Shown: positions 1 through 64,000 of the stretch, in pieces
Layout: every line of letters starts with the position of its first letter
How positions within the stretch are numbered: position 1 is the stretch's first letter
Assembly (NCBI RefSeq): GCF_000963885.1
Contig: NZ_BALE01000021.1
Location: 1 to 64,000, forward strand
Direction of reading: 5' to 3'
DNA from: Tanticharoenia sakaeratensis NBRC 103193
GTDB taxonomy: Bacteria > Pseudomonadota > Alphaproteobacteria > Acetobacterales > Acetobacteraceae
Length of the DNA stretch: 64,000 nt
Position numbers and translations under genes: made by a program
The notes under the pieces: generated by a model
What the model was told of the DNA's origin: nothing
Database searches by the model: none
The model's input: only the letters and a program-made list of their open reading frames with translations

Positions 1-239
1 CCTCGCTCATGCTCCCAGCCCTGTCATCATGCCCTCTGGTCTCCAGCGCGCGGGGCGTCGCTGCGGGATCGTCTGTTCTGGCAACCATGCCCTGCATCGT
101 CCTGTCATGCGCTGATACCGGCCTTGGTGACCGGAATGTCTCATGTTAATGTGACACAAGTATCAATACCATCGTTATTGTATGTTAGAGTCAGATCGGA
201 AACAGGTTCTGAAACCTGATATGTGGAAGGTCGTGGGCC
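1..239. promoter_or_regulatory. Upstream region of the first kinase operon
   Basis: No gene is supported inside this stretch. A CAT at 8-10, read on the minus strand, could be the start of a divergent gene lying outside the window; only three codons would be visible, so this is a guess. The segment around 142-185 is AT-richer than its surroundings and contains a CATGTT half-site at 144-149 like the one in the eryD palindrome, plus a weak CAATA/TATTG inverted repeat. It is the likely promoter region of the downstream kinase gene. Confidence 0.35.
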
Positions 240-1826
240 ATGGCGCGGGACAGCATCCTCGGCATCGATTGCGGGTCCAGTACAACGAAGGCGGCCGTTT
301 TTTCGCTCGACGGGCGCATCCTCGGCATTGGTCGCGCAAAGATCACGCAGCATATGGACCGTCCGCACCATGTCGAGCGCGATCCGATCGAGATGTGGCG
401 CGCCGTCGCAGGCACGATCCGTACGGCGCTTGAACAGGCAGGGCTGGATGGAACCGCGATTGCATCGGTCGGGGTGACAGCGCATGGCGACGGCGTCTTC
501 GTGCTGGATCGCACAGGGCACCCGCTTGGGCGCGGCATCATGTCTCTCGACAGTCGCGCGCACGCATTGCATGCCGGATGGGCCGCAGATGGCGTGCTCG
601 ACCAACTCGTGCCGATCGCCGGACAGCCGCCCTATGTCTATTCCGCCAGCACGCTGCTCGCATGGATGCGCGAAAACGAGCCGGATCGATATCATGCGAT
701 CGGCACCGTGTTTTTCGCAAAGGACTGGATACGTCTGTGTCTGACGGGCGCCATTGCCACGGACCTGACGGAGGCCAGCACGGCCTTCACGGATCTCCAC
801 ACCCAGACCTACAGCCCTCAGATCCTGAAGCGGCTCGGACTGGCCGCCATCGGCAGCGCCCTGCCGGAAATCGTGTTGTCCTGCGATCGTGCAGGGCTGG
901 TCACGGCGGCCGCGGCCGCTGCGACAGGTCTGCTCGCCGGAACGCCGGTGTCAGCCGGGCTGCATGATGTCACGGCAGCGGCCGTCGGGCTCGGTTATAC
1001 CCGACCAGGAGACATGTCCATCACGGCCGGGACGTTCTCGATCAACGAGGTCTTTCGCGCGGCACCTGTGACGGGAGAGGGCTGGGCCTGTCGCGCGGGC
1101 ATGCATCGGGGCCTGTGGAACTGCATGTCGATCTCGCCTGCGTCGAGCAGCAATCTGGAGTGGCTGGCAAAAATCCTTCTGCCGGATCACGACAACGCGG
1201 CGATGATCCTGACCCGCGAGGCCCGTGACCTGTTCGACAGCGCGCCGGGCAGTCGCCATGCGCCGCTTTTTCACCCTTATCTGTTTGGATCGCCGCATGC
1301 GGAGCCCGCGAGCGCTTCGTTCTTCGGAGTGGAATCCTGGCATGGGCGCGCCGATCTCGTGCGCGCGGTGCTGGAAGGAGCGGCCTTCAATCATCGCGCG
1401 CATGTCGAGGCACTGCGGCGCAGCGGCCCCGTCGCGCGTATCGGCATATCCGGCGGTGGCACGGGAGAACCCGCCATTGCCCAGCTTTTCGCCGATGTCC
1501 TGGGTGCTGACGTCGAGGTCTCGTCGGTGCGGGAGGCGGGCGCACTGGGCGCGGCATTGACGGGCGCAGTATCGATCGGGCTTTTTCCAGATCTCGAAAA
1601 AGCGGTGGACGCCCAGGTAGTTGTGCGACAGGCATACCATCCGCGCCCGGATTATGTTGCGGCCTACGACACAGCCTATGGTCGCTATGATGCGCTTGTG
1701 TCCGCGATGCGCCCGTTCTGGTCCGGCCTGTATGGAGAAAATACAGCAGCCGGGCCAGGCGGCGGGTTGTCTGCGGGCATTGTCATGGATACGGCTTCTT
1801 CGGCGACAGGAACTGCGGCGTCATGA
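240..1826 (+). CDS. FGGY-family carbohydrate kinase, paralogue of EryA
   Basis: 528 aa, a normal length for an FGGY sugar/polyol kinase, which would phosphorylate a polyol or ketose with ATP in the cytoplasm. The N-terminal phosphate-binding motif GIDCGSSTTK lies near residues 8-17, and the C-terminal half has the ISGGGTGEPAIAQL and REAGALGAAL motifs of the FGGY_C domain. The segment AAAAATGLLAGTPVS is shared with the second kinase of the locus, so the two are paralogues, but overall identity looks moderate. Its stop overlaps the ATG of the next gene (ATGA), indicating translational coupling to the FAD dehydrogenase. The erythritol locus context suggests a polyol substrate (another tetritol or a pentitol); LyxK-like activity is an alternative. 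Substrate unproven. Confidence 0.85.
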   Translation: MARDSILGIDCGSSTTKAAVFSLDGRILGIGRAKITQHMDRPHHVERDPIEMWRAVAGTIRTALEQAGLDGTAIASVGVTAHGDGVFVLDRTGHPLGRGIMSLDSRAHALHAGWAADGVLDQLVPIAGQPPYVYSASTLLAWMRENEPDRYHAIGTVFFAKDWIRLCLTGAIATDLTEASTAFTDLHTQTYSPQILKRLGLAAIGSALPEIVLSCDRAGLVTAAAAAATGLLAGTPVSAGLHDVTAAAVGLGYTRPGDMSITAGTFSINEVFRAAPVTGEGWACRAGMHRGLWNCMSISPASSSNLEWLAKILLPDHDNAAMILTREARDLFDSAPGSRHAPLFHPYLFGSPHAEPASASFFGVESWHGRADLVRAVLEGAAFNHRAHVEALRRSGPVARIGISGGGTGEPAIAQLFADVLGADVEVSSVREAGALGAALTGAVSIGLFPDLEKAVDAQVVVRQAYHPRPDYVAAYDTAYGRYDALVSAMRPFWSGLYGENTAAGPGGGLSAGIVMDTASSATGTAAS

Positions 1827-3511
1827 AGCCCGGGCAGATCGAAGCGTTCGACGTTGTCATTATCGGTGCCGGCATCAACGGATGCGGGTTGTTTCGCGAA
1901 TTGGCGCTCCAGGGCATTCGCGTTTTGCTGATCGAACGGGAAGATTTCTGTGCCGGTGCGTCCTGTGCGCCGTCGCGGCTGATTCACGGCGGCATAAAAT
2001 ATCTCGAGACCGGGGAGTTTCGCCTGGTCGCGCAGTCGACGCTCGAGCGCAATCTCCTGCTGCGCAATGCGCCGCATACGGTAACCCCGCTTCCGACGAC
2101 ATTGCCGATCCGCTCGTGGACCGGCGGCATTGTGCCGTCGCTTCGGCGTTTTCTGCGGCTCGGCGGCAAGATGGCCGATCGTGGCGTGATAGTGATCGAA
2201 CTCGGTCTGCTGATTTACGACATTCTTGGTCGTCGCGCGCGCGTCATGCCGCGTCACACCCTGACATGGGGACGCAGGGTCCGACGACGCTGGCCGCACA
2301 TGGCACGCAATGTAATCGCGACAGGCCGATATTACGATGCGGCTATTGCCCGGCCCGAGCGACTGGGTTTCGAATGTGTGCAGGACGGTCTGGCGGCAAA
2401 TGATACATGCGAGGCCTGGACCTACGTCGACCTTCAGGGTTTTTCGGGCGGCCGTCTCGTGGTCCGGGATCGGTTCACGGGCAGCGAGCGCGTGATTGCG
2501 GCCCCGGTGATTGTGAATGCAGGCGGCGCGTGGATCGACCGGATCAACGCGACACTGGGCCTTGCGACGCATTATATCGGCGGCACGAAGGGTTCGCATC
2601 TGGTGCTCGACCATCCTGTGCTCCTGCGCGAACTGAATGGCGAGATGGTGTATTTCGGCACGCCGGATGGCCGCATCTGTCTTGCGTACCCGTTTCTTGG
2701 CCACGTGCTGGTGGGATCGACCGATATCAGGATCGACGACCCGGACGCGGCGATCTGCACCGATGAGGAAGAAGCCTATATGCTGCGCATGTTAGGCGAT
2801 TTGTTTCCGGCGTTCGCGTTCGGCCCGCAGGATGTCATCTACCGCTACGCCGGGGTGCGGCCGTTGCCGGCGAGCAGTGCAGGGGATCCGGGCGCCATCA
2901 GCCGGGACCATCTGATCCATGAAGACCACCTGGGTCATACCACCGTGTTGTCTCTTGTCGGCGGCAAATGGACGACCTTTCGTGGCCTGGCGGAAGAGGT
3001 GGCAGATCAGGTTCTCTCGAAATTGCAACGCGCGCGACGTGTCTCCACCCGCACGCTCGCGATCGGCGGCGGTCGCAATTTTCCCAAGGCCAAGGCACGC
3101 GCAGCCTATCTCGCATCGCTTGCGGAAACACATGGCCTGTCACAAGAGCGCTGCGCCTCGCTTCTGGATCGATATGGAACGCAGGCCGAGGCAGTGGCCG
3201 CATTCTGCAGCGCGGCACCGGATACCGCCTTGTCCTCGCTTCAGGATTATACGCGGCGGGAACTCGATTTTATCGCCCGACATGAGCATGTCCGCTGCCT
3301 GTCGGATGTTCTCTTCCGTCGCACCACCGTAGCACTTGAAGGACGCCTGAGCCCTGACGTGACACGAGAGATCGCACACATTATCGGCCCGTCGCTCGGC
3401 TGGGATCCGATCGAGAGTGCACGGCAGGTGCGCAACACCTGGCATGACGCGAACCATCATCACGGCGTAGCAGGAACGCTCCAGCCGTCGCCCGAGACCG
3501 TTGCGTCCTGA
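1823..3511 (+). CDS. GlpD/EryB-like FAD-dependent polyol-phosphate dehydrogenase
   Basis: 562 aa, about 60 longer than the EryB-like protein downstream. The FAD-binding Rossmann motif GAGINGCG is at about residues 15-22, followed by SRLIHGGIKYLE, typical of aerobic glycerol-3-phosphate dehydrogenases; VNAGGAWID and the GGKWTTFR motif near residue 385 close the FAD domain. An unusual basic segment (RRARVMPRHTLTWGRR) lies about residues 137-152. The start overlaps the kinase stop by four bases, so kinase and dehydrogenase probably act in sequence: phosphorylation, then membrane-associated oxidation to a keto-phosphate feeding electrons to quinone. The substrate is inferred to be a polyol phosphate; it could be a true GlpD, though its pairing with a non-GlpK kinase argues otherwise. 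Confidence 0.85.
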   Translation: MKPGQIEAFDVVIIGAGINGCGLFRELALQGIRVLLIEREDFCAGASCAPSRLIHGGIKYLETGEFRLVAQSTLERNLLLRNAPHTVTPLPTTLPIRSWTGGIVPSLRRFLRLGGKMADRGVIVIELGLLIYDILGRRARVMPRHTLTWGRRVRRRWPHMARNVIATGRYYDAAIARPERLGFECVQDGLAANDTCEAWTYVDLQGFSGGRLVVRDRFTGSERVIAAPVIVNAGGAWIDRINATLGLATHYIGGTKGSHLVLDHPVLLRELNGEMVYFGTPDGRICLAYPFLGHVLVGSTDIRIDDPDAAICTDEEEAYMLRMLGDLFPAFAFGPQDVIYRYAGVRPLPASSAGDPGAISRDHLIHEDHLGHTTVLSLVGGKWTTFRGLAEEVADQVLSKLQRARRVSTRTLAIGGGRNFPKAKARAAYLASLAETHGLSQERCASLLDRYGTQAEAVAAFCSAAPDTALSSLQDYTRRELDFIARHEHVRCLSDVLFRRTTVALEGRLSPDVTREIAHIIGPSLGWDPIESARQVRNTWHDANHHHGVAGTLQPSPETVAS

Positions 3512-3556
3512 TCGCCCGATATATCGACATATAATGACAAACATAACACGCAAATG

Positions 3557-3580
3557 AGAACATGGTGTCTTTCATGTTCT
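3557..3580. promoter_or_regulatory. Palindromic candidate EryD operator
   Basis: AGAACATG at 3557-3564 and CATGTTCT at 3573-3580 form a perfect 8-bp inverted repeat with an 8-bp spacer, in the 141-bp gap upstream of the SorC-type regulator. SorC regulators bind palindromes near their own promoter, so autoregulation by EryD is a reasonable inference. Confidence 0.5.
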
Positions 3581-3652
3581 GTTGACCACATGTCTGCCCG
3601 TGAAATAAATTACGCCCAGTGAAATTACATACAGAAGGCGTGCCGGCGGTTC

Positions 3653-4612
3653 ATGGCTCCTGCAGTTTCCTCTCGCGGCAGCGAAGACAGTGCGGCAATC
3701 CGGGCCGCATGGCTTCACTACATCGCCGGCCTGACGCAGGCGGAAGTGGCCGTCCGCCTTGGCGTGCCAAACGTCAAGGCGCATCGCATGATCGCACGCG
3801 CTGCGCAGAATGGCGCGGTCAAGGTCACGATCGTAGGTGACGTCGTCGAATGCGCAGCGCTCGAGAATGCATTATGCGCGCGCTTCGACCTGGCTTCCTG
3901 CGAAGTCGTGCCGGACCTCCACGAACTGGACGTGCCGTTGATGGCCCTCGGCGCAGCGGGCGCTGCGTTTCTGGAGCGTGAAATCGAGCTTTCGTCGCGT
4001 GGGGTCATCGGGATCGGAAACGGCCGCACGCTGGCTGCATCGGTCTCGGGCATGGCACCCCTGGCCGGAAGTGGCGTGCGGTTCGTGTCTCTGCTCGGCG
4101 GTCTCACGCGGAACTACGCCGCCAATCCATTCGACGTCATGCACCGGCTCGCCGAAAAAACCGAGGCTGAGTCCTATGCGATGCCGGCACCGTTCTTTGC
4201 GAACAAGCCGGAGGACCGCGCGGTCATCCTCGCCCAGCCGGGTGTTCAGGAGGTGCGCGCGCTTGCGGAAAATGCAGATCTGATGATCGTCGGCATCGGC
4301 GCGGTCTACGAGGGCGCCCACCTCGTCACATCACGGATCGTATCGCCCGAGGACATGGAAGAAGTCGTGGCGCGGGGCGGGGTCGGAGAGATGCTCGGCC
4401 ATTTTTTCGATGCCCGCGGCAAGCCGGTGGAGACTTCGCTCACGGGCCGGGTTCTGTCCCTTCCCCTGAATGCCCTGAGGGGGCGACGCATTGTCGCCAT
4501 AGCGGGCGGATCCGACAAGGTTGAGGCCGTTCAGGCAGTTTTGCGGAGCGGCCTTCTTGCCGGGCTGATCATCGACGAAAAAACAGCGGAATTACTGATC
4601 GGGAAACCCTGA
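3653..4612 (+). CDS. eryD: SorC-family transcriptional regulator EryD
   Basis: 319 aa. The N-terminus carries a helix-turn-helix (GLTQAEVAVRLGVPNVKAHR, about residues 26-45) and the rest is a SorC sugar-phosphate-binding domain with the characteristic GIGNGRTL segment near residue 121. In Brucella and rhizobia EryD represses the erythritol operon and is relieved by erythritol or an intermediate; the same role is inferred here from its position directly before eryABC. In Brucella the gene follows eryC, whereas here it precedes eryA. The ATG at 3653 has only a weak upstream GGCGG. A palindrome lies about 75 bp upstream and a hairpin overlaps its stop codon. Confidence 0.88.
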   Translation: MAPAVSSRGSEDSAAIRAAWLHYIAGLTQAEVAVRLGVPNVKAHRMIARAAQNGAVKVTIVGDVVECAALENALCARFDLASCEVVPDLHELDVPLMALGAAGAAFLEREIELSSRGVIGIGNGRTLAASVSGMAPLAGSGVRFVSLLGGLTRNYAANPFDVMHRLAEKTEAESYAMPAPFFANKPEDRAVILAQPGVQEVRALAENADLMIVGIGAVYEGAHLVTSRIVSPEDMEEVVARGGVGEMLGHFFDARGKPVETSLTGRVLSLPLNALRGRRIVAIAGGSDKVEAVQAVLRSGLLAGLIIDEKTAELLIGKP

Positions 4613-4631
4613 CGCCCTGATGGAGGGCGTC
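4611..4631 (+). terminator. Hairpin at the eryD stop codon
   Basis: GACGCCCT (4611-4618) and AGGGCGTC (4624-4631) form a perfect 8-bp stem with a 5-nt loop, starting inside the eryD stop codon. No U-tract follows, so it may be a weak or Rho-assisted terminator, an attenuator, or an mRNA-processing element separating eryD from eryABC expression. Confidence 0.4.
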
Positions 4632-4702
4632 CTGAGGGGAGGGCGTAAAATGGCCGGACTACATCTGGATCACACGCAGTCTTCCGGTAAGGAACTCGGC
4701 AG

Positions 4703-6304
4703 ATGAGTGCTGCGGGTCCTGATCTCCTGATCGGAATTGATGCGGGAACATCCGTCATCAAGGCCATCGCCTATACATTCACAGGGCAGCAGATTGCCTG
4801 TGCCGCGATACCGAACCGCTACGAAACGGGGCCGGAGGGCATGGCGATCCAGTCACTTTCGCGCACCTGGGAGGACTGCGCCGGAACATTGCGTCTGCTG
4901 GGCGAAAAAGTCGAAAACCTGGCCAGACGTTGTGCCGCCGTAGCGGTGACCGGACAGGGCGACGGCACGTGGCTGGTCGGAGCCGGGAATGCCCCGGTGG
5001 GGCCTGCATGGCTGTGGCTGGACGCCCGGGCCGCGTCCACCGTCCAGCAGCTGCGCGCACACGGCAGCGATCGCGCCCGGTTCGAAGCCACAGGGACCGG
5101 GCTTGCAGCGTGCCAGCAGGGCGCGCAACTCGCGCACATGGCCGCAACCGCGCCGGAAGCCCTGCATAAGGCCGAAGTCGCCCTGCACTGCAAGGACTGG
5201 CTTTATCTCAATCTCACCGACCTGCGTCGCACGGACCCGTCCGAAGCGAGTTTTACGTTCGGAGATTTTCGCACGCGTGCCTATCGTGGAGACGTCATCG
5301 ATGCCCTTGGGCTGACGGCCTGGCGGCATCTTCTGCCGGAGATCGTCGACGGCACACGAACGACCGATCCTCTGTCTGCGTCCGCCGCAGCCGCGACGGG
5401 ATTGCTGGCCGGGACGCCCGTTTCGCTCGGCTTCGTCGATATCGTCTCGACCGCTCTCGGTGCCGGGATTTATACGAGAGGAGTTCATGCCGCCTGTTCG
5501 ATCATCGGATCGACCGGCATGCACATGCGCGCCATGCCGGCCGATGCGGTCCATCTGGACCAGGATCGGACCGGCTATGTCATCCCGTTACCCGTGCCCG
5601 GGATGGTGGCGCGAATCCAGTCCAACATGGCCGCGACCCTGAACATCGACTGGCTTCTGCATTTCGCGAGCGATCTGGTTTCCTACCTCGATCCGGATGT
5701 GACCAAGGCCGATCTGGTCCCGCATATCAATGAGTGGCTGCTGGCCGGCAAACCCGGCCAGCTGATCTATCATCCCTATATCTCGAAAGCAGGCGAACGC
5801 GGCCCGTTCGTCAATCCTGCGGCACGCGCTTCTATCATCGGCCTGTCCGACGAACATCGCTTCGCGGATATCGTGCGCGCCGTGGTTGAAGGCCTGGGGA
5901 TGGCGGCACGTGACTGCTACGAGGCGATGGGGCCCGTTCCGCGTGAAATCCGATTGACCGGGGGCGCCGTGCGTTCACGGGCGCTCAGATCCATTCTGTC
6001 GGCGACGCTTGGCGCACCGGTGCGCGTATCCGATCGTGAGGAAGCCGGCGCCGCAGGTGCTGCAATGGTCGCTGCCGTCGCAATCGGCGCATATGCGTCC
6101 ATGGATGACTGTCTGGACGACTGGGTTATGCCGCGCCTCGGCGCGGTCGAATTGCCCGATGCCGCCATGTCGACGCTCTATGCGCGCGGATTTCACGCCT
6201 ATCAGGGTGCACGACACGGGCTCGAGCCGATCTGGGACATGATGGCGCCCGCGGGACTGAGTTCCAGTCATGTTTTTCCCGAAAACGAGAAGAGGCTGGC
6301 ATGA
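4703..6304 (+). CDS. eryA: Erythritol kinase
   Basis: 533 aa FGGY kinase closely matching what I know of Brucella EryA: N-terminal GIDAGTSVIK (about 11-20), then VTGQGDGTWLVG, LHCKDWLYL, TDPSEASFTFGDFRTR and the C-terminal RLTGGAVRSRALR and REEAGAAGAAM motifs. It would phosphorylate erythritol with ATP in the cytoplasm, the first committed step. A GGAA at about 4689 precedes the ATG at 4703. Its stop overlaps the eryB ATG (ATGA). The product is the substrate of EryB. Assignment rests on motif recall and operon context. Confidence 0.92.
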   Translation: MSAAGPDLLIGIDAGTSVIKAIAYTFTGQQIACAAIPNRYETGPEGMAIQSLSRTWEDCAGTLRLLGEKVENLARRCAAVAVTGQGDGTWLVGAGNAPVGPAWLWLDARAASTVQQLRAHGSDRARFEATGTGLAACQQGAQLAHMAATAPEALHKAEVALHCKDWLYLNLTDLRRTDPSEASFTFGDFRTRAYRGDVIDALGLTAWRHLLPEIVDGTRTTDPLSASAAAATGLLAGTPVSLGFVDIVSTALGAGIYTRGVHAACSIIGSTGMHMRAMPADAVHLDQDRTGYVIPLPVPGMVARIQSNMAATLNIDWLLHFASDLVSYLDPDVTKADLVPHINEWLLAGKPGQLIYHPYISKAGERGPFVNPAARASIIGLSDEHRFADIVRAVVEGLGMAARDCYEAMGPVPREIRLTGGAVRSRALRSILSATLGAPVRVSDREEAGAAGAAMVAAVAIGAYASMDDCLDDWVMPRLGAVELPDAAMSTLYARGFHAYQGARHGLEPIWDMMAPAGLSSSHVFPENEKRLA

Positions 6305-7806
6305 GCGACGTGATTGATGTCTTCGTCGTCGGCGGTGGCGTGAACGGTTGCGGAATCGCACGGGATGCGGCGGGTCGCGGGCTCTCGGTCATGCTGTGTG
6401 AGAAAGACGATCTTGCGCAAGGAACGTCCTCGCGGTCGGGAAAGCTTGTGCATGGCGGCCTGCGTTATCTCGAATATTACGAGTTTCGTCTGGTACGCGA
6501 GGCGCTGATCGAACGCGAAGTTCTTCTGGCAAATGCACCGCACATCATCTGGCCCATGCGCTTCGTCCTGCCGCACAGCCCGGAGGACCGACCGGCATGG
6601 CTCATTCGCCTGGGGCTTTTTCTGTATGATCACCTTGGTGGACGCAAGCGCCTGCCCGGCACGCGAACGCTCGATCTCGCCCATGATCCGGAAGGCGAGC
6701 CGATCGAACATCGCTTTTCGAGAGGATTTGAATATTCCGATTGCTGGGTCGATGATGCTCGGCTCGTCGTGCTCAACGCACTGGACGCGGCGGAGCGCGG
6801 TGCGGAGGTGCTGACCCACACGCAGATGACAGCCGCACGACGCCGCGGCGATCTGTGGGAAATCGAAATTGCCGATTTGCGCAACGGCGTCCGGCGCACG
6901 GTCATGGCGCGCGCCCTGGTGAATGCGGGTGGCCCGTGGGTGCGCGACATCATAGGCCGCGTCGAGGGTGGTACGTCGCCGCGCAATGTGCGCCTAGTCA
7001 AGGGTAGCCATATCATCACGCCGAAATTCTGGGATGGGCCGCAGGCATATCTTGTGCAGAACCATGACAAGCGGGTGATCTTTATCAATCCCTATGAGGG
7101 AGGCCGCGCTCTGATTGGAACGACCGATACCCCCTATCAAGGTCGGCCGGAGGACGTCGAGGTCGATGAAGCCGAGATCAGATATCTGATCGATGCGGTA
7201 AACCGGTATTTCAAACGCAAGCTGCACAGATCCGACGTGCAGCATACCTTTTCGGGCGTTCGTCCTCTCTATGACGACGGAAAAGGCAATCCTTCCGCCG
7301 TGACGCGGGATTACGTGCTCGACCTTGAGACGGTTGGCGGACTGCCTCTGATCAACGTGTTCGGCGGGAAAATCACGACGTTCAGGAAGCTGGCGGAGCA
7401 TGCGGTCCAGAAATTGAGGCCAACATTTCCGGGGATGGGGCCGGACTGGACCGGGCGAGGAATCCTGCCGGGCGGCGATATCGCGAACGGAGACGTTTCC
7501 GCGTTCACCGACGGTCTGTTGCAGGAGTTTCCGTGGCTTACGCGGGATTTGGCCGCTCACTATGCACGGACCTATGGCACGCGCACGCGGCGTCTGATTG
7601 ACGTTGCCAACAGCCTTGCAGGCCTTGGCTATCACTTCGGGGCGCTGCTGTATGAGGCCGAAGTCCGTTATCTGATCGCGCACGAATGGGTCGAGAGCAT
7701 GGATGACGTGCTCAGTCGACGCACCAAACAGGGACTCGACATGTCCGCCGCCGAAAAAGCGGTTCTTGCCCAATGGTTCGAGCATCAGGTGCAGCACGCG
7801 GCCTGA
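6301..7806 (+). CDS. eryB: Erythritol-phosphate dehydrogenase (GlpD family)
   Basis: 501 aa, normal for the GlpD/EryB family. FAD-binding GGGVNGCG is at residues 11-18, followed by TSSRSGKLVHGGLRYLE; later NAGGPWV, LIGTTDTPY, FSGVRPLYDD and the FGGKITTFRKLAEH motif. EryB oxidises D-erythritol phosphate to the keto-phosphate, passing electrons to the respiratory chain. It overlaps eryA by four bases and is followed 28 bp later by eryC, so the three are one operon. Compared with the 1823-3511 paralogue it lacks the basic insertion after the FAD domain and looks like the canonical member of the pair. Confidence 0.92.
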   Translation: MSDVIDVFVVGGGVNGCGIARDAAGRGLSVMLCEKDDLAQGTSSRSGKLVHGGLRYLEYYEFRLVREALIEREVLLANAPHIIWPMRFVLPHSPEDRPAWLIRLGLFLYDHLGGRKRLPGTRTLDLAHDPEGEPIEHRFSRGFEYSDCWVDDARLVVLNALDAAERGAEVLTHTQMTAARRRGDLWEIEIADLRNGVRRTVMARALVNAGGPWVRDIIGRVEGGTSPRNVRLVKGSHIITPKFWDGPQAYLVQNHDKRVIFINPYEGGRALIGTTDTPYQGRPEDVEVDEAEIRYLIDAVNRYFKRKLHRSDVQHTFSGVRPLYDDGKGNPSAVTRDYVLDLETVGGLPLINVFGGKITTFRKLAEHAVQKLRPTFPGMGPDWTGRGILPGGDIANGDVSAFTDGLLQEFPWLTRDLAAHYARTYGTRTRRLIDVANSLAGLGYHFGALLYEAEVRYLIAHEWVESMDDVLSRRTKQGLDMSAAEKAVLAQWFEHQVQHAA

Positions 7807-7834
7807 CCACGGCTGCATTTTTCAGGACCGTACG

Positions 7835-8764
7835 ATGACTCTGACGCTGTCGATCAACACCAATCCGCTCGTCAATCGTTTCGCCGACCCGCACGATCTC
7901 ATGACGACGATTTCGCGCGACATCCGTGTGCGCGACGTGCAACTGACACATGAATTCATCAATCCCGCATGGCCCGCGGAGACGATCCGGAAAATTACGC
8001 GCCAGATGCAGCAAGCACAGGCGCATACCGGAGTTCGTGTCACGTCGGGCATGACGGGCCCGTCGGGACGGCTCAATCACTTTGGCGCTCCCGACGTGGA
8101 TGTCCGCCGGTATTATGTAGGATGGTTCAAGAGATTCTCCGATACCATAGCCGATCTCGGAGGCGCGTCTGTCGGAACCCAGTTCGCAATCTTCACGTAT
8201 CACGACTATGACGCGCCGGACCAACGCAAGACCATGCTGCAGCAGACGGTCGACTGCTGGGCCGAAGTCGCCGATGCTGCCAAGTCTTCCGGTCTTCAAT
8301 ACCTGATGTGGGAGCCCATGTCCGTGGGGCGGGAGTTCGGCGAGACGATCGATGCGACGCTTGCCTTGCAGGAGTTGATCGACGCGGCAGGGTTTTCGAT
8401 CCCGCTGAAGATGATGGTCGACATCGATCATGGTGATGTCGAAAGCGCCAATCCGGACGACTACGATCCCTATGCCTGGGCACGCATGGCACCGAGGTAT
8501 TCGCCCATCATCCACATCAAGCAATCCCTGATGGAAAAGGGCGGTCATCGACCCTTTACCGCCGAATTCAATGCTCGCGGACGAATTGAGCCCGAGCGAC
8601 TGATCGCGGCGCTGCAGGACGGCGGAGCAACCGACAACGAAATCTGCCTTGAACTTTCCTTTCGGGAACGCGAACCGACGGATCGTCAGGTCGTGCCGCA
8701 TCTGGCGGAGTCTGTCGCGTTCTGGGCAGCGCATATCGATACCGGGAGAGCTGATCTCCGATAA
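7835..8764 (+). CDS. eryC: EryC, erythrulose-phosphate epimerase of the TIM-barrel isomerase family
   Basis: 309 aa. The start chosen is ATG 7835, preceded by AGGA with good spacing, and begins MTLTLSINTNPLVNRF, the hallmark of EryC proteins. Metal-binding TIM-barrel residues are visible as WEPMSVGREFGE, DIDHGD, IHIKQSL and CLELSF. Brucella EryC was once thought a dehydrogenase but belongs to the xylose-isomerase-like barrel and epimerises the keto-tetrose phosphate made by EryB; the same is inferred here. It follows eryB closely, and its end is followed by a 115-bp gap that may hold the promoter of the isomerase/transport block. Confidence 0.88.
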   Translation: MTLTLSINTNPLVNRFADPHDLMTTISRDIRVRDVQLTHEFINPAWPAETIRKITRQMQQAQAHTGVRVTSGMTGPSGRLNHFGAPDVDVRRYYVGWFKRFSDTIADLGGASVGTQFAIFTYHDYDAPDQRKTMLQQTVDCWAEVADAAKSSGLQYLMWEPMSVGREFGETIDATLALQELIDAAGFSIPLKMMVDIDHGDVESANPDDYDPYAWARMAPRYSPIIHIKQSLMEKGGHRPFTAEFNARGRIEPERLIAALQDGGATDNEICLELSFREREPTDRQVVPHLAESVAFWAAHIDTGRADLR

Positions 8765-8879
8765 ACAGCACGACTTCTTGATGGTGGCCCGGCGGCCTTT
8801 TGTTTCTGTGGCTTTTTCTGGTGTGTTATAAATAACTAAATCAGTGCTACAGATAACGAACAAGGTGATATAAATTCTC

Positions 8880-9713
8880 ATGGAACAGCAGGCCATTCGT
8901 CAATCGCCACATTCTTCTGCAGACCCGGTACGTTTCTGGGTCGGGACGAGCTGGAAGATGAACAAGACGCTGGCAGAGGCGCGGGAATTCGCCGATGGCC
9001 TCCTGGCATCCGCGGTGTCCGACGAGCGGATACAGCAGTTTGTCATTCCACCGTTTACCGTGTGTCGTGAGGTCAAGCGCCTGTTGCGTGACGCGGACGT
9101 GCATGTCGGCGCGCAGAACATGCACTGGGCAGAACAGGGTCCCTGGACCGGAGAAATTTCCGCTCCGATGCTGAAGGACTGCGGTCTGAGCATGGTCGAG
9201 CTCGGTCATTCGGAACGGCGGGAGCATTTCAGCGAGACAGACGAGACCGTGGGTCTGAAGGTTGCGTCTGCTCTGAAACACGGCCTGATTCCACTGATCT
9301 GCGTTGGTGAAACGTTATCAGACAAGGAATCCGGCCGAGCTGATGCCGTGCTGACGCGAGAGGTGCAGGGCGCACTCGGTGCCCTGTCGGGATACCGCCA
9401 TACAGAGATTCCCGTACTCTTCGCTTATGAGCCGGTGTGGGCGATCGGAGAGTCGGGAACGCCGGCAAGTGCGGAATATGCAGATGCACGGCAGAAGAAC
9501 ATCATTGCCGTCGCAGAAGACATACTGGGGCATCGTGTCCCGTGTCTTTATGGTGGTTCGGTCAATCCGCAAAACTGCACCGACTTCGTGACATGTGAGC
9601 ATGTCGACGGCCTGTTCATCGGGCGTTCCGCTTGGAATGTCGCGGGCTATCTGGATATCGTCACGCGCGTATCCAGGACGCTCGACCGTCACGTAATCTC
9701 CGCGAGCAAATGA
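8880..9713 (+). CDS. eryH: Erythritol-locus triose-phosphate isomerase EryH/TpiA2
   Basis: 277 aa, slightly longer than typical TpiA because of a roughly 15-residue N-terminal extension. Catalytic residues are all present: Lys in GTSWKMN (about 22-28), His in ELGHSERREH, Glu in YEPVWAIGESGTPAS, and the C-terminal phosphate-binding YGGSVNPQN. In Brucella and Sinorhizobium a dedicated TPI-like EryH acts with EryI to convert L-erythrulose phosphate to D-erythrose 4-phosphate; location here supports that role over a housekeeping TpiA. The 115-bp upstream gap is AT-rich near 8825-8875. No rpiB/eryI homologue is seen in the window. Confidence 0.85.
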   Translation: MEQQAIRQSPHSSADPVRFWVGTSWKMNKTLAEAREFADGLLASAVSDERIQQFVIPPFTVCREVKRLLRDADVHVGAQNMHWAEQGPWTGEISAPMLKDCGLSMVELGHSERREHFSETDETVGLKVASALKHGLIPLICVGETLSDKESGRADAVLTREVQGALGALSGYRHTEIPVLFAYEPVWAIGESGTPASAEYADARQKNIIAVAEDILGHRVPCLYGGSVNPQNCTDFVTCEHVDGLFIGRSAWNVAGYLDIVTRVSRTLDRHVISASK

Positions 9714-9723
9714 CGAGGGTGCG

Positions 9724-10395
9724 ATGGACATTCCTGTAACGACGGCGCAGTCGCCCTATTCGGTCAGAAGCTCACGGCTCCCGAGCCGACGCGGATTGCT
9801 GATCGCCGTTCCGGCTATCGTGCTCCTTGCAACAATGCTTGCCGACACGCGGTTCGTTAAAATCGGTAGCTCGTCGAGTGAGTCTACCGCCGCCTTTTCG
9901 CCTGATACGTTCGGAACTTCTCAATTTCCGAAAATACAGGCGGCAGTCGCCAGCAAAGCGGTGGATGCCACGGTGTTTGCCAAAGCGGTGCTTGCCGACA
10001 AGGATCAGGCTGGTCGGCAATATGGCGTCCCGGGAAGTATAGGTCCGGAAATTTCGATCAAGTTCTCTGGCGTCGCCGAGACTGGAGAATCCGGGATCTA
10101 TCCGGTGGCGGTTCAGGGTGTTCCTGACGACGTCCATATCCGGGTGCAGACAGGACCCGCCATTAACGGCACGGACATACGGGATGCGACCGGAACCGTC
10201 TCGTTCGGGCAATTCACCAATCAGATCGACTACCAGAATGCGGGAGCTGCCCTGAACCGGGAAATGAAGAGTCGCGTATTATCGAAGCTTGATACGACAA
10301 AACTCTCGGGCAAGACGATCAATGTCGTAGGTGTTTTCCAGCTCATCAATCCGAAGAACTGGCTCGTGACCCCCGTGGAGATGACAGTGCCATGA
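9724..10395 (+). CDS. DUF2291-family protein of a sugar ABC transporter operon
   Basis: 223 aa with one N-terminal hydrophobic segment (about residues 25-42, GLLIAVPAIVLLATML), so probably membrane-anchored with the rest periplasmic. I recognise DUF2291 from the TGPAINGTDIRDATG and FGQFTNQIDYQN motifs. Members occur next to ribose-type ABC transporters in Proteobacteria but have no assigned function. The gene starts 10 bp after eryH and its stop overlaps the ATPase ATG, so it is translationally tied to the importer. An accessory role in substrate capture or transporter assembly is inferred only. Confidence 0.75.
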   Translation: MDIPVTTAQSPYSVRSSRLPSRRGLLIAVPAIVLLATMLADTRFVKIGSSSSESTAAFSPDTFGTSQFPKIQAAVASKAVDATVFAKAVLADKDQAGRQYGVPGSIGPEISIKFSGVAETGESGIYPVAVQGVPDDVHIRVQTGPAINGTDIRDATGTVSFGQFTNQIDYQNAGAALNREMKSRVLSKLDTTKLSGKTINVVGVFQLINPKNWLVTPVEMTVP

Positions 10396-11936
10396 GCGCC
10401 GCCGTACAGATCGCGGACGTGTCGGACGACGTGGTTCTGTCGGCACGGAATGTGGTGAAAACCTATGGCAGCACCCAGGCCTTGCGGAACGTCGATTTCG
10501 ACGTGCGGCGAGGTAAGGTCACCACGCTGTTCGGAGAAAACGGCGCGGGAAAGTCGACGTTGATGAAGATCCTGTCGGGCGTGGAGCGCCCGACATCGGG
10601 AGAGCTTACACTCGACGGCCGGCCGATTTCGTTCTCGTCGTCGACCGATGCGCGCAGTTACGGCGTCTCCATCATCCATCAGGAACTTTCGCTCGCACCC
10701 AATCTGAATGTGCGGGACAATATTTTCATGGGGCGCGAAATCCGCTCCGCCAAGGGCGTCGATTTCGCCGAAGAGGAGCGTCAGGTCCGCGTCCTGATGA
10801 AAGGACTGAACCAGGAGATCGACCCGTTGACGCCGGTCGAACGGCTTCGGCTCGGGCAACAGCAGATTGTCGAGATCGCTCGCGCACTTTCGATCAACGC
10901 CCGCATACTCATCATGGACGAACCGACGTCGGCGCTCAGTGCGCATGAAGTCGAGCTTCTGTTTCGCGTTGTGCATGATCTGACAGCCCGAGGCGTTGCC
11001 ATCGTCTATATTTCGCATCATCTCGAAGAAGCTCTGCACATAACCAATCATGCCGTTGTTCTGCGAGACGGCGTGGTTACGGCGCGGGCGGACGTCGAGG
11101 ATATCGATCTCGAGTGGATTGTCCGTCATATGGCGGGCGAGAACTTCAATCTCGGCACGCCGCCGGAGCAGCGGGACTTCGGTGACGTCGTCCTGTCAAT
11201 TCGGGACCTAATTGTTGCAGGGCCCGTGCGCGCTGGCCCGCCGGTGGTGGATCGCATGTCGCTCGACGTCCGTGCCGGCGAGATCGTGTGCATCTATGGG
11301 CTGATGGGTGCCGGCCGCACCGAAATGCTGGAATGCATCGCAGGACGGGATGTGCCGGAAAGCGGATCGGTTCTGCTGTGCGGCCAGAACGTGGCCCGTC
11401 TCTCGATTGCCGCACGAATTGAAAAAGGGTTGGCCCTGGTTCCGGAGGATCGGCAGCGCGATGGCCTTGTGCAGACCATGACCGTCGGCCGCAATCTGTC
11501 ATTGGCCAGTATCACGTCATTCGTCAGACATCTTGTGCTGTCGTCATCGCGCGAGGAAAGCCTTGTGGATGAGTCGATCAGCGACGTGCACATCAAGACG
11601 GCAGGCGGATGGGCCCCGATCGGATCCCTGTCGGGCGGCAATCAGCAGAAAGTGGTGATCGGCAAAATGCTCGCAACCCACCCCAAGGCCATTTTGCTTG
11701 ACGAGCCAAGCCGGGGGATCGACGTCGGCGCCAAGGCTGAAGTGTTTCGTATTCTGGCGAAACGGGCGGAGGCAGGGCTCGCCGTCGTCTTCACGACGTC
11801 GGAGGTCTCGGAATGTCTGAGTATCGCGCACCGCATCATTGTCATGCGCCGGGGCCGCATCGCGGCCGAATTCGGCGCCGATGCGACCAAGGAAGATATC
11901 ATGGCTGCATCCGGCGAAGCCGTGGTCGCAGCGTGA
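10392..11936 (+). CDS. Ribose-type ABC importer, tandem ATPase (probable EryE)
   Basis: 514 aa with two nucleotide-binding domains, as in RbsA. The N-terminal domain has Walker A GENGAGKST (about residues 52-60) and Walker B LIMDEPTSAL; the C-terminal one has a degenerate P-loop (LMGAGRTEM) and a strong signature LSGGNQQKVVIGKML followed by LLDEPSRGIDVGA. This degeneracy is usual for the family. It powers sugar uptake with the permease and binding protein that follow. The start overlaps the DUF2291 stop. Neighbourhood points to erythritol or a related polyol, equivalent to eryEFG of rhizobia or the mpt system of Sinorhizobium. Confidence 0.88.
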   Translation: MSAAVQIADVSDDVVLSARNVVKTYGSTQALRNVDFDVRRGKVTTLFGENGAGKSTLMKILSGVERPTSGELTLDGRPISFSSSTDARSYGVSIIHQELSLAPNLNVRDNIFMGREIRSAKGVDFAEEERQVRVLMKGLNQEIDPLTPVERLRLGQQQIVEIARALSINARILIMDEPTSALSAHEVELLFRVVHDLTARGVAIVYISHHLEEALHITNHAVVLRDGVVTARADVEDIDLEWIVRHMAGENFNLGTPPEQRDFGDVVLSIRDLIVAGPVRAGPPVVDRMSLDVRAGEIVCIYGLMGAGRTEMLECIAGRDVPESGSVLLCGQNVARLSIAARIEKGLALVPEDRQRDGLVQTMTVGRNLSLASITSFVRHLVLSSSREESLVDESISDVHIKTAGGWAPIGSLSGGNQQKVVIGKMLATHPKAILLDEPSRGIDVGAKAEVFRILAKRAEAGLAVVFTTSEVSECLSIAHRIIVMRRGRIAAEFGADATKEDIMAASGEAVVAA

Positions 11937-11955
11937 GGGGATAGGATCCAGGATC

Positions 11956-13077
11956 ATGGCGGGTTTGACCTCATCGCTCGGGACGCGCCCGGGCACCCCG
12001 ATGAAAGCCCGATTCGACATCGGGCGTCTTTTGCTCGAAGGACGGGCATTCCTTGCCCTGATTGTTATTGTTGCGGTTTTTTCGAGCCTTTCGCCGTATT
12101 ACCTGACAGTTGCCAATATGATGACGATGTCATCGCATGTGGCAATTTTCGGCATGCTTGCGATTGGTATGCTCCTCGTGGTGCTCAACGGCGGCATCGA
12201 TCTGTCGGTGGGATCGACGCTCGGGCTGTCAGGCATGGTCGCAGGGTTTCTGATGCAGGGCGTGACGTTGTCTTATTTCGGCGTCACGGCTTATCCGCCA
12301 GTCTGGGTTACGGCCATCTTGTGCTGTCTGGTGGGCGGCCTTGTAGGGCTCGTAAACGGCGTGCTGATCGCGCGCTTCAAGGTTCCTGCATTCGTGGCAA
12401 CACTTGGCGTGATGTACATGGTGCGCGGACTGGCACTGCTCATGACCAATGGGCTGACATACAACGATCTCGGCGGTCAGACGGCGCATGGAAATACCGG
12501 ATTTGACTGGCTGGGCTTCAACCGTCTTGCAGGCGTGCCCATCGGCGTCGTGGTCTTCGCAGTCATTGCCGTCGTCACGAGCGTCCTTCTGAGCCGGGCC
12601 GCATTCGGTCGGTGGCTTTATGCCTCGGGCGGCAATGCGCGGGCCGCGGAACTCTCGGGCGTTCCCGTTCGCATAGTTCAGGTCAGCGTCTATGTGTTTT
12701 CCGGCGTCTGTGCCGCAATCGGCGGACTGATCCTGTCGTCTCAGCTCACGTCCGCAGGCCCTACCGCAGGCACGAGCTACGAACTGACGGCGATTGCGGC
12801 TGTGGTCGTGGGCGGTGCGGCGCTGACCGGTGGCCGGGGTAACGTACGCGGAACGCTGCTGGGTGCGTTCGTCATCGGCTTTCTGTCGGACGGGCTCGTC
12901 ATCATCGGAATCTCGGCTTACTGGCAAACGGTTTTCACGGGGGCGGTCATCGTGCTCGCCGTGTTGCTGAACGCATTGCAATACCACAAACGCGGTCGGC
13001 GCCCGCAGGCCCTCCCGGGCGGCCCGACATCTTCGCTGGCCCGTGCGGGTCAGACCCTTCCCACCCGCCCTGCATGA
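11956..13077 (+). CDS. Ribose-type ABC importer permease (probable EryF)
   Basis: 373 aa from ATG 11956, chosen because it follows AGGATC and gives a sensible short cytoplasmic lead before the first membrane segment (RAFLALIVIVAVF). A multi-pass protein of the BPD_transp_2/RbsC type with the conserved NGGIDLSVGSTLGLSGM segment and a C-terminal AVVVGGAALTGGRGNVRGTLLGA motif. It forms the membrane channel of the polyol importer. It is 19 bp after the ATPase and followed by the binding-protein gene. Confidence 0.88.
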   Translation: MAGLTSSLGTRPGTPMKARFDIGRLLLEGRAFLALIVIVAVFSSLSPYYLTVANMMTMSSHVAIFGMLAIGMLLVVLNGGIDLSVGSTLGLSGMVAGFLMQGVTLSYFGVTAYPPVWVTAILCCLVGGLVGLVNGVLIARFKVPAFVATLGVMYMVRGLALLMTNGLTYNDLGGQTAHGNTGFDWLGFNRLAGVPIGVVVFAVIAVVTSVLLSRAAFGRWLYASGGNARAAELSGVPVRIVQVSVYVFSGVCAAIGGLILSSQLTSAGPTAGTSYELTAIAAVVVGGAALTGGRGNVRGTLLGAFVIGFLSDGLVIIGISAYWQTVFTGAVIVLAVLLNALQYHKRGRRPQALPGGPTSSLARAGQTLPTRPA

Positions 13078-13136
13078 GACGCGGGACCGGAACGGCCGGC
13101 AAGGTCCGGCCGCATCGTCCAAAAAGGCAAAGCACA

Positions 13137-14093
13137 ATGTCCAAGTTTGCGAAAATGGCGCTTGTCCTGTCGGCGGCGACGGCCATGCCGATGGCCGTAG
13201 GCGCCCCTGCGGCTCATGCTGCCGGCCTGATTTCGATCATCGTCAACGATCCGGCCAATCCTTACTGGATGGCGGAAGGCAATATTGCGGCGTCAGAAGC
13301 CAAGAAGCTTGGCTATACGGCGAACGTGGGCGCCCACAAGGGCGACACCAATGTCGAGAGCAACCTCATCGACACCGCCATCACCAATCATTCGGTCGCG
13401 ATCATCCTAGATCCGGCGAACGCCAGCGGATCGATCGGCGCCGTGCGCAAGGCCGTTTCGGCTCACATTCCGGTCTTTCTCGTAAACGCCGAGATCAACC
13501 AGTCAGGACTCGCCAAGGCCCAGCTCGTATCCAACAACGCGCAAGGTGCGGCCCTGGGGGCGCAAGAATGGATCAAGCGCGTAGGCGAAAAGGGGAATTA
13601 CGCGGAACTGCTGGGCTCGCCGTCCGACAACAACGCAGCAACCCGCTCCAACGGATATGAAACGGTGCTGACCCAGTATCCGGACCTGCACAAGGTCGCC
13701 TCGCAGGTCGCCAACTGGGATCGTACACAGGGCCATGACAAGATGCAGAGCATGTTGCAGGCGCATCCGAACATCGTCGGTCTGATAAGCGGTAATGACG
13801 AAATGGCGTTGGGGGCGATTGCGGCGCTCAAGGAGACCGGGAAGCTTGCAAGCATCAAGGTCGGCGGCTTCGACGGGTCACCGGACGCCGTGTCCGCCAT
13901 CAAGGCAGGGGAACTGCAGTATACCGTGCTGCAACCTGTTGCGATTTTCTCCAAAAAAGCCGTCGATCAGGCCGATGCCTTCCTGAAGAACGGAAAGACC
14001 GGAGCCAGCGCAGAGAAACAGCTCTACGACTGCGTCATCATCGACCGCGACAACGTCAGCCACTACACGGCGCCCTTTACGTTGTCCGATTGA
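13137..14093 (+). CDS. Periplasmic sugar-binding protein of the polyol importer (probable EryG)
   Basis: 318 aa from ATG 13137. The N-terminus is a Sec signal peptide (basic MSKFAK, hydrophobic core, cleavage likely after AHA near residue 29). The mature protein is of the RbsB/Peripla_BP_4 type: ISIIVNDPANPYWMAE, IILDPANASGSIGAVRKA and GFDGSPDAVSAIKAGELQYTVLQP. It would capture erythritol or a related polyol and deliver it to the permease. This is the last gene of the operon; inverted repeats follow. A closer in-frame start further upstream would displace the signal peptide, so it was rejected. Confidence 0.88.
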   Translation: MSKFAKMALVLSAATAMPMAVGAPAAHAAGLISIIVNDPANPYWMAEGNIAASEAKKLGYTANVGAHKGDTNVESNLIDTAITNHSVAIILDPANASGSIGAVRKAVSAHIPVFLVNAEINQSGLAKAQLVSNNAQGAALGAQEWIKRVGEKGNYAELLGSPSDNNAATRSNGYETVLTQYPDLHKVASQVANWDRTQGHDKMQSMLQAHPNIVGLISGNDEMALGAIAALKETGKLASIKVGGFDGSPDAVSAIKAGELQYTVLQPVAIFSKKAVDQADAFLKNGKTGASAEKQLYDCVIIDRDNVSHYTAPFTLSD

Positions 14094-14102
14094 CTGGCTG
14101 AT

Positions 14103-14130
14103 GACGCCCTTGATTCCGAGCAGGGGCGTC
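14103..14130. terminator. Inverted repeat after the importer operon
   Basis: GACGCCC (14103-14109) and GGGCGTC (14124-14130) pair perfectly 10 bp after the binding-protein stop. The 14-nt loop and absence of a U-tract make this a modest terminator candidate. The stem sequence nearly repeats that of the hairpin after eryD. Confidence 0.4.
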
Positions 14131-14251
14131 GATGTCCGCACTCTTCGAGCGTTGGCCGCAGGGTTCCCCATCTCATATCCTGTCGAACGCAGAAACCGGT
14201 CAAACCAGGCAGGAAAGCAGGACCAGCGCTACGCTCTAACTGAAATATCTC

Positions 14252-14276
14252 CTGCCTGAAGCGAAAGTTCAGGCAG
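14252..14276. terminator. 9-bp hairpin in a convergent intergenic region
   Basis: CTGCCTGAA (14252-14260) and TTCAGGCAG (14268-14276) make a perfect 9-bp stem with a 7-nt GCGAAAG loop, between two convergent genes. It could terminate transcription from either side. Confidence 0.45.
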
Positions 14277-14323
14277 TTAAGGCCTGCCGAGCCGAACGGG
14301 GTGCTTGTCAACCGAGACGCCGG

Positions 14324-14364
14324 GCTGTTCCGGTCCGCCGGGCGCGCAGCGTGGCCGGAACAGC
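14324..14364. terminator. 10-bp inverted repeat before the convergent dehydrogenase gene end
   Basis: GCTGTTCCGG (14324-14333) and CCGGAACAGC (14355-14364) pair perfectly, 15 bp beyond the stop of the minus-strand dehydrogenase gene. The GC-rich 21-nt centre could fold further. This is the likely end of that transcript. Confidence 0.45.
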
Positions 14365-14378
14365 GGTGCTGGAGATCC

Positions 14379-15362
14379 TTAGTCTTTCTGTGTTGAAGCA
14401 CCTGGCAGCGGCGCCGGGCCAAGATCGCTCAGAAGCCTGGCCATGTGACCGTATGCGTTGTTGCGATAGGCCACCAAGGCCTGTGCCTGCTCGGGTGTCA
14501 GCTGGCCAACGAAGCCTTCCCCGCTCTTCGTCCCGAGCTTGCCGGCCGCGACCAGATCCTTGAGGATCTTCGGCGCCGCAAGGCGTTCGCCAAAGGCCTG
14601 CTCGAATGTCTTGAAGCAGTTCTGGTAGACGTCCAGACCAGCCATGTCGGCAATGGCGAACGGGCCGAAAAAGGGCAGCCGGAAGCCGAACGTCGAGCGG
14701 ACAATCGTATCGACACCCTCGGTGGTGGCGATCCCTTCCTCGACGATGGCACAGGCTTCCTTGAACAGCACATATTGCAGCCGGTTGAGGACAAAGCCTG
14801 GCGTGTCGGCGACCTCGGCGGACTGATGCCCCGCGCGGCGTATCATGTCCTTCACGACCGGCAGGATCGCCGGATCGGTCTTCTCGCCGCAGACCAGCTC
14901 GACGCCCGGGACAAACGGTGCGGGGTTGCTGAAATGCACCGTCAGGAAGCGCTCCGGGCCGGAGACTGCCGGTGCAAGCGTATGCACGGGCAGGGTCGAC
15001 GTATTGGTTCCGATGATAGCATCCGCGCGGGCAACGCGACTGATCCGGGTCAGAAGTTCGCGCTTGAGGTCCGGGATTTCCGGCACTGCTTCCTCGATGA
15101 AGTCCACGTCGCGGACCGCTTCCTCGATTGTCTCACCGATGACGAGGTGGGCCTCGATACGGTCGGCAGCGCCCGGCCGGAAGAGGCCCTGCTTTTCGAA
15201 CGCGGCGGCCTCGCGCAGCAAGCGCGCATGAGAGGCAATGGTCGCCTCGTGCGACACATCGACGAGTGTTACACGAATACCGGCATCGGCGAGGCTTTGA
15301 GCAATGCCGCCTCCCATGTATCCCGCACCGACGACAGCTACAGTTTCAATTGTCCTGATCAC
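14379..15362 (-). CDS. 3-hydroxyacyl-CoA-dehydrogenase-family NAD-dependent oxidoreductase
   Basis: 327 aa from a GTG at 15362, chosen because GGAGGT sits 9 nt upstream and the protein then starts directly with the Rossmann strand (TVAVVGAGYMGGGIAQSLADAG). The N-terminal 3HCDH_N domain includes the catalytic-His region TVHFSNPAPFVPGVE, and the 3HCDH C-domain contains DTPGFVLNRLQ. Family members oxidise 3-hydroxyacyl-CoA, L-gulonate or carnitine. Its place beside denD and sugar genes suggests an acid-sugar or hydroxy-acid substrate rather than fatty acids, but this is inference. It is divergent from a LysR gene, with three GTTATG repeats between them. Confidence 0.8.
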   Translation of the reverse strand: MIRTIETVAVVGAGYMGGGIAQSLADAGIRVTLVDVSHEATIASHARLLREAAAFEKQGLFRPGAADRIEAHLVIGETIEEAVRDVDFIEEAVPEIPDLKRELLTRISRVARADAIIGTNTSTLPVHTLAPAVSGPERFLTVHFSNPAPFVPGVELVCGEKTDPAILPVVKDMIRRAGHQSAEVADTPGFVLNRLQYVLFKEACAIVEEGIATTEGVDTIVRSTFGFRLPFFGPFAIADMAGLDVYQNCFKTFEQAFGERLAAPKILKDLVAAGKLGTKSGEGFVGQLTPEQAQALVAYRNNAYGHMARLLSDLGPAPLPGASTQKD

Positions 15363-15471
15363 GACGACAATACCTCCGCGGTAAGCGACGAACACGTCTT
15401 CCCCTGAAGTCCGGTCACGCAACCTTGTCTCAAGGCAGGCTAGTTTCGCGATCCCGTCTGCGTCCAATCGC

Positions 15472-15504
15472 GTTATGAGCATGATCGTTATGGATTTCGT
15501 TATG
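15472..15504. promoter_or_regulatory. Triple GTTATG/CATAAC repeat, candidate LysR site
   Basis: GTTATG occurs at 15472-15477, 15487-15492 and 15499-15504 in the 150-bp gap between the divergent dehydrogenase and LysR genes. Read on the minus strand it is CATAAC, which recurs upstream of denD and ltnD. Confidence 0.5.
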
Positions 15505-15512
15505 CTTTACAG

Positions 15513-16475
15513 ATGACGCCGCCGTCGCATCTCTCGACATCGTGGTTCGTGGGCGCGCGCCTGAAGCTGCGTCATCTTCAGTTGCTGGCGGCGTTCTCGC
15601 GCAGTGCCACACTGCATGATGCCGCCGACCATTTGGGCATGTCCCAGCCGGCGGCCTCGAAGCTCCTGAATGACCTGGAAGCGCTGATCGGCATTGCCCT
15701 TTTCCGTCACGAAGGGCGCCGACTTGTCCCGAATTATTTCGGCGAGGTTCTGACCCGTCGTGCCATCACGATTCTGGACGAACTCGATCGCACGCGCGAG
15801 GAACTCAATGCCCTGCTCGATGGCCGCGCCGGGCGTGTCTGCATCGGTGCGATCGACGGGCCGGCCATCGAGATCCTGACGCGCGCGATTCAGGTCCTGC
15901 AGGCCGACTATCCGCAGATCGATCTCGACATCCGCACCGGATCGAGCGCCAGTCTGCATCACGACCTCAGCCGAGGTCATATCGAGATCATGGTCGGCCG
16001 ACCCGGCGGCGACGTATCCGAACGTCACCTGCATTATGAGGAAATTGGATATGAACCGTTGATGCTCATGGGGCGATCCGGCCATCCGCTTGCGGTGCCC
16101 GGCAGTGCATCGCTCAATGAACTGTCCCGCTATCCTTGGATCCTGCAAAGTCGGGGCAGCCGTTCACGCCAGCGCCTTGAAGCCATCTTTCGCGACATGG
16201 CGACACCCTTGCCCGCTCGTATCGTCGGCAGCGACTCGCTGGTGGTGACACTGGCTTATCTGACCCAGTCCGACGCGCTCACGGTCTTGTCGGGGCCGGT
16301 TGCCTGCCAGCAGATGCATGCGGGCCAGATCGCCGAAATTCCCAATGGTCTTGATCTGCGGCTCGATCCTTACGGGTTTCTCCTCCCGCAGGACAGGCCC
16401 CCGAGCCCGGCCGCCGCAACAGTCATCGCCGTGCTCCGTGACGCCACCCGGCGGCACACGATCTCGTTACGATAG
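15513..16475 (+). CDS. LysR-family regulator
   Basis: 320 aa. N-terminal winged helix-turn-helix: RLKLRHLQLLAAFSRSATLHDAADHLGMSQPAASKLL (positions about 16-52), then a LysR substrate-binding domain with GAIDGP, RTGSSASLHHDL and GSDSLVVTLAYL. It is strikingly like the LysR at 34692-35654 upstream of ltnD (shared SWFV.RLK.RHLQLL, GAIDGP, TGSS, YPWILQ and GSDSL motifs), so the two are paralogues and may sense related acid sugars. It is divergent from the dehydrogenase at 14379-15362, the classic arrangement for a LysR and its target. Confidence 0.88.
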   Translation: MTPPSHLSTSWFVGARLKLRHLQLLAAFSRSATLHDAADHLGMSQPAASKLLNDLEALIGIALFRHEGRRLVPNYFGEVLTRRAITILDELDRTREELNALLDGRAGRVCIGAIDGPAIEILTRAIQVLQADYPQIDLDIRTGSSASLHHDLSRGHIEIMVGRPGGDVSERHLHYEEIGYEPLMLMGRSGHPLAVPGSASLNELSRYPWILQSRGSRSRQRLEAIFRDMATPLPARIVGSDSLVVTLAYLTQSDALTVLSGPVACQQMHAGQIAEIPNGLDLRLDPYGFLLPQDRPPSPAAATVIAVLRDATRRHTISLR

Positions 16476-16487
16476 TCATCAGAACAC

Positions 16488-17450
16488 ATGGCCATGCTCG
16501 ATCCTCACAAGCTGCTGAACCGTCTGAAGCTCCGTCATCTGACGCTGCTGATCGAGCTGGAAAACTCGAACAACCTGCACAAGGCTGCGGAGCGCATGAA
16601 CCTGTCACAGCCCTCCACATCGAAGATGCTGCAGGATGTGGAATACGCGCTCGAAACCCAGCTTTTCAGCCGCACGTCACATGGTGTCTTTCCGACTGCA
16701 AGCGGCGTTCTTGCAGCGCGATATGCCCGTCTGATGCTGAACGATCTGAGCCGGATGCAGCGCGATATCGTCGATCTGCAAAGCGGCGTGTCGGGCAGTG
16801 TACAGCTGGGCGCCATCGTGGCGGGCCTGCCGCAGATCGTCTCGCCCGCCATGGCAAAGGTTGCAGCGCTCGCACCAGACGTCGCCATGACCCTGCAGGT
16901 GGATACGAGCGACGCATTGATGGTCGGCCTGCGCTCGGGGCGCTTCGATTTCATTATCGGGCGCACATTGGGGCTCGATCACAATCTGGCATCGACCAGC
17001 GTCGAGCTGGGAAGCGAGCCACTCTGTGTCGTCTCCGGCCGGGAGCACGCGCCGCCCGATCCCGGGAACCTGACGCTCGCAGATCTTTCAAGCTGGCGCT
17101 GGATTTTTCAGACAGCACCGAGTCCCATGCGACGTGCCATAGAAGCGGCGTTCACGATGGCATTACTGCCGGCGCCTCCCCACCCGATCGAGGCCGCATC
17201 CATGTTCGCGACGGCTGATCTGCTACGATGTGCACCGCTTCTCGCCGTCATGCCCTGCCAGGTGGCCGAGCATTATGAAAATGTAGGTGTCGTCAAAAGG
17301 TTATCGGTCGAGATACCTGATCTTCTGGGACCGTTCTCGCTGATTACGCCGAATGATCGACCGTTGACGGCGGCCGCCGCGCATGTGCGCACGGCGATCC
17401 TGGAACAGGCGATCGGAAATTCCGATCGCCTGCTTCCAACCTGCGGCTAG
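16488..17450 (+). CDS. Second LysR-family regulator in tandem
   Basis: 320 aa, starting 12 bp after the previous LysR. The winged HTH is at about residues 12-48 (LKLRHLTLLIELENS, LSQPSTSKMLQDVE), followed by the effector domain with QLGAIVAGLP and IIGRTLG. It is more distant from the other two acid-sugar LysR proteins than they are from each other. It reads toward denD and may control it. A long near-perfect palindrome lies within its last codons. Co-transcription with the first LysR is likely given spacing. Confidence 0.85.
   Translation: MAMLDPHKLLNRLKLRHLTLLIELENSNNLHKAAERMNLSQPSTSKMLQDVEYALETQLFSRTSHGVFPTASGVLAARYARLMLNDLSRMQRDIVDLQSGVSGSVQLGAIVAGLPQIVSPAMAKVAALAPDVAMTLQVDTSDALMVGLRSGRFDFIIGRTLGLDHNLASTSVELGSEPLCVVSGREHAPPDPGNLTLADLSSWRWIFQTAPSPMRRAIEAAFTMALLPAPPHPIEAASMFATADLLRCAPLLAVMPCQVAEHYENVGVVKRLSVEIPDLLGPFSLITPNDRPLTAAAAHVRTAILEQAIGNSDRLLPTCG
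17401..17438. promoter_or_regulatory. Strong palindrome at the 3' end of the second LysR gene
   Basis: 13-bp arms (17406-17418 and 17420-17432) pair perfectly around a single A, and with one bulged C the stem extends to 17401-17438. It lies inside the last codons of the LysR gene and about 110 bp before the denD start. It could be a dimeric protein-binding site for denD control or a transcript-end structure; a one-base centre favours DNA-level recognition over a normal terminator. Confidence 0.5.
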
Positions 17451-17547
17451 CCAAACTTCGCAACCTCTGGAAACGTGCGCCCATAACGAGCACATGAGAC
17501 GGACGTACCGCTCACGTGTTATTGTCAATTGCCCGGGAGCACGTTCC

Positions 17548-18534
17548 ATGCATCTTCTTGTTATCGGCGGCGCTGGCATGATCGGCCGCAAGTTCGCCGA
17601 GAGTCTGGCAGCCAATCCTGTGCTTGGCCAGAACACAGTCACGCGTCTGACGCTGGCTGACGTCGTGCCGCCGCAGGAGCCGGCGGGCTTCCATGGTGAC
17701 GTCACCTGCCTTACGGCCGATCTGTCGGAAGGGCAGGCCGCGGAAAAGCTGCTCTCCAGCCGCCCCGACATTGTCTATCACCTCGCGGCGATCGTGTCCG
17801 GTGAGGCCGAAGCCGACTTCGAAAAAGGCTATCGCATCAATCTGGATGGAACCCGCAATCTGTTCGAGGCGATCCGGGCGGCCAATACCGAAGAAGGATG
17901 GTGCCCGCGCGTTGTCTATGCCTCATCCAATGCAGTCTACGGCGGAGATTTTCCGGACGTCATTCCCGACGACTACATCCTGACGCCCCAGACCAGCTAC
18001 GGGACGCAGAAGGCGATCGGCGAATTGCTGCTGGCAGATTATTCCCGCCGGGGCATCTTCCAGGGCATCGGTCTGCGTCTGCCGACCATCTGCGTGCGGC
18101 CGGGCAAGCCGAACAGGGCGGCCTCGGGATTCTTCTCGGGTATCATCCGCGAGCCGCTCGTCGGGCTCGATGCCCTGCTGCCGGTCGCGGATACTGTGAG
18201 ACACTGGATGACCAGCCCGCGCTCCGCCATCCAGTTCCTTCGCCACGCGGCAACGCTCGATCTGGCGCTGGTGGGGGATCGTCCGAACCTCACCATGCCG
18301 GCCCTGTCGGTGACTGTCGGCGAACAGATCGAGGCATTGCGCAAGGTGGCAGGCGATTGGGCCGTCGCGCATATCCGGCGCGACCCGGATCCGACGATCG
18401 CCCGCATCGTCGATGGCTGGGCGCGTGCGTTCGAGGCCAGGCGGGCATTGTCGCTCGGTTTCACGACCGAGACGCGTTTCGAGGACATCATCCGCGCGCA
18501 TATCGAAGACGAACTCGACGGCCGGATCGCCTGA
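17548..18534 (+). CDS. denD: D-erythronate dehydrogenase (SDR family)
   Basis: 328 aa extended short-chain dehydrogenase. ATG 17548 was chosen because it follows CGGGAG and gives a protein starting with the NAD-binding MHLLVIGGAGMIGRKFAE. Active-site Tyr and Lys are in TSYGTQKAIGE (about residues 152-162), and the Ser region is YASSNAVYGG. DenD oxidises D-erythronate to 2-oxo-D-erythronate using NAD; OtnI, OtnK and OtnC, encoded 18-22 kb downstream here, would complete the route to dihydroxyacetone phosphate. A CATAAC motif lies at 17482-17487 upstream. Other uronate/sugar-acid SDRs are possible, but the match to DenD features is good. Confidence 0.82.
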   Translation: MHLLVIGGAGMIGRKFAESLAANPVLGQNTVTRLTLADVVPPQEPAGFHGDVTCLTADLSEGQAAEKLLSSRPDIVYHLAAIVSGEAEADFEKGYRINLDGTRNLFEAIRAANTEEGWCPRVVYASSNAVYGGDFPDVIPDDYILTPQTSYGTQKAIGELLLADYSRRGIFQGIGLRLPTICVRPGKPNRAASGFFSGIIREPLVGLDALLPVADTVRHWMTSPRSAIQFLRHAATLDLALVGDRPNLTMPALSVTVGEQIEALRKVAGDWAVAHIRRDPDPTIARIVDGWARAFEARRALSLGFTTETRFEDIIRAHIEDELDGRIA

Positions 18535-18571
18535 GACGCCGGGCCAGAATCCCGTCGTCGGAGACATCACC

Positions 18572-19894
18572 ATGCAAATGACTGACCAGACGCTTCCCGC
18601 ACCGGACGATCCTGTGCGGATCCGGGCCACGGCCAAGGCGGCGAAGCATCTGCTGCCGTTCCTGATCCTGATGTACATGATCGCGTTTCTCGATCGCTCC
18701 AACGTGGGGCTCGCGAAACAGGCGCTCCATGCCGATCTTGGCATCTCGGATGCGGTGTTCGCATTCGGGGCCGGCGTGTTCTTCGTGGGGTACGCGCTCT
18801 TTGAAGTGCCGAGCAACCTGATTCTCTACCGGGTTGGCGCGCGACGGTGGATGGCGCGGATCATGGTGACGTGGGGCCTTGTGTCCGCATCCACGATGTT
18901 CGTCCGTGGCGACCATTCCTTCATTGCCCTGCGCTGCCTGCTAGGCCTGGCCGAAGCCGGGTTCTTCCCCGGCGTCATGCTCTACATGACGTTCTGGTTC
19001 CCCCAGAAAGAGCGCATGCGCATCCTGGGCCTGTATTATTTCGGCTATCCGCTGGCGATGACCTTGGGCGGTCCTCTGTCCGGTGGGTTGTTTGCCCTTG
19101 ACGGCTTTGCGGGACTACATGGCTGGCAGTGGATGTTCCTGATCGAAGGTGGTCTTGCCGTCCTCGTCGGGTTTGCGACCCTTTTCGCACTTCCGGATCG
19201 TCCTGCTGACGTCACGTGGCTGGATGCGGAAGAGAAGGAAACACTCTCGCGCGTTCTGGCCGCCGAGGATGCCGCCAAGACGGGCGCCGGTCATGGAAAT
19301 CTCGGCGCGCTGATCCGCTCTCCCAAGCTTCTGCAGTTCGTAGCACTCTACGCACTGATGCAGGTTGGAAGCTATGGCGTGGTCTTTTATCTGCCGGAGC
19401 AGGTATCGAACATCCTGCACCAGAAAATCGGCTTCTGGGTCAGCACGGTCACGGCCGTCCCTTGGGCCTGTTCGGTTGCATCGACCATTCTCGTTCCGCG
19501 TCTGGTGCAGAAATTGAACGCCCCGCGGGCCGGCCTGATCGTCTGCCTCATAGCATCTGCCGTGGCGCTGGCGGTCTCGGGTTCCAGCATGGCTGTCCCG
19601 GCACTGATGGGGCTCTGTGTCGCGGCTTCGGCCGTTGTCACGGTGCAGGCGATTTTCTGGAACTTTCCGCTCGCGCATTTCTCCGGCCTCGAAGCCGCCG
19701 GGGCGATCGCGCTCATCAATTCGGTCGGCAATCTGGGCGGTTTCGCAGCCCCGAACATCCGTTCGCTCGCCGATCGTCTGTGGCAGACACCGGAAGCCGG
19801 GCTTTACGCCGTGGCCGCCGCTGGACTGCTGGCTCTGGGTATCGCGATTTTCCTGCCCGGTCGCGGGCAGACGGTAACGCAGCCCGCCATCTGA
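18572..19894 (+). CDS. MFS transporter, anion:cation symporter type
   Basis: 440 aa from ATG 18572, preceded by CGGAGA. About 12 membrane segments; the N-terminal FLILMYMIAFLDRSNVGLAKQAL is the hallmark of the ACS/phthalate-permease MFS subfamily, whose members import sugar acids such as tartrate, glucarate and hexuronates with protons. GLAEAGFFPG, typical of that subfamily, follows in the fifth helix. Located between denD and an isomerase gene, it probably imports D-erythronate or a related sugar acid. Confidence 0.85.
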   Translation: MQMTDQTLPAPDDPVRIRATAKAAKHLLPFLILMYMIAFLDRSNVGLAKQALHADLGISDAVFAFGAGVFFVGYALFEVPSNLILYRVGARRWMARIMVTWGLVSASTMFVRGDHSFIALRCLLGLAEAGFFPGVMLYMTFWFPQKERMRILGLYYFGYPLAMTLGGPLSGGLFALDGFAGLHGWQWMFLIEGGLAVLVGFATLFALPDRPADVTWLDAEEKETLSRVLAAEDAAKTGAGHGNLGALIRSPKLLQFVALYALMQVGSYGVVFYLPEQVSNILHQKIGFWVSTVTAVPWACSVASTILVPRLVQKLNAPRAGLIVCLIASAVALAVSGSSMAVPALMGLCVAASAVVTVQAIFWNFPLAHFSGLEAAGAIALINSVGNLGGFAAPNIRSLADRLWQTPEAGLYAVAAAGLLALGIAIFLPGRGQTVTQPAI

Positions 19895-19921
19895 TTTCCT
19901 GTCATCGAAGGAGGCATATCC

Positions 19922-20857
19922 ATGTCCGGTCAAAATCCGCCCTTCAATCGTACCAACTGGCCAATCGCGGCGGCCATGATCCAGTACCAGAACATCCTGC
20001 CCGACGGTTCCTCCGTGCAGGACCAGGCACCGGAAGGCTGGGCCGCAACACTTGCCGACGTCACCGATGCCGGATTTACCGAGCTCGACCCGACGGATTC
20101 CTGGATTCGTCTTGCGGACCTGTCGCCCGCTCGTCTCGAGACGTTCATGGGGCTGGTTCGCGATGCCGGGCTGACGATCCCCGCGATCTCGACGGCGCGG
20201 CGCTCGGTCATTGATCCCGAGCGCGGCGAGGAATTCCTGGCGTATAACCACAAGGTGATCGATACGGCCGCGAAGATCGGCGCAAAGGAAGTATCGTTCG
20301 GCCTTTTCTATCCGCTGACCGACGCCCAGAAGCGCGCGCTGTGGTTCTGGACCGCACAGGGAACGACGAGCCCCGACGATCCGGCCGTATGGCGCCTGGC
20401 CGTCGAGCGTATCCGCGAACTCGGTCGCCACGCGCAGGAAGTCGGTGTCGGCATTTCGCTCGAAATGTATGAAGACACTTACCTCGGCTCTGCCGACAGC
20501 AGCGTCCGCTTCGTGGAGGACGTCGATCATCCGTCCGTGGGCATCAACGCGGATCTGGGCAATCTCGTGCGTCTGCATCGCCCGGTGGAGCATTGGGCAA
20601 CGATGATGCGCAAGGTCGCGCCCTATACGCGCTACTGGCACGTCAAGAACTACTTCCGCACCGAGGATGAAACCACCGGGCTGGTGGTCACGGCGCCGGC
20701 TCCGCTCGAATTCGGCGTCATCAGCTATCGGGCGGCGATCCGCATGGCACTGGAGCATGGCTTCAAGAGCGCGTTCCTGGTCGAGCATTACGGCGGCGAC
20801 GGCCTCAGCGTCAGCGCGACCAACCGCGAATATCTGCGTCGTATTCTGCCGAAGTGA
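19922..20857 (+). CDS. Xylose-isomerase-like TIM-barrel sugar isomerase/epimerase
   Basis: 311 aa, start supported by AAGGAGG just upstream. The barrel's likely metal and catalytic residues are visible as ISLEMYEDTY (Glu), GINADLGN (Asp), RYWHVKNYF (His/Lys) and FLVEHYGGDG (Glu). Relatives interconvert ketoses or keto-acids; OtnI-type 2-oxo-tetronate isomerases belong to the same superfamily, so it could act on the product of DenD, but it differs clearly from the OtnI at 40093-40917. It lies between two MFS transporters in one apparent operon. Specific substrate unknown. Confidence 0.75.
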   Translation: MSGQNPPFNRTNWPIAAAMIQYQNILPDGSSVQDQAPEGWAATLADVTDAGFTELDPTDSWIRLADLSPARLETFMGLVRDAGLTIPAISTARRSVIDPERGEEFLAYNHKVIDTAAKIGAKEVSFGLFYPLTDAQKRALWFWTAQGTTSPDDPAVWRLAVERIRELGRHAQEVGVGISLEMYEDTYLGSADSSVRFVEDVDHPSVGINADLGNLVRLHRPVEHWATMMRKVAPYTRYWHVKNYFRTEDETTGLVVTAPAPLEFGVISYRAAIRMALEHGFKSAFLVEHYGGDGLSVSATNREYLRRILPK

Positions 20858-20897
20858 CGGACGGGCGGAAACGCCCCTCCGAACCGGAGACTGCATC

Positions 20898-22205
20898 ATG
20901 CCGCGTCTGCGCTGGCTGATGATCGTGTTGTGCTTTTTCGCGACCACGATCAATTACATCGACCGTGCGACCATCGCCGTCGCGGCCCCTTTCATGGCGC
21001 GGGCGCTTCATATCAGCCCCGCGACGCTCGGCTTTTTGCTAGGCGGATTCTTCTGGACCTATGCAATCATGCAGCTTCCGTTCGGGCTGCTGATCGACCG
21101 GATCGGCGTACGCGTGAGCTACGCCATAGCCGTTCTGTGGTGGTCGGCCTGCACTGCGCTGACCGCGCTGGTCGGCGGCCCGGCCGTCCTGTTCATCCTG
21201 CGGCTGGCACTCGGCATCGGTGAGGCGGGAAGCTACCCTGCCAATTCGAAGGTTGCGGCCTTGTGGTTTCCCAAGACCGAGCGGGGCATCGCCGCCGGGA
21301 TCTTCGACAGCGGATCCCGCGCGGGTGCCACCATATCGTTGCCGGTCGTGGCCTTTCTGATCGCCGAATTCGGCTGGCGCCTGGCATTCGTCGCCGCCGG
21401 TGCCATGGGCCTCGTCTGGACCGTGATCTGGTGCCTTGCCTATCGCGATCCCGCCGTCCATCGGGGCGTTTCGCCGCGTCAACTCGCAACGCTGCGTGCG
21501 GCCCAGCCGACAGAACCGCATTCCCGGGGCTCCTGGCGTGCCATGCTGCGCCATCGGACGGTCTGGGGCATGATGCTCGGCTTCTTCTGCGCCAATTTCG
21601 TTTTCTATTTCTACGCGACCTGGTTCCCGACCTATCTGGTGCAGGCCCATGGATTCTCGCTTCGGGATCTCGGGGTGATCGGCATGATCCCGGGTCTCGC
21701 TTCCATACCGGCGGCATGGCTCGGCGGCTGGACGTCCGATCGCCTGCAACGCGCGGGCTGGAGTCTGACAGCTGCACGCAAGGTCTGCCTTGTGGGTGGT
21801 CTGCTCGTATCGTCCTGCATCGCGCTCAGCGCCTTCGTGCAGAGCACGACGATCTGCGTTGCCCTGCTGAGCGTCTCCTTCGCGTCCATTGCCTTTACCG
21901 GGGCCAATATCTGGTCGCTGCCGAGTGACGTGGCGCCGGACCCGGGGCAGGTCGCGGCATTGAGCGGTATCCAGAACAGTGCTGCCAATATCGCCGGCAT
22001 CGTGACGTCGGGCTTTACCGGCATCATGGTCGGCCTGACGCATGGCTCTTTTATCGTGCCGCTCTGCGTCACCGGCGGCTTCAGCATTCTCGGCGCTGCG
22101 TCATACCTGCTCGTCGTCGGCCGTATCGAACCTCTCGCGTTGCATGGTGCGGCGGCGGGTTCGGCCATCGCCCTGTCATCCGCATCCACCGTTCATCATG
22201 CCTGA
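20898..22205 (+). CDS. MFS transporter, sugar-acid type
   Basis: 435 aa from ATG 20898 with CCGGAGA upstream. Twelve predicted membrane segments, beginning RWLMIVLCFFATTINYIDRATIAVA, a signature of the hexuronate/glucarate (ExuT/GudP-like) symporters, and LALGIGEAGSYPANSKVAALWFP in helix 4-5. This is the second MFS sugar-acid carrier in the same cluster, suggesting two related substrates or an uptake/efflux division. The cluster also encodes a dehydrogenase, an isomerase and an FMN enzyme. Confidence 0.85.
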   Translation: MPRLRWLMIVLCFFATTINYIDRATIAVAAPFMARALHISPATLGFLLGGFFWTYAIMQLPFGLLIDRIGVRVSYAIAVLWWSACTALTALVGGPAVLFILRLALGIGEAGSYPANSKVAALWFPKTERGIAAGIFDSGSRAGATISLPVVAFLIAEFGWRLAFVAAGAMGLVWTVIWCLAYRDPAVHRGVSPRQLATLRAAQPTEPHSRGSWRAMLRHRTVWGMMLGFFCANFVFYFYATWFPTYLVQAHGFSLRDLGVIGMIPGLASIPAAWLGGWTSDRLQRAGWSLTAARKVCLVGGLLVSSCIALSAFVQSTTICVALLSVSFASIAFTGANIWSLPSDVAPDPGQVAALSGIQNSAANIAGIVTSGFTGIMVGLTHGSFIVPLCVTGGFSILGAASYLLVVGRIEPLALHGAAAGSAIALSSASTVHHA

Positions 22206-22215
22206 AGGTCAGCCC

Positions 22216-23454
22216 ATGTCGTCCCGCACATCCCCGCGCTCGAAGCGCATCCTGCGTTCGATCCTGAACCTCGAGGATTTCGAGCGCGTCACGCGATCAC
22301 GCCTGCCGCGCGCCGTGTTCGGCTATGTCGAAGGCGGTGCGGACGATGGTGAGGCGTGTCGGCATAACCGGGACGTTTTCCGGTCGCTGCGGATGGTCCC
22401 GCGCGTCCTGCGCGATGTCTCGCAATGCAACCTGCAGACAACCCTGTTCGGTCGGACGTATGCGGCGCCGTATATCGTCGCGCCCATGGGGGCATCCGCG
22501 GTGGTTGGTTTCAACGCCGACAACGCGATGGCGCGTGCCGCGCGTCGTGCGAACATTCCTTTTGTGCTCAGTGCCAATTCGATCACGCCGATCGAGGAAA
22601 TGGCCCGGACGTATCCGGAGGCGTGGTTCGCGGCCTATCAGCATCCCGATGAGCGCAACATCGTGGACATGTGCCATCGCGTATCGGGTGCCGGGCTGTC
22701 CGTCTACATGCTGACGGCCGACGTGCCCGTTGCATCGAACCGGGAAAACAACGTCCGCGCGGGATATACGATGCCCCTGCGGCCGTCGGTCCGACTGAGC
22801 GTTGATGCGGCCCTGCATCCGCGCTGGCTGATCGGCACGCTGTTGCGCACAATTCGCCATCGCGGCATTCCGCGGATCAGCAATTTCGATCCCACGTCGC
22901 GCCCCACGATCTTTTCCAAAACGCTTGGTGGCGTAACGGGACATGCATCCTTCTCGTGGCGTCAGGCCGAAGTCGTGCGGCGCAACTGGAAGGGGCCATT
23001 CGTCATCAAGGGGCTGCTGTCTCCCGAGGACGCGCGTATTGCACGCGAAATCGGCGCGGACGGCATCGTCGTCTCCAATCATGGCGGCCGACAACTCGAC
23101 AGCGCTGTATCCCCGATCGAAGTGCTGGCAGCGATCAAGGCCGAATCCGGCACCATGACGGTCCTGGCGGACAGTGGCTTCCGTCGGGGCACCGACGTCC
23201 TCAAGGGAATGGCGTTGGGTGCTGACGCGATTCTGATCGGTCGTCCGTTCCTCTATGCCGCGACGCTCGCGGGCGAGCAGGGTGTGGCCCGGGCGATTGC
23301 CTTGCTGGCGCGTGAAATCGGCATCGATCTGGCCTTGCTTGGCGTGGCCACACCCGGAGACGTCAGCGCGGACATGTTGCTGGGCCAGTTGCCATCGGCG
23401 GCGGCTGCGAATGCACCACGCAAGGCCGACCCGCTTCGGATCATCCGGACGTGA
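22216..23454 (+). CDS. FMN-dependent alpha-hydroxyacid dehydrogenase
   Basis: 412 aa from ATG 22216, preceded by GAAGGTC; an in-frame ATG at 22198 overlaps the preceding stop and is less favoured. The N-terminal LNLEDFERVTRSRLPRAVFGYVEGGADDG, the catalytic His/Arg motif SNHGGRQLD and the FMN-phosphate site DSGFRRGTDVLKGMALGADAILIGRPFLY place it with L-lactate dehydrogenase LldD, glycolate and mandelate oxidases. It oxidises an L-2-hydroxyacid to the 2-oxoacid. In this cluster the substrate may be a four-carbon hydroxyacid rather than lactate. It is the last gene of the block. Confidence 0.85.
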   Translation: MSSRTSPRSKRILRSILNLEDFERVTRSRLPRAVFGYVEGGADDGEACRHNRDVFRSLRMVPRVLRDVSQCNLQTTLFGRTYAAPYIVAPMGASAVVGFNADNAMARAARRANIPFVLSANSITPIEEMARTYPEAWFAAYQHPDERNIVDMCHRVSGAGLSVYMLTADVPVASNRENNVRAGYTMPLRPSVRLSVDAALHPRWLIGTLLRTIRHRGIPRISNFDPTSRPTIFSKTLGGVTGHASFSWRQAEVVRRNWKGPFVIKGLLSPEDARIAREIGADGIVVSNHGGRQLDSAVSPIEVLAAIKAESGTMTVLADSGFRRGTDVLKGMALGADAILIGRPFLYAATLAGEQGVARAIALLAREIGIDLALLGVATPGDVSADMLLGQLPSAAAANAPRKADPLRIIRT

Positions 23455-23697
23455 TGGTCGCGTGCACGCCAGCGAGGCAGATGAGAGGACTATTCGAAAT
23501 AGAACATAAAGATGTGATGAACATATCATTGCCGCGAGGTTAACTTTTAGATACCAATGCGACGCCGGAGAACGGACCCGTCGCGGGCCGAGCGGCTTGA
23601 GCCACGTTCGCCTCCGCCACTGGCGGCCAACGGCGTGACGCAAGAGATTGCCCTGACGCGCCACGCATCCTCCGAAGAGCGATGAGGCGAGAAGACG
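23455..23697. promoter_or_regulatory. Upstream region of the furanose importer
   Basis: No gene is seen. The part at 23490-23560 is AT-rich and contains two AGAACAT/TGAACAT-like repeats, a plausible promoter with a regulator site. CCGCCA-C-TGGCGG at 23614-23626 is a perfect 13-bp palindrome and could be an operator or a hairpin in the leader RNA. Confidence 0.35.
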
Positions 23698-24756
23698 ATG
23701 TTTCACTACAGACCCGCGCGCCATCGGGGCGTGCGTGCGGCACTGGCCGGCGGCGCTGTCATGCTGGCATTCGCCGGGGTGTCCGTCAGCGGGGCGCAGG
23801 CGCAGTCATCATCCGCAGGCGTTGGCGTCAGTTCCGGCGCGACATGCGTTAATCCCAGGCCAGGACACGAAAATCTGTCCGGCATGGTGATCGGGTTTTC
23901 ACAGTCGGAAAATGAGCAGAACCCTTTTCGCGCCGCAGAAACCGAATCGGTACGTTCGACAGCGAAATCGGTGGGCGTCAGGCGCCTTCTTTATACCAAC
24001 GCCAATAGCAATCAGGCCAAGCAGGTCGCCGACATCGAGAACATGATCTCGCAGGGGGCGAAGGCCATCATCGTCGCACCGCTCAATGCGACGGGTCTTC
24101 AACCTGCGCTCGAGCAGGCGGCGCAGGCGCATGTTCCCGTCGTGACCATCGACCGCGCGACCGCAGGAACGCCTTGTCGCGATTTCATCACGTTCATGGG
24201 GTCTGATTTCCGCAAGCAGGGCGAGCGGGCGGCCCAGGCCATGGTTGATGCGACGAACGGCACCGCGAACATTGTCGAAATCCAGGGTGCTTATGGAAAT
24301 GTCGTCGAGGCGCAGCGGTCGGAAGGGTTTGCGGCCGGTCTGAAGGGCCATCCCGGCCTCAAGCTTCTGGCGTCCCAGAGCGGGAACTGGTCGGCGACCG
24401 ACGCCCAGCACGTCATGGAGCAGCTGCTTCTCGCCCATCCCGACATCAATGCCCTGTATACGCATGCCGATGTCATGACGCTTGGCGCCATTCGGGCCAT
24501 CACGCAGAGTGGCCGTCGTCCCGGACATGATATCCGGATCGTGTCCATCGACGGGACACGTGCGATCGTTCAGATGATCGCGTCCGACCAGGTGCAGGCT
24601 GCCATCGAAACGAACCCGCGCCTTGGGCCTGCGGCATTCGATGCACTGAAATCCTGGTTCAACGGCACGCCCGTTCCGCAGACCATTATCACGAACGATG
24701 CGCTCTACACCCGGGCCAACGCAGCAACGTCCATTGCCAGCGGTGCGGCATACTGA
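23698..24756 (+). CDS. YtfQ-like periplasmic furanose-binding protein
   Basis: 352 aa with a Sec signal peptide (hydrophobic core about residues 14-30, AQA cleavage near 36) followed by an unusual Ser/Gly-rich linker. The mature part resembles E. coli YtfQ, the galactofuranose-binding protein: VIGFSQSENEQNPFRAAET, IIVAPLNATGLQPALEQA, VEIQGAYGNVVEAQRSEGF and SIDGTRAIVQ. Two cysteines occur, in ATCVNP and TPCRDF, and may form a disulfide. It starts a four-gene importer followed by an aldose 1-epimerase. Ligand unknown; galactofuranose or a pentofuranose is the family expectation. Confidence 0.85.
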   Translation: MFHYRPARHRGVRAALAGGAVMLAFAGVSVSGAQAQSSSAGVGVSSGATCVNPRPGHENLSGMVIGFSQSENEQNPFRAAETESVRSTAKSVGVRRLLYTNANSNQAKQVADIENMISQGAKAIIVAPLNATGLQPALEQAAQAHVPVVTIDRATAGTPCRDFITFMGSDFRKQGERAAQAMVDATNGTANIVEIQGAYGNVVEAQRSEGFAAGLKGHPGLKLLASQSGNWSATDAQHVMEQLLLAHPDINALYTHADVMTLGAIRAITQSGRRPGHDIRIVSIDGTRAIVQMIASDQVQAAIETNPRLGPAAFDALKSWFNGTPVPQTIITNDALYTRANAATSIASGAAY

Positions 24757-24768
24757 GGCAATCTTCTG

Positions 24769-26319
24769 ATGGTGCTTCTCGAGGCGCGTCATATTGCGAA
24801 ATCGTTCGGACATGTCGCGGCCTTGCGCGATGTGTCCCTGGAGGTTGCGGCAGGCGAGATCGTCGGCCTGCTGGGGGAGAATGGCGCCGGAAAATCGACG
24901 CTGATCAAGATCCTGACGGGTCTCGAGCGTCATGACGCCGGCGACATCCTGCTCGATGGGCGGAGCGTTGCTTTTTCCAGTCCGCGACAGGCGCAGGATG
25001 CCGGAATCGCCGCCGTGTATCAGGAAATCAACCTGATCCCGGAACGCAGCGTCGCCGACAATTTGTTTATCAATCGTGCACCGCGCGTGGCTGGGCTGTT
25101 CATCAATCGCAGGCAGATGATCAGCGACGCGCGCGCCCTGCTTTCCCGGTATGGTCTGGACGTGGATCCGGCCCGCACGCTTCGGACGCTGGGCCTCGGC
25201 ACCCAGCAGCTCGTGTCCATCATCCGGACTGTTTCTCTCGGCGCGCGGGTCGTCATCCTGGACGAGCCGACCTCGGCATTGTCGGCCCACGAGGTCGAGC
25301 TTCTGTTCGGTATCGTCCGGACGCTGCGCGAGGAAAGAGTGGGCGTCATCTATGTCAGTCACCGTTTGTCGGAATGCTACGCGCTGTGTGACCGGATGAC
25401 AGTCCTGCGTGATGGCGTGGTCGCATTGACCGAAGCGACGGCACGGCTGCCGCGCGCCAGGCTCATCGCCGCGATGCTTGGCCGGGAATTGGTCGAACGG
25501 TCCCGGTCCGCGCAGGTGGTTGCGAACGACGGGGCGGCAGCGGGTTCTTCCGACAATGTGCTGCACGTCGAGCACCTGAATTGGCGTCGCCAGGTCGTGG
25601 ATGTCGGGCTGGATGTCCGCAAGGGCGAGGTCGTGGGCCTTGCCGGTCTGCTGGGCTCCGGGCGCACGGAAACCATGAAGGCGATCTATGGCGCTGTCAC
25701 GCCGGACAGCGGTACCGTCACGATCATGCAGCACAGAAGGCACCGTGCCACGCCTGCGCGCAGTCTGCAGGATGGTCTGGCGTTTCTTTCGGAAGACCGG
25801 CGGTCGGAAGGGATATTTTCTCATCTCACGGTTGCCGAGAATCTCTCGGCATCCATGCTTCGGCGCATTGCGCGCTGGGGCATCATCTCGCGTCAGCGTC
25901 GCGATGCGCTGGTATCGGAGTATGTGTCCCGTCTGGGCGTCAAGACCGGTGGCAGTGATGCGCCGATTTCCTCGCTGTCCGGCGGCAACCAGCAGAAGGT
26001 CCTGATCGGGCGCGCATTGAGCACCGATCCGTCTGTCGTCATGCTCGACGATCCGACGCGCGGTATCGACGTCGGCGCCAAGGCGGAAATCCACCGGACC
26101 ATCGCCGATCTTGCATCGCACGGAATGGGCGTTCTCGTCACATCGTCCGAACTGGAGGAACTGGTCGACACCACCGACAGGCTCGTCGTTCTGGACGAGG
26201 GGAGGGTGGTGGACACACTGGCGACCGCAGGGCATCACGCCGACGACGTTCTGGCGGTGATCGCCGGTATGCAGACCGCACCGTCCAGTGCGCCGGCCGC
26301 CGAGGCAGGTGCCCCATGA
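24769..26319 (+). CDS. YtfR-like tandem ATPase of the furanose importer
   Basis: 516 aa with two nucleotide-binding domains. The first has Walker A GENGAGKST (about residues 38-46), VYQEINLIPERSVADNLF (Q-loop, a YtfR-like feature) and Walker B VVILDEPTSAL; the second has a degenerate P-loop (LLGSGRTET) and a good signature LSGGNQQKVLIGRALS with VMLDDPTRGIDVGA. It energises uptake through the two permeases that follow. The stop overlaps the first permease start (ATGA). Confidence 0.88.
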   Translation: MVLLEARHIAKSFGHVAALRDVSLEVAAGEIVGLLGENGAGKSTLIKILTGLERHDAGDILLDGRSVAFSSPRQAQDAGIAAVYQEINLIPERSVADNLFINRAPRVAGLFINRRQMISDARALLSRYGLDVDPARTLRTLGLGTQQLVSIIRTVSLGARVVILDEPTSALSAHEVELLFGIVRTLREERVGVIYVSHRLSECYALCDRMTVLRDGVVALTEATARLPRARLIAAMLGRELVERSRSAQVVANDGAAAGSSDNVLHVEHLNWRRQVVDVGLDVRKGEVVGLAGLLGSGRTETMKAIYGAVTPDSGTVTIMQHRRHRATPARSLQDGLAFLSEDRRSEGIFSHLTVAENLSASMLRRIARWGIISRQRRDALVSEYVSRLGVKTGGSDAPISSLSGGNQQKVLIGRALSTDPSVVMLDDPTRGIDVGAKAEIHRTIADLASHGMGVLVTSSELEELVDTTDRLVVLDEGRVVDTLATAGHHADDVLAVIAGMQTAPSSAPAAEAGAP

Positions 26320-27329
26320 AGTCCTTCTCGAGCACCCTGTTCGCCTGGCCCGGCGGCCGCCAGATGCGCCGGATCTCCATCGGCACGACGCCACCGGGCG
26401 GCAAGCCGTCCCGCGTCCCGAATCTGCGTGACCTGAGCGTCTATCTGGCACTCGTCCTGCTGATCATCTTCGACCTTGTCCTCACGCCGGGATTTCGCAA
26501 TCCGTTCGTCGTGCGCTCATTATTGTTCGAGGCGGCACCGGTCGTCCTGATCGCACTCGGGCAATCGCTTGCAATCGGTACGCGCGGCATCGACCTGTCC
26601 GTGGGCTCCATCATGGCGCTGTCCAGCGCGATAATCGGCATTTCTCTGGGGTTCGGACAGAATGTCGGGATCGCAGGAGCCATTTTCGGCGGGCTTGCCT
26701 GCGGACTCCTGAATGGCATCTTCATTGCGATCTTCCGCATTGCGCCCCTGATTTCCTCGCTTGCGCTGCTGGTTGCCGCACGCGGCCTGGCACAGGCGCT
26801 GCTGAGTGGTGCGCGTGTCGATCTTCCGATGGACGGCCCGCTTTCGGCCCTCGGACAGATCACGATCATGGGCGTGCCGGTGGTCGCGATCGTCGCCCTG
26901 GCAGTCGCCGCGGCATTCGCCTTTCTCGTGCGGCGGACGTTGCCCGGGCAGTACGCCATTTTCGTGGGTGCCAGCCGGGAAGCGTCCGTGCTGGCCGGAC
27001 ATCCCGTGCGCGCAACACTGATCTTCGTCTATGGCCTGTCGGGGCTGCTTGCGGGCATCGCAGGCGTGTTCGCCTCCGCGCGGCTCGGCGCGGCCGACGC
27101 CAACTATATCGGCGTGCAGTTCGAACTCGATGCGGTGGCGGCCGCGGTGATCGGTGGAACGCCGCTGTCCGGCGGCAGAATCGCGGTTGCGGGCACGGTC
27201 GCGGGCGTCCTGCTGCTGACCATCCTGGACGCGACGTTCATCATGAACAACGTCAACGCCAATTTCGCGCAGATCCTCAAAGCAGCTTTCATCGTCGGCG
27301 CCCTGTACATGCAGCGGGGGCGGGCATGA
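26316..27329 (+). CDS. YtfT-like permease of the furanose importer
   Basis: 337 aa BPD_transp_2 permease. A cytoplasmic N-terminus of about 45 residues precedes the first membrane helix (VYLALVLLIIFDLVL). Family landmarks are GIDLSVGSIMALS near residue 90 and AVIGGTPLSGGRIAVAGTVAG near 280. It pairs with the next permease as a heterodimer, as YtfT does with YjfF. It overlaps both neighbouring genes by four bases. Confidence 0.85.
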   Translation: MKSFSSTLFAWPGGRQMRRISIGTTPPGGKPSRVPNLRDLSVYLALVLLIIFDLVLTPGFRNPFVVRSLLFEAAPVVLIALGQSLAIGTRGIDLSVGSIMALSSAIIGISLGFGQNVGIAGAIFGGLACGLLNGIFIAIFRIAPLISSLALLVAARGLAQALLSGARVDLPMDGPLSALGQITIMGVPVVAIVALAVAAAFAFLVRRTLPGQYAIFVGASREASVLAGHPVRATLIFVYGLSGLLAGIAGVFASARLGAADANYIGVQFELDAVAAAVIGGTPLSGGRIAVAGTVAGVLLLTILDATFIMNNVNANFAQILKAAFIVGALYMQRGRA

Positions 27330-28336
27330 GCGCGACGCTGCCGGCATCGCCGCGTATGCCCCGCCCGCCGCCTGCCGCGCATCGCGGGGCAGAACGGCGA
27401 CAGCGCCTGTTCGCGGTGATCCAGGCACGCGGTGCGACCGTGGTCCTGATCGTGGCCGCCCTCGTTGCAGGCCTCATCTTCCCTGCGTTCCTGAAGCCGG
27501 AGAACATCGAGGACCTGACGACCGCCGCCAGCTTTCTGGGGCTCGTGACGCTCGGGCAGACATTCGTGATCATCATGGGCGGCTTCGACCTGTCCGTTGG
27601 ATCGATGATCGGCCTGGGCACGGTGCTTGCCGCCTATGCAGCGCCGTATGGGGTCTTGGCGGCGTTTGGCGCACCACTCGCGGCCGGAGCGCTGGTCGGG
27701 CTCGTGAACGGGCTGCTGATCGTCAAGGCAAGGATGGCGCCGTTCATCGTAACGCTGGCCGCCCTGCTCGCGCTCAAGGGGCTTGCGATCGTCCTCGCCG
27801 GCGAGAGCCTCATCATCGCGGATCCGGGGCTGTTCGGGCGCAGCGCGAACGGGGCGCTTTTCGGTGTGGGAAACCTGACGATCATTCTGCTGGCGGCTTA
27901 CGCCGTCGCGGCCCTCGTATTGAACCGCACCGCCTACGGCAGCGCGGTGTTCGCGACGGGCGGCAACGAAGACGCGGCGCGGATGCTCGGTGTCGCGGTC
28001 GATCGGACGAAGCTCCTGACCTACATGCTGTCGGGCACGATGGCCGGGCTGAGCGGCGCGCTGCTGGCAGCCCACCTGTCCTCGGGCATTTCCTCCGCCG
28101 GGAACGGCTACGAACTGCAGTCGATCGCTGCGGCCGTCATCGGCGGCGTCCTGTTGACCGGGGGCGTGGGCACCCTGCTCGGGGCGCTGTCCGGCGTCCT
28201 GCTGCTCGGCATGATCGAAAACATCATCAACCAGATCGGCTCGCTGAGTGCCGCTTTTCAGGGGCTGGCCAGCGGCGTGTTCCTGCTCGTGGCCGTCCTG
28301 GTGCAGTCGGGTCTCACCCGGCAACGTTCGTCCTGA
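27326..28336 (+). CDS. YjfF-like permease of the furanose importer
   Basis: 336 aa permease with the conserved MGGFDLSVGSMIGLGTVLA segment near residue 90 and AVIGGVLLTGGVGTLLGALSG near 275. Its start overlaps the preceding permease stop (ATGA). The proline-rich N-terminal 25 residues are probably cytoplasmic. Together with the two genes upstream it completes a YtfQRT-YjfF-type importer, in which two different permease chains are used instead of the usual homodimer. Confidence 0.85.
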   Translation: MSATLPASPRMPRPPPAAHRGAERRQRLFAVIQARGATVVLIVAALVAGLIFPAFLKPENIEDLTTAASFLGLVTLGQTFVIIMGGFDLSVGSMIGLGTVLAAYAAPYGVLAAFGAPLAAGALVGLVNGLLIVKARMAPFIVTLAALLALKGLAIVLAGESLIIADPGLFGRSANGALFGVGNLTIILLAAYAVAALVLNRTAYGSAVFATGGNEDAARMLGVAVDRTKLLTYMLSGTMAGLSGALLAAHLSSGISSAGNGYELQSIAAAVIGGVLLTGGVGTLLGALSGVLLLGMIENIINQIGSLSAAFQGLASGVFLLVAVLVQSGLTRQRSS

Positions 28337-28352
28337 CAGGAGATCCTTTCCC

Positions 28353-29417
28353 GTGTCGCATTCCCATGTTCGCCGACCCTTTGCACGCCTGCCCGACGGA
28401 AGCCTGGTCGAAAGTGTGACCCTGAGCAACGATTCCGGCCTCAGCGTCACGATCATCACGCTGGGCGCAACCCTGCAGTCCGTTCTCGTGCCGGGTCGGA
28501 ACGGCGCGATCGAGGACGTCGTCCTCGGCCATGACGACATCGCACCCTATCTCTCGAGGCCGCACTATTTCGGCGCCACGATCGGGCGCGTCGCCAACAG
28601 GATTGCAGAGGGACGTTTCTGGCTCGACGGAACACCATATCGCGTGACGCCCAACAACGGGCCCAATGCGTTGCATGGCGGCCAGGATGGGTTCGATCGC
28701 CGGAACTGGAAAATCTCCGACAACAGCGACGATGCGGACAGGGAAGTTACGCTGACGCTTGAGAGTCCCGATGGTGATCAGGGTTTTCCCGGAACGCTGA
28801 ACGTGTCGGCGACCTACCGTCTGGACCAGACCACCTTATCCATCCGGTACCGTGCGACGACGGACAAGCCGACGCTTGTGAATATCACCAATCATACCTA
28901 CTGGAATCTCGGAGGTATCGCGGCGCCAGAACGGGCCTTGCAGCAAAACCTGCTGATCCCGGCCGATATCTATCTGCCCGTCGATCAGGTCGCGATCCCG
29001 ACCGGCGAGTTCCGCGCGGTTGAGGGCACTGCTTTCGACTTCCGGACGCCATCGCCTATCGGTGCACGTCTGCGCAATGCGGAAGACGCACAGCTGCGGC
29101 TCCAGCAGGGATATGATCACAACTGGGCTGTCGATCATCGACGTGCCGAGAAGCCCCGCCTGCTGGCGAGACTGGAGGATACGGTATCGGGACGTGTGCT
29201 GGAGGTTCTGTCGACCGAGCCCGGTGTCCAGTTCTATTCAGGCAATTTCCTGGATGGGACGCTCGGGGGCAAGCGGGATCTTTTATACCGCCAGGGCGAC
29301 GGCATTGCGCTGGAGCCGCAGATGTTCCCCGACGCACCCAATCAGCCCGAATTCGGCTCGATCCGTCTCGATCCTGCCGAAGTCTACGATCACCGGATGA
29401 TCTTCCGCTTCTCGTAA
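28353..29417 (+). CDS. galM: Aldose 1-epimerase (mutarotase)
   Basis: 354 aa from a GTG at 28353, preceded by AGGAG with 10-nt spacing; the encoded N-terminus (SHSHVRRPFARLPDG) then reads straight into the family fold. Catalytic residues are visible: NALHGG with the substrate His, NHTYWNLGG with the catalytic His, YDHNW, and the C-terminal LEPQMFPDAPN with the catalytic Glu. It interconverts alpha and beta anomers of aldoses. No signal peptide is obvious. Directly downstream of the furanose importer, it probably readies the imported sugar for metabolism. Confidence 0.9.
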   Translation: MSHSHVRRPFARLPDGSLVESVTLSNDSGLSVTIITLGATLQSVLVPGRNGAIEDVVLGHDDIAPYLSRPHYFGATIGRVANRIAEGRFWLDGTPYRVTPNNGPNALHGGQDGFDRRNWKISDNSDDADREVTLTLESPDGDQGFPGTLNVSATYRLDQTTLSIRYRATTDKPTLVNITNHTYWNLGGIAAPERALQQNLLIPADIYLPVDQVAIPTGEFRAVEGTAFDFRTPSPIGARLRNAEDAQLRLQQGYDHNWAVDHRRAEKPRLLARLEDTVSGRVLEVLSTEPGVQFYSGNFLDGTLGGKRDLLYRQGDGIALEPQMFPDAPNQPEFGSIRLDPAEVYDHRMIFRFS

Positions 29418-29600
29418 TCGGCAAACGCGAGGGGCGATTTTCGAAGGCCGCCGTGCCTGGAGGGATCGTTTGCGTCGAGCGCGGTAGTCCCGTTGAGCTG
29501 ACCGGGCATCTGCATCAAGTGCCTCAGGTAACATCTGCCAGCAGACAGCAAAACATCGCTGTCCGTGCTACGATGAGGCTGCTGCCGCTCCAGGACATGG

Positions 29601-31025
29601 TTGTCATGTGTGTTCGGCTTGATCCAGTCGAGCGGAACCGGGTGTCATCATGGCGGAGCGGCAGATTACGGATCGTCAGGGGCGGCCGATAACCCGCACG
29701 GCAGCCGGCGAGCACGCTGCGCAAAGCGGCAAGCCGCACGACGATCCCGAACTCCCGAGTCCGTCGTCGGGCCGAGCCGGCCGCGCCTGTTTCGTGTTCT
29801 CGGCCCCGGATTCATCACGGGGGCATCCGACGACGATCCGAGCGGGATCGCGACCTATTCCCAGGTCGGGGCCCAGTTCGCCTATGGCCTGTCATGGACG
29901 CTCGTCGTCACCTACCCGTTGATGGTGGCGGTGCAGATGATCAGCGCACGGATCGGGCGCACGACGGGACACGGGCTGGCGGGCGTCCTACGGCTCTATT
30001 ACCCGCACTGGCTGCTCAGCGGCATCGTGCTGATGCTGCTTGGCGCCAACATCATCAATCTCGGCGCGGATATCGGGGCGATGGCGGACGCGCTCTGCCT
30101 TCTGCTGCCTGCGCCGCGCACGCTCTATGTCCTTCTGTTTGCTGCGATATCGATCTCGATGCAGCTCTTCCTGCAATACACGCGCTATGTCGCAGCACTC
30201 AAATGGCTGGCGCTCGCGTTGCTGGCCTATTTCGGCACCCTGGCCTGTGTGCATGTGGACTGGGGCAATCTGGCGCGCCACCTGGTCTGGCCGGTGCACG
30301 AACTGACGCCCGCCTATCTCACGGCGCTCGTCGCCATTTTTGGAACAACCATCAGCCCCTACCTCTTTTTCTGGCAGGCGTCTGAAGAGGTGGAAGACAT
30401 GCATGCCTATCCGCGCCGCGTCGATCTCGTGGATGAGCCATCGCAGGGGAAAGGGGCGCTCCGGCGTATCGCGATCGACACGCATGTCGGCATGGCATTC
30501 TCAAATCTGGTGGCACTTGCGATTCTCGTGACGACGGCCGCCACGTTGAACGTTCATGGCATAACGGACATCCAGACCTCCGCTCAGGCGGCGCAGGCGC
30601 TCAGGCCTGTCGCCGGCCGTTTTGCCTCATTGATCTTCACGCTCGGAATCGTCGGGACAGGTCTGCTTGCGGTGCCGGTCCTGGCCGGTTCCGCGGCCTA
30701 CGCCGTCGGGGAAGCACGGCGCTGGCCGACCGGGCTGGAACGCCGGCCAAAGGAAGCGCAGGCGTTCTATGCAACGATCGTTATGGCGACACTGATCGGC
30801 ATGATCATGAATTTCGCGCCCGTGGACCCGATCAAGGCATTGTTCTGGAGCGCGGTCCTGAACGGCATGACGGCCGTTCCGGTCATGATCGTGATGATGA
30901 TGGTGGCCGCCCGTCACGATGTCATGGGAGACTTTGCCATCCATGGACCGCTGCGTTGGTTGGGCTGGACCGCCACCATACTGATGGGCGCCGTCGTGGG
31001 CGCAATGTGCACTGCCCTGGCGTAG
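29601..31025 (+). CDS. Nramp-family divalent metal transporter (N-terminus uncertain)
   Basis: 474 aa as drawn. The Nramp core is clear: GPGFITGASDDDPSGIATYSQVGAQFAYGLSW (DPSG metal-binding motif in the first helix), about 11 membrane segments and the helix-6 region IFGTTISPYLFFWQASEE. These proton-coupled carriers move Mn2+, Fe2+ or Mg2+. The first 60-70 residues of this frame are His/Arg/Ser-rich and unlike a natural leader, whereas the +1 frame from ATG 29650 encodes a more ordinary hydrophilic leader ending just where the core begins. A frameshift or a misread base near 29760-29800 is therefore suspected. The core itself is intact. Confidence 0.8.
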   Translation: MSCVFGLIQSSGTGCHHGGAADYGSSGAADNPHGSRRARCAKRQAARRSRTPESVVGPSRPRLFRVLGPGFITGASDDDPSGIATYSQVGAQFAYGLSWTLVVTYPLMVAVQMISARIGRTTGHGLAGVLRLYYPHWLLSGIVLMLLGANIINLGADIGAMADALCLLLPAPRTLYVLLFAAISISMQLFLQYTRYVAALKWLALALLAYFGTLACVHVDWGNLARHLVWPVHELTPAYLTALVAIFGTTISPYLFFWQASEEVEDMHAYPRRVDLVDEPSQGKGALRRIAIDTHVGMAFSNLVALAILVTTAATLNVHGITDIQTSAQAAQALRPVAGRFASLIFTLGIVGTGLLAVPVLAGSAAYAVGEARRWPTGLERRPKEAQAFYATIVMATLIGMIMNFAPVDPIKALFWSAVLNGMTAVPVMIVMMMVAARHDVMGDFAIHGPLRWLGWTATILMGAVVGAMCTALA

Positions 31026-31981
31026 GACCCGAAGACGCGTCGGGAACAGGGCCGTCCATCATACGATACGAAGGCGCACATAGTACGGGAGGAGCGTGGA
31101 TCGTCCTCTGCCGCTCGCTCACGCAGCCTGCGCGATGCCATGCTCCGCCGAGGGTTCGCGAAGCGACGGACCAGATGTTGCGATGTGTTGGTTGTATGCC
31201 GGAAAGCAGGCGCTACCCCGGGAGAAAGAACTCAAATTCGCGCCGGGGACAACGCACCGGTGCGCAGGTCCACTCTCCCGTAACTCCTGCGTGAGGCTCT
31301 CGCCCCCCGATGCGTGGCATAACCGGAGAGGGCGCTGCGTGTTTCCAGTGACCTGACGGAATGACAAACGGGAGCGGTCGGGCCAATGCTGCCGCAGATA
31401 TGCGGTCGTCCCGACCGATGACGCCGGACCGTCAACACCATCTCCCGCGGTTTTGCACCTCGGTATCACTCGGCCGTGTTGGGCCTCCATGCCAGATGAC
31501 CTGTTGTGGGCTCAGATCAGGCGGGTTGTTGGCCACCCGCCGCACGTCGTTTGAAGGTGCAGGATCGAGCGCGCCGCCTGGCGGCCAGCTGCTGTCGTCC
31601 CCGAACAATGGAACCGGCGACCCACCGTGCCCACGATGCGGACAGGGTTGTCCTGCAGGCAGGATGGCAACGAAGGAAAGCCGTGTTCGCGTCGCGTTCT
31701 GCTTATGACCTCGACGTACTCGAACCAACCATGGAACACGCCCTGCAGCTGTTGCAGCGCCATGACCGCAATCGTATCGAGAGGATATCCAGCGGAATCA
31801 GGCATTTCCTGTGCATCGCCGATGGGCATGCTGGAGCCGGGAGATCCCTGTTCTGCCTTCTCCGCACGCTTGCCGCCGTCAGGCTGTGAATGCCGCTTGT
31901 TCTCGGCGAGGCTTCCGCCGACCGCGCTTTGGCGGGCATCCCCGCGCCCTTTCCTGAACGACACGTCATGGATGCACCATT
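31026..31981. other. Gene-poor stretch, no supported gene
   Basis: Several open frames exist on both strands but none has recognisable motifs, good start signals or natural composition. It may be decayed DNA or a long untranslated region before the acyltransferase. No structural RNA was recognised. Confidence 0.4.
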
Positions 31982-33019
31982 GTGACAGGCGTGTTCGGGC
32001 GTTATGGATCACGGATGATTGCAGAGTTTTTCCGTCGGCCGCGGATCGGCTGGCCTTCCGCACCATGTCGTTCTCGCCCCGTTTGGGATCACACCACCCG
32101 CGAAGCACTCGGGCTCCCCGGATCCGACGACCCCGAAACGCCTGGGTTGTTGACGCGCAGCGGCCGGAATGTTCTGGCCGCCGTGCGTCTCGCGGGTGTC
32201 GTTGTCTGGGTGCCGCTGTCGGTCGGTTTCGAAGCACTGCTGCTTCCCGTGCCCGGGGTCTCCAAGATCCGCTGGACGCGCGTCGTGTGGGGCGGGTTGT
32301 GCCTCATCCTGTCGGTCCGCATTCGTGTGCTCGGGAAGCCCGTCGGGACCGTCGGCGGCGTGCATGGGCGCGCGCGAGGCGAACGACCGGTGATCTATGT
32401 CTCGAACCATTCTTCGTGGCTCGACATCCCGGTTCTGGGCACGAAAATTTATTCCGTGTTCGTTGCCAAGGGCGATATCGAGAAATGGCCCATCATGGGT
32501 CTCGTCTCCAAGATCGGCCGCACGATCTTCGTCAGCCGCAATCGCGCGACGACCGGCCACGAGCGCGATGAAATGATTACGCGACTGGCAACGGGAGACA
32601 ATCTGATCCTGTTCCCGGAAGGCACGTCATCCGACGGATCGCGCGTGCTTCCATTCATGTCGACGTTCTTTGCCATCGCCAAGCTGCCGCGCCTTCCTAA
32701 AAACAGCGTGCCTGCCGAAGATATGCCGCGTTATCCGAAAGGCCTGACGCCGTTGATCCAGCCCGTCTCGGTCGTTTACGACCGGCTTGAGGGACTGCCT
32801 GTCAACCGCACGACCCGGCCTGTTTTCGCATGGTATGGCGACATGGATCTGGGGCCGCATGTCTGGCAATTGCTGAAACGGCGCACGATACGCGCGACCA
32901 TCATGCTTCATCCGCCATTGGCGCCCGAAGATTTTCCAAGCCGCAAGGCGCTGGCGAACGCCGCGTGGAGGGCGGTCGCCGACGGTGCTGCGCGTCTACG
33001 CCAGAATGCTGAAACATGA
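31982..33019 (+). CDS. PlsC-type 1-acyl-glycerol-3-phosphate acyltransferase
   Basis: 345 aa from GTG 31982; ATG 32015 is an equally good start (334 aa). Acyltransferase motifs are all present: NHSSWLDIPVLG (motif I, HX4D), VAKGDIEKWPIMG (motif II), FPEGTSSDGSRVLPF (motif III) and the downstream PVSVVYD. A hydrophobic segment at about residues 70-90 and another at 98-115 anchor it in the inner membrane. PlsC makes phosphatidic acid from lysophosphatidic acid; a paralogue acting on another acceptor such as ornithine lipid is possible. No obvious operon partners. Confidence 0.85.
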   Translation: MTGVFGRYGSRMIAEFFRRPRIGWPSAPCRSRPVWDHTTREALGLPGSDDPETPGLLTRSGRNVLAAVRLAGVVVWVPLSVGFEALLLPVPGVSKIRWTRVVWGGLCLILSVRIRVLGKPVGTVGGVHGRARGERPVIYVSNHSSWLDIPVLGTKIYSVFVAKGDIEKWPIMGLVSKIGRTIFVSRNRATTGHERDEMITRLATGDNLILFPEGTSSDGSRVLPFMSTFFAIAKLPRLPKNSVPAEDMPRYPKGLTPLIQPVSVVYDRLEGLPVNRTTRPVFAWYGDMDLGPHVWQLLKRRTIRATIMLHPPLAPEDFPSRKALANAAWRAVADGAARLRQNAET

Positions 33020-33713
33020 TGCTCCGGCGCGGGGGATTTCCATCACCGCCAGTCGGTAACTGACGCGACAGAGGGCTGGCAAATCTTCGTGCAGCCCACA
33101 GCATGAAGTTGAGACGTTATCGACGAAGTTCAAGATTGCTGAACCGCAGAAGCCGTTCGGCCGACCGCCGTTGAGCATGTGCTACGACAAGCAGCCGAAG
33201 TTGGTACCACCTTGGGCGGTGAAACCCATACCACCTGACAACGGCCAGTTTGCTTCAGGTAAGGTTAGATCTCTCCTGAAAACGCGTATCGCTCTGGTCC
33301 CAAATCCCAAGTCATGGTGACAACAAGCTGATGGCCTTTCCGTCGGTCGGATCAGCCATGAAGTCCTGTCCCGTCAGGACGAAGTAGGGCAGGCATATTG
33401 GGGCGGCTGGCGGTCCGCGCCGACCTTCTCAGGCATGCAGGATTTTCCGCGGAACCCAGCCCGATATGCGTGCCTTTCTCAGCATGACCCGACCACGTCG
33501 AGATTCGCCATGTCGGCATTGTAGGCCAAGTCATCCAGCTATTCTTCTGTCCATCCCGTTTCCACGCGAAGTGTGCCGACAGAACCGATGTTGGTGATAT
33601 CGGCCGATGCTGTTCGCCGCATCGCGCTACGGTCGTCCTGTCCATAGTCGTAGGGCGGCTTGAGGACGCTGGAGAAATCGCCGCCAGCTCGTATCGCGAT
33701 TAACTGTGGTGCC
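33020..33713. other. Gene-poor stretch, possibly decayed coding DNA
   Basis: Minus-strand translation between about 33460 and 33770 gives short protein-like stretches (for example ADITNIGSVGTLRVETGW) in more than one frame separated by stops, which looks like decayed coding sequence, but I cannot name a family. Nothing recognisable at 33020-33350. Confidence 0.35.
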
Positions 33714-33974
33714 TTATTTTGCCTTGGACTTGTTTTTTTCGCCCGAGTGTCGGGATGGTTCAAACATCGCACGACATTTTGGAGAAAGCTTGTCGATTTT
33801 CTTTTTCATGCAGGCGGTAATTTTTGTCTCGTTGGGAATATACAAGGTGCAGAGACGGACTGCGTCGCCGCGACAAGCTGCCGTCTGTTCCGCGCGGGTA
33901 GCAGCATATGCCGAACCGTGCGCTGTCATTGCTGCCAGCAATACGATGCAGACTGACGTGCGACCTGAAGTCAT
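33714..33974 (-). CDS. Small secreted cysteine-rich protein
   Basis: 86 aa. An N-terminal signal peptide (SVCIVLLAAMTAHGSAYA, cleavage about residue 24) is followed by a compact domain with four cysteines: TAACRGDAVRLC, then ITACMKKKIDKLSPKCRAMF. The pattern C-x3-D-x2-R-L-C, then C-M, then L-S-x-x-C-R resembles the Cys-rich repeat of the GLG1 type found in small alphaproteobacterial periplasmic proteins. The C-terminus is a basic Lys-rich tail. Function unknown. It stands alone between gene-poor stretches, with GGAATTG upstream of the ATG. Confidence 0.65.
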   Translation of the reverse strand: MTSGRTSVCIVLLAAMTAHGSAYAATRAEQTAACRGDAVRLCTLYIPNETKITACMKKKIDKLSPKCRAMFEPSRHSGEKNKSKAK

Positions 33975-34420
33975 TGCAATTCCAATCCCATAAATAAATC
34001 AGCGCAGCAGGTATCGAAGCACAGTATCCGGAGAACATCCAGACACCTGGTCCTGGCGTGCGCGAATGTCCTTCGCGTTCCTGTCGCGCCATCTACCTAT
34101 TCTCCTGCTGAACTCCGCAAATTCCTACGGTGCAAGTCGTCGCATGGCCGGATGCAATTTTCCTGCTGCCGGCAGGATTCAAGGCGAGGCATGCGGGGTA
34201 GCGCAAGACATAGCTGAATTTCCGGTCCGGAGAGCTTGGGTACGTTCCATCTACTCGCCGGCCCGCTTTATGACGTGGGCGATGATCATATACGCCGGGC
34301 GGCAGCTTCGGAACGAAATTTGCTTTAGACGACAGCAGAAACCGGAATTTGTTGAGTTCCAGAGAAGAAGTCCCCCGCTCTCCAGAAACAGACCTGCCGT
34401 CCCTGTGATATCCGGGGATT
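33975..34420. other. Intergenic stretch, nothing identified
   Basis: No supported gene. It may contain the promoter of the Cys-rich protein at its left end. Upstream parts of the decayed GntR-type gene would be expected on the other side, beyond 34618, but none were recognised there either. Confidence 0.35.
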
Positions 34421-34618
34421 TCAACCGTTGCCGGAATATGCACCTAGGTAAACGTCAGCGAACCGAGCTTCCGCACTTTCCATGTGCACACGCATTGCCT
34501 GTTCCGCCTGATCTGGATCGCCTGTCGCAAGTCCCGCTGCGATTACGGCATGTTCGTTCACAGCGGCATGAATCGGTAAGGCCGCAATCGCAATCGCAAC
34601 AGGCGTAGCTGTAATGCC
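34421..34618 (-). pseudogene. C-terminal remnant of a GntR/FCD-type regulator
   Basis: An open minus-strand stretch of 65 codons ends at a TGA at 34421 and is bounded upstream by an in-frame stop at 34619-34621, with no start codon of its own. It reads IHAAVNEHAVIAAGLATGD then PDQAEQAMRVHMESAEARF, a close match to the last helices of the FCD effector domain of FadR-subfamily GntR regulators. The DNA-binding domain and most of the FCD domain are missing. It is a remnant next to the LysR that now precedes the tetronate operon, so an older regulator may have been lost here. Confidence 0.6.
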
Positions 34619-34691
34619 TCACGCTCAAGTATTTTATGAAGCAGATCTTTTCTGCTGAACCGTGAGGTGCTCCTTGCCGATGTCGGCATGC

Positions 34692-35654
34692 TTAAAGTGC
34701 TGCAGGAGTGGGTGCCAGCACGCTCTTCAACTCGCCCAATACCGTTATCGCTGCTGCCGAATGGTTTCGTGATTTCAGCGTCAGGATACCGTAGGAGCTG
34801 ATGGCGATATCCACACCCGACGGTATGATCCGGACTTGCGAATATTTTGCCTGCTGATGCGCTACAGCCGCCGACAGGATTGTCAACGCATCGGTCTTTT
34901 CCAGATATGCCAGTGTCATGACCAGGGAGTCACTGCCAATGATATTCGCCGGCAGCGCGATATTCCGCTCGGCAAAGGCCTGCTCGAGCTTGCCGCGCGA
35001 CTTGCCACCCTTGCGTTGCAGAATCCACGGATACAAGGCCATCTCTTCCAGACCTACCTTCCTTCCACTGCGCAAAAGCGGGTGGTCGAACCGCGCGGAT
35101 ATGACCATCGGTTCCTCGCCGATCGGGACATAATGGTATACGTTCCCGATATTGTCCTCAGGCGGTCGTCCAATCATGATATCGATGTTACCGTTCAGCA
35201 GATCTCTGAAGAGCGCAATGCTGGAGCCGGTGCTGATTTCCAACTCGATGCCCGGATTATCGCGTTGAATGTTCAGGACGGCCTGCGTGATCAGATCGAC
35301 CACGGGGCCGTCGATCGCACCGATGGATACGCTGCCGACACCACCTTGCAATAAGGTGTTGAATTCGTCCCGGGTGCGGTCCAGCTCGTCCAGAAGATTC
35401 TTGGCGTGTCGCGTCAGTATTTCGCCATACGCAGTGAGCACCAGGCGACGCCCATCGCGCCTGAATAGCGGCGCCCCAATCACGTCTTCGAGATCGCCCA
35501 GCAGGCGCGAGGCCGCAGGTTGAGCCAGTCCAAGGCTGTCCGCGGCGTCCTGAAGCGTGCTTTGCTGTGACAGAGCCTTCAATAATTGCAGATGCCGAAA
35601 CTTCAGCCGAATATCGACGAACCAGGACGGCGACAGAGAAGGGGCTTGTTTCAT
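34692..35654 (-). CDS. LysR-family regulator of the tetronate operon
   Basis: 320 aa with an N-terminal winged HTH (RLKFRHLQLLKALSQQS, then DSLGLAQPAASRLLGDLE) and an effector domain with GAIDGPVVDL, STGSSIALFRDL and GSDSLVMTLAYLEK. It is a close paralogue of the LysR at 15513-16475. It is divergent from ltnD across a 157-bp gap containing two CATAAC repeats, so control of the ltnD-otnKC-gntP-otnI operon is likely, probably in response to L-threonate or a pathway intermediate. In other bacteria this pathway is often controlled by a DeoR or GntR regulator. Confidence 0.88.
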   Translation of the reverse strand: MKQAPSLSPSWFVDIRLKFRHLQLLKALSQQSTLQDAADSLGLAQPAASRLLGDLEDVIGAPLFRRDGRRLVLTAYGEILTRHAKNLLDELDRTRDEFNTLLQGGVGSVSIGAIDGPVVDLITQAVLNIQRDNPGIELEISTGSSIALFRDLLNGNIDIMIGRPPEDNIGNVYHYVPIGEEPMVISARFDHPLLRSGRKVGLEEMALYPWILQRKGGKSRGKLEQAFAERNIALPANIIGSDSLVMTLAYLEKTDALTILSAAVAHQQAKYSQVRIIPSGVDIAISSYGILTLKSRNHSAAAITVLGELKSVLAPTPAAL

Positions 35655-35662
35655 CGGCCCAT

Positions 35663-35689
35663 CATAACACGGGTGGTATGAGGCATAAC
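35663..35689. promoter_or_regulatory. CATAAC repeats between LysR and ltnD
   Basis: CATAAC at 35663-35668 and 35684-35689 are direct repeats 21 bp apart, two helical turns, in the divergent promoter region. Between them TATG-AGG-CATA forms a small palindrome overlapping the second copy. The same hexamer occurs upstream of denD and, in the other orientation, of the 14379-15362 dehydrogenase. Confidence 0.5.
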
Positions 35690-35811
35690 AGTTCGTGCAT
35701 TAGACGCGTGTCGGCATCTGTGAATTACTTGCTCCAACACGACTGATATCCCTCGATCAACGTTGATATCGAAGACGAGGTGTCGGCGCAGAAGACAGGC
35801 GAGGATACGGG

Positions 35812-36735
35812 ATGCAAGGAGAACGGCAGGCTGGCACCGTCGGGGTGATCGGTCTCGGAGCCATGGGTTTCGGCGTTGCGAAGTCGCTGCTGCGCGCGGG
35901 TTTCGATGTCTGTGCTTTCGATGTGCGGGCCGAAGCGCTCACGAAGTTCGAGGCGCTGGGCGGCAAGGCATGTGCGTCTCCGCAAGATCTTGCGTCACTA
36001 TGCGACGTGCTGATCATTCAGGTCGTCAACGCGGAACAGACCGAACTGGTCCTGTTCGGGTCAGAAGGTGCGGTGACCGCGCTGAAACCCGGTTCGCTGG
36101 TCATTTCGTGCGCAACGGTCGCACCCGCATTCATCGAGGGCCTGGAAGAGAAGCTGCGTCAGCAGGAGATCTGGCTGCTGGACGCGCCGATGTCGGGTGG
36201 GGCCGCCAAGGCCGCCTCCGGCGACATGACATTGATGACATCGGGGCCGGCAGAAGCCTACGCTCGCGCCGAGAAGGTCTTGCCGGCAATAGCTGGGAAA
36301 ATTTACCGCCTGGGCGAAAAGGTCGGCGTTGGCACGCGCGTCAAGATCGTCAATCAACATCTGGCCGGCATCCATATCGCCGCTGCTGCCGAAGCGATGG
36401 CGTTGGGAATCCGAGAGGGCGCAGACCCGGCGACGCTGTTCGATGTCATCACGCACAGCGCCGGCAATTCCTGGATGTTTGAAAACCGGATCCCGCATAT
36501 TCTGGCCGGAGACTACACGCCGCTCTCCGCGGTCGACATATTTGTGAAGGATCTCGGGCTCGCACTCGATACCGCGAGAAGGACCAAATTTCCTCTGCCT
36601 CTGGCAGCGACAGCCCATCAGATGTTTCTCAATGCCTCGGCGGCCGGTTACGGGCGGGAGGATGACTCGGCCGTGATCAAGACCTTCCCTGGCATCACGC
36701 TGCCTGCATCGAGTGCAGGGACGCCCCATGAGTGA
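35812..36735 (+). CDS. ltnD: L-threonate dehydrogenase
   Basis: 307 aa of the beta-hydroxyacid dehydrogenase family. Rossmann motif GLGAMGFGVAKSLL (about residues 15-28), substrate-binding DAPMSGGAAKAASGDM, catalytic Lys in RVKIVNQHLAGIH, and DIFVKDLGLALDTA. LtnD oxidises L-threonate with NAD to the 2-oxo acid, starting the pathway finished by OtnI, OtnK and OtnC. GAGG precedes the ATG. Its stop overlaps the otnK start by eight bases. A generic tartronate-semialdehyde reductase is the main alternative, but the operon makes LtnD the best call. Confidence 0.88.
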   Translation: MQGERQAGTVGVIGLGAMGFGVAKSLLRAGFDVCAFDVRAEALTKFEALGGKACASPQDLASLCDVLIIQVVNAEQTELVLFGSEGAVTALKPGSLVISCATVAPAFIEGLEEKLRQQEIWLLDAPMSGGAAKAASGDMTLMTSGPAEAYARAEKVLPAIAGKIYRLGEKVGVGTRVKIVNQHLAGIHIAAAAEAMALGIREGADPATLFDVITHSAGNSWMFENRIPHILAGDYTPLSAVDIFVKDLGLALDTARRTKFPLPLAATAHQMFLNASAAGYGREDDSAVIKTFPGITLPASSAGTPHE

Positions 36736-38020
36736 CAATGGACCGCTCCTCGGCTGCATCGCGGACGATTTTACCGGTGCCACCGATATTGCCAGCACCC
36801 TGGTCAGTCAGGGGATGAAAACCATCCAGACAATCGGCATCCCCGATCCTGACGACCCGCTCATTGCGGAAGCCGATGCGATCGTCGTGGCGTTGAAGTC
36901 CAGAACGATCGCGGCCCATGAGGCCATCGAACAATCGCTGGGAGCTTTGAAATCCCTGCAGGATCTGGGATGTCGGCAGTTTGTTTTCAAATACTGCTCC
37001 ACGTTCGATTCGACTGCCAGGGGGAATATCGGACCCGTTGCCGAAGCACTCGCAGCGGCCTTGGGACAGGCGGTGACGATTGCGGCGCCCTCGTTTCCCG
37101 CAACTGGTCGCACGGTTTACAGTGGGCACCTGTTTGTCGGACACGCGCTGCTCAACGAGAGTGGCATGCAGAATCATCCGCTGACGCCCATGACGGATGC
37201 CAATCTCGTTCGCGTGCTTCAGGCCCAGTCGAAAGGCAAGGTCGGGCTGCTCGATCTGGCAGATGTTCGGGCAGGGGAGGCGCGCATCAGGGCGCGTTTC
37301 GCCGAAGCCGCAACGGCGGGTATCAATCTGCTGATCGTGGACGCCATCTCCGACGCGGATTTGCGGACCATCGGCCGTGCCTGTCGAGATCAACTACTGG
37401 TGACAGGCGCTTCAGGTGTAGCGCGCGGCCTGCCCGACAATTTCCGGACGACTGTTACCTTGGCCGGGTCTGATGCCGCTTCATTGCCTCACGTCGACGG
37501 CAAAAGCGTCGTTCTGGCGGGAAGCGGGTCGCTGATGACGAACCGCCAGGTCGCCACATGGATTGACGCGTCGCGCCCGGCGTATCGTATCGACCCCATG
37601 AGGCTGGCGGCAAACGACGCCGTCATCGATGACGCCGTTGTGTTTTTTGAAGCTCATCCCGAAGAGCCAGTCCTGATCTACGCGACCAGCTCCGCCGAAG
37701 ATCTGAAAATCGTGCAGGCGGCGCTTGGTGCGCAGGCTGCCGGAGAACTGGTCGAGCGGGCTCTGGGTGACATTGCAGGCCGTCTGTATGCGAGCGGCGT
37801 CAGACGTTTCGTTGTCGCAGGCGGTGAAACCTCCGGCGCGGTGGTTCAGGCGCTCGGCGTGAAGGGACTGCATATCGGTGCGCCGATCGCACCGGGCGTG
37901 CCCGCAACTGTTGCGACAGGTCAGGTGCCGCTGGCACTGGCCCTGAAATCGGGAAATTTCGGTGATGCCGACTTTTTCGACAAGGCTTTGATCGCACTCG
38001 CCGGAGGCGGACATGGATAA
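36728..38020 (+). CDS. otnK: 3-oxo-tetronate kinase (DUF1537 family)
   Basis: 430 aa from ATG 36728, which overlaps the ltnD stop. The N-terminal substrate domain has CIADDFTGATDIAS (residues about 10-23), YCSTFDSTARGNIGP and PSFPATGRTVYSGHLFVG; the C-terminal nucleotide domain has AGSGSLMTNRQV, VAGGETSGAVVQALG and ALKSGNFGDADFF. DUF1537 kinases phosphorylate four-carbon acid sugars; OtnK makes 3-oxo-tetronate 4-phosphate. The next gene starts eight bases inside its end. Confidence 0.92.
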   Translation: MSDNGPLLGCIADDFTGATDIASTLVSQGMKTIQTIGIPDPDDPLIAEADAIVVALKSRTIAAHEAIEQSLGALKSLQDLGCRQFVFKYCSTFDSTARGNIGPVAEALAAALGQAVTIAAPSFPATGRTVYSGHLFVGHALLNESGMQNHPLTPMTDANLVRVLQAQSKGKVGLLDLADVRAGEARIRARFAEAATAGINLLIVDAISDADLRTIGRACRDQLLVTGASGVARGLPDNFRTTVTLAGSDAASLPHVDGKSVVLAGSGSLMTNRQVATWIDASRPAYRIDPMRLAANDAVIDDAVVFFEAHPEEPVLIYATSSAEDLKIVQAALGAQAAGELVERALGDIAGRLYASGVRRFVVAGGETSGAVVQALGVKGLHIGAPIAPGVPATVATGQVPLALALKSGNFGDADFFDKALIALAGGGHG

Positions 38021-38654
38021 GGAAAGCGCCTGCCGCGCCGAAATTGTTTCTGTAGGACAGGACCTCTACGTGCGCGGACACACGGCGGGAAGTGCCGGGA
38101 ATATCAGCGCCCGCCTGTCGGATGGTTGGCTGATCACACCAACTGACGTCTGCCTCGGTCGACTGACACCGGATGGGATCGCCAAGGTCGATCTCGACGG
38201 CAACTGGGTGTCCGGTCCGAAGCCTTCCAAGACCGTCGTTCTCCATCGGAAGATTTATGAGCAACGGCCCGACTGCAACGGAATAATCCATACGCACTCG
38301 ACGCACCTTGTCGCGCTGACTCTCGGCGGCGCCTATTCGCATGAGGCGATTTTGCCGCCCATCACGCCTTATCAGGTGATGAAGATAGGGCGCGTGCCAC
38401 TGATCGCCTACGAACGACCCGGTTCTCCCAAAGCCGCCGCACGCGTGGCCGAGCTGGCGACTTCGGTGCAAGGGGTCATGCTCGAACGCCTGGGCCCGGT
38501 CGTCTGGGGAGAGACCGTGACGAAAGCGAGCGATGCTCTGGCGGAGCTCGAGGAGACAGCCCGGCTCTGGCTGATGACGAATCCCCGCCCTGCACCGCTC
38601 GACGAGGAAGCGCTGTCGGATATCGCGGAAACTTTCGGCATCCGCTGGAACTGA
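38013..38654 (+). CDS. otnC: 3-oxo-tetronate 4-phosphate decarboxylase, class II aldolase family, with altered active site
   Basis: 213 aa, normal length. N-terminal GSAGNISARL phosphate loop and the metal-binding IIHTHSTHLVAL are present. OtnC should decarboxylate 3-oxo-tetronate 4-phosphate to dihydroxyacetone phosphate and CO2. Two expected residues differ: in KPSKTVVLH (about residues 70-78) a Thr replaces the acidic residue usual in PS-x-E, and in ERLGPVVWG (about 163-171) a Leu replaces the metal-ligand His of the usual NHG motif. Both were read directly from the codons. The enzyme may work differently, use another metal geometry, or be impaired. Overlaps otnK by eight bases. Confidence 0.82.
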   Translation: MDKESACRAEIVSVGQDLYVRGHTAGSAGNISARLSDGWLITPTDVCLGRLTPDGIAKVDLDGNWVSGPKPSKTVVLHRKIYEQRPDCNGIIHTHSTHLVALTLGGAYSHEAILPPITPYQVMKIGRVPLIAYERPGSPKAAARVAELATSVQGVMLERLGPVVWGETVTKASDALAELEETARLWLMTNPRPAPLDEEALSDIAETFGIRWN

Positions 38655-38680
38655 CCAAACCAATAACAAGAAGATCAATA

Positions 38681-40069
38681 ATGAGCCCCGTGCTTCTGAT
38701 GGCCAGCGCGGTATCGGGAATCGTCCTGATGCTTGTGCTGATCATACGGTTCAAACTTCAGCCAATTCTGACCTTGTTGATCGTCAGCATCGTCGTCGCG
38801 CTGCTCGCCGGGATGCCTGCGGCGAAGATCGTCCCTGCTATCGAAGCCGGGATGGGCAAGACGATGGGGCACATTGCCATCATCATTGCGCTTGGCGCCA
38901 TGATCGGCAAGATCGTCGAGATTTCCGGCGGGGCCGAGATCCTTGCCCGCGACCTGATCGCGCGCTTCGGGGACAGGCGAATACCCTTGGCGCTGACGCT
39001 CGCCGGATTCCTGATCGGCGTTCCGGTCTTTTTTGAAGTCGGCGTCATCATGGTCATGCCATTGCTTTATGGCGTTTCCAATGTCACGAAGCGATCGCTG
39101 ATGGTGTTTGCATTGCCGATGTGTGTCGCCATGCTGACCGTGCATTCCTTCTTGCCGCCACACCCGGGCCCGACGGCGGCCGCCGCACAGATCGGCGCGG
39201 ATATGGGACGTATCCTGACATTCGGTGTGCCTGTCACATTGTTCGTCTGTCTGGCGGGTTACTTCATCTCGAAACGCATGACGCGACGAGACTTTACCTA
39301 TTCCGCAAATATCCAGGCCCTCATCAGAGGATTGCAGGATGGTAAGGCCTCCGAAACGTCGGAGATATCTGGGCACGCCCTGCCCGACGCCCAGGCGCCG
39401 GCGTTCTGGCTCATCGTCGGGCTGATCCTGTTTCCGATTGCGCTGATCATGTGCGGTACGACTTTGTCCACGATCCTGCCGACAAGCTCGCCCTATCACG
39501 GGCTGACACAATTCCTCGGCTCGCCTGTCATCGCCCTTTTGAGCGACACATTGCTTGCGGGCTATTGCCTCGGCCTTCGGCGCGGTTGGAGCTTCGATCA
39601 GGTATCGAGCGTTATCGGATCCGCAGTGCCGGGCGTGGCCATGGTCATCCTGATTGCCGGATGCGGCGGCGTTTTTGGCAACATTCTGGTGGAGAGCGGC
39701 ATCGGTCACGTTATTTCCGATACGCTGCGTGGAACCGGGCTACCGATCCTGGCTCTGGCCTTCATCCTGAGCCTGGTATTGAGAGCGGTCCAAGGGTCGA
39801 CGACGGTCGCACTTGTTACGACGGCAGGCATTCTTGGACCATTGGTATCGGAGATGCATTTCGGGCGCAACAGGCTCGCGCTTCTCACACTGGCGATGGG
39901 CGGCGGCGGTCTTTCGGCATCGCACGTCAACGACGCCGGTTTCTGGATCTTTACCAAACTGACCGGGATCGAGGTGGCTGACAGTTTAAAGACCTGGACT
40001 GTACTGACGACTACTCTGGGTGTTCTGGGCTTTCTTGTGACATCTGTCTTGTGGCCATTCTTCTCGTAA
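38681..40069 (+). CDS. GntP-family gluconate/sugar-acid permease
   Basis: 462 aa with about 12 hydrophobic segments. GntP-family features: FKLQPILTLLIVSIVVALLAGMP near the N-terminus, MGKTMGHIAIIIALGAMIGKIVEISGGAE, the VPVFFEVGVIMVMPLLY segment, HPGPTAAA and AVQGSTTVALVTTAG. It would import L-threonate, D-erythronate or similar with protons. It lies between otnC and otnI, 26 bp after otnC, as expected for the uptake step of the tetronate pathway. Confidence 0.9.
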   Translation: MSPVLLMASAVSGIVLMLVLIIRFKLQPILTLLIVSIVVALLAGMPAAKIVPAIEAGMGKTMGHIAIIIALGAMIGKIVEISGGAEILARDLIARFGDRRIPLALTLAGFLIGVPVFFEVGVIMVMPLLYGVSNVTKRSLMVFALPMCVAMLTVHSFLPPHPGPTAAAAQIGADMGRILTFGVPVTLFVCLAGYFISKRMTRRDFTYSANIQALIRGLQDGKASETSEISGHALPDAQAPAFWLIVGLILFPIALIMCGTTLSTILPTSSPYHGLTQFLGSPVIALLSDTLLAGYCLGLRRGWSFDQVSSVIGSAVPGVAMVILIAGCGGVFGNILVESGIGHVISDTLRGTGLPILALAFILSLVLRAVQGSTTVALVTTAGILGPLVSEMHFGRNRLALLTLAMGGGGLSASHVNDAGFWIFTKLTGIEVADSLKTWTVLTTTLGVLGFLVTSVLWPFFS

Positions 40070-40092
40070 ACCGATCAGCGGAGTATTGCATC

Positions 40093-40917
40093 GTGCCTGC
40101 CTTTGCCGCGAACCTGACAATGAATTATCCGGAACTCGGGTTTATCGATCGCTTCGACGCCGCCGCCCGCGACGGCTTCAAGGGGGTCGAGTTCCTGTTT
40201 CCGTATGCCTTTCCAAAGGAAGACGTCGAAGCGCGTGTCTCCGGAAATGATCTGCATGTCGCTCTGTTCAACGCGCCGCCGGGTGACTGGGAAAGTGGAG
40301 AACGCGGCCTGGCTGCGCAACCCGGCCGGGAGGACGAATTCCGTCAGTCTATTGATACGGCTCTGGAATACAGCGCGGTTTTGAAAAACCGTCTTCTGCA
40401 TGTCATGGCGGGTCTGCGGCTTCCCGAAACAGCGCTTCAGCACCAGATGGACATATATGTGCGCAACATCGAGTATGCTGCGGCGCAGGCACGGTCGGCC
40501 AATATCACTATCGTGCTCGAGGCGATCAACACACGTGACATGCCTAACTACTTCCTGAACTTCCAGGAGGATGCCAAGTCGGTCTGCGACCTGGTCAACG
40601 CCGACAATGTTCGCATCCAGTTCGATCTTTACCATGCCCAAATCATGCAGGGCGATCTGTCAATCAGGATCGAAACTCTTTTCGACTGGATTGCCCATAT
40701 ACAGGCTGCAAGCATCCCGCACCGGAACGAGCCCGATAGCGGAGAAGTCAATTTCCCGTATTTATTCGATCTGCTCGACAGGCTCGGTTATCGCGGGTGG
40801 ATCGGGTGTGAATATCGGCCGCGCGCATCAACATCGGAAGGGCTCGGCTGGCTCAAGCCATGGCGGGGGCGCAGCGCTCTTCAGCTTGATGCCCATCCAG
40901 GTGATCAGGCAAATTAA
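40093..40917 (+). CDS. otnI: 2-oxo-tetronate isomerase (hydroxypyruvate isomerase family)
   Basis: 274 aa from a GTG at 40093, which follows GGAG by 9 nt and gives the family-typical start PAFAANLTMNYPELGFIDRF. Metal and catalytic residues are visible in IVLEAINTRDMPNYFL (Glu), IQFDLYHAQIMQGDL (Asp, His) and WIGCEYRPR (Glu). OtnI converts 2-oxo-tetronate to 3-oxo-tetronate, the substrate of OtnK. Its C-terminal tail (about 25 residues after GLGWLKP) is not typical and may be a local extension. Last gene of the operon, followed by a hairpin. Confidence 0.88.
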   Translation: MPAFAANLTMNYPELGFIDRFDAAARDGFKGVEFLFPYAFPKEDVEARVSGNDLHVALFNAPPGDWESGERGLAAQPGREDEFRQSIDTALEYSAVLKNRLLHVMAGLRLPETALQHQMDIYVRNIEYAAAQARSANITIVLEAINTRDMPNYFLNFQEDAKSVCDLVNADNVRIQFDLYHAQIMQGDLSIRIETLFDWIAHIQAASIPHRNEPDSGEVNFPYLFDLLDRLGYRGWIGCEYRPRASTSEGLGWLKPWRGRSALQLDAHPGDQAN

Positions 40918-40928
40918 TGCGTTAGTCA

Positions 40929-40947
40929 GACGCGCCGGCAGCGCGTC
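40929..40947. terminator. Hairpin between convergent genes
   Basis: GACGCGC (40929-40935) and GCGCGTC (40941-40947) form a perfect 7-bp GC-rich stem with a 5-nt loop in the 65-bp gap between otnI and the convergent aldolase gene. It probably acts for both, though no clear U-tract follows. Confidence 0.45.
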
Positions 40948-40982
40948 GTTGTCCTGCAGCAGATACGGACGAGGAATCTCAG

Positions 40983-41921
40983 CTAAGAGAGTTCGGTAGC
41001 GCTCGAGGTTTCTTCCTCCTGTCGGAGAAGGCTTTTGGCAAGTTCCTCAACTTTTTGGGCATTCGCACCAGCGAGGCTTGCAAAGAAAGGGCCCATGAAG
41101 CCCGTATCGGCAATGCCAGCCAGGCGTACACCGTCATGAAGGACGGGAATTGGAGATATTTCCGCGCGCAGTGCTTCGAACGGCCCAAAAAGCACAGACA
41201 AACGTCGTGCCTCCTCCAGGTTGCCGCTCCGGATGGCTGCATGGAGTTGCGTGGACAGTCGTGGTGCGATTACTCCGGAGCCGGAGGTATAGTTCCTGAG
41301 GCCATATTCAGCGGTGGAAACGATGCTTTTCTCTCCGGCACCGTCGATGACACGGTCCGCGTTGCTTAACTCGTCCACAAGCCGTGCAAGGTAGGGATGC
41401 TTCCCATCGGCATTGGCCGATATCCCATATTCGATTGTACACAGCACGCCGTCCCTGATAAGGGAAACGGCGTCACTGACAGAAAGATATGACGGGTCCT
41501 TGAAAAAGACCATCAGAGGCTTTCCGAGTCTGTCCGTCAGGCGACGAAGCCCGCTTGCCACGCCGCTTCCGTTGACCGGCGCGAAGGGCAGAAGGATTGC
41601 CGTCGGAAAATTCCGGCTTCGCAGGACCTCCACCTGATCCCATGCCTTGCCGAAATCGGCGCCGATCGACGGTATGATCCACTCGTCCGGTTGGGCCATG
41701 TCCTCGATCAGATCGAGCAATGCTCCATAGCTGCTGAGCGGCTCGTTGAAGAGATTGGCGACACCACCATACATGAACGTCCTGATGCCGCCGTTTCGCA
41801 GCCACGCATTCAGACGCCGGTTTTCCTCTACATCGAACGATCCGTTTTCATGTCGCGCGACCGGCGGAAGTGCCATGATGGCAGCGTTGATATCCAGTGT
41901 GCTGATCTCGCCGGTTTTCAT
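40983..41921 (-). CDS. DapA/N-acetylneuraminate-lyase family aldolase
   Basis: 312 aa TIM-barrel lyase. The Schiff-base Lys is in MVFFKDPSYLS (about residue 147), the glycine-rich substrate loop in FMYGGVANLFNEPLSSY (around 53-69), and the C-terminal part carries the dimer helices typical of the family. Family members cleave or form C-C bonds of 2-oxo acids such as KDG, N-acetylneuraminate or dihydrodipicolinate; the usual GG-T-GE motif is here GG-V-AN, so substrate binding differs. It is divergent from the creatininase gene across a 182-bp gap with a strong palindrome, so the two are probably co-regulated. Substrate unknown. Confidence 0.75.
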   Translation of the reverse strand: MKTGEISTLDINAAIMALPPVARHENGSFDVEENRRLNAWLRNGGIRTFMYGGVANLFNEPLSSYGALLDLIEDMAQPDEWIIPSIGADFGKAWDQVEVLRSRNFPTAILLPFAPVNGSGVASGLRRLTDRLGKPLMVFFKDPSYLSVSDAVSLIRDGVLCTIEYGISANADGKHPYLARLVDELSNADRVIDGAGEKSIVSTAEYGLRNYTSGSGVIAPRLSTQLHAAIRSGNLEEARRLSVLFGPFEALRAEISPIPVLHDGVRLAGIADTGFMGPFFASLAGANAQKVEELAKSLLRQEEETSSATELS

Positions 41922-41998
41922 CGCGTCTTCGAGGCTCCATGCAGATCTGTTGCTGTCGGCATCCGGCCATTGAGCGCGCCATCAGCATGCCTGGCAAA

Positions 41999-42033
41999 CA
42001 TCAATTTGAGGCCAGAACGACATCAAATTGATG
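41999..42033. promoter_or_regulatory. Double palindromic operator between divergent genes
   Basis: CATCAATTTGA (41999-42009) and TCAAATTGATG (42023-42033) form a perfect 11-bp inverted repeat. Each arm also contains a smaller palindrome: CATCAA-A-TTGATG at 42021-42033 is perfect and CATCAA-T-TTGAGG at 41999-42011 has one mismatch; their centres are 22 bp apart, two helical turns. It looks like two adjacent sites for a dimeric repressor or activator controlling both the DapA-like and creatininase genes. Confidence 0.6.
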
Positions 42034-42103
42034 CTTTGATACACGTTTCGGTCCGCTATCGTGGTCGCAATCCCAGTGCCACCCTTCCTGAGGGAATGCC
42101 AAG

Positions 42104-42958
42104 ATGTCTCTTCCGCCTGCCGATGACGTTCTCTTCGAGGTCCGTGGCCCGAAATCGTGGGAGTGCATGACTTCGGCGGAGCTGGCCGGGCAGCTTGCCG
42201 AGACAGATTGTGCCATCGTGCCGGTCGGCGCGGTGGAACAGCATGCCGGACACCTGCCGCTAGGGCAGGACAATTTCCAGATCAGCGAGATCGTTCGCCG
42301 GAGCGTCATTCAGCTTGCCGGCGAAAACCGGAATGTCATTTTCGGTCCGACAATTCCGTTCGGGCCGCTGGCCAATGTCCGGTTCCCGGGCTGCATCCAT
42401 ATCCGGCCCTCGACTCTGGCACTCCTGACGAAGGAAGTCTGCCTGAACCTTCATCGGGACGGCGTGAACACCATCGTACTTGCCATGGGGCATGATCTTT
42501 CGCTGGGCGCGCTGATGGTCGCGGCGCGCGAACTGGCAGAGGAAACCGAAGACAGGCTGCGTGTCATCGTCGCGAACTGGCTTCCCTACGTCGTGTCGCT
42601 GCTGCCTAAGACATTTCCGGGATTGCCGCCCGGTGGGCGGGACGGTCATGGCGGCGCGGGCGAGACTGCACGCATGTTGGCCCAGCATCCCAAACTCGTC
42701 CGATCCGATCTCGCGCGCGACTATCATGTCGCGGCAACGCGATCGGAAACACCGTTCGCCCATCCCGTGACGGCCGGCGGCGGCGTCTATGCACCACGTG
42801 CGACGACGATCCGCGATCAGGAATTTCAGGGCATTCTCGGCTGTCCTTCTCTCGGAACTGCGGAAATCGGCGAGGTTCTCTATGAGTCTCTCAGCCATTG
42901 GCTCAGCGATGTCGTGCGCGAATATTGCTTTGGTGCCTCGGAATCCTACAATTACTGA
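42104..42958 (+). CDS. Creatininase-family amidohydrolase
   Basis: 284 aa. The family signature PVGAVEQHAGHLPLGQD (about residues 43-59) carries the metal-ligand Glu, His and Asp; further ligands are expected in MGHDLSLG and GHGGAGETARML. Members hydrolyse cyclic or linear amides (creatinine, formamidopyrimidines, dehydro-inosose) or act in mycofactocin maturation, so the substrate is open. The usual NGHGGN segment is MGHDLS here, unusual for creatininase itself. AGGGA precedes the ATG. It heads an operon with an SsuA-type binding protein, a RarA-C-like protein, an ATPase and a fused permease, suggesting hydrolysis of an imported amide. Confidence 0.82.
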   Translation: MSLPPADDVLFEVRGPKSWECMTSAELAGQLAETDCAIVPVGAVEQHAGHLPLGQDNFQISEIVRRSVIQLAGENRNVIFGPTIPFGPLANVRFPGCIHIRPSTLALLTKEVCLNLHRDGVNTIVLAMGHDLSLGALMVAARELAEETEDRLRVIVANWLPYVVSLLPKTFPGLPPGGRDGHGGAGETARMLAQHPKLVRSDLARDYHVAATRSETPFAHPVTAGGGVYAPRATTIRDQEFQGILGCPSLGTAEIGEVLYESLSHWLSDVVREYCFGASESYNY

Positions 42959-42977
42959 GAGCGGAGAAAATCGCGCC

Positions 42978-43979
42978 ATGAACCGCCGCGGCTTCATCTC
43001 ATCCTGTATGGCGGGATCGCTTGTTGGCGGCAGACGCGCCTTTTCCGATACCCCTCTGCGGACCTGTGCGTATCAGCTCAGCTGGATCAAGAACTTCCAG
43101 GGGGCAGGCGAATATATCGCGTCGGAAAAAGGGTTCTTTCGGGACGAAGGACTGGATGTGACGCTCCTTGCAGGCGGACCGACCATGCCGCACGAGCCGG
43201 CCGTCATGTCCGGCAAGGCGCTGCTGGCCCAGACAATGCCCGATAATACCGTCATGGCGAACATGCACGGCGCGACGCTGAAAATCATCGGTGCAGGATA
43301 CCAGAAAAGCCCATTCTGCATCGCGTCCCTGCTTTCCGGTCATCCAATGCACACGCCTCAGGACATGGTCGGCCGTAAAATCGGCGTTCAGAGCGTCAAT
43401 CTTGTTGTCTGGAGGACGTTCCTCCGCCTCAACCATATCGACCCGGCCTCTATCACGGTGGTGCCGGTCCAGTTCGACATGGCGCCCCTCATCGCCGGCG
43501 ATGTCGATGGTTTTTTTGGCTATCTGAATGACAATGTCGTCCATCTCGAGGCCGCGGGGCATCGAACGGCGGTCGTACCCTTCGCGCAGTTCGGATACAC
43601 GTTGATGGGCGCGACGCTCGCGGTCCGGGCAGACAGTCTTCAGGACCCGGTCCGGCGCGCCACGCTGGTGTCGTTCATGCGCGCGGACATGCGCGGGTGG
43701 CAGGCCGCGATAGCCGATCCGGCCCTGGGCGCAGACCTCACGGTGAACGATTTCGGAAAAGGCAACGGTCTGGACCCAAAGGCCGAGGAACAGTCCTGCC
43801 GCGCAAGCAACGCGCTGATGGTCGACGCGGATACGAACAGCAAAGGCCTGTTCTGGATGAGCGATGCCGCTGTGGCCGATGCGATACGCATTCTGCGCCT
43901 TGGAGGCCTGTCCGCCAGCCCGGACCTGTTTACCAATGAAATCCTCGTGGAGGCGCGGGCAGGCGCCGGGACACATTGA
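42978..43979 (+). CDS. NMT1/SsuA-type ABC substrate-binding protein
   Basis: 333 aa from ATG 42978, preceded by GCGGAGA. The N-terminus NRRGFISSCMAGSLVGG is a Tat-type signal. The mature protein has the ThiY/NMT1 pattern SWIKNFQGAGEYIASEKGFF and LLAGGPTMPHEP. It is a paralogue of the binding protein at 51709-52770 (shared AGE, GGP and domain order). Ligands of this family include thiamine precursors, sulfonates, riboflavin and nitrogen heterocycles. It lies 19 bp after the creatininase gene and feeds the ATPase/permease encoded downstream. Confidence 0.85.
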   Translation: MNRRGFISSCMAGSLVGGRRAFSDTPLRTCAYQLSWIKNFQGAGEYIASEKGFFRDEGLDVTLLAGGPTMPHEPAVMSGKALLAQTMPDNTVMANMHGATLKIIGAGYQKSPFCIASLLSGHPMHTPQDMVGRKIGVQSVNLVVWRTFLRLNHIDPASITVVPVQFDMAPLIAGDVDGFFGYLNDNVVHLEAAGHRTAVVPFAQFGYTLMGATLAVRADSLQDPVRRATLVSFMRADMRGWQAAIADPALGADLTVNDFGKGNGLDPKAEEQSCRASNALMVDADTNSKGLFWMSDAAVADAIRILRLGGLSASPDLFTNEILVEARAGAGTH

Positions 43980-44000
43980 ACTTCCGAAGAGGGACGCCCC

Positions 44001-44588
44001 ATGGCCGAAAACTACCAAAGTCAGGATCTCTGGAGCCGCACGACGACCAGAAAAGGCTATGCGGCCGACGAACTGCGTTCGGTCCTTCAGAAATCGATCC
44101 GCCGCGGAATGCTGGAGGAAGCCATTCTCGCGGGCTGTGAACTGTTCTTCAGCAGCCCGGAAACCGAAGAGATGCTCTGGCGCCGTCTCGAAATCATCAC
44201 GACGGAAGACGTCGGTCTCGGGCTTCCGAACGGCCCGGCGGTGATCGAGGCCCTCTACCGGCAGGCGAAGCGGATGGTCGATCCGGGCGATCGCTGGATG
44301 TACGGGGCTCATGCCATCCGGCTGCTGGCAACCGCCCCGAAGGACCGGCTCAGCATGGAACTCGCCTGCTGGGCACGCGAAAGTCTCGATCGGGGCGAGC
44401 GCCGCATCGAGATCGAAGACTATCATCTCGACATGCACACACGGCGCGGCGTCGAACGGGGCAACGGGCCGGAACACTGGTGGCGCAACGGCGCGCGACT
44501 GGACAACCAGATCAACGACACGCCGACCAAATACGACGCGTATCTTCGGAAACTGTATGCCGGGAGTGACGATGGAGAGAAAAGCTGA
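44001..44588 (+). CDS. Orphan protein resembling the C-terminal domain of RarA/MgsA
   Basis: 195 aa with no Walker motifs. By recall it lines up along its length with the C-terminal half of the AAA+ protein RarA (MgsA): LRRLEIITTEDVG-like segment (about residues 64-74), AHAIRLLATAPKDR (about 101-114) and DYHLDMHTRRG (about 140-150) correspond to RarA's IASEDVG, AIVYLACAPKS and DVPVHLRN. The AAA+ half is absent. RarA is a replication-fork ATPase whose C-domain tetramerises. Here the domain stands alone inside an ABC importer operon, between binding-protein and ATPase genes. Cytoplasmic; function unknown. Confidence 0.65.
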   Translation: MAENYQSQDLWSRTTTRKGYAADELRSVLQKSIRRGMLEEAILAGCELFFSSPETEEMLWRRLEIITTEDVGLGLPNGPAVIEALYRQAKRMVDPGDRWMYGAHAIRLLATAPKDRLSMELACWARESLDRGERRIEIEDYHLDMHTRRGVERGNGPEHWWRNGARLDNQINDTPTKYDAYLRKLYAGSDDGEKS

Positions 44589-44608
44589 ACGCGGAGCAGC
44601 GGCACTCT

Positions 44609-45403
44609 TTGGGCGCCGCGATCGCCGTTCGCGGCGTGACACGGACATTCACGCTCGGCGCACGTTCGGTCGTGGCACTCGAAGCGGTGAACCTCGAGAT
44701 CCCGGCGGGAACGCTGGTCTCTCTCCTCGGGCCGTCCGGCTGCGGCAAATCGACGCTGCTGCGGCTTTTCGCGGGGCTGGACAAACCTGATGGCGGCTCC
44801 ATCCTGATCGACGGGGGCGATCCGAATGAACTGCGCGCCAGTCATCGGATCGGCGTCGCATTCCAGGATTCGTCGCTTCTGCCCTGGCGCTCGGTCTGGT
44901 CCAATATCTGTCTGCCTCTTGAACTGGCAGGGCGGACGGCTGAACGGGCGGACATTCAGGGCCTGATCGACATGGTAGGCCTGTCCGGCTTCGAAAACGC
45001 ACTGCCGGCACAGCTGTCGGGCGGAATGCGCCAGCGCGTGGCAATCGCCCGCGCACTGGTCGCGACCCCGTCCGTCCTTCTGCTGGATGAGCCGTTCGGC
45101 GCGCTCGATGAAGTCGTGCGGCTGCATCTGCACCTTGAACTGCAGCGCATTCGCGCGGCACGCCCTGTCACGACGCTGCTGGTGACACATACTGTTTCTG
45201 AGGCCGTGTTCCTGTCGGATCAGGTAGTGGTCATGGCATCCCGCCCGGGGCGGGCCGTTCGGACGATCGCTGTCGATCTGCCCTATCCGCGCACGCCTGC
45301 CACGCTCCGCAGCGCGCGTTTCCACGAACTTTGCGATCTCTGCAGCGAAGTCCTGTTTTCACATGCCTCCGGCATGGCCGCATCAACTGGAGTGCAGGAG
45401 TGA
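44609..45403 (+). CDS. SsuB/TauB-type ABC importer ATPase
   Basis: 264 aa from a TTG at 44609 (GGAG 12 nt upstream); no ATG in frame fits better. Walker A GPSGCGKST (about residues 40-48), Q-loop AFQDSSLLPWRSV, signature LSGGMRQRVAIARAL and Walker B VLLLDEPFGALD. It drives the fused permease encoded next; its stop overlaps that GTG start. The operon (hydrolase, binding protein, RarA-C-like, ATPase, permease) is tightly spaced. Confidence 0.87.
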   Translation: MGAAIAVRGVTRTFTLGARSVVALEAVNLEIPAGTLVSLLGPSGCGKSTLLRLFAGLDKPDGGSILIDGGDPNELRASHRIGVAFQDSSLLPWRSVWSNICLPLELAGRTAERADIQGLIDMVGLSGFENALPAQLSGGMRQRVAIARALVATPSVLLLDEPFGALDEVVRLHLHLELQRIRAARPVTTLLVTHTVSEAVFLSDQVVVMASRPGRAVRTIAVDLPYPRTPATLRSARFHELCDLCSEVLFSHASGMAASTGVQE

Positions 45404-46989
45404 GCAGCCTCCGGCAAGGCGGCCGTGCGGAGCTGCTATGGGCCGTCAATTTCGTGGCGATCCTGCTCTTGTGGCAATGTGTCGGCTTCGCCACGGGGCT
45501 GCCGGGGCCGATCGCCGTCGTGCATCGTCTCAAGGTCGACGGGCCGGAACTATACTGGAATGCCGGGCTTTCCACGTTGCGATGTGCATTGCCGGGGTGG
45601 GTCGGCGCCTCCGCAGTGGCGGCTGTATGCGCCATGGTGGCCACGGTTTGGCCGGTCCTGGCGCCCGGGATCTTTCAGCTCGGCGTCATGTCCTACTGTC
45701 TGCCGTCGCTCGCCATCGGGCCCGTTCTGATGATCGTGCTCGATGGAGACGGGCCGCGCATCGTGCTTGCGGCACTTGCGTCGTTCTTCACGATGCTCGT
45801 GGGCACGATGACCGGGCTGCGCGCATGTCCGCCGTTCCAGACGATGCTGGTCACGGCATTCGGCGGAACGTCATGGCAGGCCCTCTTCAAGGTCCGCCTG
45901 CGCGCCGCGGTCCCGTCATGGTTCGCGGCCCTGCGGATCTCGGCGCCCGCTTCCCTGCTGGGGGCGATGATCGGAGAATTCCTGGGTGCGGAACATGGTC
46001 TCGGCGTGCTGCTGATCAATGCCCAGCAAAGCCTCGATCTGTCGCGGACCCTGACCGTGACCCTGACGTCGGCGGCCTTTGCAGGCGTGCTGTATGGCGT
46101 TGTCGGGATCGCAGGCCATATGTGCACGCGCTGGGCCCGCGACATGCCGCTGAATCTGGCGCGGGAGAGCGAAGCCTTGCGCGTCGGTTGGGCGAACACT
46201 GCCCAGCGCACAGAGGCGGCGCTGCTTGCCGCCGGCCGTGTGATCGCGGCAGTGATGGTTGCACTCGGCGCATGGTGGCTGGCTCTGCGTCTCTCAGGCG
46301 TGACGCCTTACGTCGGGCGGTCGCCGCTCGACGTGCTGCACTATCTCACAGACCGTACCGACGGAGCGGCCCGCATCGGCGAGATTGTCCGCGAGCTGGG
46401 CACGACGCTGCTGGACATGGCAGCGGGCCTGACCGGCGGGATCGGGGCAGGGCTCGGCCTCGCCGTGCTCTCCCAGATCTGGCCTCCGCTTCACCGGCTG
46501 CTCGCGGGGCCTGTGTTCATCATGCAGGCCATGCCGCTCGTGGCGACGACACCGCTCCTCATCCTGCTGTTCGGGCGAGGCGAAGCCATCGTCGTCATCG
46601 TAGGAGCTATCGTCACGTTCTTTCCGATTTTCGTCAGCGTGTCCCAGTCCTTTGCGTTGACGCCTCGCTCGGCGCTCGATCTGATCGCGGCCAACGGCGG
46701 CGGCCGCCTGGCCGCGCTGCGCAAGGTTCAGGTGCCGGCGGCCCTGCCGTCCCTGTTTGCAGCCTTGCGAATCACGGTGCCTCTATCAATGACGGGCGCG
46801 CTGATCGCCGAATGGCTCGCAACCGGGCGAGGCACGGGCTACATGCTGCTCAATGCCGTGTCGATGTCGGATTATGACGGACTATGGGCGCGTGTTGCCG
46901 TGACGACTACCGTTTCGATGGTTCTTTACGGGCTGATCGGCTGGATCGAACTCGCCGTTGGCCGCGCGTTGACGGCCGGCCGCGCCTGA
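45400..46989 (+). CDS. Fused double permease of an SsuC-type ABC importer
   Basis: 529 aa from GTG 45400 overlapping the ATPase stop. Two BPD_transp_1 domains in one chain: the first EAA loop is near residues 150-175 (GGTSWQALFKVRLRAAVPSW), the second near 425-450 (NGGGRLAALRKVQVPAALPS), each followed by a G-x4-EW/EF-L segment. About 12 membrane helices in total. SsuC permeases are normally single-domain homodimers, so the fusion gives a fixed heterodimer with a single ATPase partner. The last 108 bases are antisense to the end of the convergent LysR gene. Confidence 0.88.
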   Translation: MSSLRQGGRAELLWAVNFVAILLLWQCVGFATGLPGPIAVVHRLKVDGPELYWNAGLSTLRCALPGWVGASAVAAVCAMVATVWPVLAPGIFQLGVMSYCLPSLAIGPVLMIVLDGDGPRIVLAALASFFTMLVGTMTGLRACPPFQTMLVTAFGGTSWQALFKVRLRAAVPSWFAALRISAPASLLGAMIGEFLGAEHGLGVLLINAQQSLDLSRTLTVTLTSAAFAGVLYGVVGIAGHMCTRWARDMPLNLARESEALRVGWANTAQRTEAALLAAGRVIAAVMVALGAWWLALRLSGVTPYVGRSPLDVLHYLTDRTDGAARIGEIVRELGTTLLDMAAGLTGGIGAGLGLAVLSQIWPPLHRLLAGPVFIMQAMPLVATTPLLILLFGRGEAIVVIVGAIVTFFPIFVSVSQSFALTPRSALDLIAANGGGRLAALRKVQVPAALPSLFAALRITVPLSMTGALIAEWLATGRGTGYMLLNAVSMSDYDGLWARVAVTTTVSMVLYGLIGWIELAVGRALTAGRA

Positions 46990-48000
46990 CGATCTTTTTC
47001 GCGCGCGTCCACTTCTGCGGTTCGCGACCGGCAGAAGCGCGTCATCGAGCACATTGAGCCCATGTTCGAGAAAATTCTGACAAGCGGCTGGAAGAGTGGC
47101 ATCCGTCACGACACAGCATCCCATCAGGCTGTATCGCGCCAAGGGTTCCTCGATCGGTACGTAAGATAATGTCAAACTGCGTGGAGACAGCTTCTCCGGT
47201 AGCGGCGTCTGGAGCGATACGAGATCGCTTCGGGTTGCGAAATCCCGCATGAGCTGAAAGGAATTCGTCGTGAGGAACGGCAGGCATCCGGGCGGCTCCC
47301 GCATGGCAAGCCTTTTCTGAAAAGCGCTCAGATAGGCTGCGTCATCCGGCAGCGCCAGCGGGTATGCCCCGCATTCGCGAAGGGTTACGGACTCCCGGGA
47401 GGCCAACGGGTGGTCATGACGCATCACGGCACACGTCTCGAGTGCATATTCCCGCAGCACCTGAATATTCATGTCCGCAGGCACATCATAGACGAACACG
47501 ATGTCGAGACGGCCATCGTCGAGAAGCGCCAGTAGTTCGGGTGCACGCCCGGTCCTGACGGTGAAACGCACATGGGGCTCATGCGCCGTGAAAGACAGGA
47601 TCAGATGTGGAAGCAATTCCCGCGCCAGCGCGTCGTGAGCACCGATCCGGACATGTCCAAGTGGAAGGCGACGCAGGTCGGCCAGCTCTTCCCCCGTCAC
47701 GGCGATTTCGTCGAGGATCCGCGTAACCCTGCGCAAAAGCGTTTCGCCGGCATCGGTCAGCTTCAGGGCCCGACGCCCGCGTTCGAACAGGGGCAGCCCG
47801 ATGGCGGCCTCCAGCTGCCGCACATGACGGTTGACCGCGGACGGCGCGATATTCAGTTCCTCGCCCGCGGAACGAAACGAGCCGGTGCGGGCGACAGCAT
47901 TGAAATAGCGCAATGCCGGCAGGTTCTGCAGCACCCGCGTCAGACCTGACGGCAGCAGATCGGATCTCCCCCGGGTATTGCTAGGTGCTTTGCCGCGCAC
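46882..48000 (-). CDS. LysR-family regulator at the end of the amidohydrolase operon
   Basis: 372 aa from GTG 48000, overlapping the preceding permease gene by 20 bases. A GcvA-like winged HTH lies about residues 24-70 (LPALRYFNAVARTGSFRSAG, IAPSAVNRHVRQLE), then a LysR effector domain. Unlike typical LysR (about 300 aa) it has a 25-residue N-terminal lead and a C-terminal basic tail of some 55 residues (from RRSGRARKRSSGAAG on) which is read from DNA antisense to the convergent permease. As the last gene in the operon it may regulate its own upstream genes. A later internal start would remove the N-terminal lead. Confidence 0.8.
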   Translation of the reverse strand: MRGKAPSNTRGRSDLLPSGLTRVLQNLPALRYFNAVARTGSFRSAGEELNIAPSAVNRHVRQLEAAIGLPLFERGRRALKLTDAGETLLRRVTRILDEIAVTGEELADLRRLPLGHVRIGAHDALARELLPHLILSFTAHEPHVRFTVRTGRAPELLALLDDGRLDIVFVYDVPADMNIQVLREYALETCAVMRHDHPLASRESVTLRECGAYPLALPDDAAYLSAFQKRLAMREPPGCLPFLTTNSFQLMRDFATRSDLVSLQTPLPEKLSPRSLTLSYVPIEEPLARYSLMGCCVVTDATLPAACQNFLEHGLNVLDDALLPVANRRSGRARKRSSGAAGRQRAANGEFDPADQPVKNHRNGSRHGNTRP

Positions 48001-48745
48001 GGAAACACTCCTCCAGATATCCCAGGGCCTGATAGACGGTGACGGAAAAACCGGTTGCAAGAAAACTCGCGGCAATGGCCCGCGCCATTGCAAGGTCGTT
48101 GCGCGCGGCCGCGAACGCGTAACCCAAGCCCCCCGTATTCGTGAGATATTCGCTGACCAACGCAGTCATGAGCGCGGTCGCGGCGGCAACACGGAGCCCG
48201 GCTGCCCAGTCGGCCAGCGCGGACGGGATCGCCAGTTCACGGAGGCGGCGCAGACGGCCTGCACCCAGAACCTGCATGAGGTCATTGCTGCCGGGCGGCA
48301 CGGCCATGAAGCCTGCACTCGTGAATACATAGATCGGAAAGAAACTGCCGAGTGCCACGATCGACAGAGAAGCTCCCGTGCCGTAGCCGAACAGACGGAC
48401 CGCAACCGGAATGAGTGCCACGATCGGAACCGAGTTGAAGATCAGACCGAACGGCGTGAGCATGGCGCCGAGGAGGCCGGAATACCATCCGGCCACGGCA
48501 GCGCCCGTGCCACAGGCTGCCCCGATGGCCAGACCGCCCCCGGCCAGCCACAGCGTCTCGACACTTCTCTTCCAGTAAAACGCCGGATGATCCACCACCT
48601 CCTGCAAAACGGCGGCAGGATGCGGCAACACGATCGCATTGACGTCCGTGATCACGACATAGGCCTGCCACAGCCCGATGATCGCAAGTAACGGCAGAAT
48701 AGTGGCACTTCCGCCGCGCAGCGCGGCCAGCAGTCGTTTCCTCAT
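47981..48745 (-). CDS. SsuC-type ABC permease
   Basis: 254 aa from ATG 48745, which overlaps the stop of the other permease (ATGA). About six membrane helices; EAA loop around residues 160-180 (GAGRLRRLRELAIPSALADW). This is one of two separate single-domain permeases in this module, contrasting with the fused protein in the facing module. The C-terminus overlaps the start of the LysR gene. Confidence 0.85.
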   Translation of the reverse strand: MRKRLLAALRGGSATILPLLAIIGLWQAYVVITDVNAIVLPHPAAVLQEVVDHPAFYWKRSVETLWLAGGGLAIGAACGTGAAVAGWYSGLLGAMLTPFGLIFNSVPIVALIPVAVRLFGYGTGASLSIVALGSFFPIYVFTSAGFMAVPPGSNDLMQVLGAGRLRRLRELAIPSALADWAAGLRVAAATALMTALVSEYLTNTGGLGYAFAAARNDLAMARAIAASFLATGFSVTVYQALGYLEECFRARQST

Positions 48746-49491
48746 CGATAACGCTCCGAAATTCCCCGCAGGACGAGCGTCCATCCCCCGTAAAGCGTCA
48801 GTGAAACTGCAACCGACAACGTAACCGCGCTCCACAGAAGCGTAATCTGCGCATTCTGCATGGCATTGATCACCAGGACACCTATCCCGCGCGGCAGGCC
48901 GAACCATTCACCCACAAGCGTGCTCAACAATGCCGCCGGCACGGCGACGCGCAGTCCGTTGACCAGCGCGGGCAGGGCTGCCGGAAGATCGACGGATACC
49001 AGCCGGCGGATCCGCCCACTTCCCATGACGCTCATCAGATCGCCCCAGGCCCGTGGTGCCGTCCCGAAAGCCTTGCACAGGGAAACGTGGATGACGAAAA
49101 ACGTGCTGTTGGCCGCGAGAGCCACGGGCGTCGCCTCGCGGCCAAAGGTCAGAATCAGGATCGGGGCCGTAGCCACGGACGGAAGGGCATAGAGAAAGGC
49201 CGCCATACGATCGAACGGGCGATGCAGTCGCGGCAGAAACAGGACGAGGACGGCGCTTCCGATTCCGAGTGCTGCGCCGAGCCCGTAGCCCGGCAGCATC
49301 GACGACAGCGTGGCGGCCATCGCGCGCCCGAAAAGAGACCGATGGTTCACTGAAGCCAGCATGGCAAGAATTGCCGAAGGTGCGGGCAGGCTCCGGGCAT
49401 CTGCCCCGTACTCGGCCGCGATTTGCCACAGCGTGACGATTACCGCGAAGCCAAGCACCCTTGGCATGGCACGCCGGACGGGGCCCGTCAC
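48742..49491 (-). CDS. SsuC-type ABC permease
   Basis: 249 aa from GTG 49491 within a GTGA overlap with the ATPase stop. Six or so membrane helices and an EAA loop MGSGRIRRLVSVDLPAALPA near residues 155-174. It resembles the other permease and the halves of the fused permease, so the four domains descend from one duplication series. It forms the channel with the 47981-48745 product. Confidence 0.85.
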   Translation of the reverse strand: MTGPVRRAMPRVLGFAVIVTLWQIAAEYGADARSLPAPSAILAMLASVNHRSLFGRAMAATLSSMLPGYGLGAALGIGSAVLVLFLPRLHRPFDRMAAFLYALPSVATAPILILTFGREATPVALAANSTFFVIHVSLCKAFGTAPRAWGDLMSVMGSGRIRRLVSVDLPAALPALVNGLRVAVPAALLSTLVGEWFGLPRGIGVLVINAMQNAQITLLWSAVTLSVAVSLTLYGGWTLVLRGISERYR

Positions 49492-50321
49492 GCGCCGGCC
49501 GTCCTGCTCGCGCCGGTCGATGGTACATCGACACCATGATGGGCCTGGGCCAGCATTTCGGTCAGATCGTCGACGAGGTGATGAAAGTCATGGCTGCGCA
49601 GCAGGGGCGGCGTGCGCGGTCGCGAAAACGGGACCGTCAGGTCATGGATGATACGGCCTGGCCGACCGCTCATGACGACAACGCGATCGGCGAGGAACAG
49701 CGCCTCGGGCACGTCATGCGTCACGAGCAGAGTCGTCGTGCGCTGCCTCAGCCAGATGTCCTGAAGCTCGATGTTCATCTGCTGGCGGGTGATGAAGTCG
49801 AGCGCGCCGAAAGGTTCGTCGAGAAGGAGCACGTCAGGGCGCAGCACGAGTGCGCGGGCGATGGCCGCGCGCTGTCGCATGCCGCCCGACAGCTGCCGCG
49901 GTCTGGCATGTTCGAAGCCCTTCAGCCCGACCAATGCCAGCAGTTCGGAAATCCGGTGATGATCGACGGCGCGTCCGGCAACACGATAGGGTAGGGCGAC
50001 GTTCGCCGCGATCGTGGCCCAGGGAAGCAGGGCATGATCCTGAAAGGCAACGCCGAGGCGATGTGCGCGGGCCAGCGTGGCCGGCGTGTCCTGTCCGATC
50101 GAGACCGTGCCCTCGTCCGGCGTTTCGAGGCCGGCCACGAGCCGGAGCACCGTGCTCTTGCCGCAACCGGAAGGCCCGAGTATCGCAACGAAAGCACCGG
50201 CAGCCATGTCGAGGGAAAACGCATCGAGGGCCGTGGTCTGCGCGCCGCGCCGGAGCCGGAAACGACGGGTAACGCGGTCCAGCCGGAGCGGCGGCGACGC
50301 GACAGCGGATGCGTCGGTCAC
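49488..50321 (-). CDS. SsuB/TauB-type ABC importer ATPase
   Basis: 277 aa from GTG 50321, in a GTGA overlap with the amidohydrolase stop. Walker A GPSGCGKST (about residues 49-57), Q-loop AFQDHALLPWATI, signature LSGGMRQRAAIARAL and Walker B VLLLDEPFGALD are intact. It energises the two permeases that follow and resembles the ATPase of the facing module. Confidence 0.87.
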   Translation of the reverse strand: MTDASAVASPPLRLDRVTRRFRLRRGAQTTALDAFSLDMAAGAFVAILGPSGCGKSTVLRLVAGLETPDEGTVSIGQDTPATLARAHRLGVAFQDHALLPWATIAANVALPYRVAGRAVDHHRISELLALVGLKGFEHARPRQLSGGMRQRAAIARALVLRPDVLLLDEPFGALDFITRQQMNIELQDIWLRQRTTTLLVTHDVPEALFLADRVVVMSGRPGRIIHDLTVPFSRPRTPPLLRSHDFHHLVDDLTEMLAQAHHGVDVPSTGASRTAGA

Positions 50322-51706
50322 GAGGCTGCGATCAGATCATGAAAGCGCTTCATGATCTGCGGGCGGCGGTCGGCCAGACGCTTGCGGATATCCTCGAGGT
50401 CGATGGTCAGGAGACGTCGGTCCTGCAGCACGAGTTCGCCCTCGATGATCACGTCGCGCACGTCCCGGCCCACGATGCAGCTTGCCGCGAGGAACAAGGC
50501 GTCATCGGTCCCCATCTGGTCGGCATCGGTCCGATCGACCAGAACCAGATCGGCCCGACATCCGGCTTCGAGGCGCCCCAGCGTGTCGCCCATGCCGACG
50601 GCACGCGCCCCGCCCCGTGTGGCCACGCGCAGCAGATCCTCGGCACCCATCGGCACGCGCTGGTGGTACGGATGCCCGATGGACGCGGCCTGTCCGATCC
50701 GGGCCGCATGGGCGACCTGAAACAGGTCCATCGATGCGGCCGAGGCGGCACCGTCTGTGCCCAGGCCGATCGCCACGCCACGGCGCCACATTTCCTGCAG
50801 GCGTGGAATGCCGATGCCGTAATTGCCCTGAGCGCAGTGGCAGGCTGACAGGTTGTGCTCAACGTAGAGGTCGACTTCCTCGGGCGAGAGAATTACCGAG
50901 TGGGCACAATGCAGATGTGGCCCAAGTGCTCCGAGATGTCGGAGATATTCCGTCGGCCGCACGCCGTGATGTTCGAGCGCGTAGTCGACTTCGTATGTGC
51001 CTTCCGCCAGATGGGTATGGACCCGTGTCCGGTGCGCGCGCGCCTCATCAGCGATCCTGCCGATCAGTTCGGGCGTGCACACGATGATCTGCCGAAGGGA
51101 CATCCATGCCTTCACCCTGGGATGATCCCGCCAGCGTTCCACCAGCGCCACATTGCGGGCGACGGCCTCGTCCGTATCCATGACCATTGTGCCGGGCACG
51201 CAGCGGCCGGCAAAGGACGTGTCGCGATCGACGGTTGAGAGCGAAACGAATCCGCGGATGCCGGTGTCAACCGCGGCGCGGGCCATCTCGTCCGGATGCG
51301 GACCGCCTGCTTCGGCAAAGCACGTAGTCCCGCACAGGATCATGTTGGCATAAGCCACAAGGCCGCTGAGATAGACGTCCTCCGGTTCGAGAAGACTTTC
51401 AAACGGAACGTAGTAGTTCTTCCACGGCGGGTTGCGCAGCGGCCCGATCCGGCTCAGCTCGGACAGCGTTCCGCGAAGAAGCTGCTGTGCCGTATGCACA
51501 TGGGCATCGATGAGACCCGGTAGAATGATCTTGCCGCGTCCGTCCACGCGCCGGGTGGCCGGATGCATTGTCGCGTCTTCGGCGGTGCCGATCCAGGCAA
51601 TCCGATTGCCGCTGATGCCGACTGCGCCATCCCGAATGACCCGGCCGGCATCGTCCATCGTCACGATGTCGCCACCCGTCACCAGAAGATCGAACATTTC
51701 TGCCAT
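50318..51706 (-). CDS. COG0402 amidohydrolase, cytosine/guanine-deaminase-like
   Basis: 462 aa of the TRZ/ATZ-type subgroup. Metal ligands are visible in DAHVHTAQ (about residues 67-74), THLAEGTYEVD, HCAHSVILS and the Asp in LGTDGAAS. Relatives deaminate guanine, 8-oxoguanine, S-adenosylhomocysteine or cytosine, or hydrolyse s-triazines; I cannot say which applies. It lies between a binding protein and the ATPase of one ABC importer, with GTGA overlaps, so its substrate is probably the imported compound, likely a nitrogen heterocycle. Confidence 0.85.
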   Translation of the reverse strand: MAEMFDLLVTGGDIVTMDDAGRVIRDGAVGISGNRIAWIGTAEDATMHPATRRVDGRGKIILPGLIDAHVHTAQQLLRGTLSELSRIGPLRNPPWKNYYVPFESLLEPEDVYLSGLVAYANMILCGTTCFAEAGGPHPDEMARAAVDTGIRGFVSLSTVDRDTSFAGRCVPGTMVMDTDEAVARNVALVERWRDHPRVKAWMSLRQIIVCTPELIGRIADEARAHRTRVHTHLAEGTYEVDYALEHHGVRPTEYLRHLGALGPHLHCAHSVILSPEEVDLYVEHNLSACHCAQGNYGIGIPRLQEMWRRGVAIGLGTDGAASAASMDLFQVAHAARIGQAASIGHPYHQRVPMGAEDLLRVATRGGARAVGMGDTLGRLEAGCRADLVLVDRTDADQMGTDDALFLAASCIVGRDVRDVIIEGELVLQDRRLLTIDLEDIRKRLADRRPQIMKRFHDLIAAS

Positions 51707-51708
51707 GA

Positions 51709-52770
51709 TCAGAGATACTCCCGTGGCAGCCCGGCGGCGGCCTCATAAACGATCGAGAAATCGGCAAGTCGGTCAACCGGAGGAAGGGCCTTGTGGCCTG
51801 CAGCGCGCGCGCCTGCATACATCGGCCCTTCCATCAGTGCCCGGTCAAGCGCCAGCCGCGGGCGACCCGGGTGGTCGGGATAGCGCGTGAGTGGAATCTG
51901 CATGAGATTCTGGCCGAGCTGCTGGGCCGGGTCGAGGCCGAGATCGGCACCGTATCGTTCCACAGCCAGACGCGGCGCGAGCGTCGGTTGGCGTGCGTTC
52001 AGGGCCCAGCCGGTCATGAGACCGCGCAGGTATGCGATCAGATCCTGGCGCCTGTGGACGAGCATCTCCCGGGTGGTCGCCAGCAGCGCGGCGTAGCTAC
52101 GGAAACCGATATCGTCGAACGCCGAGAAGAAGAAATCCCGGTTCTTGACCAGGCCCTGCCGTTCGAGGATGAGAGTCTGGTTCGTATCGAAGCCGATATA
52201 GGCATCACCATCGCCGTCCAGCAGAGGCTGGGGCGAAAACCCGGCCGCAAGCTGCGTCCAGCGTTGAGGCAGGCCTGCCATCGCGAGGGTGGCATTGACG
52301 GCGATCGCCTCGGGCGGCCCGGGTGTCAGGATGCGCGCATCGAGAAGATCCGATGCCCGGGTGACGGGATGTCGCGCAAGCGAAATGATGCCGAGCGCAT
52401 TGCGTGGAAACACAGCGGCTATGAGCATCTGATCATTGCCGCGCGCCACGGCTTCGAGAAACGGCAGCCAGCTGACATACCCCAGTTCCGCCTCGCCCGC
52501 GGCCAGCATGATCGACGTGGCAAGCGCGTTCGGCCCCCCTGGGAACCATTCGACCAAAACGCCCTGCCGTTCGAAAAGGTGCTGATCGAACGCGACCCAT
52601 TCGCCTGCATACTCCACATTCGGCACCCAGCCGAACTGAAGGCGGAGCCTATGAAGTCGGCCTTGGCTCCTTGGTTTGCATCCTGCAAGCGACGCTGCTG
52701 CAAGTCCAGTCAGGGTGGTGCGCCGGTCTATGACCGGAGTGATCATGCTGGAACGTGAGCGGCGCAACAT
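51709..52770 (-). CDS. NMT1/SsuA-type ABC substrate-binding lipoprotein
   Basis: 353 aa as drawn; ATG 52746 (345 aa) would place the signal IDRRTTLTGLAAASLAGC at the very N-terminus and may be the true start. That signal combines a Tat-like double Arg with a lipobox (LAGC, cleavage before Cys near residue 31). The mature protein has the ThiY-like FGWVPNVEYAGEWVAFDQ and WFPGGPNALA segments, matching the facing module's binding protein. First gene of the operon. The C-terminal region (YAGARAAGHKALPPVDRLAD) is short. Confidence 0.83.
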   Translation of the reverse strand: MLRRSRSSMITPVIDRRTTLTGLAAASLAGCKPRSQGRLHRLRLQFGWVPNVEYAGEWVAFDQHLFERQGVLVEWFPGGPNALATSIMLAAGEAELGYVSWLPFLEAVARGNDQMLIAAVFPRNALGIISLARHPVTRASDLLDARILTPGPPEAIAVNATLAMAGLPQRWTQLAAGFSPQPLLDGDGDAYIGFDTNQTLILERQGLVKNRDFFFSAFDDIGFRSYAALLATTREMLVHRRQDLIAYLRGLMTGWALNARQPTLAPRLAVERYGADLGLDPAQQLGQNLMQIPLTRYPDHPGRPRLALDRALMEGPMYAGARAAGHKALPPVDRLADFSIVYEAAAGLPREYL

Positions 52771-53549
52771 CTGCTCAATATCATTGCATTATTCCGGCCT
52801 TGCAAGCAGATCGTTCCGGGAAGAGAAACTTTGATGTGTCATGCCGGAGAGCATCGTCGCGTTCACGGCCATATGGGTCTGACAAAAGGCCTTTTCCCGA
52901 TTGCGTCTTCGTATCGGGGGCAATGATAGCGACAGCTGACACCGCATGCCGTCGAGGCGCTCGCCGGAACCCGAGCAGACACCTTTTCCGAAATCCTCTC
53001 AGATGACAGCAGACAAAAGGATGACGCTGTCTTTTCCTTTTATTCCTGATAATATGTCGGAAGTCATCGCGTCGTTGGAGGCCATGCATGTCATATCGGC
53101 CGAACGACACGAGTCGGCATGTTGCAATGGTGCGGCTCTGGCGGAAAGCCTGTTCGAGACTCTTGCCGACACGTTATGAAAGTCTGAGCGAAGTCCCGCG
53201 CTGACAGCTCAGGCCGGCGCTTCATCTCGATATGAACCGTCCTGCAGTACCTGCCTGTTCGAGCTGAAATCGAAGGCGCCCTTACGCGTTTGCACCCGCG
53301 TGGCTTCTCATGTGGCCGGAGGCCTCCATGCCCTTCATATCCGCAAGGCTGGTGCCCCTTGTCCTGAGGGTCGCCTGTCTTGTCTAGGCCTGTGCCAATT
53401 CAATCTTCCACCGGTGACAAAAGTAACCCGTTAGTCCGGCGCAGGATCGTCCCGGGAGCGCTTTTGTCAGGCCGGAAGTATTCGCGGCCAACGATCTCTG
53501 CAATGCCATGCTGCGGTCGGGAGCGTTGAATTTTGGAGACTGACCGGCC
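52771..53549. other. Gene-poor stretch before the lipoprotein gene
   Basis: Contains the promoter region of the amidohydrolase/importer operon near 52771-52850. A plus-strand frame at 52946-53179 and minus-strand stretches at about 53240-53320 and 53400-53540 have protein-like composition (for example EIVGREYFRPDKSAPGTILR) but no start or family I can name; they may be decayed genes. Confidence 0.35.
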
Positions 53550-53699
53550 TTACGGCACCCGCACGGCAGGGGGTGGCGTCGGGCCGTTCGGATTGGGCTC
53601 GCGCGTGCCATGATCGGCGATCGTCCTGTCGGCGGGGGCGCTGCACGCGGCGAGCATCAGGAGCGCGATGGCAGATGCGATACGGGTTATCTTCGTCAT
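53550..53699 (-). CDS. Small lipoprotein in the molybdenum oxidoreductase operon
   Basis: 49 aa. ATG 53699 is preceded by GGGAG with 7-nt spacing and lies 20 bases after the stop of the molybdenum-subunit gene. The signal ITRIASAIALLMLAAC has a lipobox (LAAC, Cys at residue 19), followed by a short Pro-rich mature part ending PTPPPAVRVP. It would be a tiny lipid-anchored periplasmic protein. No function known; Pro-rich mini-lipoproteins are common and poorly studied. Likely co-transcribed with the three oxidoreductase genes. Confidence 0.65.
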   Translation of the reverse strand: MTKITRIASAIALLMLAACSAPADRTIADHGTREPNPNGPTPPPAVRVP

Positions 53700-53718
53700 G
53701 GGAATCTCCCGGCAGCTC

Positions 53719-55947
53719 TCATGTGAGAGTTGGCAATCCTGGCAACAACTTGTCCAGTGTTATCGGAAAGCTGCGCACCCGCACGCCGCAAGCGTCGAAA
53801 ATCGCATTCGCGATGGCTGCGCCGGCGCCGTTGATCCCGACTTCCCCGATCCCCTTGATGCCGATCGGATTGGCGACAGGTTCGATTTCCGGCAGCAGCA
53901 TGACGTCGATTGCGCCGACATCGGCCATGATCGGTACATGATAATTTGCAAGATCACGCATGACGAACTGACCGCGTGGATCGACGACATTGCCCTCGAT
54001 CAGGGCCGAAGACAGGCCCCAGATCATGCCACCCAACGCCTGTGATCGTGCCGTGCGCGCGTTCAGGATGCGCCCGGCGGCAAACGCGCCCAGCATCCTG
54101 CGACAACGCATCTCTCCCGTTACGGCATTGACCGCGACTTCGACGAAATGGGCGCCGAACGTCGCTTCGGCATAGCGCTTGGCTTCCATGCCGGGCGCCG
54201 TATGGCCCTGTACCGTCAGCCCCGCTGCGCCCACGAGGCGGCCAAGCGGATAACGGCGATCACCTGCGATCAGCGCGCCATCGGCAAAGTGCAAATGCGT
54301 TCCGGCCGCAACCTCGGCTTTGGACTGCAACGCCCCCCGAAGTGCTACGCACGCTTCATAAAGGGCTGAACCGGCGCTTTCCGCACCGAATGACCCACCC
54401 GAACCGGCAGTCGGTGGAAAATCGGTATCACCGATCAAGACCGTGACGCGATCGAGTGGAATCCCCATCGCCTCGGATGCGATCTGCGACAGGACCGTAA
54501 TGCTGCCGGTGCCGGGATCGGTCATCGCCAGCCGCGCCACGAGGACGCCGTCAGGAGCCAGTGTGACCTCCGCGCTCGATGGCCGCAGCATGTTGTCGCG
54601 CATCGCAGCGGCAACCCCGTATCCGATCAGCCACTCGCCTTCACGCCGCTTCCTGCGGGTCGACCAGCCGAACTTCTCTGCGCCCTGCCGCAGACATTCC
54701 GCAAGATGGCGGCTGCTGAAGGGCTGACCCGTGCTCGGATTGATCTGAGTATCGTTCCTCAGACGAAACTCGACTGGATCAAGCCCGCAGAGCCGCGCGG
54801 CTTCATCGATCCCACTTTCCAGGGCAAGCGTGCCCGACGCGTCCCCCGGCGAACGCATGGAATCAGACCGCGGCAGGTCGAGGCGTGCAATGCGCTGCGT
54901 GGTTTGGATGGCATCCGCACGATAAAGGCCCTTCGCACCCATCGTGTCCCCATCGAGATAATTGTCGAACGATGCCGTCTGCGACACGACGTCATGCGCC
55001 AGGGCATGGATATGCCCATCTGCGCCGACCCCGATGCGCACATGATGCAGAACGGCGGGACGATGGGTGGTCGCGGTGAACATCTGCTGCCGCGTGAACG
55101 AGAACTTGACCGGCTGCTTCAGGATCCGGCTGGCGATCGCACACGCGACCGAATCCGAAAAGTAAGGCAGCTTCCCGCCAAATCCGCCGCCGATCAGGCG
55201 GGCGACCACGCGGACCCGGTCTTTCGGCAGGCCGAAAGTCGCCGCGAGACCCTCCTGCATCGCATCAGGGATCTGGGCCGGTGCATAGACGGTGAGCTTG
55301 CCGTCCTTCCAATGCGCAAGGCTGCCCTGAAGCTCCATCGCCGCGTGATTCTGATACGGCGTATCGTAACGGACGTCGATCTGATGCGGCGACTGCGCGA
55401 AGGCCTCATCGAAATTGCCGGTCCGGCTGTCAGCCGATTTGCCGCCATGCAATGGAGCGGGATTGATGCCGCCGCTCTCTTTCAGGACGATACTGGCATC
55501 GAGAGGCTCATAGCGTACCGAGACAAGATCCGCTGCCGCCGTGGCGTTTTCGAATGTATCCGCCACGACAAATGCCACGGGTTCGCCGAAGTAACGCACG
55601 GTGCGGTCAAAAAAGACCGGCTGGCTGCGCGCGAAACGGACAGGCGCGTTCAATGGCCCCCAAGGCGACTGTCTTGGAACGTTGTCAGCCGTCAGGACGA
55701 GCCGGACGCCGGGCATGGCCTGCGCGTTCTTCGTATCGATGGCGGCGATGCGGCCGCGCGCGATGGTCGACAGAACGGCAGCCCCATACAGGATCGGTTC
55801 GGTCGCACCGATCTGGTCAGGCTGATATTCGACGGAATAGAGGGCATTCCCCGTGACCTTCGAATGGCCTTCACGACGGACGTTGCCGGGCCCGATCGGC
55901 GCGCTGAGTTCCGGTGCGGGCAGGAGCGCGTCTGGTGCTTGCGGCAT
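53719..55947 (-). CDS. Xanthine-dehydrogenase-family molybdenum-binding subunit, PaoC/YagR-like
   Basis: 742 aa from ATG 55947, 5 bases after the FAD-subunit stop. Molybdopterin-binding features: GGFGGKLPYFSD, QNHAAMELQGS, and the C-terminal GIGEVGINGAG with the catalytic Glu (about residue 708). It is the aldehyde- or purine-oxidising subunit; with the FAD and 2Fe-2S subunits it forms a heterotrimer. It has no signal peptide of its own and is presumably exported with the Tat-tagged Fe-S subunit, as in PaoABC. No XdhC/PaoD chaperone gene is in view. Confidence 0.88.
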   Translation of the reverse strand: MPQAPDALLPAPELSAPIGPGNVRREGHSKVTGNALYSVEYQPDQIGATEPILYGAAVLSTIARGRIAAIDTKNAQAMPGVRLVLTADNVPRQSPWGPLNAPVRFARSQPVFFDRTVRYFGEPVAFVVADTFENATAAADLVSVRYEPLDASIVLKESGGINPAPLHGGKSADSRTGNFDEAFAQSPHQIDVRYDTPYQNHAAMELQGSLAHWKDGKLTVYAPAQIPDAMQEGLAATFGLPKDRVRVVARLIGGGFGGKLPYFSDSVACAIASRILKQPVKFSFTRQQMFTATTHRPAVLHHVRIGVGADGHIHALAHDVVSQTASFDNYLDGDTMGAKGLYRADAIQTTQRIARLDLPRSDSMRSPGDASGTLALESGIDEAARLCGLDPVEFRLRNDTQINPSTGQPFSSRHLAECLRQGAEKFGWSTRRKRREGEWLIGYGVAAAMRDNMLRPSSAEVTLAPDGVLVARLAMTDPGTGSITVLSQIASEAMGIPLDRVTVLIGDTDFPPTAGSGGSFGAESAGSALYEACVALRGALQSKAEVAAGTHLHFADGALIAGDRRYPLGRLVGAAGLTVQGHTAPGMEAKRYAEATFGAHFVEVAVNAVTGEMRCRRMLGAFAAGRILNARTARSQALGGMIWGLSSALIEGNVVDPRGQFVMRDLANYHVPIMADVGAIDVMLLPEIEPVANPIGIKGIGEVGINGAGAAIANAIFDACGVRVRSFPITLDKLLPGLPTLT

Positions 55948-55952
55948 GGCGG

Positions 55953-56924
55953 TCAGGCTCCCAGAACGGCGATCAGGGTGCGATGGGCGAGCGCGATCTT
56001 GAAATCGTTGTCGCCATGCCCCGCGGCGCCGGCGAGAGCGATATCGCACGCGGTCGAGATTGCTTGCGCATTGCGCGGCTTTCCACGCAGCGCTGCCTCG
56101 GCGGCCTCGATGCGCCACGGCTTGGGCGCAATCCCCCCGAACGCAAAGCGCACGCGTGTGAAATGTCCTTCCTCGACAGCCGCGATCGCGCCGACCGATA
56201 CGAGCGCGAACGCATAGCTCGCCCGATCGCGCACCTTGCGATAGCTCTGCATGCCCTGTGGCGGCGCGGGCAGCGAAACGCCGGTGATCATCTCCCCCGG
56301 CGTCAGTACGGTTTCATGTTGCGGCGCCGCATCGGGCAGCACGTAGAAATCGTCGATCGGTATGCGGCGATGCGCACCGTGTGCGTCTGTGGTCTCGACG
56401 ACCGCATCGAGGATCCGCATTGCGACCGCCATGTCCGACGGATGCACGGCAATGCAGGACGCGCTGCCGCCGACGATGGCGTTCATCCGGTTCGCACCAT
56501 CAAGCGCACCACACCCGCTCCCGGGCGCGCGCTTGTTGCAGCGATCGGACGTATCGTAGAACTGGACGCATCGTGTCCGCTGCAGGAGATTTCCGCCCGT
56601 CGTCGCCATGTTGCGGATCTGGCCGGATGCCCCAGCCAGAATCGCGCGGGACAGCAACGGATAATGCTCCCGGATCAGCGGATGCGCCGCGAGGTCGGCA
56701 TTGGTGACGAGCGCCCCGATCCGGACACCGCCATCAGGCAGCCTGCGGATCTCTTTCAGGCCCGGAATGCGATTGACGTCGATCAGGGCGGAGGGCCTTT
56801 CGATCGAAAGTTTCGCAAGGTCGAGCAGGTTCGTGCCCCCGGCGATCACCTTGGAGCCCGGGCGCTGCGCCGCACGCGTCGCCTCGGTGACGTCCCGCGC
56901 CCGCATGTAGGAAAAGGACTTCAT
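55953..56924 (-). CDS. FAD-binding subunit of molybdenum oxidoreductase, PaoB/YagS-like
   Basis: 323 aa from ATG 56924 overlapping the Fe-S subunit stop (ATGA). FAD-binding [17 protein letters not shown] (about 22-38) and [13 protein letters not shown]. The loop after it carries three closely spaced Cys ([20 protein letters not shown]), the place where E. coli PaoB holds an extra [4Fe-4S] cluster, which separates this enzyme from classic xanthine dehydrogenases. It passes electrons from the molybdenum subunit's Fe-S chain to FAD. Confidence 0.87.
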
Positions 56925-57592
56925 GCCCCCTCCCGCGATACGGCCAGGATCGCTTCGGCAATGTTCGGATAGGCACTGCACCTGCAGATGTTGCCTGACA
57001 TCCGTTCATGAAGCTCGGCCGGGGACAGTTCCGGATGGGCCGACAGATCGTCTGTCACGAGGCTCGGTGCGCCGTTTCGCCACTCGTCCAGCATCCCGAC
57101 CGCCGAGCAGATCTGTCCCGGCGTGCAGTATCCGCATTGGAAGCCATCGTGTTCCAGAAAGGCTGCCTGCATCGGATGCAACTTGGCGTCCGGCCCGTGG
57201 CCCTCGGCCAGCCCTTCGACTGTCGTGACGTGATCGCCGTCGTGCATGACCGCAAGGCTGAGACAGGACAGCACGCGACGCCCGTTGACCAGCACGGTGC
57301 AGGCTCCGCATTGGCCATGGTCACACCCCTTCTTGGTGCCTGTGAGCATCAGGCGCTCCCGGAGCAGGTCCAGCAGCGTCACACGCGTATCAACCGTCAT
57401 CTGGTGTGGGGCACTGTTGATAACGATGGAAAAACTGCCCGTCAGGGCGTCCCGCGCGGCGTCAGGATCAGGGGGTGCCGCCTGCACGAGGCCTGTCTGC
57501 GCGACGGCCGCGGCGAGGGCGGAGCCCTGCATGAGGCGTCGCCGGCCAAAAGCCGGCCCGGAATGGCGTGTTGATGGAATGCTGTCCGACAT
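56921..57592 (-). CDS. 2Fe-2S subunit of molybdenum oxidoreductase, PaoA/YagT-like
   Basis: 223 aa. The twin-arginine signal ([19 protein letters not shown], Arg at 17-19) exports the complex. Plant-type ferredoxin ligands [16 protein letters not shown] and the second cluster's CGYCTPGQ and CRCSAYPN are all intact. First gene of the operon; its stop overlaps the FAD-subunit start. The Tat signal and the Cys loop in the FAD subunit favour a periplasmic aldehyde oxidoreductase over a cytoplasmic purine enzyme. Confidence 0.9.
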
Positions 57593-58120
57593 CGTTCGAC
57601 CCTAACGGCCGCTGACACCACTCGCTAGGACAAGGACACGAATAACGCGCATGTGTACTAGCGTCCGGTCAGACATTTCGCGGTTCTGACGGCGTCCTCC
57701 GCCTTGTGTTTGGCGGCTTCTGTCGTCTTGTGGCGGATGCGGATCGTCATGCGATCGAGAGGGACGATGTCCGCTCCGGGCCGGATCCCTGCTTTCAGCC
57801 GTCCAGACAGGGCGCGCCGAATTCCAGATGCCGACCATCGGGACGGGCCATCGGGCTCACGATCCGTTCAGGAGCGCGTTTGATCGGCACAATGCGGAAA
57901 TGGCCCTCCTGTAATCTCCCGGGCCGGGTTACGGAAAGCCGCACACGAACGCGTGTCCGACCATGTTCTGCTCGGCGGTCACGGTGTGCCTGCTGATGTC
58001 GGACAGGACGATCAAATTCTCACCCGCTGACACGTTTTGATTTGTCCAAACGAGGTGCCGCGGATGAGGAACCTGGTTCGTCACCGCGCATTATCTCGGG
58101 TCAGGAAATGGAGGCGAACC
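57593..58120. other. Intergenic stretch upstream of two operons
   Basis: Holds the promoter of the oxidoreductase operon at its left end. A minus-strand open stretch at about 57658-57870 has a protein-like end (MTIRIRHKTTEAAKHKAED) but only about 31 codons after its first Met, with no clear ribosome-binding site. Nothing else recognised. Confidence 0.35.
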
Positions 58121-58369
58121 ATGGAAGACGCCCGCTTCACACAGCATCGCGCTTCGGCAGATGATCATGAGCCTGACCTGCCCGGACATCCGCCTGCCCC
58201 CCCCGATCCGCCGACCGAGCCGCCACCGCCTCCAGCGCCGATTGAAGTGCCGCCGCCAGTGATGGAGCCGGATGGCGAGGAGGTCGATCCGCTGGATTAT
58301 CCGGATGTCGACGAGCCGGTTGAGCCGCCGGAGCCGGACGATGATGACGAAGGGCCCGTAGCCGACTGA
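58121..58369 (+). CDS. Small proline-rich acidic protein
   Basis: 82 aa, ATG 58121 with GGAGG 7 nt upstream. The sequence is almost wholly disordered: Pro-rich (PGHPPAPPDPPTEPPPPPA, about residues 22-40) then an acidic tail rich in Asp, Glu and Pro ending in EPDDDDEGPVAD. Short Pro-rich proteins with similar composition are seen in many Alphaproteobacteria without assigned function. The good ribosome-binding site and the close downstream gene argue that it is real. Confidence 0.6.
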   Translation: MEDARFTQHRASADDHEPDLPGHPPAPPDPPTEPPPPPAPIEVPPPVMEPDGEEVDPLDYPDVDEPVEPPEPDDDDEGPVAD

Positions 58370-58385
58370 GCGGTGGGAGTTCACC

Positions 58386-58574
58386 ATGCGTAGAGGACAT
58401 ATGATCGCAGGGGTTACGATCCTTGCGGTCGCGATGCTGCTTATTGCGTACCTGTTCTCCGGCCGTCAGTCATCGACGACGCCCGCGGAAGACCATACGC
58501 AGCATGTCTCGCCCCAGGCCGAGCTGATCGTGCCGAACCTGCCGTCCATGATGCAGTGGCACATGGCAGCGTAA
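58386..58574 (+). CDS. Small single-pass membrane protein
   Basis: 62 aa starting MRRGHMIAGVTILAVAMLLIAYLF, one membrane helix at about residues 6-24 with a basic N-terminus, then a short polar periplasmic tail. GGGAG precedes the ATG at 58386, 16 bp after the Pro-rich gene, so both are likely co-transcribed. A hairpin follows 12 bp after the stop. Function unknown. Confidence 0.55.
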   Translation: MRRGHMIAGVTILAVAMLLIAYLFSGRQSSTTPAEDHTQHVSPQAELIVPNLPSMMQWHMAA

Positions 58575-58586
58575 CGAGACGCCAGA

Positions 58587-58609
58587 CTGGGCAGTTCTGG
58601 ACTGCCCAG
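58587..58609. terminator. Hairpin after the small-protein pair
   Basis: CTGGGCAGT (58587-58595) and ACTGCCCAG (58601-58609) form a perfect 9-bp stem with a 5-nt TCTGG loop, 12 bp past the stop codon. A strong U-tract is missing, but position and stability fit a terminator. Confidence 0.55.
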
Positions 58610-59127
58610 CGACCTCAGCCACCGAGTGATGTCGCTGTTGCAGGAGGAATCGGGCTTCTGGTCGGAAGATTGTATTCGACCTTGCCATAAGAGGACCCGG
58701 AAAGATCGCCTAAAGGCAGATCATAAAGTACTGAGAAGGAATAGTCAGAAAGCCTGACATGTCACAAAGGCAGTCAGGGTCGTGTGGCAAAGTTATATTG
58801 GCATTCCTCCAGATCCGTAGTGTCCATACGGGAATTCGATCGGTATCCGGAGAAGGGCTTGCGGCGCGTTTCATACTTTCGTGACGACGAGTGCAACATG
58901 CCTGTATGGAAGCTGCAGCTTCCACACACGAAGATCGGGCAGGCACTGCTTCATTTCAAACGCAGTGCCCATCGCCTGTGTCTGATAATCAACGGAAATA
59001 ATTTGAGGCTTGCGGGAATGCAGCCATCTGCCCCCGTGCTGCGTCAGCACGGCTTCCCATATAAAGCTGGCGGAACCCGCAGGCCTGGGCAACCGGCAGA
59101 CACATCGCTCCCTTGAACATGCTCCCG
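58610..59127. other. Intergenic stretch, nothing identified
   Basis: No supported gene. Open frames here lack start signals and motifs. The right end is expected to hold the terminator of the minus-strand monooxygenase gene; no clear hairpin was picked out. Confidence 0.35.
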
Positions 59128-60426
59128 TCAGTCGACAAGATGGCCGCGCAGGGTCGATCCTTCATAAGCCGTGCGAAACAGCCCGCGCGCCTGCAGAAGC
59201 GGCACGACCTGATCCACGAAATCCTCGATCCCGCCGGGGATCGTGGCGGGCATGATGTTGAACCCGTCTGCGGCTCCTGCGCGGAACCGGGCTTCCATTT
59301 CGTCGGCCACGTCGACCGCGGTTCCGACGACTCTCAGATGGCCTCTTCCGCCTGCCGCATATTGCGCCAGTTCACGCAAGGTCATGGTGCGGCTCGCTTC
59401 CAGAAGCACCTGGAGCGATGCGGTCCCGAAGCGGGTCTGCAGCGTCTGCGGCAGGGGCTGATCGAGATCGAAGGAGGCAAGATCGACGTCGTTGCCGATC
59501 CAGTTCTGCAGGAAGCCGAGCCCCAGGGCCGGGTCGGTCAGCGCTTTCAGTTGCACGTCGCGCTCCTGCGCCTCGGCGCGCGTGCGTCCGATGACCGGGG
59601 ACAGACCCGGCATGACCTTGAGAGATGCCGGGTCACGTCCGAAGCCCGTGACCCGCGCCTTTACGTCTCGGTAAAATGCACAGGCCGCATCGAGGTCGTT
59701 CTGAACCGTATAGATCATTTCCGCATAGCGCGCCGCGAGAGCGCGGCCTGCGGGCGATCCGCCGGCCTGCACCAGAACCGGTGCACCCTGTGGCGACGGC
59801 GGCAGGTTCATTGGCCCCATGACCTTGAAGAATTCGCCCCGATGATCGAGCGCGCATGCCTTATCGGGATCGAAGAGGCGTCCCGTTGCCTTGTCGGGTC
59901 GCACCGATCCTTCTGGCCAGCTGCGCCACAGACGCATGACCACGTCGCAGAATTCCTCCGCCTTGCGATAGCGCCAGGCGTGATCGGGGATGCCATCAAA
60001 ACCGAAATTGCGTGCTTCCACGTCGGAGACGCCCGTCACGAGATTACAGCCGACGCGTCCGCCGGAAAGATGGTCGAGGGAGAGCACGCGTCGTGCGACG
60101 TGATAGGGATGATCGTAGGTCGTGTTCTGTGTGACCACGATGCCGATCCGGCTCGTCACGGCCGCGACCGCTGCAGCCGATGTCAGAGGCTCCTCAATGA
60201 AGACGCCGCGCCCGCTTTTCGACATCGTCTCGAAGTCGAGATCCGGAAGACCGGCAGACTCCGCAAAAAACACCGTGTCGAAAAGACCACGCTCCGCAAC
60301 GCGTGCGGTGTGCGTCAGTGACCGGAGCGTCGTAGCTGGTTCGACGGCGGTATCGGGATCGCGCCAGGCGGAGACATGATGCCCCGTGTTGAGCACGAAG
60401 AGACCAAGATGCATTTTCCTGTTCAC
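59128..60426 (-). CDS. NtaA/SnaA/DszA-type FMN-dependent monooxygenase
   Basis: 432 aa from GTG 60426, which follows AGGAGG by 6 nt; ATG 60414 is the alternative. Bacterial luciferase-like barrel: HLGLFVLNTGHHVSAWRDP at the N-terminus, FFAESAGLPD, TQNTTYDHPYHVARR and WNLVTG-like CNLVTGVSDVEARNFG. Relatives oxidise nitrilotriacetate, dibenzothiophene sulfone or pyrimidines and need a partner flavin reductase, which is not seen in the window. It is divergent from the alcohol dehydrogenase at 60531, and it shares a region with Rieske, RidA and hydrolase genes. Confidence 0.87.
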   Translation of the reverse strand: MNRKMHLGLFVLNTGHHVSAWRDPDTAVEPATTLRSLTHTARVAERGLFDTVFFAESAGLPDLDFETMSKSGRGVFIEEPLTSAAAVAAVTSRIGIVVTQNTTYDHPYHVARRVLSLDHLSGGRVGCNLVTGVSDVEARNFGFDGIPDHAWRYRKAEEFCDVVMRLWRSWPEGSVRPDKATGRLFDPDKACALDHRGEFFKVMGPMNLPPSPQGAPVLVQAGGSPAGRALAARYAEMIYTVQNDLDAACAFYRDVKARVTGFGRDPASLKVMPGLSPVIGRTRAEAQERDVQLKALTDPALGLGFLQNWIGNDVDLASFDLDQPLPQTLQTRFGTASLQVLLEASRTMTLRELAQYAAGGRGHLRVVGTAVDVADEMEARFRAGAADGFNIMPATIPGGIEDFVDQVVPLLQARGLFRTAYEGSTLRGHLVD

Positions 60427-60530
60427 GTTCAACCTCCTGACTGGATAAGACGAATTCCCAGAACGGTTCGATCCTGACATGATTGCGCGGTATGCGCCGG
60501 CATGTCGCTGGTTCGCTGTTGGAGAAAACC

Positions 60531-61565
60531 ATGATGACCAACGCCGGCACCATGCGCGCCGTCCGCCTTCTGGAGCCGCGAGCGCCGTTCGTCCTGAAGG
60601 CCGTCTCCATTCCGCAGGCCGGACCTGGCGAAGTGCGGATCCGGATCGGCGCGTGTGGCATCTGTCGAACCGAACTGCACCTGCGTGACGGCGGCCTCGA
60701 TCTGGGCGCGCGCGATTTCACCGTCGGACACGAAATCGCGGGCATCGTGGACCAGGCAGGAGAGGGCGTTTCGCAGGATCGGCTCGGGGAAAAAGCCGTC
60801 GTTTATTATTATCAGGGATGCGGTCATTGCCGATATTGCCGGAGCGGGGAGACGCAGCTCTGCCCGACGCCCGTAGCACAGCCGGGTTTTTCGGCAGATG
60901 GCGGTTATGCCGAATACATCGTTGTGCCGGCCGCCAATGCGGTGACGCTTCCCGCTGCCGCCGATCTGGCCGAGGCGGCCCCTCTGGGATGTGCCGGATC
61001 GACGGCGGTTCATGCCTGCGGTCTGGCCCGGATCAGGACCGGTGACTGGGTTCTGGTCAATGGCGCCGGCGGGGTCGGACTTGCGATCGTTCAGGTGGCG
61101 CGCGCGGCGGGCGCCCGCGTCATTGCCGTCGGCCTCGGGGCGCAGAGCCTGGCACTTGCAACCGAACTGGGTGCCGAGGCGGTCATCGACGCCGCGTCTG
61201 AAAATGTCCTTGCCCGTGTGACGGAAATCACGGGGGAGGGTGTCGATGCGGCCTTCGAGCTGGTCGGGCGGGAGGCGACGATGCGGATCGCAACCGAGGT
61301 GTTGCGGCGACGCGGGCGTCTGGTCCTGATCGGCTATACCGGCGACGACTATGTCGTGCATCCGGTTGCGCTGATCGTGCGGGAAATCGCCGTCATGGGC
61401 TCCGTCGGTTCGACCCTGCAGGATCTTCACGACGCAGTGGCGCTGTATGCGCGCGGCCTGCTGCGCTCGCCGATCGCACAGCGCCTGCCGCTCGATGCCT
61501 TCGAAGAGGGGCTTGCGCTGACGGAGCGCGGACATGTGCATGGCCGCGTTGCCCTGCTGCCGTAA
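60531..61565 (+). CDS. Zinc-dependent alcohol dehydrogenase (MDR family)
   Basis: 344 aa from ATG 60531, preceded by GGAG. Catalytic-zinc region GACGICRTELHLRDG (Cys about 39) and GHEIAGIV (His); structural-zinc cysteines in GCGHCRYCRSGETQLC; NAD-binding GAGGVGLAIVQVARAAG. It oxidises an alcohol to aldehyde or ketone, or the reverse. It is the only plus-strand gene of the block and is divergent from the monooxygenase, so a shared regulated promoter is likely. Substrate unknown. Confidence 0.88.
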   Translation: MMTNAGTMRAVRLLEPRAPFVLKAVSIPQAGPGEVRIRIGACGICRTELHLRDGGLDLGARDFTVGHEIAGIVDQAGEGVSQDRLGEKAVVYYYQGCGHCRYCRSGETQLCPTPVAQPGFSADGGYAEYIVVPAANAVTLPAAADLAEAAPLGCAGSTAVHACGLARIRTGDWVLVNGAGGVGLAIVQVARAAGARVIAVGLGAQSLALATELGAEAVIDAASENVLARVTEITGEGVDAAFELVGREATMRIATEVLRRRGRLVLIGYTGDDYVVHPVALIVREIAVMGSVGSTLQDLHDAVALYARGLLRSPIAQRLPLDAFEEGLALTERGHVHGRVALLP

Positions 61566-61585
61566 GGCGCAATCGGCGGCGCGGT

Positions 61586-62404
61586 TCATTCGAGCCGCGC
61601 CAGGAATGGCAGGAGAGCGGCATCAAATGCGCCCGGCTGCTCGCCATACGGCACGTGGTTGGAATTTTCGATGACAACGAATTCGGGATTGCCCAGTGCC
61701 GCCTCACAGGCGTGCCCGACGGACAGCGGAACAGCCTTGTCTTCCGCTCCCCAGATGACGAGAAGGTCGGCCGGGCTGAACTGTGCGCGGATCCGCTCGG
61801 CGACGTAATCGGCGGCAATCCCGTTGACCAGATAATCCCCGATCCGGGCAAATCCCTCGACCGTGCCGGGCAGGGTGTTGCAGCGCCACTCCTCCTCGAT
61901 CATGGCCTCCGTGACACTGTCCGGATCGTGCAGTACGAAGCGGAGCTTGCCGGCGAACAGGGCGCGGTCCTGGGCGCACACATTGCGTGCAATCGTCTCG
62001 GCGACAATCTGTTCGATCGGCACGATGCCCAAGGCACCGACGAGGCACAGACCGGGCACGCGCTCGGGCGCCAGTGTCGCGGCGAACGCGGCGATGTGCG
62101 CACCCAGAGACGTTCCGACCAGAACCGCGCGCGTCACGCCGAGCGTGTCCAGCGTCTGGAGGACGAACTGCGCGATCTCCGGCACGGTTGCCGGATTGTC
62201 CGCGTTCCGGCTTGCCAGGCCATGACCCGGAAGGTCGAATGCGATCGCGCGCCGTCCCTGGCTCGCGATCCGCTCGACAGTCGCGCGCCAGCGATCGGCG
62301 CGCGCGCCCAGACCATGGAGGAACACGACGACCGGCCCGCTGCCGGCCTCGATCACGCGTGTCTGAAACGGGCCCACGGCCAGAGGATATTGAATGCTGG
62401 TCAT
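61586..62404 (-). CDS. Alpha/beta hydrolase, C-C or ester hydrolase type
   Basis: 272 aa. Oxyanion FLHGLGARADRW (about residues 28-39), nucleophile elbow VGTSLGAH (Ser about 97), acid WGAEDKAVPL and His NSNHVPYGEQ form the catalytic triad. Members include meta-cleavage product hydrolases and RutD-type aminoacrylate hydrolases. Its start overlaps the RidA stop (ATGA), which ties it to the dioxygenase operon. A fixed choice between these substrate classes is not possible. Confidence 0.87.
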   Translation of the reverse strand: MTSIQYPLAVGPFQTRVIEAGSGPVVVFLHGLGARADRWRATVERIASQGRRAIAFDLPGHGLASRNADNPATVPEIAQFVLQTLDTLGVTRAVLVGTSLGAHIAAFAATLAPERVPGLCLVGALGIVPIEQIVAETIARNVCAQDRALFAGKLRFVLHDPDSVTEAMIEEEWRCNTLPGTVEGFARIGDYLVNGIAADYVAERIRAQFSPADLLVIWGAEDKAVPLSVGHACEAALGNPEFVVIENSNHVPYGEQPGAFDAALLPFLARLE

Positions 62405-62823
62405 GATTTGGGCTCCTGTCTCGTATCGGTCTGCGCGGGCAGGCAGGCGATGGCGTCAATCTCGACGAGCGTTCCGTCGCCGATCAGTCCTGCGACCGCA
62501 ACCAGCGTGCTTGCCGGTTTCCATGTGCCGAACGCCTGTCGGCGCGCGGCATCGATCGCCCCGCGATCCGCAAGGTCGGTCACGAACAGGGACAGCTTCA
62601 CGACGTCTTCGAGACGCGCGCCGGCCTGTTCGAGGATTTTCGCCAACGTCGCGAAGATGAAGGCGGCCTGTGCACCCGCGTCATCGCGTCCGACCAGCGC
62701 ACCCTGTTCGTCCAGCGCCAGAAGTCCTGAGACGAAGATCTGGCCCGCGCCTGTCACGGCATGGGCATAATGCGAAACAGGTGGCGCCAGACCCGGCACC
62801 ATCAGCATGGACGGACCCGGCAT
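62401..62823 (-). CDS. RidA/YjgF-family protein
   Basis: 140 aa. Typical RidA features: SHYAHAVTGAGQIFVSGLLALDE (about 17-39), AQAAFIFATLAKILEQAGARLEDVVKLSLFVTDL and a VEIDAIACLP C-terminus. Canonical RidA deaminates enamines, with a conserved Arg; here the usual R-PA-S-T-V region reads KPASTLVAVAGL, so the Arg appears replaced by Lys, pointing to a specialised member such as 2-aminomuconate deaminase or RutC. Sandwiched between dioxygenase and hydrolase genes with one-base and four-base overlaps. Confidence 0.85.
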   Translation of the reverse strand: MPGPSMLMVPGLAPPVSHYAHAVTGAGQIFVSGLLALDEQGALVGRDDAGAQAAFIFATLAKILEQAGARLEDVVKLSLFVTDLADRGAIDAARRQAFGTWKPASTLVAVAGLIGDGTLVEIDAIACLPAQTDTRQEPKS

Positions 62824-63299
62824 CAGATCGGTGTCGCCAGCAATGTGAGGATCGCGCCCGTATCGGTAACGACGCGCAGGCGCGAAATCGAAAGCCTGCC
62901 GCCCGTTTCGGCGAATGTGAGGTGGTATCGTCCAACGCTGAATAACCGCGTCTCGCCTTCCTGCGTCGACTGGAACAGCGAATAGGGCGCGACAGCCGAC
63001 AATACGCCGTTCTCGTGCAGGATGCGCGCGGTGCCGATGACGTGGCAGTCAGTATGGATGTTGTAGATATTGGCTTCGCGCAGGGAATAGATGCGATCAT
63101 GCAACATGTCGCGGCTGTCGCACAGCATCAGGGACAGCGGCAGGCCCTGCTCGTGGTTCTCGCGGCTGACGATCTCATATCGAGCATCCTCGGTGAACAG
63201 CTCGACCCATGTCTCGAGCCTGTCCTCGTCGAGCAGGCGTCCATATTCCTCGAAAAAAGACTGAACGCGGACGTAGAGTTCCGGAGTGATGGTGCTCAC
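62823..63299 (-). CDS. Rieske-type aromatic-ring dioxygenase, beta subunit
   Basis: 158 aa from GTG 63299 in a GTGA overlap with the alpha-subunit stop. It shows the SnoaL-like cone fold typical of BenB/XylY small subunits: FFEEYGRLLDEDRLETWVELFTEDARYEI and a SVGRYHLTF C-terminus. It has no cofactor; it assembles with the alpha subunit as an (alpha-beta)3 hexamer. Its end touches the RidA start (TGATG). Confidence 0.87.
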   Translation of the reverse strand: MSTITPELYVRVQSFFEEYGRLLDEDRLETWVELFTEDARYEIVSRENHEQGLPLSLMLCDSRDMLHDRIYSLREANIYNIHTDCHVIGTARILHENGVLSAVAPYSLFQSTQEGETRLFSVGRYHLTFAETGGRLSISRLRVVTDTGAILTLLATPI

Positions 63300-64000
63300 G
63301 ACGCTGTCTCCCCCGTGGGAATACCCATCAGCTTGCAATAATACATCCAGAACCCCCGCATCGGCACGTCGCTGATAAGGTTCTCCTGATCGCGCACCGG
63401 GCCGCGACCGCCGAATTCCACGACGGAATGATCCTGGCCATCCCGGACGATCGCGCGGTGCACCAGTTCGACGGCCTCACCGTCCTCCATGGAGACGAGG
63501 CCTGCGGGACCTGCGAGATTGGCCTTGCGCAGACGGTGGCGCTGCATCGCCTCGTCGTCGTCCTCGTAACCGAAAAACGTCGAGACGATCTCGAATTCGT
63601 CCGCGGAACGCGTGCGGATCTGACGCACGGCGAGCGTGTTGCCGATCTGCTGCAGGGCTGCGTTGGCAAACAGGGAGGTCACGGCGAGTGTCAGATCGTC
63701 CGGAAATTCCTTGTGGTATCGCAGCAGGGAAGGATCGCGCAGCTTGATGTTCATGTCGCCGCGCCCGGTATCGCCGTAGTCTTTGCCCGGATCTTCGGCA
63801 TTTCCGGCGCGACCGCCCTGCGCGGCCCAGGACAGATTGTGCTTCCCGTCCGCATCGAGTTTCGCGCCCCCGGTTGCGTTCAGCCGGGCGATGCCGAATG
63901 TGATCTGGAACATATGCAGCAGGCCGCCATGATTGGGGTCGCGCAGATTGTCCGTATAGAGCTTCCAGTTCCCGAAGATACGCTGGCGCTGGTAGCCGAG
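63296..64000 (-). CDS. Rieske-type aromatic-ring dioxygenase, alpha subunit (5' end beyond the window)
   Basis: 234 residues of the catalytic C-terminal domain are visible; the Rieske domain lies past 64000. At the truncated end GNWKLYTDNLRDPNHGGLLH carries the mononuclear-iron ligands (two His, with a further Asp expected later) and the Asp that bridges to the Rieske cluster. The last part (GRGPVRDQENLISDVPMRGFW) is the usual C-terminal segment. It hydroxylates an aromatic or heteroaromatic ring with O2. A ferredoxin or reductase partner is not visible. Confidence 0.9.
   Translation of the reverse strand, partial: LGYQRQRIFGNWKLYTDNLRDPNHGGLLHMFQITFGIARLNATGGAKLDADGKHNLSWAAQGGRAGNAEDPGKDYGDTGRGDMNIKLRDPSLLRYHKEFPDDLTLAVTSLFANAALQQIGNTLAVRQIRTRSADEFEIVSTFFGYEDDDEAMQRHRLRKANLAGPAGLVSMEDGEAVELVHRAIVRDGQDHSVVEFGGRGPVRDQENLISDVPMRGFWMYYCKLMGIPTGETAS

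Follow-up and report, generated by a model that had tools for sequence, protein, structure and literature searches.

Why does a gene whose product resembles only the C-terminal part of RarA/MgsA lie within an ABC importer operon? An initial annotation, made by eye from the letters of the sequence, had described a stand-alone RarA C-terminal domain encoded between a binding-protein gene and its ATPase gene, and had suggested that the product might be a scaffold touching the transporter ATPase or a sensor of uptake. Here we examine this claim with profile and structure comparisons, searches for relatives and a survey of gene neighborhoods. We call the whole 64,000-nucleotide stretch of DNA that was analyzed the window, and the 195-residue product of the gene P0001.

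A conserved gene in an apparent importer operon

The gene order is creatininase-family amidohydrolase, substrate-binding protein (SBP), P0001, ATPase and permease, all on the plus strand, followed downstream by a LysR-family regulator on the opposite strand (Table 1). P0001 starts 21 nt after the SBP stop codon and is followed 20–38 nt later by the ATPase gene, depending on the ATPase start chosen, so that the placement between these two genes is as first described. A pattern scan of 41900–47200 found 2 terminator-like sites against 3.3 expected by chance, none of them convincing as a terminator within the operon, and from the intergenic spacing we infer that the genes are co-transcribed. The creatininase-family protein matched NCBIfam equivalog models only far under their cut-offs.

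Orthologues of P0001 with 88–89% identity and the same gene arrangement are present in Komagataeibacter oboediens and K. intermedius, and these closest matches suggest Komagataeibacter or a near relative as the source of the window. Comparison of the window with K. oboediens gave a dN of 0.074, a dS of 0.89 and a dN/dS of 0.084 for P0001, against dN/dS values of 0.084 for the SBP, 0.075 for the creatininase-family gene, 0.108 for the ATPase and 0.187 for the permease. Because the gene is kept in two Komagataeibacter species and has this low dN/dS, it is not a chance open reading frame, and by these codon comparisons it is under purifying selection.

Table 1. Features of the P0001 gene and its surroundings in the window.
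Feature	Position	Strand	Basis or remark
Creatininase-family amidohydrolase, apparent same operon	42104..42958	+	Pfam PF02633, E=3.6e-44
NMT1/THI5-type ABC substrate-binding protein (SBP)	42978..43979	+	Pfam PF09084, E=2e-38
Stand-alone RarA/MgsA C-terminal-domain protein, 195 aa (P0001)	44001..44588	+	ORF, Pfam, fold and profile
RarA-superposing region of P0001, residues 12-135	44034..44405	+	VIA-align to 2r9g
Motif QKSIRRG, residues 30-36	44088..44108	+	K31, R34, R35, G36 same in 53/53
Motif WRRLxxIxxEDVG, residues 60-74	44178..44222	+	E69 53/53, R62 52/53, D70 51/53; RRL and ED common to RarA
K114 (50/53) and R116 (52/53)	44340..44348	+	53-row alignment
Motif DMHTRRG, residues 144-150	44430..44450	+	D144, H146, G150 53/53; T147 50/53
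ABC transporter ATPase; starts at 44609 or at about 44627	44609..45403	+	Pfam PF00005, E=8.3e-35
ABC permease, double-length, start codon uncertain	45331..46989	+	Pfam PF00528, two stretches
LysR-family regulator, facing operon	46882..48093	-	Pfam PF00126 and PF03466

P0001 is a RarA/MgsA C-terminal domain homologue that stands alone

As a single sequence P0001 matches the Pfam family MgsA_C (PF12002) with E=1.9e-4 and 21.8 bits. As this score lies under the curated cut-off of 27 bits, we call P0001 a divergent MgsA_C homologue and not a curated PF12002 member. It also matches PHROG 33349 ('ATPase') with E=1.5e-6, and three AAA-family (PRK13341) models of NCBIfam far under cut-off. Against PDB sequences, the single sequence matches RarA C-terminal chains weakly (E 0.07–0.23), and its best match is an unrelated phage-like stopper protein (E=0.015 over 48 residues). 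A profile built from 53 stand-alone homologues gave matches to 2r9g (E=5.1e-16), 8g28 (4e-14), 3ctd (4e-13), 3bge (1e-12), 3pvs (E. coli MgsA, 5.6e-12) and 2qw6 (1.4e-11), and the next match after these RarA entries was no better than 0.25. Likewise, hhalign of the stand-alone family against four RarA C-terminal domains returned a probability of 99.4 and E=5.4e-21, and at E≤0.01 PF12002 recognizes 42 of the 53 proteins of the family (lowest E 2.8e-13).

The structure predicted for P0001 from a 45-row alignment (mean pLDDT 90.9, pTM 0.79) has the fold of the RarA C-terminal domain. It superposes on 2r9g with Z 17.2 and an rmsd of 2.1 over 121 residues and on 3pvs with Z 16.2 over 116 residues, RarA C-terminal entries overall giving Z 14.3–17.2, and Foldseek at E≤0.001 returned 18 matches, every one a RarA/MgsA entry. 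The helical bundle also resembles the collar domains of clamp loaders (T4 gp44, RFC, DnaX), but these rank after RarA, with Z 6.9–9.6 and 4–15% identity, values that may reflect a mere common helical arrangement. The K-S-x-R, RRL, ED and K motifs are found in both P0001 and the RarA/MgsA_C proteins. The sequence match extends to about residue 155, beyond the end of the superposed fold, and the tail diverges after about residue 135–155. Collectively, the sequence profiles and the predicted fold show that the product of 44001–44588 is homologous to the RarA/MgsA C-terminal domain and stands alone, bearing out the assignment made by eye; neither of the outcomes named beforehand as refuting it, a lack of profile relation or a different predicted fold, was obtained.

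Judged by sequence, P0001 is neither RarA nor a transporter subunit. The AAA+ half is absent, since the domain begins at about residue 12 of the 195 and Pfam finds no AAA-domain match; a separate RarA of 478 aa, counted from its ATG, is encoded elsewhere in the genome. Pfam gives MgsA_C only and NCBIfam the AAA-family models only, with no sequence similarity to transporter components and no known DNA-binding domain in either collection. According to a paper on RarA (PMC8735627), the protein is said to act as a tetramer and its molecular function is described as still unknown. The linkage of the P0001 gene to importer genes, a further difference from RarA, points elsewhere than to a role at gaps or stalled forks. 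Our literature search, which covered mostly open-access titles and the openings of abstracts, returned no paper on stand-alone MgsA_C proteins.

Most stand-alone relatives are viral

Relatives of P0001 are encoded at 78 IMG/VR loci. Among the 62 that we read, 54 encode short proteins of 177–250 aa and 8 encode longer ones; the remaining 16 looked like near-duplicates. For our alignment we took 41 of the 62 proteins, leaving out the 8 long ones and 13 others by choice. Seven of the eight longer proteins were scanned and none has an AAA domain. The 41 short proteins match MgsA_C alone, save at most one weak match to the PARG helical domain, which was recorded for 1 of the 53 family members (E=0.0029). 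In INPHARED, 61 records match at E≤0.01, namely 53 from Microbacterium phages, 5 from Arthrobacter phages and 3 without a name; this number includes the faecal record L018, which is probably bacterial, and a full RarA (L021). Among the 40 INPHARED rows listed the annotation is mostly 'AAA-ATPase' or 'ATPase'. Such labels, given in many phage records, and the 'hypothetical protein' of plasmid records are corrected by the present assignment.

The phage proteins (PHROG 33349) are like P0001 in standing alone and in keeping the same conserved residues, including D-x-H-T. P0001 itself has the features of this phage-type family, being stand-alone and carrying E69, D144, H146 and G150 as well as K31, R34, R35 and G36, the last four partly fixed by our search patterns. 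Its best viral fold match is an Arthrobacter phage protein (E=8e-9), and among the other viral matches are giant-virus proteins named DUF4326 (E=4e-4) and putative glycosyltransferase (E=5e-3).

The neighbors of the phage copies differ from those of P0001. In the best 25 of 54 Pfam families found, we counted TET-associated glycosyltransferase 8 times, two terminase families 6 and 5 times, N6-methylase 5, ParB_N 5, RadC 4, epimerase 3 and Mom 2; among PHROGs, terminase large subunit (9) came ahead of glucosyltransferase (8). These counts, which have no background of random phage genes, come from 121 crudely called ORFs in a selection of 38 loci, to which L048 contributed none. With this scope, the glycosyltransferase, ParB, methylase and Mom neighbors suggest DNA modification, partly with sugars, as the setting of the phage copies. 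One phage copy sits among RecB-like, HNH and deaminase genes.

The importer-linked proteins form one clade

In a 57-row tree, nine intact proteins encoded near importer genes form one clade with UFBoot/SH-aLRT support of 99/97 and no other row inside. They come from Komagataeibacter, another alphaproteobacterial family, Enterococcus, Cetobacterium, Subdoligranulum and a faecal contig. The nearest rows, a Bradyrhizobium plasmid copy and one IMG/VR copy, join this transport clade at 89/92, which is under firm support. The remaining stand-alone family is viral, with no resolved order at its base, and the RarA C-terminal domains are separate at 100/100. A tenth copy, in genome G378 (L101), has an in-frame stop and was excluded from all alignments and from the tree. 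The simplest reading of this topology is a single recruitment from the phage-type stand-alone lineage with subsequent horizontal transfer between phyla.

Transport-type copies are sparsely distributed. A tblastn search of PLSDB matched 21 of 72,556 records, some of them RarA. Stand-alone homologues with 38–41% identity occur in 12 Enterococcus records, 2 of Cetobacterium and 1 of Subdoligranulum, four of these 15 records being inspected, and a homologue with 35% identity occurs on a Bradyrhizobium plasmid (2 records, one inspected). Another homologue lies in L018 (MT838878.1, 'Bacteriophage sp.', 4.8 kb, cut at both ends), a record that resembles bacterial DNA, the homologue being flanked by sugar-ABC genes and an AraC-type regulator. 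Of 394 genomes from the other alphaproteobacterial family, only G378 and G819 (L111) carry a match at E≤1e-20; an overlapping draw from the same family, like the first centered on G378, gave 6 of 248 at 1e-10, these two of transport type and four of a long type described below. A draw across the phylum matched 2 of 398 genomes, the window's own and G378, and a draw across the class matched 4 of 385, the window's and three with 363–391-aa open frames of another type. Among 60 related genomes no transport-type copy was found except the window's own; the 7 other matches are open frames of 413–548 aa, which is RarA-sized, and two of them (L008, L009) read as full RarA. Genus-level searches covered one genome each. 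IMG/VR scans queried with the L018, L014 and L111 proteins returned no relatives. The true number of transport-type copies is probably higher, because the genome contigs were scanned by exact peptide patterns, which miss distant copies.

Two observations were made during these searches. Open frames of the long type span 363–391 aa (418 in G811), resemble MgsA_C in their N-terminal part (L102, L103, L108 and L112:5373-6470 on the minus strand), and occur in genomes G614, G688, G719, G784, G950, G975 and G811. On the Bradyrhizobium plasmid the copy is near a TIR protein matching PADLOC ThsB models (L016:6091-8543); PADLOC gave no defence match for P0001 or for the L013, L016, L023 and L111 proteins themselves.

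Uptake is the common feature of the transport-clade loci

We compared ten loci, those of the nine intact clade members and that of G378. An importer gene directly adjoins the homologue in 9 of the 10, and in the tenth the importer begins about 2.9 kb downstream, so that the recurrence in importer operons is supported, within a small sample that has no background of random genes adjoining importers and is not made of independent cases (three loci are of Komagataeibacter type and three have one shared PTS arrangement). The window and two further loci, L011 and L012, whose genes were named by likeness to the window, have creatininase, NMT1 SBP, homologue, ATPase and permease genes; L011 (K. oboediens) additionally has GntR and TenA-family genes. 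In L111 the order is NMT1 SBP, ATPase, permease (the first identified by eye), permease, homologue and nucleoside 2-deoxyribosyltransferase. In L101 it is cytidine deaminase, creatininase, GATase1-like, homologue with an in-frame TGA, adenine-deaminase-like, NMT1 SBP, ATPase and permease. L015 has a sugar-type SBP, two permeases and the homologue, with no ATPase seen among the listed genes, while L018 has the end of an ATPase gene, two permeases, a sugar-type SBP, the homologue and an AraC-type regulator; in both loci only the SBPs were tested with Pfam and the other genes were labeled by eye. Finally, L013, L014 and L017 share a divergent RpiR/SIS regulator, the homologue and a lactose/cellobiose-family PTS EIIC.

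These importers fall into non-homologous classes, the NMT1-type ABC systems, those with a sugar-type SBP and two permeases, and the lactose/cellobiose-family EIIC, and the gene directly adjacent to the homologue varies among SBP, permease, EIIC and GATase1-like. Because the importer classes are unrelated, the common feature of the loci is uptake and not one transporter part. A known fold, here free-standing, recurs in a new setting, the importer operon, and this linkage spans three phyla (Alphaproteobacteria, Bacillota and Fusobacteriota), whereas the phage copies are often near DNA-modification genes.

Homologous NMT1-type importers also occur without the gene. We inspected 6 of 21 plasmid records with a homologous SBP, all from Rhodobacterales and with one shared arrangement, and in 6 of 6 the SBP and ATPase genes are adjacent with no P0001-like gene between them; these SBPs are only 37–41% identical to that of the window, so their substrate may differ. 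A search of 59 other Acetobacteraceae genomes for the window SBP gave no match at E≤1e-40.

The neighbors offer hints about the solute. Base and nucleoside enzymes lie near the alphaproteobacterial copies, namely the nucleoside 2-deoxyribosyltransferase of L111, the cytidine deaminase, creatininase and adenine-deaminase-like gene of L101, and the TenA-family gene of L011. These neighbors suggest a nucleobase- or nucleoside-like compound in the alphaproteobacteria, where alone this theme is clear. In Bacillota and Fusobacteriota, where just sugar-type importers were seen, the solute can be called 'sugar-type' at most. A possible thiamine link is raised by the NMT1/THI5-type SBP and the K. oboediens TenA gene; searches for a TPP riboswitch found none at the Rfam gathering score in the window or nine loci, nor one at E≤1 in 40900–53500.

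In the window and nine loci a single RNA reached the gathering score, a purine riboswitch (68.1 bits; L014:7089-7186, minus strand) on the Cetobacterium somerae plasmid. By its position it precedes an aminohydrolase gene that lies two genes from the MgsA_C-like gene, near the RpiR, MgsA_C-like and EIIC genes. In L101 the adenine-deaminase-like gene beside the TGA-bearing homologue also appears fragmented (L101:9431-12000), from decay or sequencing error.

Conserved polar residues

Apart from the two Komagataeibacter orthologues, the 53 stand-alone proteins are 25–46% identical to P0001, and K31, R34, R35, G36, E69, D144, H146 and G150 never change among them (Table 1). The constancy of residues 29–36 is partly built in, because LQK[SA]IRRG was among the patterns that fetched 41 of the 53 rows (the 41 IMG/VR rows were fetched by this pattern or another around residue 57). 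The 12 rows found without patterns keep K31, R34, R35 and G36 too, and the constancy of E69, D144, H146 and G150 is free of search-pattern bias. Q30, E47, R62, D70, K114, R116 and T147 change in ≤3 of 53 rows. Seven positions, D9, W11, D23, S52, E57, D97 and G132, are fixed in the transport clade only and variable elsewhere.

Counterparts of K31, R34, R62, E69, D70 and K114 exist in RarA, and these six may serve the fold. None of the four RarA rows compared has R35 or R116. H146 is present in one of the four only (L021), while a D-x-H stands at the corresponding place of E. faecium RarA (2r9g). Proteins of the transport clade are acidic, with pI values of 5.1–6.2, whereas the other 44 rows have a median of 7.6 and an overlapping range of 5.2–9.3.

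Proposed function and alternatives

The unrelated importers and the six Rhodobacterales operons without the gene make the solute, rather than the transporter, the likelier common denominator. Since, in addition, every gene of the apparent operon except the homologue looks like a transporter or regulator gene in L013, L014, L015, L017 and L018, we propose that P0001 is a soluble protein that handles the solute. The conserved polar residues, the acidic pI and the nearby base and nucleoside enzymes likewise suggest a cytosolic enzyme or ligand-binding protein. Our preferred reading, held tentatively and at somewhat short of even chances, is that P0001 is a soluble cytosolic protein that would bind or chemically process the imported solute, which may be a nucleobase- or nucleoside-like compound or another glycoside. 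The residues proposed to act, on grounds of conservation, are K31, R34, R35, E47, R62, E69, D70, K114, R116, D144, H146 and T147. P0001 would then be neither a piece of the transporter nor a DNA-repair factor, and would have been recruited once from the phage-type lineage before moving between phyla.

The initial annotation's scaffold is the first alternative to weigh. According to it, a tetramer of P0001 would gate or assemble the importer, for instance through the ATPase. The tight spacing of the gene between SBP and ATPase, the direct adjacency of importer genes in nearly all loci and the tetrameric state attributed to RarA (PMC8735627) are consistent with such a role, but the clade is linked to importers of unrelated classes, those of PTS type have no ABC ATPase, one ABC operon shows no ATPase among its listed genes, the adjacent gene varies, and all six homologous Rhodobacterales operons do without the protein. 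A scaffold on the ABC ATPase was dropped as the leading idea on account of these homologous importers lacking the gene and of clade members that pair with EIIC; we consider a regulator or scaffold of the transporter unlikely.

Uptake sensing, the other role first suggested, is a less likely possibility. After taking up the solute as a ligand, P0001 would go on to bind DNA, RNA or a regulator and so act on gene expression. Regulator genes do lie near several copies (LysR in the window, RpiR/SIS at the PTS loci and, by eye, AraC-type in L015 and L018), yet these same loci thereby already have dedicated regulators, and P0001 has an acidic pI and none of the known DNA-binding domains. We give this reading little weight.

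We are equally doubtful, if not slightly more so, that the free domain joins host RarA in mixed tetramers as an inhibitor or adaptor, perhaps a phage trick that was later tied to the uptake of nucleoside-like DNA-damaging compounds. Such a role would fit the RarA C-terminal fold, the host's own RarA and the phage family of free copies. Against it, R35 and R116 are missing from 4 of 4 RarA rows and H146 from 3 of 4, the neighbors of the transport clade are importer and not repair genes, and glycosyltransferase, ParB and methylase genes are frequent beside the phage copies, although one of these copies lies among RecB-like, HNH and deaminase genes and RadC neighbors occur in four cases. That P0001 is a non-functional relic of RarA or of a phage gene caught in the operon is very improbable, for although the G378 copy has an in-frame stop, the dN/dS of the window gene is like that of its neighbors and 39 columns are invariant among eight clade members from three phyla and the faecal contig.

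A wider and more speculative idea may be raised, which we rate as distinctly less probable than its contrary. The RarA C-terminal domain may at root be a module that binds base- or sugar-containing molecules or acts on them catalytically. Once freed from the AAA+ motor, it would serve DNA modification in phages, and bacteria would have recruited it for nucleoside or glycoside uptake pathways as a new enzyme or an obligate ligand-handling protein. RarA's own C-terminal domain might then carry an overlooked ligand site. As a free-living version of that domain, P0001 offers a simple soluble protein for direct tests of its ligand or activity.

Other features around the operon

A 549-aa antisense open frame (42999-44648, minus strand) spans the SBP and P0001 genes. 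It is apparently a shadow frame of a G+C-rich genome, since the frames listed antisense to the K. oboediens SBP are no longer than 186 aa. Directly behind the first importer set lies a second NMT1-type ABC set (47981-52770, minus strand; two permeases, ATPase and SBP, the SBP and one permease identified by eye), which contains a TRZ/ATZ-type aminohydrolase gene at 50318-51706. A similar aminohydrolase is the one found two genes from the Cetobacterium copy, and an amidohydrolase lies four genes from the G378 copy. On the other side of the operon, 40986-41921 on the minus strand encodes a protein of 312 aa that matches nothing in Pfam or NCBIfam and relatives of which, at about 42% identity, are found on Sinorhizobium plasmids.
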